A stretch of 35,179 nt of DNA from an uncultured Bacteroidales bacterium (GTDB lineage: Bacteria; Bacteroidota; Bacteroidia; Bacteroidales; Paludibacteraceae): the NCBI GenBank assembly GCA_947167395.1, contig CAMVHW010000004.1, positions 1 to 35,179 of the forward strand, in the 5' to 3' direction. The notes below the pieces were generated by a model, which was not told the origin of the DNA, ran no database searches, and saw only the letters and a program-made list of their open reading frames with translations. The number at the start of each line of letters is the position of its first letter. Position 1 is the first letter of the stretch. Position numbers and translations under genes: made by a program. Of the stretch, positions 1 through 35,179 are shown piece after piece.

Positions 1-3000
1 GTTCTTACCCACTACCTGCCAACGATAGCCCGTAAAACGATAGCCTCCGTTAAACTGTTCATTAAGCAAGGCAATGACGTGATCCCATTGCTGTTCCATT
101 ATCCACGACGGGTATTTGAGCGTGAAATCGGCTTCGTGGAACACATATCCGCAACTACCGCTATGGAATGCTATACGGAAACGATAAATATCGGGACGAG
201 TATAATTAGTGCCTGTATGAGCCGGTATAGGAATACGGATATCGGAAGAGAAAGGTATGTTGTTTTGGTCAACAAAGCCGCGTTGGTATGCCTTGTCGTC
301 AAGGAAGCGCAAGGAATAACTATCAGGCGGGGCACCTGTAAAGTAAGTTTTCAGTACCAGTTCCTCAGCATCGGCACAATCGCTGCTAACCTCAATAGAG
401 AGAACACGTGTGGAGTCGAACACTTGCAGGTCAAGCACAGTAATCTCCGACCTGCCTACTTGCATATCTTTGAGAGTGTCGGTCATAAGGGTATTGCGAT
501 AATACCACCGGTTGCGGAAATATATGCTATCACCTCGACATATCTTATATGTGAGCGTGTCGTAAGTGGTAGGAATTATATTCAGTTGCAACCTATAAAC
601 CGAGTCTATACAGCCTTTCTGCAAGTCGTAGGTGAAGTCTTCATAATTACCTGATTGTAAGTATGGCTGATTGCGCCATATATATGGCAGGTCATAGTCG
701 GCAACATTGACTCTCAAGGCTTCGGCGTATGAGCGTTGGTTGAGCGTGAGGTTGAGCACAGTGAGCGAATCGCAGCCGAAACGATTAAGGTTATGTATGC
801 GGTGAGTACCCGGTGAGGAAACATACTTGTCTCCAAATCGTATGCTATCGCCTTGACAGATAGAGGCATATATAGTATCAAACGAGGGGAAGGCTGTATC
901 CACACGCACACGATAGACAGAGTCCAACCCAAAGCGTGTCCACTGTTCAATGCGATAATAACCGGCATCCTGTATGTCTGTTTGACCAAGATGCAGTTGC
1001 TCGTTAACGCAACGATAGATATGGTCTATCTCCGAGCATTTCTGCGTCAGCACATAGTGAGTGCGTATTATGCTATCACAACCGCAGGAAATAGATTTGA
1101 GCGTGTCGCTGATTATCTGTGCCTTGTAGTACAACTGTCCTTTATGTACAAACGGGAACTCGTCGGGACAAACCAATATGGTAGTGTCGGAATAATACAC
1201 TTCCTTGCCGTACAAGGTCAGTTCGTATATACTATCGCAACCTGCCGATGACACAAGACGGTCGTAATAGACACCCGAGTACTTGAAGACGGTGTCGTTT
1301 CTATGCCCACGCCATACATAACCCTCGTTGAGGCAGAAAGAGTCACGCTGTTGGATATAATAGGTCTGTCCCTTACGCACTATATAGTGCAGCACGCTAT
1401 CACAACCGGATATTTTAGAAGCCAATGTGTCATAATAATTGCCCGGCTTGTCTATAACCTCACCGCGAATACGTACCACATCGTCATTACATAGCGAAAT
1501 AGGTATGACTGTTTCTTTTATACGCGGATAGATAAGGAGGTGTGTCCATATAATACTATCGTAACCCAAAGGCGAGAGTATGGTGTCTTTGAATACGGTT
1601 GAAGTGCGGTACTCACGTCCGTGGTGTATATATGGGAAGTCGGGCGAGCCGTAACACATAGTAACCGTATCTTCGTGGAAATGCGGGTAAAGCATGTGCA
1701 AATGCAAACGAATAACGCTGTCACAACCGTTCACGGTCTTTCCTCTTAACACATAGGTACCCGGCAGGTGGAGACTGAGTGTATCGAAATGATAGGTCTC
1801 ACCTTCGATGATAGTATCGTACCTATCCACAGCAACAGTGGGGAAGGCATTGACCACATAACGCACCACACTATCGCAACCTATTGAATTAAGCAGTGTG
1901 TCATAGAACACGCACGGAGCCATATACTCTTTCTCACGGAAGAAATAGGGTTCGCCTTGACAAGTGGAAACATTGACAGAGATAACTTCCGATGCTGTAC
2001 CGCGATTGACTATATAGTGCAATATACTATCACAACCCGATATCTTGGACGACAATGTGTCATAGTAGTTTCCGGGCTCACTGACAGTACGACCATTAAT
2101 CCATATTATATCTTTATTGCACAGGATAACGGGTATCACCGTTTCTTCTATACGCGGATAGACGAGCAAGTGCGTCCATACGATACTGTCATAGCCCATC
2201 GGAGTGAGGAACGTGTCCTTAAAGAGGGTTGACTGACGATACTCGCGACCAAAATGTATGTAGGGGAAGTCAGGTGAGTCGTAGCACAGAGTAATGGTGT
2301 CCTCTCTGTAATAAGGACGTAGAACGTGCAAATGCATACGTACAATACTATCGCAGCCGCGAGAGGTCTTACCACGGTGAATATGAGTGCCTTCCGAGCG
2401 AATCAACTCACCGTCAAAATCGTAAGCCTGTCCTTCTATAATGGTGTCATAGCGGTCTATGCTTACCGAGGGGAAGGTATTAACCACAAAGCGCACCACG
2501 CTATCGCAACCAGCAGCATTGAGCAAAGTGTCGTTAATAACGCAGGGAGTCTTATACTCCTTATTACGGAAGAAATAAGGTTCGCCTTCGCAAGTGGATA
2601 TCTGTATCGTAGTCAATGGCGAAGGTATGCCGTAATTGACAACATAGTGCAATATACTATCGCAGCCTGTTATTTGGGACGATAATGTATCGTAATAATT
2701 ACCTGGATTATTGATACTCTGACCGTTAATCCATACCACATCGTTATTACACAGGGCAACGGGAATCACCGTTTCTTCTATACGCGGATAGACTACGAGG
2801 TGTGTCCATACTATGCTGTCATAGCCCATCGGGGTATGGAAAGTGTCCTTAAAGAGCGTTGACTGACGATACTCGCGACCAAAATGTATGTAGGGGAAGT
2901 CAGGTGAGTCGTAGCACAGAGTAATGGTGTCCTCACTGAAATAAGGACGAAGAACGTGCAAGTGCATACGCACTATGCTATCGCAGCCGTGAGAGGTCTT

Positions 3001-6000
3001 ACCACGGTGAATATGAGTACCTTCCGAGCGAATCAACTCGCCGTCAAAATCGTAAGACTGACCCTCTATAATAGTGTCATAGCGGTCTATGCTCACCGAA
3101 GGGAAGGTATTAACCACAAAGCGCACCACGCTGTCGCAACCCGCAACATTGAACAAAGTGTCGTTAATAACGCACGGGGTCTTATACTCCTTATTACGGA
3201 AGAAATAAGGTTCGCCTTCGCAAGTGGATACTTGTACTATGGTTAAAGGTGAAGGTGTGGCACGATTGACTATATAACGCACTATACTATCGCAGCCGTG
3301 AACAGAGGTCAGAGTATCGAAATAAGTGTATGAACGTCCGCTGCACACCGTAAGCATCTCCGTTACTATATATGCCGAATCGACATAGAGTTGCAGGTTA
3401 TAGATAGAGTCTGCCCCCTGAACGGTGGTATAACTCTGATTATAAAGCCCCGTTTCCGACAATGGTCTGCCAAACCACATATATGGCAGGTCGTCTGAAC
3501 ATACGTGTACCGTGTCGAAATATCGGTAGCCCTCTCTAACCGACAGATGCAAGCAATAGATTATACTATCGCAGTCAGCCAACACTTGAGAGCGAATCGT
3601 GTCGTAATAAGTACCATTATTAGTATATTCCTTACCTCGCCAAGTATATGAACTGCCGAAATTGATTTCCTCCCACTGATTGACAAAAGAGGTTTCCTCA
3701 AAAGTGAGAACAAGCATTACTATACTGTCACAACCAGACGAAGCATACAAGGTGTCATAATAAACGCCCGACTTGGTCAGTTCCTGTCCACGGAATGAAT
3801 AAGAGTCATCGTGGCATACTCGCACGTGTTTGGGCACAAGATATGAACTGACCACATTGAGGTGCAACTCGATTATGGAATCACAGCCGTGTATAGTACT
3901 CAGCCGCTCATAGAAGATATTAATGGTATCTAACTGCACCATATCCTCAAACACTTTTATTCCTCCCATAGTAAAGGGCAGGCGACTTGAACAGATAGTG
4001 GTGTCTATTCGTGTGCGAAGCGTATCGGCATTGACGATAACAAAGCGGTGAATTGTGTCGGGACCGACCTGATTACGATACTCGCCTATGGTGTCGTAAA
4101 CCACTCCGTCCACCTTTACCTCTCCTAACGGGCACAGATAAACGGTATCAGGTTCAGAGCATTTGGCAATAGTCAGTTGGAGAGTAAAGATACTGTCACA
4201 ACCTATTGAATTAACCAGCGTATCAGCCACTAAGGTGTCGCCCCAGAACTCTCTCTCGCGCCATAGGTATGGCAACGAATCGGAGCATAGAACCTTCTCC
4301 GTCATTTCGTTTTGCGACTCGCGAACCTCCAAGTCCAATATATAAATAACCGAGTCGCACTCAGCAAAGTTATCTCCCGAATAAGGCAAACGGTCATAAT
4401 AGCGATTAGCCATTTTCAGGCTCTTACCACGCCAGTCGTAAGTCTCGTTGGAGCATATCCAAGCCTTTTGGTAAATAGTATCTATGACACGCACATTAAC
4501 TATGGTGCGATATATACTGTCGCAACCGTCATTGGTTATGTACTTCTTCTCAAAAATACCGGATTCGGTTACGGTGTCGCCATAGATAACTATAAAGTCA
4601 CCAAGACATATATCGTGGTATTCGGTATGCTCAAAGACAGGTGTTACGTTAAGATTAAGACAACATATACTGTCGCAACCCTTGACAGTTAGTATTGAGT
4701 CATAATAAACGCCGGTGTCATAATAGTTTTTGCCGTGCCAGAGGTATGGTATATCGTTCTGACATATACGCACATTGATGCTATCCAATTTAGGTTTGCC
4801 CACCATCAATCGCAACTCGAACACACTGTCGCAACCATTAACAGTCGGCAATGTGTCAAAATACGAGCCTTCACGATTACAAGTCATTCCGCGCCATTCA
4901 TAGTAATCGCCTTCGCATATATACTTATCTTCCACATTATGATAGGTGGGATGGAAATGACTGACTACCTTGATTATAGAGTCGCAACCATACTGATTGA
5001 GAGTAGTGTCATAATAGACGGTAGGTATCACAAATACCCTATCACGATAGCGAATACTATCCCCCTGACAAGCATACAGGTGTAATTCGCTTGTCGTATT
5101 ACGGCAAAGAGTAAGTTGATAAACAGAGTCGCAACCGAATGCAGTCTGCAATGAGTCGTAGTAAATACCGGGTTCGCGCAACTCTCTGCCTCGCCAAGTA
5201 TAGGTATTCGTCCCCTGCAAAGAGCCGTATTCCTTAAACAAGTAGTTAGGCTCCACTTGCATTACGACAGTAATAATACTGTCGCAACCATTAACAGCAG
5301 GCACGGTGTCATAGAATGTTACCGGTGCAAAATAAGTCTTGCCTTTATATTGTATAGGTTCGTCTTCGCAAGTGCGCATAGTAAGAGTGGAACGCGGCAT
5401 AGTATTCTCCACATTGAGAATAATACGCACTATACTGTCGCAACCAGCAGCGGAAACAAGAGTGTCAATATAGATTCCTTTCTCTTTCAGTTCAACCCCG
5501 CCAAACCAATACGACTCACCGTAACAGAGATTGACGTTAAGCGTAGTGTAGCGAGGTGAGCCTACCGTCAGTGTCAGTTTAACCTGTTTCTCACAGCCGT
5601 GATCGGTTTGCGTTGACTGATAATAAACGCCCTCCTCGTATAATTTGCGGTCATAGAAAAGGAAAGTATCACCTTCGCATATAGTGGCAGTCTGCTCTTC
5701 TATTATGAAATGACTGTATGTTACCACCAAATGAACTATACTGTCACAACCATGAGAGGAAAGCAGCGTGTCGGTATATATACCCTGTTCGTCTATCGTC
5801 AGTTCACCGAACTTTATCGTTTCTCCCTCGCACAACTGCTTATACACCGTCTTTTCATAATCGTCATAAACCACCAAGTGTAAAGAGTATATACTATCAG
5901 CGTTAAGCACCGTCATATAAGGTATGTCATAATCGCCTGCATCGTTAAAGACGTGGTTCTGATAGGTATAAGGCATCTCGTGACGACAGAGTGCCACCGT

Positions 6001-6405
6001 GTCGAAGTGATGATAGGTAAAAGCCTCTCTTACATATAGTTCATATACCGAGTCGCAGCCCAAGACGGTATTGTAATACAGATGGTAAGTACCTGTTTTG
6101 TCATATACATCACCGTGCCATATCACAGGCTGACCGTCATATATAGTCAGCGTATCACGATAATAGTAAGACGGTGCTTCGTTTGCAACAATCCGATACA
6201 CGCTATCCAACTCGCCCGTTTCGGTATAAAGAGAATCGTAATAAACACCCTGCTTATCAATTGTTATTCCACGATAAACAATGGATTGAGTGGGACATAT
6301 ATTAACATACTCAACTATCAGTGTGTCATTAGCCTTCATTGGCAACGACAACGACGTGAATAGGCTTAATAATGCACAAGAAAGAATTATATAGAGTTTT
6401 TTCAT
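1..6405 (-). CDS. Giant secreted GCDS-module repeat protein (partial; C-terminus beyond the left edge)
   Basis: Reverse-complement reading from ATG at 6405 (MKKLYIILSCALLSLFTSLSLPMKANDTLIVEY...) stays open to base 1 in the frame p = 0 mod 3. Frame spot-checked at 6061, 5289, 4020, 3300, 1881, 777 and 60. About 35 modules ending in G-C-D-S-[IV]. The last residues in the window (YPSWIMEQQWDHVIALLNEQFNGGYRFTGYRWQVVGKN) resemble the region that precedes the C-terminal sorting domain in similar Bacteroidales surface proteins. Absent from the ORF track, probably because its stop lies outside the window. Confidence 0.93.
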   Translation of the reverse strand, partial: MKKLYIILSCALLSLFTSLSLPMKANDTLIVEYVNICPTQSIVYRGITIDKQGVYYDSLYTETGELDSVYRIVANEAPSYYYRDTLTIYDGQPVIWHGDVYDKTGTYHLYYNTVLGCDSVYELYVREAFTYHHFDTVALCRHEMPYTYQNHVFNDAGDYDIPYMTVLNADSIYSLHLVVYDDYEKTVYKQLCEGETIKFGELTIDEQGIYTDTLLSSHGCDSIVHLVVTYSHFIIEEQTATICEGDTFLFYDRKLYEEGVYYQSTQTDHGCEKQVKLTLTVGSPRYTTLNVNLCYGESYWFGGVELKEKGIYIDTLVSAAGCDSIVRIILNVENTMPRSTLTMRTCEDEPIQYKGKTYFAPVTFYDTVPAVNGCDSIITVVMQVEPNYLFKEYGSLQGTNTYTWRGRELREPGIYYDSLQTAFGCDSVYQLTLCRNTTSELHLYACQGDSIRYRDRVFVIPTVYYDTTLNQYGCDSIIKVVSHFHPTYHNVEDKYICEGDYYEWRGMTCNREGSYFDTLPTVNGCDSVFELRLMVGKPKLDSINVRICQNDIPYLWHGKNYYDTGVYYDSILTVKGCDSICCLNLNVTPVFEHTEYHDICLGDFIVIYGDTVTESGIFEKKYITNDGCDSIYRTIVNVRVIDTIYQKAWICSNETYDWRGKSLKMANRYYDRLPYSGDNFAECDSVIYILDLEVRESQNEMTEKVLCSDSLPYLWREREFWGDTLVADTLVNSIGCDSIFTLQLTIAKCSEPDTVYLCPLGEVKVDGVVYDTIGEYRNQVGPDTIHRFVIVNADTLRTRIDTTICSSRLPFTMGGIKVFEDMVQLDTINIFYERLSTIHGCDSIIELHLNVVSSYLVPKHVRVCHDDSYSFRGQELTKSGVYYDTLYASSGCDSIVMLVLTFEETSFVNQWEEINFGSSYTWRGKEYTNNGTYYDTIRSQVLADCDSIIYCLHLSVREGYRYFDTVHVCSDDLPYMWFGRPLSETGLYNQSYTTVQGADSIYNLQLYVDSAYIVTEMLTVCSGRSYTYFDTLTSVHGCDSIVRYIVNRATPSPLTIVQVSTCEGEPYFFRNKEYKTPCVINDTLFNVAGCDSVVRFVVNTFPSVSIDRYDTIIEGQSYDFDGELIRSEGTHIHRGKTSHGCDSIVRMHLHVLRPYFSEDTITLCYDSPDFPYIHFGREYRQSTLFKDTFHTPMGYDSIVWTHLVVYPRIEETVIPVALCNNDVVWINGQSINNPGNYYDTLSSQITGCDSILHYVVNYGIPSPLTTIQISTCEGEPYFFRNKEYKTPCVINDTLLNAAGCDSVVRFVVNTFPSVSIDRYDTIIEGQAYDFDGELIRSEGTHIHRGKTSRGCDSIVRMHLHVLRPYYREDTITLCYDSPDFPYIHFGREYRQSTLFKDTFLTPMGYDSIVWTHLLVYPRIEETVIPVILCNKDIIWINGRTVSEPGNYYDTLSSKISGCDSILHYIVNRGTASEVISVNVSTCQGEPYFFREKEYMAPCVFYDTLLNSIGCDSVVRYVVNAFPTVAVDRYDTIIEGETYHFDTLSLHLPGTYVLRGKTVNGCDSVIRLHLHMLYPHFHEDTVTMCYGSPDFPYIHHGREYRTSTVFKDTILSPLGYDSIIWTHLLIYPRIKETVIPISLCNDDVVRIRGEVIDKPGNYYDTLASKISGCDSVLHYIVRKGQTYYIQQRDSFCLNEGYVWRGHRNDTVFKYSGVYYDRLVSSAGCDSIYELTLYGKEVYYSDTTILVCPDEFPFVHKGQLYYKAQIISDTLKSISCGCDSIIRTHYVLTQKCSEIDHIYRCVNEQLHLGQTDIQDAGYYRIEQWTRFGLDSVYRVRVDTAFPSFDTIYASICQGDSIRFGDKYVSSPGTHRIHNLNRFGCDSLTVLNLTLNQRSYAEALRVNVADYDLPYIWRNQPYLQSGNYEDFTYDLQKGCIDSVYRLQLNIIPTTYDTLTYKICRGDSIYFRNRWYYRNTLMTDTLKDMQVGRSEITVLDLQVFDSTRVLSIEVSSDCADAEELVLKTYFTGAPPDSYSLRFLDDKAYQRGFVDQNNIPFSSDIRIPIPAHTGTNYTRPDIYRFRIAFHSGSCGYVFHEADFTLKYPSWIMEQQWDHVIALLNEQFNGGYRFTGYRWQVVGKN
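1351..3240 (-). repeat. Three tandem 630-nt (210-aa) higher-order repeats inside the giant CDS: 3240-2611, 2610-1981, 1980-1351
   Basis: In-frame copies begin IVQVSTCEGEPYFF (3240), TIQISTCEGEPYFF (2610) and SVNVSTCQGEPYFF (1980). 'gactgacgatactcgcgaccaaaatgtatgtaggggaagtcaggtgagtcgtagcacagagtaatggtgtcctc' occurs at 2231 and 2861, with a diverged equivalent at 1601. Shadow ORFs recur with the same 630 offset (2326/2956 and 1518/2148). Confidence 0.95.
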
Positions 6406-6433
6406 AGTCTAAAAAAAAAGGATTACTATTCTC

Positions 6434-7384
6434 TTATTCGTAACACTGACAACCTCTATGCCAAGTACCCGTAATACCTGTTCGGCTGCCGCCAAGCATA
6501 TAAGTAAATTTAACACCTATCAAGAAAGGTGCAACACGCTGATTGATTCCATCATTGGAATAGTAGTAAGGTCGCACCTGCGGCTCTACGGCACTGACAC
6601 TGCCGGTCAAGTCTGTCTTGAAGGTTACGTGTTCCGCAGTCTGACCCTTGGGAACAACCGAATTGACACTATACTCAAAATAAAAACCTACTTTGAGCAA
6701 CTGACATGTCTGACTGCGAGTACGCACATTGGACAACACGTCATAGCCCAACTCACCTATCACAGCACCGTTAATAGCCATATTGACCGAATAATCGGCA
6801 GCAAAACTACCCGTCCCATAGCCTAACTCCTCATAATTGACCAAGCCCTGTTGATACTTTTCGGAGTAATCGCCGCTAAGAGAGAAAGTGCCGTTTGTGT
6901 GAACAGTGGAACCAACCGAACGAAAACCGACCTTCAAACCGCCGCCCACATAGAAACCGTTGTAATAATAACCTAACAGCAACGGAACTTCCAACTGGCG
7001 GAAACTAATTTGGTCTTTTTGTGAAAAATTATAGTTGAGTTTGGTTACGACACCATATATATCCTCACCCTGCAAAGGTTTAGGCGAGAAGTTGAGGCTC
7101 ACCGACGAGGACTGCATCGACATCTGTGCGCCCATACTCATCCAGAACTTACTGCGTCTGAACTCATATCCGGCACCTACCAATCCGCCCACATTGCCCA
7201 ATACATTCACATCGGCATTATGGGTGGCAATAGCCGAATAGCCCACCCCGCCCGACAGGTAGAAAAAGTGGTAGTTATCCTCATTACCTTTGCGCCGTTG
7301 AGCATACACAGGCTCAATACAAGCAAAAAAGGCAAATATAGTTATCAACAAAAAAGGTACTTTTCTCATATTTCGGTTGTTCAT
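6434..7384 (-). CDS. Outer-membrane beta-barrel protein
   Basis: 316 aa; signal peptide (VPFLLITIFAFFACIEPVYAQ); alternating amphipathic strands with Gly/aromatic pattern (FYLSGGVGYSA, VGGLVGAGYEFRRSKFWMSMGAQM, FLIGVKFTYML). Lies 28 bp upstream of the giant CDS, same strand. Confidence 0.75.
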   Translation of the reverse strand: MNNRNMRKVPFLLITIFAFFACIEPVYAQRRKGNEDNYHFFYLSGGVGYSAIATHNADVNVLGNVGGLVGAGYEFRRSKFWMSMGAQMSMQSSSVSLNFSPKPLQGEDIYGVVTKLNYNFSQKDQISFRQLEVPLLLGYYYNGFYVGGGLKVGFRSVGSTVHTNGTFSLSGDYSEKYQQGLVNYEELGYGTGSFAADYSVNMAINGAVIGELGYDVLSNVRTRSQTCQLLKVGFYFEYSVNSVVPKGQTAEHVTFKTDLTGSVSAVEPQVRPYYYSNDGINQRVAPFLIGVKFTYMLGGSRTGITGTWHRGCQCYE

Positions 7385-7439
7385 TGATTGCGTAGTTGTC
7401 TAATAAATTAAGAGTTACAAAACGTTGATAAATCAAGCC

Positions 7440-7470
7440 GCAAAAATAAATCTTTTCACTGATATACAAA
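7440..7470 (-). promoter_or_regulatory. Bacteroidetes-type promoter for the 7384 to 6405 operon
   Basis: Minus strand reads TTTG (7470-7467) - 18 nt - TATTTTTG (7448-7441) followed by C, matching TTTG-N19-TAnnTTTG. Confidence 0.65.
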
Positions 7471-7484
7471 AAAAGATAAACTTT

Positions 7485-7515
7485 TTTTCATATCAAGCGA
7501 ATAATGATATTTTTG
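7485..7515 (+). promoter_or_regulatory. Bacteroidetes-type promoter for rsfS-ftsH
   Basis: TATTTTTG at 7508-7515 (TAnnTTTG) with TTTT at 7485-7488, spacer 19. Confidence 0.55.
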
Positions 7516-7567
7516 CACCCGATTTAAGTATGCCGTTTATTTGAATTTAATCACACTATATATTTGA

Positions 7568-7936
7568 ATGAAAAAAGAAGATGTAACCACCCCTATGTTG
7601 ATAGAACACATCATAGAGGGTATTCGCAACAAAAAGGGTAAGCAGATTGTGTCTATCGATCTTTCCAAAGTACCCGAAGCCCCGGTAGAAGCAATGATAA
7701 TAGCCGAAGGAGGCAGTACCACACAAGTTAACGCCATCGTGGACGAAATAGACGACTACGTGCGTACACAAACCCATATTCACCCGTTTGCCATTGACGG
7801 CAAAAAGAACGGAGAATGGGTCGCTATGGACTATGGCACGGTATTTGTTCATATTATGACACGTATGATGAGAAACTTTTATGATATAGAAAACCTTTGG
7901 AACGATGGAACAACAACCGAATATCCCGACGAATAA
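7568..7936 (+). CDS. rsfS: Ribosome silencing factor RsfS
   Basis: 122 aa; KGKQIVSIDLSKVPEAPVEAMIIAEGGSTTQVNAIVDEI and [31 protein letters not shown] typical of RsfS/Iojap. Confidence 0.93.
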   Translation: MKKEDVTTPMLIEHIIEGIRNKKGKQIVSIDLSKVPEAPVEAMIIAEGGSTTQVNAIVDEIDDYVRTQTHIHPFAIDGKKNGEWVAMDYGTVFVHIMTRMMRNFYDIENLWNDGTTTEYPDE

Positions 7937-9875
7937 TCCTAATCAACAAGACCAGAACGATCCTAAAAGAAGACGTGGTCGCTGGCTCTACTATTCTCTC
8001 CTTATTATTCTCCTCGCTTTTATGCTCTATCCCATATCTTCCGAAAAGGAAGTGGAAACGGATATGAGTTATACACGTTTCACCACCTTTATTGAGCAAA
8101 ATATGGTGGTGGCAGTTACCGTTTACGATGATAATAAAGCCAAAGCCACCATCGCTTCCGAGCACTACGATGTTGTGTTCGGCACGGAGGAGAATGCAGC
8201 CAAAGTGAAAGGCGTGATAAAAACACAAATTCCCGGAGTGGAGGAGTTTGCCAAATATATGGCTGAAACCAACGATAAGCGTAAGCAAGCGGGTATGAAA
8301 GTCATTGACGTTAAGTTTGAGAAATCACGCGATATGTGGTATATGCTGCTTGTCAATGTTATACCATGGATTCTTATCTTCGGCGTTACCATATATATGT
8401 TCCGAGGAATGGGCAATATTGGTAATGGCGGCATTTTCGGAGTAGGCAAAGCCAAAGCAAGACTCTACAACAAAGATGAAAAGAATAAAGTTACATTTAA
8501 GGATGTGGCAGGTTTGGCAGGTGCCAAACAAGAAGTGGAGGAGATAGTGGCATTCCTTAAAAATCCAGAGAAATACACTAAATTAGGTGGTAAGATACCT
8601 AAGGGTGCCTTATTGGTAGGTCCTCCAGGGACGGGTAAGACCCTGCTCGCCAAAGCCGTTGCAGGTGAGGCTGACGTACCTTTCTTCTCTATGTCGGGTA
8701 GCGACTTTGTGGAGATGTTTGTAGGTGTTGGTGCCAGTCGCGTGCGCGACCTGTTCAGGCAAGCCAAAGAAAAGGCTCCCGCCATAATCTTTATTGACGA
8801 GATTGACGCTGTTGGTCGTGCACGTGGCAAGAACGTGATGACCGGCGGCAACGACGAAAGAGAGTCCACACTTAACCAACTGCTGACCGAGATGGACGGC
8901 TTTGGCACCAACTCAGGCGTTATCATCTTGGCAGCCACCAACAGAGCGGAGATTCTGGACCCCGCCCTGCTGCGAGCCGGACGATTCGATAGGCAGATAC
9001 ACGTTGAACTGCCTGACCTGCAAGAGCGTAAGGAGATCTTCCAAGTACATCTCAAGCCTCTCAATTTAGACGATACGATTGATATCAATTTCCTCGCCAA
9101 GCAGACTCCTGGCTTCTCGGGAGCGGACATAGCCAATGTATGTAACGAAGCAGCCTTGATAGCCGCACGCAACGACCACGAGAAAGTGGGCAAACAGGAC
9201 TTTATGGATGCCGTTGACCGAATAATAGGCGGTCTGGAACGCAAGACAAAGATTATGACCAACGAGGAAAAGAAGTCGATAGCCTACCACGAGGCAGGAC
9301 ATGCCACCATCAGTTGGCTGTTGCGTTGGGCTAATCCGTTGGTTAAGGTAACTATCGTTCCTCGCGGTATGGCTCTCGGAGCGGCTTGGTATCTGCCCGA
9401 AGAACGCCAACTGACCAATATGGAGCATATAGAAGACGAACTTTGCTCGCTATTGGGAGGACGTGCCGCCGAACAACTGTTCCTCAATCAGACCTCCACA
9501 GGTGCTCTCAACGACCTCGAAAGAGCCACCAAACAGGCTTACGCTATGGTGGCATACTATGGTATGTCCGACAAACTGAAAGATATAAGTTTCTATGACT
9601 CAACAGGGCGTTATGACTACGGCATAACCAAGCCTTACAGCGACACAACGGCTGAGTTAATAGACAAGGAAACGGCAGCCATTATTGCTCGTCAGATGGC
9701 GCGTGCCAAACAGATATTGCAAGACAATGCCGAAGGTCATCATCAGTTAGCCAATCTATTGATTGAGCGTGAGGTGATTACCTCCGAAGATGTGGAGCGC
9801 GTACTCGGTCCTCGCCCATGGAAAAGTCGCGGCGACGAGATAATAGAGGATAACGAACAAAAGACTACCGAATAA
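7905..9875 (+). CDS. ftsH: ATP-dependent zinc metalloprotease FtsH
   Basis: 656 aa; Walker [19 protein letters not shown], zinc site HEAGH, N-terminal TM segments. Start overlaps the rsfS 3' end by 32 nt. Confidence 0.97.
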
Positions 9876-9904
9876 AAACACTCAACATTTAATTATAAAC
9901 AAAA

Positions 9905-12700
9905 ATGAAAAAACAGTTGCTTAGTATTGTGCTGCTGACGACAGCAGTATTGGGGTATGCACAACAACCCCTACCTGTGGAAAAAGATGTACGTATAGGT
10001 CATCTTGACAATGGGCTGACTTACTACATTCGTCACAACGAACAACCCAAACAACGTGCTGAATTCCATATTGCGCAAGCCGTTGGTGCAGTATTGGAAG
10101 AAGATAATCAGAACGGTCTTGCCCACTTCTTGGAGCACATGGCTTTCAACGGAACACAGCATTTTGCAGGGAAAGGCATAATCAACTATTTCGAGTCGAT
10201 AGGTGTTAATTTCGGCGGCAATATCAATGCCTATACTTCTATTGACGAGACGGTATATCGTTTGAGCGATGTCCCCACCACTCGCGAAGGTATCATTGAC
10301 ACTGCTTTGCTCGTTATGCACGACTGGGCTTGCGGCTTGCTGTTGGAAGAAGATGAGATAGATGCCGAGCGCGGTGTCATACGTGAGGAGTGGCGCACTC
10401 GCAACACTCCGGGCTATCGTCTTTATTCACGCCTGTTGGGAATGAAATATCCCGGCACTCAATACGGCAAACGCGATGTGATAGGCGACACAGCCGTTAT
10501 CAATAACTTTGAATATGAGGCTCTGCGTGCCTATTATAAAAAATGGTACGGACCTGACTTGCAAGCCATCATAGTGGTGGGTGATATAGATGTGGATCAG
10601 ATTGAGAGAAAGATCAAGGCTCTATGGGCAAATGTACCCGAACGCTCCAATCGAGGCGAAAGACCCATCTACACCGTTCCTTTCCCCACCGAACCGCGTG
10701 TATGTATAGCCACCGACAAGGAAGCACAATCGTCTTCATTTGAGTTCCAATTCTTGCACGAGCAGTTGCCCGTTGCCGTTCAGAAAACAGACTTTTCTTA
10801 CACGCTGAATCTCTGCCACTCGCTGATTACATCTATTATCGACAATCGTTTTCACGAGTTGTCGTTAGAGCCTGACGCTCCCTTTACCGGCGGTGGTATA
10901 GGTTATGGCGAAGTGGTTAAACTGCGTGATGCCTTCATAGGTGTTATCTCACCAAAAGAGGGACACGAGATGGAGTCATACAAGATTCTGTTGGAGCAGT
11001 TGGAGAAGATGCGTCGTTATGGCGTTACTGACTCCGAACTGGAAAGAGCCAAAACCAATATGCTTAATAGTTACGAGCGTTCATATAACAGTCGTGCCAC
11101 ACGCGATAACATCTCATACACTCGCGAATACATCCGCAATTTCGAAGACAATGAGTCTATTCCGGGTATAGAATGGGAATACAACTTTGTTAAGAACGTC
11201 TTGCCCGAGATAACCAAAGAAGACTTAAAGAAGATTATCGATGGTTATATGCACAAGAACCCGATTATCTCTATTGTCGCTCCTGAAAAAGAAGGTGTGG
11301 TTATACCTACTGCCGAAGAGGTATTGGCTATGTTCAACAATATGGATAAGTTGGAAGTATCTGCTCCTGAGGACGAGGCACTGCCCACCACGCTTATAGA
11401 CAAAGCACCCAAAGCAGGAAAGATAAAGAAAACCACAAAGGGCAAAGAGTTTGGCACGACCGAATGGCTGCTGTCAAATGGTATAAGAGTGATATTTAAG
11501 CCCACCAAATTCAAAGATGACGAGATTAGTTTGACAGGTTGGGCAAATGGCGGTACATCAGTTTACGACACCGAAGATCTGCCTTCTGCCATATATGCAA
11601 CAGGCGTGGTTGAGTATATGGGGTGCGGAGAGTTCTCACAGACCGATTTCAACAAGGTTATGACCGGTAAAAGCGCAAGTGCAGGTCTGTGGTTAGGAAC
11701 ATACGAAAAGGGTGTGTCGGGCTATTCATCGGTGAAGGACTTCGAGACTATGCTCCAAATCCTCTACCTTCGTTTTACCGCTCCCCACTATGACCTAAAA
11801 GCGTTTGAGACATGGCAGAACAAAACAGCCAATAGTCTTATCAACCGCGAACTGAACCATAAAGGTATATTCCGTGATTCGGTTAATATGATGGCTTCCA
11901 ACCATTCCGACCGCGTGTTTATACTGACCAAAGACAACCTGTCGGACATCAAACTTGATAAGATGATGCAGATTTATAAGGAGCGTTTCAGCAATCCTGC
12001 CGAATTTACATATATCATAACAGGTTGTATCAATCCTAACGACCAGAAAGTGAAGAAAGCCGTTTGCACATGGTTAGGCGGGTTGAAGACAGATAAGTCG
12101 GCTGATATGTGGGTTGACCAAAAAGTGAGAACCCCCAAGGGCGTTCATAAGAACTATTTCACTCGCGAAATGGAAATCAATCAGGCTACCAATCGCATAC
12201 AATACACTTCTTACGATATTCCTTACTCATTGGACAACGAACTGAATATGGAGATGATAGGTCGTGTGCTTTCCACTCGTTATTTGGAGTCTATCCGTGA
12301 GCGTGAAGGCGGCAGTTATGGTGTCGGTTGCGGCGGTTGGATGGATCGTCTGCCGGTAGAGAGAGCCGTACTGGTTATGCAGTTTGATACCGACCCTGAC
12401 AAGCAGGAACGCCTGATGGAGATTATCCACGAGGAGGTGATGGAGATTGTTAATAACGGTCCGTTGGCTTCCGACATACAAAAAGAAAAAGAGTCAATGC
12501 TGAAAGACTATGCGGAAAATCTGGAGAAGAACTGGTGGTGGACAAGTGCTATCAAGAACCATATTAAGTACGGAGAGAATGAACTGACCGACTATCGTCC
12601 TGCCGTTGAGCGTATAACCGCAGAATCCGTTCAAGCACTGCTCAAACAGTTGGTGGAAGCAGGTAATATGTTTGAAGTAGTTATGTCTCCCGCACATTAA
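9905..12700 (+). CDS. M16 family zinc metallopeptidase (PqqL-like, two-domain)
   Basis: 931 aa; signal peptide; inverted zinc motif HFLEH in NGLAHFLEHMAFNGTQHF; second M16-like domain from about residue 510. Confidence 0.93.
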   Translation: MKKQLLSIVLLTTAVLGYAQQPLPVEKDVRIGHLDNGLTYYIRHNEQPKQRAEFHIAQAVGAVLEEDNQNGLAHFLEHMAFNGTQHFAGKGIINYFESIGVNFGGNINAYTSIDETVYRLSDVPTTREGIIDTALLVMHDWACGLLLEEDEIDAERGVIREEWRTRNTPGYRLYSRLLGMKYPGTQYGKRDVIGDTAVINNFEYEALRAYYKKWYGPDLQAIIVVGDIDVDQIERKIKALWANVPERSNRGERPIYTVPFPTEPRVCIATDKEAQSSSFEFQFLHEQLPVAVQKTDFSYTLNLCHSLITSIIDNRFHELSLEPDAPFTGGGIGYGEVVKLRDAFIGVISPKEGHEMESYKILLEQLEKMRRYGVTDSELERAKTNMLNSYERSYNSRATRDNISYTREYIRNFEDNESIPGIEWEYNFVKNVLPEITKEDLKKIIDGYMHKNPIISIVAPEKEGVVIPTAEEVLAMFNNMDKLEVSAPEDEALPTTLIDKAPKAGKIKKTTKGKEFGTTEWLLSNGIRVIFKPTKFKDDEISLTGWANGGTSVYDTEDLPSAIYATGVVEYMGCGEFSQTDFNKVMTGKSASAGLWLGTYEKGVSGYSSVKDFETMLQILYLRFTAPHYDLKAFETWQNKTANSLINRELNHKGIFRDSVNMMASNHSDRVFILTKDNLSDIKLDKMMQIYKERFSNPAEFTYIITGCINPNDQKVKKAVCTWLGGLKTDKSADMWVDQKVRTPKGVHKNYFTREMEINQATNRIQYTSYDIPYSLDNELNMEMIGRVLSTRYLESIREREGGSYGVGCGGWMDRLPVERAVLVMQFDTDPDKQERLMEIIHEEVMEIVNNGPLASDIQKEKESMLKDYAENLEKNWWWTSAIKNHIKYGENELTDYRPAVERITAESVQALLKQLVEAGNMFEVVMSPAH

Positions 12701-12710
12701 ACACAACCTG

Positions 12711-13721
12711 ATGACACATCAAGAAATTATATTGCCCATTGAGAGTGATATAAGAGAAGTCAGACAACTCTTGGAGAAGGAAATGCGCCTTCCCCAAGAG
12801 TTGCTCTCTATACAAGGCATAGAGAAACCGGACAATAGTCTGCTGACGGAGATTTTGACGTATTTATTTACCACGGAGGGCAAGCAACTGCGTATGCAGT
12901 TGGTGTTATTGGCTGCCGCCATTTGTCACGGAGTGAACGAAAAAACCAAAGGTACGGCATTAGCCATAGAGATGTTGCATACAGCCACCTTGGTTCACGA
13001 CGATGTGGTGGACGACTCGCCTATTCGCCGAGGACAAGCCTCTATTAAAGCCCGTTGGAGCAATAAGATTGCCGTCTTGGCAGGCGACTATCTTCTCTCG
13101 CGCGTTATAGAGATAATAGGAGAATTAAGAAACGTCAAGATATGGCAAATAATAGCCCGCTTAGGCAGAGTGTTGGCACAAGGCGAGTTGTCGCAGTTGC
13201 ATAGTAATCGCAGTATGTGGATAAGTGAGGAAGAGTACTACAATGTGATAAGTCAAAAGACCGCCTCTCTGTTTGCCGCTTGTATGGAAGCGGGAGCCGA
13301 GTCGTCAGGTGCATCAATGAAACAAACTACCGCCTTACGCAATTTCGGATGGAATTTGGGTATGTGCTTTCAGATGAAAGACGACGTACTCGATTACTCT
13401 GACAATGAGCAGTTGGACAAGCCCACTATGAACGACCTGCGTTCGGGCAATGCCACTCTGCCTCTGCTTATAGCCTTACAACGAGCCGCCAAAGAGGAGG
13501 CTGACTATATACGCCTACTGGCTGAATCGCCATTAGATAAAAAAGGCGAGGAAACGATACGCAGTTTCGTTATGCGCTACGAAGGAGTGCAATACGCTTA
13601 TCGCCAAATGAATAAGTATCGTCAGGAAGCAATTAAACTCTTGGAATCCACCTTCCACGATTCGCCTGTTCGCAGAAGTATGTCAGGCATTTTGGAGTAT
13701 GCTATACAACGTATGCATTAA
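12711..13721 (+). CDS. ispB: Polyprenyl (trans-isoprenyl) diphosphate synthase
   Basis: 336 aa; both Asp-rich motifs: LVHDDVVDDSPIRRG and MKDDVLDY. Confidence 0.9.
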   Translation: MTHQEIILPIESDIREVRQLLEKEMRLPQELLSIQGIEKPDNSLLTEILTYLFTTEGKQLRMQLVLLAAAICHGVNEKTKGTALAIEMLHTATLVHDDVVDDSPIRRGQASIKARWSNKIAVLAGDYLLSRVIEIIGELRNVKIWQIIARLGRVLAQGELSQLHSNRSMWISEEEYYNVISQKTASLFAACMEAGAESSGASMKQTTALRNFGWNLGMCFQMKDDVLDYSDNEQLDKPTMNDLRSGNATLPLLIALQRAAKEEADYIRLLAESPLDKKGEETIRSFVMRYEGVQYAYRQMNKYRQEAIKLLESTFHDSPVRRSMSGILEYAIQRMH

Positions 13722-14333
13722 ATCTTCGCGTTGAGCAACATCGGCTATCGGCTCAATACATTCAGACATAAAAGAAAGTACAAGCATATCGCGGGCTTCT
13801 GAAAAAGACAGCCCGCGTTGTTGCATATAGAAGAGAGCGGACTCGTCCAACTGACCTGTGGAAGAACCGTGAGAAGCCTTCACATCGTCAGCGTAAATCT
13901 CAAGACAGGGACGAGTTCGGATAGTTGCTGTATTGCTTAATAATAGATTACGATTGCTCTGTTGAGCATCTATATGTTGAGCGTTGGGAGAAAGAACAAC
14001 ATCTCCTGCAAAGTCTCCTTTTGCCTCGTCAGTGAGCACATACCTGATAATCTGACGAGAATAACCATTGCCCACTGCGTGAACAATACGAGAGGTGAAA
14101 TGCTGACGATAACGACCACGCAAAAAAGAAAGAACATAAATCTCCGTCCTACAATCCTCTCCTTTTTGCTCCACATTAACACGGAATCTGTTCTCCCCCT
14201 CTATATTGCTGTAATCAATAAAGAACAGACGTAAGGCAGAACCTTTCTCTTGACGAAAAAGCAAGTCTTGGGATTGAGGATTGAGAAAAAGAAAATCTCT
14301 CTTTTCTTCACTATTTATTATATGTTCAACCAT
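13683..14333 (-). CDS. sufD: Short SufD-like Fe-S assembly protein (C-terminal half only)
   Basis: 216 aa; NAQHIDAQQSNRNLLLSNTATIRTRPCLEIYADDVKASHGSSTGQLDESALFYMQQRGL is the SufB/SufD core signature; immediately downstream of sufC with a 16-nt overlap. Confidence 0.85.
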   Translation of the reverse strand: MVEHIINSEEKRDFLFLNPQSQDLLFRQEKGSALRLFFIDYSNIEGENRFRVNVEQKGEDCRTEIYVLSFLRGRYRQHFTSRIVHAVGNGYSRQIIRYVLTDEAKGDFAGDVVLSPNAQHIDAQQSNRNLLLSNTATIRTRPCLEIYADDVKASHGSSTGQLDESALFYMQQRGLSFSEARDMLVLSFMSECIEPIADVAQREDLMHTLYSILQNA

Positions 14334-15067
14334 TCGTAGCCTTTCTCTTCCAACTCTTTTGCCAATTCTTTGCCACCGGAATAAACAATCTTTCCGTTCG
14401 CCAATACGTGAATATAATCAGGAACGATATAATCGAGCAGGCGTTGATAGTGAGTAATCAACAAACAGGCATTATCTTCTTTATGCAAGGCATTGACTCC
14501 GTTGGCAACAATACGCAATGCGTCTATATCCAAGCCCGAATCTATTTCGTCCAATATACTCAAACGCGGCTCAAGCATTGCCATTTGGAAAATCTCGTTC
14601 TTCTTTTTCTCTCCTCCCGAAAAGCCTTCGTTAACTGAACGGTTATTGAGTTTGTCCGCCATCTCCACCAACTGCTTTTTCTCGCGCATAAGTTTGAGGA
14701 AATCGGTGGCAGCAATAGGTTCCTTGCCTTCGTAAGCACGCTTGTCATTAAGTGCGGCACGCATAAAATTAACCATACTCACACCCGGAATCTCCACAGG
14801 GTATTGAAACGAAAGGAACAAACCTTCTCTTGCCCTTTGTTCGGCAGGCATAGACAACAGGTCTTTGCCTCTGAAAACGACCTTACCCTGTGTTACCTCG
14901 TAAGAGGGATGACCTGCCAAGACAGCACCAAGAGTGGATTTTCCGGCTCCGTTAGGTCCCATAATGGCGTGTATCTCACCTTCACGAATAGTAAGGTTAA
15001 TACCCTGTAATATCTCTTTACCCTCAATAGAGGCGTGCAAATCTTCAATATGAAGTAACTCGTTCAT
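14318..15067 (-). CDS. sufC: Fe-S cluster assembly ATPase SufC
   Basis: 249 aa; Walker A GPNGAGKS, SGGEKKKNEIFQMAMLEPRLSILDEIDSGLDIDAL. Confidence 0.97.
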   Translation of the reverse strand: MNELLHIEDLHASIEGKEILQGINLTIREGEIHAIMGPNGAGKSTLGAVLAGHPSYEVTQGKVVFRGKDLLSMPAEQRAREGLFLSFQYPVEIPGVSMVNFMRAALNDKRAYEGKEPIAATDFLKLMREKKQLVEMADKLNNRSVNEGFSGGEKKKNEIFQMAMLEPRLSILDEIDSGLDIDALRIVANGVNALHKEDNACLLITHYQRLLDYIVPDYIHVLANGKIVYSGGKELAKELEEKGYEWLNI

Positions 15068-15079
15068 TTAACTCAATTT

Positions 15080-16069
15080 TTATTCTATAACCTTCATCAC
15101 CACTTCACCCACGGCTTGCAGTGTCTCACGGCTTATATTGTTCATATTATCGTCCTGCGTATGCCACCAATGAGGAAAGCCGGTGTCACTTTGACTATTA
15201 TAGTGAATTATGTCCACGCAGGGGATTTTGGCTATGGTGTTGATATAATAGTGGTCATCCACTATCGGGTACTCTTTTTGCGAGGAGAAACGATTGCCGT
15301 GCCCTAACTGATTAGCCACACGCCATATCTTCTCCACATAATTGTCAGCATATTGCAACGAATAGTACTCTTTTGGAAATACGGCATCCGCAGCCCCCAC
15401 CATATCGAGCACGATACCGAATTGGTACTTCTCGGGACGAATATGTCGCCATTCCGACCATAACTGCGAGCCTAAACAGAAGGTGTTTTCTTTTTGTGTC
15501 CCCGTATAGAACGATGGTGTCCCCATATCTTCACAGTCAAAGAGAATAATATCCACTCCGTGATTAAGGGTTGAGTCTGCTTGTTTCAGTCCTAATTGTC
15601 TTGCCACTTCAAGCAGTACTCCGACACCGCTTGCCCCATCATTGGCTCCGTCTATCGGAGTGAATCGCTGCTCATAGAAAGGCTCTTCATCGCTCCAAGG
15701 ACGAGAGTCATAATGGGCTGCAAGCAATATACGATTGTTAAGATTGCGGCTGCCGAAATGAGCCGTTATGTTCACCACCGGCACTTCCTCATCGTTATAA
15801 TCACTCATCATTCCTCTCTGCACTTCCACCGAACCGCCCATACGCTCCAAGGTCTGCCTCAACCATTGCTGACACGCTTGGTGAGCCATAGACGACGGAA
15901 CACGAGGGCCGAACTGTACTTGCGTCTGTATATAAGAATATGCCGAATCGGCATTGAAAGACGGACGTACAGGCTCGGTCTTGGCGGTCTTATGACAAGC
16001 CGACAAACCTATACCCAATACGAGTAGAAGAAAAGTACGGCTGAAGGATAGGAACAACGAGCGAAGCAT
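15080..16069 (-). CDS. M28-family / glutaminyl-peptide cyclotransferase-like lipoprotein
   Basis: 329 aa; lipobox-like LSAC; metal-site motifs AAHYDSRPW, DGANDGASGVGVLLE, DCEDMG, DDHYYINTIAKIPCVDIIHY. Confidence 0.88.
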   Translation of the reverse strand: MLRSLFLSFSRTFLLLVLGIGLSACHKTAKTEPVRPSFNADSAYSYIQTQVQFGPRVPSSMAHQACQQWLRQTLERMGGSVEVQRGMMSDYNDEEVPVVNITAHFGSRNLNNRILLAAHYDSRPWSDEEPFYEQRFTPIDGANDGASGVGVLLEVARQLGLKQADSTLNHGVDIILFDCEDMGTPSFYTGTQKENTFCLGSQLWSEWRHIRPEKYQFGIVLDMVGAADAVFPKEYYSLQYADNYVEKIWRVANQLGHGNRFSSQKEYPIVDDHYYINTIAKIPCVDIIHYNSQSDTGFPHWWHTQDDNMNNISRETLQAVGEVVMKVIE

Positions 16070-16074
16070 AGGGA

Positions 16075-17031
16075 TTAGCGTATATTAAGTTCGCTTATGG
16101 AGCGATGTTCCTGTATGGCAAGGATAGTTTGCGCAATCGGTTCGGCTATGCTTACCACTTTCACTTTCGGGCAACGAGCGGTATCAAACGGGATAGTGTC
16201 GGTGAAGACCAACTCTTCCAAACGGCTGTTCATTATGCGTTCGCAGGCATTGCCGGACATTATACCGTGAGAAACAACGGCACGAACCGATTTGGCACCG
16301 TTCTCTATCATCACATCAGCAGCCTTACACAGTGTACCAGTTGTATCTGCCATATCGTCCACGATAACCACATCTTTACCTTCCACGTCACCTAAAACGC
16401 GCATCTCGCTAACCTTATTGAAGTCAGGACGGTGTTTATAGCAGATAACCATAGGCACTTCCTTATCGGTTAATACATGCAGTTTCTTGCAGAAAGCCGC
16501 AGCACGCTTGGAACCACCCACATCGGGAGAGGCAACTATCAGGTTCTCCAAATTAAGCGACTCAACATAATTAGCCAGTGTGTTGGCACCATAGAGATGA
16601 TCGACTGGTATGTCGAAGAAACCTTGTATCTGGTCAGCATGCAAATCAACGGTGATAACACGGTCTGCACCTGCCGTTTGAAGCATATCTGACACCAATT
16701 TGGCACCAATACTTACTCTGGGTTTATCCTTTCTGTCTTGACGTGCCCAACCAAAATAGGGGGTAACGGCAATTACTTTGTACGCACTGGCTCTTTTGGC
16801 TGCATCAATCATCAGCAGCAACTCCATCAGGTTGTCGCTCGAAGGACAGGTAGATTGAACCAAATAAACAGACTGACCACGTACAGACTCGTCAAAAGAA
16901 ACAGCAAACTCACCATCGGAGAAACGATCAACACGAATTTTGCCTAATTGACAATTAAGATACCGGCAGATACGTTGGGCTATATCTTGTCCGCGACTAC
17001 CTGCAAACACTTTGAAAGGACTTGCTTCCAT
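16075..17031 (-). CDS. prs: Ribose-phosphate pyrophosphokinase
   Basis: 318 aa; VDRFSDGEFAVSFDESVRGQSVYLVQST, VTVDLHADQIQGFFDIPVDHLYG, VIVDDMADTTGTLCKAA. Confidence 0.97.
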   Translation of the reverse strand: MEASPFKVFAGSRGQDIAQRICRYLNCQLGKIRVDRFSDGEFAVSFDESVRGQSVYLVQSTCPSSDNLMELLLMIDAAKRASAYKVIAVTPYFGWARQDRKDKPRVSIGAKLVSDMLQTAGADRVITVDLHADQIQGFFDIPVDHLYGANTLANYVESLNLENLIVASPDVGGSKRAAAFCKKLHVLTDKEVPMVICYKHRPDFNKVSEMRVLGDVEGKDVVIVDDMADTTGTLCKAADVMIENGAKSVRAVVSHGIMSGNACERIMNSRLEELVFTDTIPFDTARCPKVKVVSIAEPIAQTILAIQEHRSISELNIR

Positions 17032-17071
17032 AGTAAATAAGATTTTTGAAAAAGTTTATTTATTTGAACGT

Positions 17072-17103
17072 GCAAAAGTATGGTGTTTCACAAACCTATA
17101 CAA
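17072..17103 (-). promoter_or_regulatory. Bacteroidetes-type promoter for prs
   Basis: Minus strand TACTTTTGC (17080-17072) with TTG at 17103-17101, spacer 20. Confidence 0.55.
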
Positions 17104-17133
17104 CAGCGATTCTCACTTTTTTTTACGAACAAA

Positions 17134-18936
17134 TCATAGTGTTACCTTAATTGTGGCTTTGGGCGAAATACCGGGTTGAACAATACCACCGTAACAATAG
17201 TACTTCGCGTTAGTCATATTAGTGCAGCCAAGCGAAATGTACATCATACTGTTTTGATAGAACAGATTCCCGTCCAAAAGCCATACAGGCTCGTAGGGCA
17301 ATACCTGTCCGTCTTTGGTATAACTTCCTTCACGATTTTGCCAAGTCAATGACCACGAAGCACCAAAGCCTTTATATATCCGGTGATCCAATCTAACTAC
17401 CAACTTATGACTCAAATAGTCCAAATACATAGATTTGGTCAGGTCAACATTATTCAAAAACAGATGGTTATAAGCGTACGATACTTCGGCATGAGTAATC
17501 CACGGCTTACTGATATGGTCAAGCGGACTGACCAGAGGTTTGTACATAGCCGACAGACCACATCCGGCAGCGTCCAAACCTGATATATTGGTCGCATAAT
17601 ACAGACCGTCGTCTTTTAGTTGCCAGTCGATTATATCTCTGCCGAAACGATAGAAACCATTGGCACGGAAGGTGAGATATGACCAAGTATATTGAGTTCC
17701 CAAATCAAGCGTCCAAGAACGTTCAGGCAAAAGGTTGACATCACCTCGCTGAATACCTGCGTGATAGTAAAGGTCGGTAAATGAAGGCAACCTGAGTGAA
17801 CGCAATACGTTTAATGACACTTGTCCCATAGGAGCATAGCGATAGGATAAGGACAAATCTCCACGCCAGTGATTGCCCGACATATTGTTCCAACTGCCTT
17901 GTGCGCCTATACTTGCGTTCAACTTTTCGTAGTTGAACGCCTGTCGCAGCGAATAATTGATATTCAGTCTGTTCTTACCAAGCGGAAACAAGTGTTTACC
18001 CGATAAAGAATCCCCTAATCCTGTTGATAGTATATTCTCGTTGCGAAGTTCCACTCCGACTTCGGTACGAGAGAAGGCGGTTTTATAATTACCCCATACG
18101 GAAGCCGCAGCCGTTTGCGACAAGTGTTTATTGCCTCCTGCCGTTTGCCCTCTATGCCATTCATATCGGTCGTAGTTGGCTCTATATGATGCTTGTGCGT
18201 CCAATCCCCATGCGTCCCAACGATGCTGATAACGAGCAGTAAGGAAGGCTGTTCGCGTAGCGTCAAACTGGTCTTGTGAGGCTAACGAATAGAACGAGTT
18301 GGCACCGGCATCCTTGTATTGACTACCCGCTTGCAGTTCCACGCCGTGAACATTAGCGGCATAATAGAGATTGGCAATACGATAGTCTGTATTGGATATA
18401 TAACCATTGGATTGATTATATTGAGCGGACGCGACATGCCAATGTCTCTGCCTTTGCCATTGACCTGTCAGGGTAGTGTTCCATAGTCCGAACCTACCGC
18501 CTGTCAGTTCTGCCGTATAACGATTATGGCTCTCTATACTGTCCGGAAGGCATGTTCTCGGTCGAGTGATGATGTTTATTGCCCCTTGCCTTACTTCCAC
18601 TTGGCTGATTATCTCGACCGAAATAGGTATATTGAGTGCATAGTGACCTGTTTGCGGGTCGGAGAGATTAACGCCGTTGATATACACCGCCACTTGGTCA
18701 AACGAACTGCCGTTGATACTCAAATCGGCTTGAACGCCGTTACCTCCGCGAGTGCGAAGGTCAATGGAAGGAAGATAAGTGAACAGGTCATTAACCGACT
18801 CTATGGGCAGATATTGCAACTCTTGCCCGCTGACAGTATAAATAAGTGAATGACCCTCTGCCTGCTGCTCAGGAGATTGAGCAGTAACATTGACGGTTGG
18901 CAGTTGCAGCCAACCTAATAAGAAAAGTAACAGCAT
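17134..18936 (-). CDS. TonB-dependent receptor (BtuB-like) with shortened plug
   Basis: 600 aa; plug motifs LPIESVNDLFTYLPSIDLRTRGGNGVQADLSINGSSFDQVAVYINGVNLSDPQTGHY, QVEVRQGAINIITR; C-terminal beta-barrel. Confidence 0.9.
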   Translation of the reverse strand: MLLLFLLGWLQLPTVNVTAQSPEQQAEGHSLIYTVSGQELQYLPIESVNDLFTYLPSIDLRTRGGNGVQADLSINGSSFDQVAVYINGVNLSDPQTGHYALNIPISVEIISQVEVRQGAINIITRPRTCLPDSIESHNRYTAELTGGRFGLWNTTLTGQWQRQRHWHVASAQYNQSNGYISNTDYRIANLYYAANVHGVELQAGSQYKDAGANSFYSLASQDQFDATRTAFLTARYQHRWDAWGLDAQASYRANYDRYEWHRGQTAGGNKHLSQTAAASVWGNYKTAFSRTEVGVELRNENILSTGLGDSLSGKHLFPLGKNRLNINYSLRQAFNYEKLNASIGAQGSWNNMSGNHWRGDLSLSYRYAPMGQVSLNVLRSLRLPSFTDLYYHAGIQRGDVNLLPERSWTLDLGTQYTWSYLTFRANGFYRFGRDIIDWQLKDDGLYYATNISGLDAAGCGLSAMYKPLVSPLDHISKPWITHAEVSYAYNHLFLNNVDLTKSMYLDYLSHKLVVRLDHRIYKGFGASWSLTWQNREGSYTKDGQVLPYEPVWLLDGNLFYQNSMMYISLGCTNMTNAKYYCYGGIVQPGISPKATIKVTL

Positions 18937-18960
18937 ATAATAATAATTTTCAGTCCCTTC

Positions 18961-20577
18961 TTAATGATATAAGAAACGTTTGATACTCCTTTTGGGAGTT
19001 TTGTCAAATGCTTCTTTCATTATTTCCACATGATGCAATTTGCTATAATTAGGCAACATCTCGTTGATACGTTTCAGCAGGTCTTCCGCTGCGGCTTTGA
19101 GCGAGTCTTGCAATTTGACCTTCTCTTGGTCGGGGAAGATAAGAGCCACCAGTTTACCTTCCCTCTCCACTACAAGCGACTCCTCCACCAACGAGTCGTT
19201 ATTGATTCGACTTTCTATGTCTTCCGGATAGATATTTTGACCTGTCGAACCTAAAATCATTGTTTTCAGTCGTCCTTTGACAAAGATATTCTTTTTTCTG
19301 TCCAATGTACCGAGGTCGCCTGTACGGAACCAACCGTCACGAGTGAAAGCCGCTTGGGTGGCTTCCTCGTTCTTATAATAACCTATCATCAGATTGTCGC
19401 CTCTTACTTGCAACTCACCCACTCCGTTCTCATTGGGGTCAGCCACTCTCACTTCCATTCCCTTAACCGGCTTACCGCCTGAACGGGCCTTGAAGTTATG
19501 CACCATCTCACCACCGATAAGAGGTCCGCATTCGGTCATCCCATAACCTACCGACAAAGGGAAATGAACGTCCATCAGACAACGCTCAACATCCTTGTCT
19601 ATTGCCGCTCCGCCGCAGATAAAGTAACGCAGATGGCCACCAAAAGTCTTCTTCAAGTTATACTTTACCACAGCACGGATGATATTTCCCACAATAGGCA
19701 CGTTCCACCATATACGGATATTGCGTTTGGTTACCTTTGGAGCAATATGTTTCTTATAAATCTTCTCTATGACCAACGGCACTGTTACCACCAAATAGGG
19801 TTGGACATCTTGCAGTGCTTTGAGTAATATACTCGGCGTTGGAGTACGAGAGAGAAAATAGACGGTGCAACCCGAACAGAGAGGATAGAGCAATTCGCAC
19901 ACCTGACCATACATGTGCGCCAATGGTAACATAGAAACGATCTTCTCACCGGGAAGAGCAGGCAACGTTTCTTTACCGACCTCCACATTGTTGCTCAACG
20001 AGCGATTGGTAAGCATTACACCCTTAGGATTGCCCGTTGAACCTGATGTATAGTTAATAAGAACCAAATCGTCGAGGTTGTACGTACAAAAGCCTTCAAA
20101 CTCATCTTCCGAGACAGGAGTATCGTTCCATTCTTCCCAAGTATGCCAAGCCTTTTCCGTTCCGTATAGAATAGAGAAATCTGAAAGAGAAACGATGGCT
20201 TCCATTTCGGGTAACTCTTCATTTTTCAGTTGTTCCCACACAAAAGGTCCGACAAAGAGCATACGCGAATCGGAATGTTGGAGCAAGCGGCTTATATCCT
20301 GTGCCACAAAGTCTTGCAGAATGCTTACGATAACACCTCTATATGCAGCAATAGCCAAATAAGCCACAGCCCAGTTGGCACAATTACGACCTGCAAGAGC
20401 CACCTTATCACCCGCCTTTATCCCCATACGCTCAAACAGCAAATCCAAATGACGGATTTGCTGTCCAAGTTGCCTGAATGTATAACTCTTTGCATCATCT
20501 CCCGAATAATCGACCAACGCGAGTTGATCGGGATAGTGCGCAATCATCGAATCCAAATAGGCCAAATAATGCTGCAT
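18961..20577 (-). CDS. AMP-dependent acyl-CoA synthetase/ligase (copy 2 of tandem pair)
   Basis: INYTSGSTGNPKGVML, GYGMTECGPL, GWFRTGDLG, KTPKRSIKRFLYH. The ORF track starts at 20646, but ATG at 20577 (MQHYLAYLDSMIAHYPDQLALVDY) avoids a 62-nt overlap and fits the family N-terminus. Confidence 0.9.
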   Translation of the reverse strand: MQHYLAYLDSMIAHYPDQLALVDYSGDDAKSYTFRQLGQQIRHLDLLFERMGIKAGDKVALAGRNCANWAVAYLAIAAYRGVIVSILQDFVAQDISRLLQHSDSRMLFVGPFVWEQLKNEELPEMEAIVSLSDFSILYGTEKAWHTWEEWNDTPVSEDEFEGFCTYNLDDLVLINYTSGSTGNPKGVMLTNRSLSNNVEVGKETLPALPGEKIVSMLPLAHMYGQVCELLYPLCSGCTVYFLSRTPTPSILLKALQDVQPYLVVTVPLVIEKIYKKHIAPKVTKRNIRIWWNVPIVGNIIRAVVKYNLKKTFGGHLRYFICGGAAIDKDVERCLMDVHFPLSVGYGMTECGPLIGGEMVHNFKARSGGKPVKGMEVRVADPNENGVGELQVRGDNLMIGYYKNEEATQAAFTRDGWFRTGDLGTLDRKKNIFVKGRLKTMILGSTGQNIYPEDIESRINNDSLVEESLVVEREGKLVALIFPDQEKVKLQDSLKAAAEDLLKRINEMLPNYSKLHHVEIMKEAFDKTPKRSIKRFLYH

Positions 20578-20584
20578 ATCAGTT

Positions 20585-22225
20585 TTATGAATATAAGAAG
20601 CGTTTGATAGACTTTTTCGGAGTCTTTTCAAACTCTTTGTCAACAATCTCTATATCTGCTATCTTGCTATATTGAGGCAAACGATTATTAGAGAGTTGCA
20701 TCCACTGCTTTTTCATCTCGTCCATCGTCTTGCCTGCGGTATCATAATCAGCGTCGGGGAACACCAGAGCCACCAACTTACCTTCACGAGACACCACTAC
20801 CGACTCTGCCACTCCTTCGTTGCTATTGACTATATTCTCTATCTCTTCCGGATAGATATTCTGTCCGCTGGGACCAAGAATCATATTCTTGCTTCTTCCT
20901 CGAATAAAAAGGTATCCGTCAGCGTCAACCACGCCCAAGTCGCCTGTTCTGAGCCAACCGTCTTTGGTAAAGACTGCCTTGGTTGCCTCCTCGTTCTTAT
21001 AGTAACCTATCATATTGGCTTCACCCTTAACCTGTATCTCACCCACAATGTTTTGCGGGTCGGTTGAGTCAATACGCAGATCCATACGGTCAACTATCTT
21101 ACCGCACGAATGTAACTTAAACTCCTGCCACGGCACGTAAGAGATGAGCGGACCGCACTCGGTCATACCATAACCTACAAGGAAGGGGAAGTTAATGTCT
21201 TTCAGGCATTGTTCCACTTCGCTATTGAGCGCAGCACCACCTATAATAAGGTGTTCAACCTTGCCGCCGAAAGCGTCAAGCAAACCTTGTTTAACTTTAT
21301 TGCGGATGATTCGACCCACAATAGGCATATTCCACATCAAACGTACAATAGGCTTCCTGACAATAGGACGCAGTTTCTTTTGATAGATCTTCTCTATAAT
21401 AAGCGGAACCATAAAGATAAGATATGGTTTACACTCTTTGAAAGCCTTCATCAGAGTGGGAGTAGCCATACGAGGAATATAATAAATATGTGTACCGCCT
21501 GCCACTTGATAGAGAAACTCAAAAGCCATACCGAACATGTGAGCCAAGGGCAAAAGCGAAACCATTGTCTTGCTCGGGTCGTTAGGGATATGCTCTACGC
21601 CAAAAGTTACGTTGGTACTCAATGAGCGATAGGTCAGCATAACGCCCTTGGGGCTGCTTGTGGTACCGGAAGTATAGTTAATCAGTGCCAACTCGTCCAG
21701 ATTGTCGGTATGATAATTGATGTCATCGGCAGTAAAACCGTTAGGATGAGCCTCCTCATACAACTTATCCATATTGGCTATGGCTTCGCGTATATCATCA
21801 TCGGCTGCATAGATAACGCTGAAATCCATATAACCTATAATGGCGCGCAGGTTAGGCATCTTCTCAGCCTTAACTTTCTTGGCGACCATAGGTCCGGCAA
21901 GCAGTATCTTGGCTTCGGAATGATTAACTAATTTCTCAATGTCCTCACCCGTAAAATCGGGTAATATACTTACACCGATAGCACGGTATGCCAATATGGA
22001 CAGATAACTGATTGCCCAGTTGCTGCTATTAACGCCGCAAAAAGCAATCTTATCACCGGGTTTAACGCCACAAGCCACGTAGGCAAGACGAAGTTTCTCC
22101 AATTGAATAGCAACTTCGCCGTATGTATAATTTACATTTTCCCCAAAGTCACTAAAAGCGGGACCATTCCAGTTGGTCTTCATTACCTTATTGAGATAGG
22201 TAAAGAAATGTTTTGTTTGTGTCAT
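20585..22225 (-). CDS. AMP-dependent acyl-CoA synthetase/ligase (copy 1 of tandem pair)
   Basis: 546 aa; INYTSGTTSSPKGVMLTYRSLS, GYGMTECGPLISY, GWLRTGDLG, KTPKKSIKRFLYS. Confidence 0.93.
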   Translation of the reverse strand: MTQTKHFFTYLNKVMKTNWNGPAFSDFGENVNYTYGEVAIQLEKLRLAYVACGVKPGDKIAFCGVNSSNWAISYLSILAYRAIGVSILPDFTGEDIEKLVNHSEAKILLAGPMVAKKVKAEKMPNLRAIIGYMDFSVIYAADDDIREAIANMDKLYEEAHPNGFTADDINYHTDNLDELALINYTSGTTSSPKGVMLTYRSLSTNVTFGVEHIPNDPSKTMVSLLPLAHMFGMAFEFLYQVAGGTHIYYIPRMATPTLMKAFKECKPYLIFMVPLIIEKIYQKKLRPIVRKPIVRLMWNMPIVGRIIRNKVKQGLLDAFGGKVEHLIIGGAALNSEVEQCLKDINFPFLVGYGMTECGPLISYVPWQEFKLHSCGKIVDRMDLRIDSTDPQNIVGEIQVKGEANMIGYYKNEEATKAVFTKDGWLRTGDLGVVDADGYLFIRGRSKNMILGPSGQNIYPEEIENIVNSNEGVAESVVVSREGKLVALVFPDADYDTAGKTMDEMKKQWMQLSNNRLPQYSKIADIEIVDKEFEKTPKKSIKRFLYS

Positions 22226-22278
22226 AATTTAATCTTGTTTATATGTGCATTTTTTGTCATTTTCATATCAAAACGCGA

Positions 22279-22309
22279 CAAAAATATGCCATTTCAACAA
22301 GTCGCTCAA
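22279..22309 (-). promoter_or_regulatory. Bacteroidetes-type promoter for the acyl-CoA synthetase pair and TonB receptor
   Basis: Minus strand TATTTTTG (22286-22279) with TTG at 22309-22307, spacer 20. Confidence 0.5.
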
Positions 22310-22372
22310 CCATTCGCCGCTGATAGCAAAATAGTAGGGATTAAACGGAATTTTTCGGGGTGAAAAATATAA

Positions 22373-22408
22373 ATATGGGGTAAAACAAGCCTACTTGCAA
22401 CCCCATAT
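22373..22408 (-). terminator. Probable intrinsic terminator downstream of nagB
   Basis: Perfect 9-bp inverted repeat atatggggt (22373-22381) / accccatat (22400-22408), inner caag/cttg stem, then TATATTTTT on the minus strand, directly after the nagB stop. Confidence 0.6.
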
Positions 22409-22412
22409 AGTA

Positions 22413-23222
22413 TCACAGAAGAGTATCGGGATTGAGGTTCTTTTTCTCTATATCGAGAAAATACTTGTATGTACCCACTTTCAGTTCGTCGCAGGCAGCC
22501 TCATCGCATACTATAATACCATGAGGGTGCATTTGGAGAGCGGAAACAGTCCACATGTGGCTAATGGGTTTCTCTATGGCGTGCAACAAAGCACGTGCTT
22601 TTTGATGACCATTAACCAATATGAGTACCTGCTTGGCATCCATAATAGTGGCAACACCTACGGTTAGTGCGCTCTTGGGAACCTTGTTAGGGTCGTTATC
22701 AAAGAAACGGGAGTTGGCAATCAGAGTGTCGGTGGTCAGTTCCTTTATTCGTGTACGAGAAGAGAGGGACGACCCGGGTTCGTTAAATGCTATATGACCG
22801 TCCGGACCAATACCGCCTACAAAGAGATGGATACCACCCGCCTGCATAATCTTTTGTTCGTAGCGAGCACACTCACCTATCAGGTCTGCCGCATTGCCGT
22901 TGAGGATATTAACGTTCTCCTTGCGTATATCTATATGCGAGAAGAAATTGTTCCACATAAAAGAATGATAACTCTCCGGATGGTCTTCGGCAATACCTAC
23001 ATACTCATCCATATTAAAAGTTATGACATTACGGAACGACACTTTACCTGATTCGTATAACTTAATCAGTTCCTTATACATCCCCAAGGGGCTGCTGCCT
23101 GTTGGCAAACCCAATACAAAAGGACGACTTTCCTTGGGAGCAAAGTTATTGATTTGTTGAGCAACATAATTAGCAGCCCAACGAGAAACAAGTTCGTAAG
23201 AAGGTTCGATTATAACTCTCAT
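22413..23222 (-). CDS. nagB: Glucosamine-6-phosphate deaminase
   Basis: 269 aa; [43 protein letters not shown]. Confidence 0.96.
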
Positions 23223-23285
23223 AAAAGTACGATTTAATCGGAATAATTCGGATTCTTTTTCTGTCGATTTAAGACATTGAATAAA

Positions 23286-25316
23286 TCAATGATTCTTTTT
23301 TAGCACCACTGCCGAGCGTGCAGGCAGATACAATTTGAGCCAACCTTTATGGTCAGGCTGATACAGAGGGTCAGGATTAGTAAAATGCTCTACCGAATCG
23401 TCTGCCAATCCAAAACCGGCATAGGCTGTATTATCCGTGTTAAGTACGACACGATAACTACCCTCTTCGGTCAAGATGCCATAATCGAAATACGAACGCT
23501 GACCACTCCAGTTGAACACGAAAATAAGATTCCCTCTTCTAAAAGCGTGGACTTGGTCGCCTTCTTTATCCCACAGCACTTCTATCGGACTGCTCATAAA
23601 TGGTTTGGCTGCATACTTCTCTGTCATAAGCAGATGAACCATATCCTTGTCGAAACGATTGAGGTCGCTATAATAGAAGTTCTCATTGTCAGCCAATGAC
23701 CACTGACGACGAGCATAATGGTAACTCCAGTTATTACCTTGACGCGGGAAGTCAATCCATTCGGGGTGCCCGAACTCATTACCCATAAAGTTGAGATAAC
23801 CTCCGTTGGCAGTGGAAGCCGTAATGAGGCGAATCATCTTATGGAGTGCAATACCGCGATTGACCATATAGGTGTCGTGACCATGCTCAAAGTGCCAATA
23901 CATATCGGAATCAACCAAACGGAAGATGATAGTCTTATCTCCCACCAAGGCTTGGTCGTGGCTCTCGGCATAAGATATATTACGTTCGTCACCACGACGA
24001 TTGGTCATCTCGTAGAATATATGTCCTGCCTTCCAATCCTCGTCCTTAACTTCCTTTATGTACTTAATCCAAAAGTCGGGTATGCCCATAGCCATACGAT
24101 AGTCAAAACCTATACCGCCATCCTTACGCGGGGCAGCCAAGCCGGGCATACCTGACATATCCTCGGCTATGGTGATGGCATTGGGTACAAAGTCGTGAAT
24201 GAGTTGGTTAGCCAAGGTAAGATAACAGATAGCATCTCCGTCGGCATTAGGAGTATAATAACAATCATATCCGTTGAAGTCCTCACCCAAGCCATGACTC
24301 AGATACATCATCGATGTTACACCATCGAAACGGAAACCGTCGAAACGATATTCGTCCAACCAGTACTTGCAGTTAGACAAAAGGAAATGAAGGACTTCGT
24401 TTTTCTGATAATTGAAGCACAGGCTATCCCAAGCCGGGTGTTCGCGTCGCGGACCGTCGTGGAAATACTGATAGGGAGTGCCGTCTTGGCGAGCAAGACC
24501 TTCTTGTTCATTCTTAACAGAGTGAGAATGAACAATATCCATAATAACAGCCATTCCCCGTCCGTGAGCATCGTCTATCAACGCTTTCAACTCTTCCGGC
24601 GTACCGAAACGCGAAGAAGCGGCAAAGAAAGAAGACACGTGATAACCAAAAGAGCCATAATAAGGGTGCTCTTGAATAGCCATTATCTGAATGCAGTTAT
24701 ATCCCAAATTCGCTATACGCGGCAGCACTTCCTGTCGGAAATGCTCGTATGAAGCCACCACGGGCTGCTCACTTGACATACCTATATGACATTCATAAAT
24801 GAAAAGGCTTTGCTTCTTTATATTGGGATGTGCTTCGTTTTTCCACTCATAGGCTGTGGGAGTCCATACTTGCGCAGAGAAGAGTTTGGTTTGTTCGTCT
24901 TGCACAACTCTATTAGCGTATGCGGGGATGCGCTCACCGCTACCTCCGTCCCATTCAACCAATAGTTTATAATACTGCTGATGTTTTATCTGCGAGCGTT
25001 TCCAAGTACCTTCCCAAACGCCGTTATCAATTCGTTTGAGGCGATAAGCCTCGTCTTTCTGCCAGTTGTTCATATCACCGAGTATATAAACAGCAGAGGC
25101 AGCAGGCAACCATTCGCGCATTACCCAACCTTTGGAAGTTTGGTGTAAGCCGAAATATAAATAGCCGTTAGCCCAGTCAACAAGCGGCTGACCATTGGTT
25201 ATTTGTTCTTGTTTTTGGTAGGAGTAATCAAATCTGCCTTGGATAGCACTTTCAAATGGCAGCAGATAGGGGTCGTTTGCGACGAGTTTGAGCCTCGTCT
25301 TATGTGTTTGAGCCAT
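23286..25316 (-). CDS. glgB: 1,4-alpha-glucan branching enzyme (GH13)
   Basis: 676 aa; CBM48-like N-terminus (EWLPAASAVYILGDMNNW), VIMDIVHSHSVKNEQEGL, YRFDGFRFDGVTSMMY, TIAEDMSGMPG, YAESHDQALVGDKT. Confidence 0.95.
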   Translation of the reverse strand: MAQTHKTRLKLVANDPYLLPFESAIQGRFDYSYQKQEQITNGQPLVDWANGYLYFGLHQTSKGWVMREWLPAASAVYILGDMNNWQKDEAYRLKRIDNGVWEGTWKRSQIKHQQYYKLLVEWDGGSGERIPAYANRVVQDEQTKLFSAQVWTPTAYEWKNEAHPNIKKQSLFIYECHIGMSSEQPVVASYEHFRQEVLPRIANLGYNCIQIMAIQEHPYYGSFGYHVSSFFAASSRFGTPEELKALIDDAHGRGMAVIMDIVHSHSVKNEQEGLARQDGTPYQYFHDGPRREHPAWDSLCFNYQKNEVLHFLLSNCKYWLDEYRFDGFRFDGVTSMMYLSHGLGEDFNGYDCYYTPNADGDAICYLTLANQLIHDFVPNAITIAEDMSGMPGLAAPRKDGGIGFDYRMAMGIPDFWIKYIKEVKDEDWKAGHIFYEMTNRRGDERNISYAESHDQALVGDKTIIFRLVDSDMYWHFEHGHDTYMVNRGIALHKMIRLITASTANGGYLNFMGNEFGHPEWIDFPRQGNNWSYHYARRQWSLADNENFYYSDLNRFDKDMVHLLMTEKYAAKPFMSSPIEVLWDKEGDQVHAFRRGNLIFVFNWSGQRSYFDYGILTEEGSYRVVLNTDNTAYAGFGLADDSVEHFTNPDPLYQPDHKGWLKLYLPARSAVVLKKNH

Positions 25317-25322
25317 AATAAA

Positions 25323-25778
25323 TTACGATTGCACGCGAGTTTTGACAATCAGTTTACGCAAAGAGCGACCGGGAGCGATACCGGGTCTGTGCGCATCACT
25401 GGGGAAGAATACAACGAAATACCCGATGGGGACATCAAAAAGAATCTGCGAAGCGTCGCTGAACAACTCAACGTCTTTACCTTCATCATACTCTTGGATT
25501 TCCTGTTGACAATCCACTTGAGGTTTCCAACCCATCGTTTCGGTATCAGTCATAGGAACCTGAATATCAATATAATCACGATGAGCCTCCATAGGCAGAC
25601 TTTTCTCGTCTTTACCTTTAAGGTCTATGATATTGATAAATAAGTCGTCACCGTCCAGACGGACTTTACAAGCGGGAAATTGTTCTAACTCATTGTCGTT
25701 GTAGAACTGAATAAAACGTTCCAATCCGGGAACGCTGTCATAATACAAATCTGCGTTTTCAATTTTATCTATAATCAT
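25323..25778 (-). CDS. YhcH/YjgK/YiaL family protein
   Basis: MIIDKIENADLYYDSVPGLERFIQFYN ... HRDYIDIQVPMTDTETMGWK ... VVFFPSDAHRPGIAPG. The track ORF starts at 25853, but a promoter -7 element lies at 25830-25823, inside that extension; ATG at 25778 is preferred. Confidence 0.88.
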   Translation of the reverse strand: MIIDKIENADLYYDSVPGLERFIQFYNDNELEQFPACKVRLDGDDLFINIIDLKGKDEKSLPMEAHRDYIDIQVPMTDTETMGWKPQVDCQQEIQEYDEGKDVELFSDASQILFDVPIGYFVVFFPSDAHRPGIAPGRSLRKLIVKTRVQS

Positions 25779-25822
25779 AATAACTATTCGGGAATGAACC
25801 CGATTTTGGTTAAGAGCGGCGA

Positions 25823-25853
25823 CAAAAGTAGAGTGAAAATGATAAATATGCAA
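25823..25853 (-). promoter_or_regulatory. Bacteroidetes-type promoter for yhcH-glgB-nagB
   Basis: Minus strand TTG (25853-25851) - 20 nt - TACTTTTG (25830-25823). Confidence 0.55.
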
Positions 25854-25890
25854 CCTATAAGGTTGTTTTTAAGATAAAAAGCAAAACTGA

Positions 25891-25924
25891 CTTGTAGATG
25901 TGGCAAATAAAGCAGTACTTTTGC
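25891..25924 (+). promoter_or_regulatory. Bacteroidetes-type promoter for proA
   Basis: CTTG 25891-25894, spacer 21, TACTTTTGC 25916-25924. Confidence 0.55.
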
Positions 25925-25962
25925 GGCGTTAAAACACACGAATTTATTACCACTAAACACTT

Positions 25963-27147
25963 ATGAATACTGACTTAACGAACTTTTTTGTCGGAGCCAA
26001 AGAAGCCTCTCGCTCTATATCTCTGCTATCTGACGACCAGCGCAACAGCATACTACGAAAGGTTGCTGATGCAATAGAAGATTCCATCTCTATCATATTG
26101 GAATCCAATCGACAAGATTTGGAAAAAATGGATAAAGCCAATCCGTTGTACGATCGTCTTTTGCTTAACGAGCAACGTATTCACGGCATAGCCAATGATA
26201 TGCGTCACGTTGCCCAACTGCCCTCTCCGTTAGGCAAGAAAAGCAAAGAAAGCACTCTGCCCAACGGCATACATCTTCATCGTATCAGCGTTCCCTATGG
26301 AGTTATCGGAGTGATATACGAAGCGCGTCCCAATGTAACCTACGACGTATTCTCTCTATGCTTTAAGAGCGGTAATGTGTCGGTATTGAAAGGCGGCAAG
26401 GACGCAGAGCAAAGTAATATATGCGCAGTGAATATCATCCGCAGCGTATTGAGCCAAGAAGGTATAGACGAGCGTTGCATAACCTTATTACCCGCCACTC
26501 ACGAAGCCACCGAGGCAATGCTGACCGCAGTAGGATATGTAGACGTATGCATACCTCGCGGCAGCCGTCGCTTGATAGACTTTGTTCGTGACCACGCCAA
26601 AGTACCCGTTATAGAAACAGGAGCAGGTGTGGTACATATATATTTTGACAAGGACGGCGATTTGGAGAAAGGGCAACGTATTATCAATAATGCCAAGACA
26701 AGACGAATAAGCGTTTGCAACGCTCTCGATTGCTTGGTTATTCATAAAGACAGGGAGAAAGACCTTCGTCAACTGCTTGCACCTATGGACGGCAAAGTGG
26801 AATATCATTTTGACACATTCGGTAAAGAGTGGATGTCATACGACTTGTCCATCAAAGTGGTTGACTCTTTGGACGAGGCTATCAGTTTTATACAACAGCA
26901 TACCAGCGGTCATTCCGAGTCTATCATCACTGAAAACAGAGAGGCGGCATTACGATTTGAGAAAGAGATAGACGCTGCTTGTATATATTGGAATCTGCCT
27001 ACTTCTTTTACCGATGGCGGAGAGTTCGGATTGGGTGCGGAAATAGGTATCTCAACTCAAAAAATGGGACCTCGCGGTCCTATGGGTTTGGAAGAAATAA
27101 CGACATATAAATGGATAGTGGAAGGCGATGGTCAGATTCGCCCGTAA
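25963..27147 (+). CDS. proA: Gamma-glutamyl phosphate reductase
   Basis: 394 aa; RISVPYGVIGVIYEARPNVTYDVFSLCFKSGNVSVLKGGKDA, PRGSRRLIDFV, ETGAGVVHIYFD, GLGAEIGISTQKMGPRGPMGLEEITTYKW. Confidence 0.97.
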   Translation: MNTDLTNFFVGAKEASRSISLLSDDQRNSILRKVADAIEDSISIILESNRQDLEKMDKANPLYDRLLLNEQRIHGIANDMRHVAQLPSPLGKKSKESTLPNGIHLHRISVPYGVIGVIYEARPNVTYDVFSLCFKSGNVSVLKGGKDAEQSNICAVNIIRSVLSQEGIDERCITLLPATHEATEAMLTAVGYVDVCIPRGSRRLIDFVRDHAKVPVIETGAGVVHIYFDKDGDLEKGQRIINNAKTRRISVCNALDCLVIHKDREKDLRQLLAPMDGKVEYHFDTFGKEWMSYDLSIKVVDSLDEAISFIQQHTSGHSESIITENREAALRFEKEIDAACIYWNLPTSFTDGGEFGLGAEIGISTQKMGPRGPMGLEEITTYKWIVEGDGQIRP

Positions 27148-27171
27148 CACAACATAAAACATACATTTTCT

Positions 27172-28536
27172 ATGATTTCATCGAAGAAATACATATACAT
27201 TCTTCTACTTATTTTTTCTCTCTCTTCATTTGCTCAATCACCTGAAAAAGCCAATAACCTTTTTGAGTCGGGCAAATATGAAGAAGCGTTGGTTAAATAT
27301 GAGAAATTATATAAAAAGAACCCTCGCAACATTCTCTATACCTATCGTTTGGCACGGTGTTATCAGGAAAACAGCCAATGGGACAAGGCCATACCCCTAT
27401 TCGACAAAACAGGTAAGAAATATCCTTTAACTTACCTTTTTTTAGGGGAGTGTTACCAAGCCCTGTGGCAATCGGAAGAAGCCGTCAATGCATATAAGCA
27501 ATACCTCACGCTAAAGCCTCACGATGAACGTAAAGACTATATTCAATCGCAAATAGAGATAGCCGAAAAACGCCAACGGTATATCAAGAGAGTGGCAGAC
27601 TTACAAATCATTGACTCTGTTATCGTGGCTAAACAACACATCTTGGATGCCTACACTTTAAGCGAAGAGAGCGGCAAACTGTTAAGCAACGAGCAGAACG
27701 ACTATATTTACGAAAATCAGCGTGGAGACAGACGTTATTATGCTATTGACAATGACTCCAATCGCCATATCTTCCAACAATACCGCTTATTGGCGGATTG
27801 GGCTAAAGCGGAGCAGTTGCCTCAAAGCGTCAATCGGTCAGACAAACAAGACTTTCCGTTCGTGATGAGCGATGGCGTAACAATGTATTTTGCTTCACAA
27901 TCGGAAGACGGTTTAGGCGGATGGGATATATATATGTCGCGTTATAACTCATCCACCAACTCATTTACCAACTCTGAAAATATCGGATTCCCATTCAATT
28001 CTGAATATAACGATTATCTGTATGCCGCAGACGAACAACAGGGTATAGGTTATTTTGCCACCGACCGTTTCTGTTCTGCAGATAGCGTTATTGTCTATCG
28101 TTTTGTATTGGAAGAACAAACCAATTATTTACCTCGAACGATGGAAAGCGATTCGTTGGCACTATATGCACAGTTAAAAACTTATCACGTAGGCACTATG
28201 CCGGAGCGAAAAACAGAGCCTCAACACGAAGAAAAGGCTCAAAAAACAGAGTCCATACGTTTTGTTATCAACGATGAGGTCATATATACTTCCATTGAGG
28301 ACTTCCGAACAGAGGAAGGAAAAGCGTTGTTTGGTCAATTGCAAGAATGCCGCCGACAACTACAAGATGTGGAAAAAAGATTATCCGCATTAAGGCAAAC
28401 CTACCAAACATCTTCGGGTATAGAACGCAGTAATATGTCAGAACAAATCATTACTGCGGAACAAGACAAAGAACACTTACAAGGGCGTTGTAAGCAACTG
28501 GAGCAACAGATAAGAGTCTTGGAACAGATTCAATGA
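27172..28536 (+). CDS. TPR / PD40-type beta-propeller-like exported protein with C-terminal coiled coil
   Basis: 454 aa; signal peptide; TPR helices (ANNLFESGKYEEALVKYEKLYKKNP); PD40-like FVMSDGVTMYFASQSEDGLGGWDIYMSRYN...GYFATDRF; C-terminal heptad-like Gln/Glu/Leu region. Confidence 0.75.
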   Translation: MISSKKYIYILLLIFSLSSFAQSPEKANNLFESGKYEEALVKYEKLYKKNPRNILYTYRLARCYQENSQWDKAIPLFDKTGKKYPLTYLFLGECYQALWQSEEAVNAYKQYLTLKPHDERKDYIQSQIEIAEKRQRYIKRVADLQIIDSVIVAKQHILDAYTLSEESGKLLSNEQNDYIYENQRGDRRYYAIDNDSNRHIFQQYRLLADWAKAEQLPQSVNRSDKQDFPFVMSDGVTMYFASQSEDGLGGWDIYMSRYNSSTNSFTNSENIGFPFNSEYNDYLYAADEQQGIGYFATDRFCSADSVIVYRFVLEEQTNYLPRTMESDSLALYAQLKTYHVGTMPERKTEPQHEEKAQKTESIRFVINDEVIYTSIEDFRTEEGKALFGQLQECRRQLQDVEKRLSALRQTYQTSSGIERSNMSEQIITAEQDKEHLQGRCKQLEQQIRVLEQIQ

Positions 28537-28537
28537 T

Positions 28538-29461
28538 TTATGGTACAGCCACTTCCAATAGTTCGCACTGCTCGGTAGAAGGAATAAGTCTTATTGCAGA
28601 CAGGCTTGCAGGAATAAGACAAGTTTGCCCCCTGCGAACAATAACGTCTTCATTGTCTTCCGATTTGATACGCATTTCTCCGTTAAGACACATAAGAACA
28701 ACGAAACTGTCGTATCTTACATAATCGCGATCTAAAGGCTTGGTTATGGTAAGTTTACGAATGGAAAAATGCGGATCGTTCACTAAAAGAGTGTTTGTTT
28801 GCCGTTCGTCATATTCAACCAAGGGTTGGTATGACGCTTTATAGTTAAGTACGCTCAATGCTTCCTCTATGTGCAAGGGACGTGTCTTGCCGTCTGCTCC
28901 AACACGGTCGTAATCGTATAGCCTGAACGTAATATCGCTGGATTGCTGCACCTCAACAACCTGCGTACCCTTACATAATGTATGAACCGTACCGGCGGGA
29001 ATGTATGCTACATCACCTTTCTTAACACGTACTACTTGAAGAATATCTTTCAGTTTGTGTTTGTCAATCAGTGAGCGTATTTCCGAGGGATTAGTGTTAC
29101 GAGAAAAACCGTAAATAATTGAGGCTTCATCGGAACTTTTCGAAACATACCACATCTCCGTTTTGCCGCCTTGCCCCCACTCTTTTGCTTGTTCATCGTT
29201 AGGATGAACCTGTATGCTCAGGTCGTCTTGAGCATCAATAATTTTGAATAGCAAGGGAAAGTTATTTCCGAATCGGTCATATACTTTTCCGCCGACCAAT
29301 TCGTCCATATACACTTCCAACACTTCCTCTAATGTGTTGCCTTGGAGGAAACCGTTATTGACAATTGATTGGTCATTGCCGTAGCCGGACAGCGACCATA
29401 TTTCTTTACCCCAAATCTTGAGTTTGACTATCTGGTCAAATAAAAGCGGATAGAGCGACAT
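28538..29461 (-). CDS. manA: Mannose-6-phosphate isomerase, type I
   Basis: 307 aa; KIWGKEIWSLSG, FPLLFKIIDAQDDLSIQVHPND, GKTEMWYV, GDVAYIPAGTVHTLCKGTQVVEVQQSSDITFRLYDYDR. Confidence 0.94.
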   Translation of the reverse strand: MSLYPLLFDQIVKLKIWGKEIWSLSGYGNDQSIVNNGFLQGNTLEEVLEVYMDELVGGKVYDRFGNNFPLLFKIIDAQDDLSIQVHPNDEQAKEWGQGGKTEMWYVSKSSDEASIIYGFSRNTNPSEIRSLIDKHKLKDILQVVRVKKGDVAYIPAGTVHTLCKGTQVVEVQQSSDITFRLYDYDRVGADGKTRPLHIEEALSVLNYKASYQPLVEYDERQTNTLLVNDPHFSIRKLTITKPLDRDYVRYDSFVVLMCLNGEMRIKSEDNEDVIVRRGQTCLIPASLSAIRLIPSTEQCELLEVAVP

Positions 29462-29473
29462 ATTGATAGAGAA

Positions 29474-30202
29474 TTAGTGGATTAGTGTACCTTGTTCTTC
29501 GGGATGGAGGAAGGGTTTGACGTAGAGAGGAATATGCTTGTCACGCAGAGGTGCAATCGTCTTACGATGAATAACTTGTGCTCCTTGCTGAAGAAATATG
29601 TCTGCCTCGTTGTAGGACATCTGTTCTATCAGTTTGGCATTACTATCCATAGTAGGGTCGGCAGTCATAACTCCGGGTACGTCTTTCCACAGAGTGAGCG
29701 ACTCGGCATCCAAAAGGTTAGCCAATATAGCGGCAGTATAGTCGGAACCTTCACGCCCTAATGTTGTGCGTAAGCCATTGGTTGTACCTGCAATAAAACC
29801 TTGGGTAACATAGACCTGACAAGGGTGTTCGTTAAGCGTTTTAATAAGGTTTTCTTTGGTGGCAGCCATATCGACATTGGCGTGTCTGAATTCGTTGTCG
29901 GTAACCATTATCTGTGTCATATCCAACCATTGATTACCAATGCCGCAGTGAGATAGATAGGCACTGACAATACGTGTGGATTGCAGTTCGCCGGTACTGA
30001 CCACTTGGTCGTATAGACGGTCAAAATCACGTAAGTCGTACTGACAGAGAGCACGGGTAAGTCCTTCTAATGCATTGGTAGTCTTACCCATAGCACTAAC
30101 GACAATCATCAGATTGTCGTTAGTGCTTTTAACTATTTTTGCTAAATTGCGAATACCTTCTGCATCTCGAACGGATGCACCGCCGAATTTATAAACCTTC
30201 AT
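29474..30202 (-). CDS. Aspartokinase catalytic domain lacking ACT domains
   Basis: 242 aa; KVYKFGGASV, VVSAMGKTTNAL, TTLGREGSDYTAAILANLL, WKDVPGVMTADP, GAQVIHRKTIAPL; stops right after EEQGTLIH. Confidence 0.9.
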   Translation of the reverse strand: MKVYKFGGASVRDAEGIRNLAKIVKSTNDNLMIVVSAMGKTTNALEGLTRALCQYDLRDFDRLYDQVVSTGELQSTRIVSAYLSHCGIGNQWLDMTQIMVTDNEFRHANVDMAATKENLIKTLNEHPCQVYVTQGFIAGTTNGLRTTLGREGSDYTAAILANLLDAESLTLWKDVPGVMTADPTMDSNAKLIEQMSYNEADIFLQQGAQVIHRKTIAPLRDKHIPLYVKPFLHPEEQGTLIH

Positions 30203-30205
30203 ACA

Positions 30206-30688
30206 TCAGTCAATATGTTTGAGGTTAGCCATTTGCACAGCTGTTATAGCCCCTTCTACGCCTTTGTTGCCCAATTTACCTTCGGCTCTATCACGTGCTT
30301 GTTGCTTCTCGTTGACAGTAAGCACAGAGAAGATGACAGGTGTTTTGCCTTGTGCGTTAAGCATAGTAACGCCCTGTGTAACCGATTGGCATACATAGTC
30401 AAAATGGGGAGTGTCGCCTTTAATGACGCAGCCGATAACGATAATTGCGTCCACCTTTCCCATTAACTTGGCAGCAGCATAGGTCAGTTCTACCGTTCCG
30501 GGGACATGCACTATCTGAATATGGTGATCGGGTACACCTGTTTTATGCAAGGTATGTAGTGCGCCATTACATAGTTTATAGGTTATGTCGGCGTTCCATT
30601 CAGCCACCACTATGGCATAGTGTTGTTTTGCCACCACTTCCGTTTTAGGCAGTTTGGAAGCGTCATATTTGCTAAGATTGGTAGTCAC
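30206..30688 (-). CDS. ribH: 6,7-dimethyl-8-ribityllumazine synthase
   Basis: 160 aa; [64 protein letters not shown]. Confidence 0.96.
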
Positions 30689-30696
30689 GGCAGGAG

Positions 30697-31377
30697 TTAT
30701 TCAGCAAGAGCAATGTATTTGTCTATATCCATAGCCTCAGTAGAGGTAGGATATTCGTCTTTAATCATCTCGAACACTTTTTTAGCGGATTTTTTGTCAT
30801 CTAATTCAAGATAAACGAGTCCTGCTTTTTTTAGGCTCATCGGTGCGATGATATCGTTTTTTGAGTTGGCAGCGGAGCGGAAAGCGACTGCTGCTTTATT
30901 GAGGTCGCCCATTTGCACGTATGCATCGCCCAAGAGTTGGCGCGAAGCGGGGTCGATAGTAAGGTCGTCAGCCGAGAATTTTTTAAGGTAAGCGGCAGCA
31001 TCCTCGTAGTTGCCTAATTTATAGTGGCATATACCTGCGTATAGAGCGGCCAATTCGCCTTCTTGATACCAACTGTATTGGTCGGCAATTTCTTCAAATC
31101 CAAGGCAGTCAGCCTCGTCACCTTGAAGTGCTTTCTCCCACTCACCTGCAGAGAAATAAACGACTGTTTTGGCTATTTCGTTACTTGCTTCCAATGCTTT
31201 AGGCTTGAAGACATACACATTGAGAGCGATACAAATACCGATAATAACGATGATTGCACTTACGATAACAGTCAGAAGAGTGCTGTTCTTTTCCACCCAA
31301 GCACCTGCTGTTGACATTGCTTCGTTTACTTCGTTAAGACCTTCGTCTTGCTTGTTGATTTCATTTTTCTTTGCCAT
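30697..31377 (-). CDS. TPR-containing membrane-anchored protein
   Basis: 226 aa; single TM ([24 protein letters not shown]) followed by TPR-like helices ([26 protein letters not shown]). Confidence 0.8.
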
Positions 31378-31421
31378 AATATAAAGTGATATTAGTTATT
31401 TCATTAAGAGCATAAAAGCGC

Positions 31422-31451
31422 GCAAAGATAGTACTTTTTGGTTTTATGCAA
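31422..31451 (-). promoter_or_regulatory. Bacteroidetes-type promoter for the TPR-ribH-aspartokinase-manA operon
   Basis: Minus strand TTG (31451-31449) - 18 nt - TATCTTTGC (31430-31422). Confidence 0.55.
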
Positions 31452-31488
31452 TAATTTTATTGCTTTTTCCTAAAAAGTTTATTCAAGT

Positions 31489-32517
31489 CTATTCGGTGCA
31501 GTTGGTACAAATAGCGAAATGAGAGCGGTCGGACAATACATTTTGGCGAAACATACAGGCTTTTTTCGATTGCCATATTTCGTCAAAAGAAGAATCAGTT
31601 ATAGAGCCAAAGGTGAACTGCTTGTTCTTATCAAAGCAACAGGGAAGTATATGTCCCATAACGTCCATTACACAACCGAAAAAGAGTCGGGAACATATCT
31701 TTTTCGGTTTATGTTTCAACTCATATTTGCCATTATTACTCATTTTGTATCGGCTGTACTTATGGTCGGTTGGCATTAGCGAATCACCGTTTTTGTAGTC
31801 GTAGAATTGTGCTGTTTTGAAGGTTAGGCTATCTGCTCCGAGATGTCGGTAAGAATGTTTGAGTTGTTTCCATTCGTGCTCGTTGGAGCGAAGCAGTAAG
31901 CATTGTAATTCTATATGTATACGGCTATGTAGAGACTTTTTCAGTTGCTTCAACACTTGCAGTGCTTTAAGCACCTTCTCTATCTTCCCTCCTACTCTAT
32001 ACTTTTCGTAAGTCAGCTGCGTGAGTCCGTCCATTGAGATGATTATTCTATCCAGTCCGGCTTGCAGGAGTTGTGTTGCGAGTTTTTCAGTCAGATTTTG
32101 AGCATTGGTGCTGACAATGGTGTATATGCCTTGTTGATGTGCTTTGGCAATCATTGCGGGCAAGTCTTTGCACAAAAGGGGTTCACCTTGAAAATAGAAA
32201 TGGATAACCATCACGCTATCCGCTATTTGAGAGAGCAGTCTATCAAACAAATCAAGAGAGAGAGTATGACGATTGGCTGTTCTTTTCCTGCCTATACCGA
32301 CAGGGCATTGCGGGCAGTGAAGTTGGCAAAAATCAGCAGGTTCAACGGACACAAAAAAAGGCTTATGGGTAAATCGTATTATACCCAAATAAGCCAAAAG
32401 ATAGTGCCCAGCGGCACTGACGAGATTGCCGATTCTATGCCAAAGGAATTTTGTCAATGCGCCGTTGGTGACGACCTCCTTCAAAGTCGGTTGTGAAGAA
32501 CGTTTGAAGAATATCAA
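31489..32517 (-). CDS. Radical SAM / SPASM-domain protein
   Basis: 342 aa; CX3CX2C in ADFCQLHCPQCPVG; C-terminal SPASM-type cysteines ICSRLFFGCVMDVMGHILPCCFD ... CTNC. Start uncertain because it overlaps rpiB by 83 nt. Confidence 0.88.
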   Translation of the reverse strand: MIFFKRSSQPTLKEVVTNGALTKFLWHRIGNLVSAAGHYLLAYLGIIRFTHKPFFVSVEPADFCQLHCPQCPVGIGRKRTANRHTLSLDLFDRLLSQIADSVMVIHFYFQGEPLLCKDLPAMIAKAHQQGIYTIVSTNAQNLTEKLATQLLQAGLDRIIISMDGLTQLTYEKYRVGGKIEKVLKALQVLKQLKKSLHSRIHIELQCLLLRSNEHEWKQLKHSYRHLGADSLTFKTAQFYDYKNGDSLMPTDHKYSRYKMSNNGKYELKHKPKKICSRLFFGCVMDVMGHILPCCFDKNKQFTFGSITDSSFDEIWQSKKACMFRQNVLSDRSHFAICTNCTE

Positions 32518-32884
32518 TCGCTTTTTGTTGGTCTATAAACGAAGCCGGCAGCGCAAGTATGTTGGCATTATTATGTTGTCGTGCCAATCGTGCGAGTGGT
32601 ATGTCCCAACATAGTGCTGCACGAATATGTTGGTGTTTGTTGGCAGTCATACTTATTCCGTTGCCTGTTGAGCAGATGATAACGCCATAATCATACTCAC
32701 CTTTCTCTACTGCTTCTGCACAAGGGTGCGCGAAATCAGGATAATCACAACTGTCAGTGGAGTAACACCCAAAGTCTTTGGTAGTTGCATTTTGCTGCGA
32801 GAGGAACTCAATCACTGTTTGTTTTAACAGATAGCCCGCGTGGTCGGATGCGAGAGCAATCTTCAGATTAGATAATGCTTCCAT
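32435..32884 (-). CDS. rpiB: Ribose-5-phosphate isomerase B
   Basis: 149 aa; IALASDHAGYLLK, DFGCYSTDSCDYPDFA, GVIICSTGNGISMTANKH, RHQRRIDKI. Confidence 0.95.
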   Translation of the reverse strand: MEALSNLKIALASDHAGYLLKQTVIEFLSQQNATTKDFGCYSTDSCDYPDFAHPCAEAVEKGEYDYGVIICSTGNGISMTANKHQHIRAALCWDIPLARLARQHNNANILALPASFIDQQKAIDILQTFFTTDFEGGRHQRRIDKIPLA

Positions 32885-33545
32885 TGTAAGGACAAACTTG
32901 TTGACAGATTATACATTTATGAGTTATATATGCTACACATTTTCTTGCGTCCCACACCGGTAGTCCCAATGCTTTTCCCGGACAGGCATCAATACACTTG
33001 GTACAGTTACCACAACGTTTTTCCACAGGTTCAACCTCAGGAGTGTCAATCACAGGCACTTGTAATACCAATTCTCCTATATGTACCATACTGCCTAAGG
33101 CGGGGTGTATGAGTTGATGGTTTTTACCTATAAATCCCAATCCTGCTTGGATGGCAGTATAACGTTCCAAAACCGGTGCCGAGTCGCAAAAGATATGTTG
33201 ATTTTCAGCCGAAACGATGTTTTGTCCGAACTCTTTAACAAGCAATTCTTGCAATCGGTAGAGCGTGCTTTTCATCGTCCTATGGTAGTCGTGCCCTGAA
33301 TGAGCGTATGACAACAATGCCACTATGACCGTCTGTGCGTTGGGTACTAATTGTCGAATGTCGTATCTCTTGTCGCGATTGCGTGTGAGGTAGTCCATAT
33401 TGCCGTGCAGTCCGTTAGAAAGCCACCCGTCCATAAAGTCGGCTTGTTCGGCCCAGTATTGGGGAGCGACCACACCTATATCGTCAAGTCCCGCTTGCTG
33501 CGACAAGCGGCGGACATCGGCAAATGTTATGCCCCGTGCAGACAC
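32868..33545 (-). CDS. QueG-like epoxyqueuosine reductase, truncated/internally shortened
   Basis: 225 aa; GLDDIGVVAPQYW, LHGNMDYLTRNRDKRYDIRQLVPNAQTVIVALLSY, DSAPVLERYTAIQAGLGFIGKN, CGNCTKCIDACPGKAL, CIICQQVCPYN. Confidence 0.87.
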   Translation of the reverse strand: MSARGITFADVRRLSQQAGLDDIGVVAPQYWAEQADFMDGWLSNGLHGNMDYLTRNRDKRYDIRQLVPNAQTVIVALLSYAHSGHDYHRTMKSTLYRLQELLVKEFGQNIVSAENQHIFCDSAPVLERYTAIQAGLGFIGKNHQLIHPALGSMVHIGELVLQVPVIDTPEVEPVEKRCGNCTKCIDACPGKALGLPVWDARKCVAYITHKCIICQQVCPYNGSII

Positions 33546-34150
33546 GAGAAGAAGTTGGTTAGTATGATTTGTATTGATATAGCAAAAGCAATCACTCCGA
33601 AGAATTTACGTACAATATACAAAGCGATTGGTCCGAGGTGTATTTTGAGCCAGTTGGTACAACGAAGGATGATATAAAGAGTGATGACACATATCACAAC
33701 TGACACAAACAGAGTGGCTATACTATAATTGACGTGCATAGAGAGCATAGCCGTAAACGACCCCGGACCGGCATAGAGAGGAAAAGCCAAGGGGATAAGG
33801 TCGCTGCTTTCGTTTCCCAATTCGGTGGTTTTGAATATGGTAACATCCAATACCATTTCCAAGGCAAGTAACATAATAACGGCACCTCCCGCGATAGCAA
33901 AATAGCGTATGTCCAACTGGAAGATGACGAGCATCAAATCGCCCACCAAAAGGAAAATGAGGAAGATAAGGAAAGAATAGAGTGCTGCTCTCCATGGGTG
34001 TATCTTAGCACCTTTGTCTTGCAGTTGAACGACGATAGGTATATTGCCTATCGGGTCGATGATAGCAATAAGAAGAACGAATGCAGCAAAAGCGTCACCC
34101 CAATGTAGAACGCCAATGAACTCACGAATAGCATCTAACATATCAATCAA
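33527..34150 (-). CDS. MarC family integral membrane protein
   Basis: 207 aa; six hydrophobic segments; LIAIIDPIGNIPIVVQL and LAFPLYAGPGSFTAML are MarC motifs. Confidence 0.9.
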   Translation of the reverse strand: MIDMLDAIREFIGVLHWGDAFAAFVLLIAIIDPIGNIPIVVQLQDKGAKIHPWRAALYSFLIFLIFLLVGDLMLVIFQLDIRYFAIAGGAVIMLLALEMVLDVTIFKTTELGNESSDLIPLAFPLYAGPGSFTAMLSMHVNYSIATLFVSVVICVITLYIILRCTNWLKIHLGPIALYIVRKFFGVIAFAISIQIILTNFFSCLHGA

Positions 34151-34169
34151 CGTTTTTATAAAAAATCGC

Positions 34170-34202
34170 GCAAAAGTATCGTAAAAAAATATCTACGACA
34201 AA
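34170..34202 (-). promoter_or_regulatory. Bacteroidetes-type promoter for the marC operon
   Basis: Minus strand TTTG (34202-34199) - 20 nt - TACTTTTGC (34178-34170). Confidence 0.6.
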
Positions 34203-34852
34203 TTATGTTCGGGTAATAATAGAAAATTATAGCCTTCTGCTTGAAGACGAGGAATGAGTGTCGGCAGAACGTTCAGCGTGTTATGTAGCGATTTTATACT
34301 GTCGTGAAAAAGCAGTATGCTGCCGTTTCTGACGTATTTCATAACTATTTGTTCTATTTGTTCAGGAGTATAATTACGATTATAGTCGTGCGTTACTATG
34401 TCCCATAAGACCACCTTATATCCCTGCTTAATCAGCCAATTATATGCTTGTCTTTTCATTTTGCCGTATGGCGGACGGAAGAGTCGTTCGTTAGGCTTTT
34501 GGTCTTGCAAGGTGTCGGCTATGATGGCATCTGTCATTTGTATCTCCGTTTTGTACTGCTCGACCGCTGTTTTCCAGCCCGATATGTGGTGAAAAGTGTG
34601 ATTACCTATATGGTGTCCTCTCTTGATTACTTCTTTTGCCACTTCGGGATACTTGCGAACGTTATCACCCACCCAGAAGAAGGTGGCTTTTATGTTGAAA
34701 CGGTCTAACAGATCCAATACTTGTGGAGTTACTTCGGGTATGGGACCATCATCAAAGGTGAGATAAACGCATTTATGAGCAGTGTTGCCACGCCAAAAGG
34801 CTTCTTTATAAACGTTTTGCAGCCACGATGGGAACTGATAGAGTATTCTCAT
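34193..34852 (-). CDS. Polysaccharide deacetylase (NodB homology domain)
   Basis: VYLTFDDGPIPEVT, HHIGNHTFHH, RPPYGK. The ATG at 34852 overlaps the upstream TGA (ATGA); the track start at 34888 is less likely. Confidence 0.92.
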   Translation of the reverse strand: MRILYQFPSWLQNVYKEAFWRGNTAHKCVYLTFDDGPIPEVTPQVLDLLDRFNIKATFFWVGDNVRKYPEVAKEVIKRGHHIGNHTFHHISGWKTAVEQYKTEIQMTDAIIADTLQDQKPNERLFRPPYGKMKRQAYNWLIKQGYKVVLWDIVTHDYNRNYTPEQIEQIVMKYVRNGSILLFHDSIKSLHNTLNVLPTLIPRLQAEGYNFLLLPEHNLS

Positions 34853-35179
34853 GACGGGTTCATAGGTGATTGAGCATTCACGTCCCAAGCCAAGGCTGAA
34901 GCACCGAGGATAGCAGCGTCAGAGTCTTTGAGAACTTTCACTTTGTCTTTCCAGAATCGAACCACATTCTCGTTCATAGCACGAACAATGGGTTGCAGGA
35001 GTATATCTCCGGCCTTGGTCAGTCCACCGAATAAGACGATGGCTTCAGGTGCGGAGAAGGCGATGAAGTCGGCAAGTTTTTGTCCGAGCAGTGTGCCTGT
35101 ATAGTCAAATATCTCTTTTGCCATTTCGTCGCCTGCCATAGCAGCGTCAAACACGTCTTTGCTGGTTATGGTTTCTCGA
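34849..35179 (-). CDS. ROK family kinase (glucokinase-like), 3' portion; 5' end outside the window
   Basis: Frame stays open to the right edge (RETITSKDVFDAAMAGDEMAKEIFDYTGTLLGQKLADFIAFSAPEAIVLFGGLTKAGD...DAAILGASALAW). Confidence 0.88.
   Translation of the reverse strand, partial: RETITSKDVFDAAMAGDEMAKEIFDYTGTLLGQKLADFIAFSAPEAIVLFGGLTKAGDILLQPIVRAMNENVVRFWKDKVKVLKDSDAAILGASALAWDVNAQSPMNPS

Follow-up and report, generated by a model that had tools for sequence, protein, structure and literature searches.

The first 6405 nucleotides of the window, by which we mean the whole analyzed stretch of 35,179 nucleotides from an uncultured member of the Paludibacteraceae, encode on the minus strand a giant protein built of tandem modules. 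The gene next to it encodes a small outer-membrane β-barrel protein, whose C-terminal C-x-C tail is invariant among its relatives (Table 1). We propose, with moderate confidence in the proposal as a whole, that the giant is exported by the T9SS and that the barrel is its dedicated partner, coupled to PorK/GldK.

Table 1. Features of the giant gene and the neighboring barrel gene (aa positions refer to the respective protein)
Feature	Position in window	Strand	Remarks
Giant modular surface protein	1..6405	-	2135 codons in the window, ∼125 more codons (3' end) on contig G000:C136
Probable signal peptide, aa 1-26 (MKKLYIILSCALLSLFTSLSLPMKA)	6328..6405	-	judged by eye
37 tandem GCDS modules, ∼52 aa each, aa 26-1980	466..6330	-	profile from the giant's own repeats
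Three tandem 210-aa super-repeats, four modules each, aa 1049-1678	1372..3261	-	
Pre-C-terminal region, aa 1981-2135	1..465	-	common to other T9SS-sorted giants
Partner outer-membrane β-barrel protein, 316 aa	6434..7384	-	28 bp upstream of the giant, same strand
Invariant C-terminal tail H-x-G-C-x-C-Y, partner aa 309-315	6440..6460	-	

A giant reading frame at the start of the contig

The host assembly is a 1.46-Mb draft (77% complete), and the window is the start of its contig G000:C4. Translation of the minus strand revealed a frame that begins with an ATG at 6405 and continues without a stop through base 1. At the local base composition, a stop-free run of 2135 codons has a chance of ∼10^-53. 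An ORF list that leaves out open-ended ORFs contains only 15 short ORFs (60-191 aa) between positions 1 and 6405. The giant is absent from it because its frame is 3'-open and the contig begins at base 1, that is, due to an artefact of the listing. An earlier note on this DNA had correctly described both the uninterrupted frame and the restriction of the ORF track to short ORFs. Its estimate of about 35 modules was slightly low; the modules themselves were recovered. The super-repeat units share protein identities of 87.6% and ∼65%. The pre-C-terminal region, which the note had likened to that of other large surface proteins, does align with T9SS-sorted giants from the same genome and genus. 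Searches against Pfam and NCBIfam gave no match for the in-window part of the giant.

We modeled four of the modules (aa 385-587) with AlphaFold. The model is confident (pLDDT 95.2) and contains five short strands per module; the modules are predicted to form a string of small β domains. The top two PDB entries identified by Foldseek for this string are fragments of GhpA, the grappling hook protein A found on the surface of the bacterium Aureispira (9flp, 9flw), the best match having an E value of 1.1e-6, a probability of 1.00, 16% identity, and a TM-score of 0.31. This likeness is one of fold only: when the PDB was searched by sequence, neither the module profile nor the complete giant found a credible relative, and GhpA was not matched by profile. 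Many modules contain two cysteines, near positions 13 and 41.

The probable 3' end carries a sorting domain

We searched the genome with a profile of the C-termini of relatives and found six places. One of them is the very end of contig C136, where a 5'-open piece of 118 codons is located. This piece is 63% identical over 118 aa to the C-terminus of the orthologue L099, with a score of 401 compared to only 59 and 52 against two paralogous giants of the same genome. An ftsB-like gene and then ruvC lie on its 3' side, just as they do in L099 and L083. L099 and the giant share 71% identity over 1925 aligned residues, and the only large differences are one 210-aa unit fewer and 124 extra C-terminal residues in L099. 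By comparison with this orthologue, the gap between C4 and C136 amounts to ∼7 codons. We infer from these data that the two contigs join and that the C136 piece is the missing end of the giant, which would then have a full length of about 2260 residues. Another giant also seems to be split over two contigs, at L015:1-1482 and L009:1-3690 (G000:C13, C113), which have near-identical ends (KIETVDRMDVCTQKLTGY).

The end of C136 is a Por_Secre_tail-type domain. It reaches 20.4 bits with TIGR04183, just below the cut-off of 23, and the close orthologue L082 scores 29.3 bits; of 20 family C-termini that were aligned, 19 match this model at E ≤ 0.1. The type B model TIGR04131 did not match any of the 20 family C-termini or C136. 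Provided that C136 belongs to the giant, its sorting domain looks like type A and not type B. The earlier note had proposed to look for such a domain beyond base 1; a TIGR04183-type domain with family-wide support is present on C136. With a C-terminal sorting domain of ∼70 residues, the giant resembles T9SS type A cargo (TIGR04183), but differs from it in that this protein of ∼37 modules has its own barrel partner gene. The C-termini of two GCDS proteins, encoded at L013 and L014 (G000:C68, C103), look different: in place of the long CTD, they have a short tail that seems to resemble the short CTDs of Prevotella intermedia.

Secretion and gliding genes of the host genome

We searched the genome for one gene at a time. 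SprA/Sov (2514 bits), PorU (907 bits), PorV (384 bits), and PorK (488 bits) are present, and PorP (184 bits) and a PorL-like gene are located beside PorK. A PorG-like fragment with a CRTC tail is encoded apart from the giant locus. Together with the sorting domain, these genes lend good support to the T9SS export inferred in the earlier note, which had listed secretion genes to look for; of these, SprA/Sov, PorK, PorL, and PorU were found, and PorP, PorV, and the PorG fragment in addition. The giant is very likely displayed on the cell surface by this route: it would enter the periplasm by means of its signal peptide and cross the outer membrane through SprA/Sov by means of its C-terminal sorting domain, and the ∼37 small β modules would then be displayed as a string. 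The architecture suggests a role as an adhesin or fiber.

GldB scores 213 bits in the host genome, above the cut-off, which it also exceeds in most genus mates. The GldJ-like sequence of the host is an 82-aa C-terminal fragment at a contig end, for which GldJ is the best model (67 vs. 39 bits). Most genus mates encode, in addition to PorK, a distinct GldJ-like protein of ∼530-625 aa. One such full protein scored 348 bits with GldJ vs. 234 with GldK and did not reach the GldJ cut-off of 458. The reactive cysteine of PorK is kept and aligned within N-G-C-F, the published motif of Porphyromonas gingivalis PorK being R-G-C-F. To our knowledge, gliding has not been reported for these uncultured bacteria.

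The upstream gene encodes a barrel with a conserved C-x-C tail

The barrel gene upstream of the giant had been missed in the earlier note and is an addition to it. AlphaFold predicts a small barrel (mean pLDDT 87.8) with a tail modeled at low confidence (partly pLDDT <50). We counted eight long strands in this model by eye, which would place both ends, and with them the C-x-C tail, in the periplasm. A profile search of the PDB with the barrel gave no match, and the Foldseek matches were limited to generic barrels of low TM-score. H309, G311, C312, C314, and Y315 are invariant in 44 aligned relatives, and aa 309-315 average 88% conservation vs. 59% for the barrel. Membership in two known families was considered and rejected: the PorP/SprF model TIGR03519 matched one of the 44 members (E 0.036) and not P0002, and neither of the PorG models NF052316 and DUF6089 matched any of them.

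A scan of the collection with nine barrel relatives resulted in 56 loci, titled Paludibacteraceae, Candidatus Colicola, Bacteroidales, or Bacteroidia. The barrel relatives are mostly from Paludibacteraceae, and the stated sources are mostly herbivore gut or rumen. One locus contains no barrel ORF by the method used and in another one the barrel runs off the contig, leaving 54 complete barrels, all with distinct sequences. Each of these 54 ends with H-x-G-C-x-C-Y and is followed by an ORF on the same strand, at a spacing of -59 to +429 bp. This ORF contains at least eight strict GCDS motifs in 52 cases; the other two ORFs extend for 133 and 270 codons before the contig ends. C-x(1,2)-C motifs within the last 30 residues are enriched in proteins of 200-650 aa encoded next to CTD proteins: 33 of 47 such neighbors have one, vs. 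35 of the 302 other ORFs in the loci. The p value of 9e-17 overstates the enrichment, since the loci were chosen via giants and this barrel and the sequences are related; conversely, the background of 302 ORFs includes some barrels whose giant is lost at the locus end. In searches of the literature on GCDS repeats and on gliding in Paludibacteraceae, we found no description of this pair. Taken together, we have good reason to regard the barrel as the dedicated partner of the giant, to which it would bind.

L012:624-9242 (G000:C11) of the same genome contains a 2872-aa relative with an IgGFc-binding domain near its N-terminus (PF17517, E 9e-39). The protein encoded downstream of it has 367 aa and contains a CRLC motif close to its end. 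The two CTD proteins at L010:800-6580 (G000:C7) lack strict GCDS motifs and precede a fusion of a barrel with an OmpA domain, an arrangement that recalls wall-anchored PorE-type operons. The giants of L048, L089, and L127 apparently lie in two frames, due either to errors in repeat assembly or to real frameshifts.

Possible coupling to the PorK/GldK track

In Flavobacterium johnsoniae, Cys343 of GldK is disulfide-bonded by the C-x-C tails of SprF and of PorG, and in the case of SprF this bond couples SprB, an adhesin, to the moving track (PMC12635249). The locus described here resembles SprB/SprF in combining a giant repetitive T9SS protein with an adjacent outer-membrane gene whose product carries a C-x-C tail (PMC12635249, PMC9143113), and the PorK/GldK cysteine is conserved here as well. 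Since both the tail and the PorK cysteine are kept, disulfide chemistry like that of SprF and PorG is possible. By this analogy, the periplasmic tail of the partner would form a disulfide with PorK/GldK, a bond to which we give slightly better than even chances, and the disulfide would connect either the giant itself or its export with the moving track. Attachment to the track is plausible; that the giant is actually carried along it is conceivable but rather doubtful. SprF is a PorP-family barrel of the 14-stranded FadL type, whereas the partner is small and does not belong to this family, and the signal of SprB is type B, whereas that of the giant is type A-like. The partner may therefore work like SprF without being SprF, the known carrier families being excluded by profile.

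GldB above the cut-off and the GldJ-like C-terminal fragment in the host genome were counted in favor of the proposal. Against it count the position of the partner outside the PorP/SprF and PorG profiles, the GldJ-like proteins of the genus, which remain below the cut-off and of which the host has only a fragment, and the NGCF of PorK in place of RGCF. The type A-like signal argues against carriage on the track, since SprB of F. johnsoniae, if given a type A domain, was released or attached to the surface rather than to the track (PMC12618676). The presence of PorV and PorU also counts against the track, because it leaves the ordinary type A route open to the giant: PorV would collect it, PorU would cut off the sorting domain and link the giant to lipopolysaccharide, and the barrel would be coexpressed without any tethering. 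This explanation agrees with the TIGR04183-type domain, with both genes, and with the published type A route (PMC12618676). But it does not account for the strict pairing with a twin-cysteine barrel and its invariant tail, and the two GCDS proteins with a different, short tail point to a second signal class in this genome. We consider this explanation rather unlikely.

Alternatively, the partner could be a PorG-like force link dedicated to the giant, with the bond between C-x-C and PorK helping to push the very long giant out of the translocon, after which it would be static. PorG is likewise an eight-stranded barrel with a C-x-C tail and has been proposed to push cargo out (PMC12635249). The partner, modeled as a small barrel and read as eight-stranded, shares with PorG its size, a cysteine-bearing periplasmic tail, and the T9SS context. 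However, the PorG model gave no match in the partner family, the partner gene adjoins the giant, and a separate PorG-like fragment is encoded elsewhere in the genome. We know of no case of a dedicated PorG for a single cargo, and this alternative appears quite improbable.

T9SS giants are known, and gut Bacteroidales have been proposed to have mostly lost gliding. The giant-barrel pair makes it testable whether gut Bacteroidales still move adhesins. The track-borne giants published so far depend on PorP/SprF carriers, and the signal of SprB is of type B. The strict pairing of giants with a small barrel whose C-x-C tail is invariant, seen in dozens of gut genomes, suggests that cargo may be coupled to the motor track by disulfides more widely than published. 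A tentative reading, which we hold to be about as doubtful as carriage of this giant, is that within the gut and rumen Bacteroidales one lineage carries its giant adhesins, with type A-like signals, on the moving PorK/GldK/GldJ track via a new family of small C-x-C barrels. This would represent a second way of coupling an adhesin to the motor, and powered surface movement would then occur in gut commensals regarded as non-gliding.

Elsewhere in the window, two adjacent, overlapping acyl-CoA ligase-like genes are located on the minus strand at 18961-22225.
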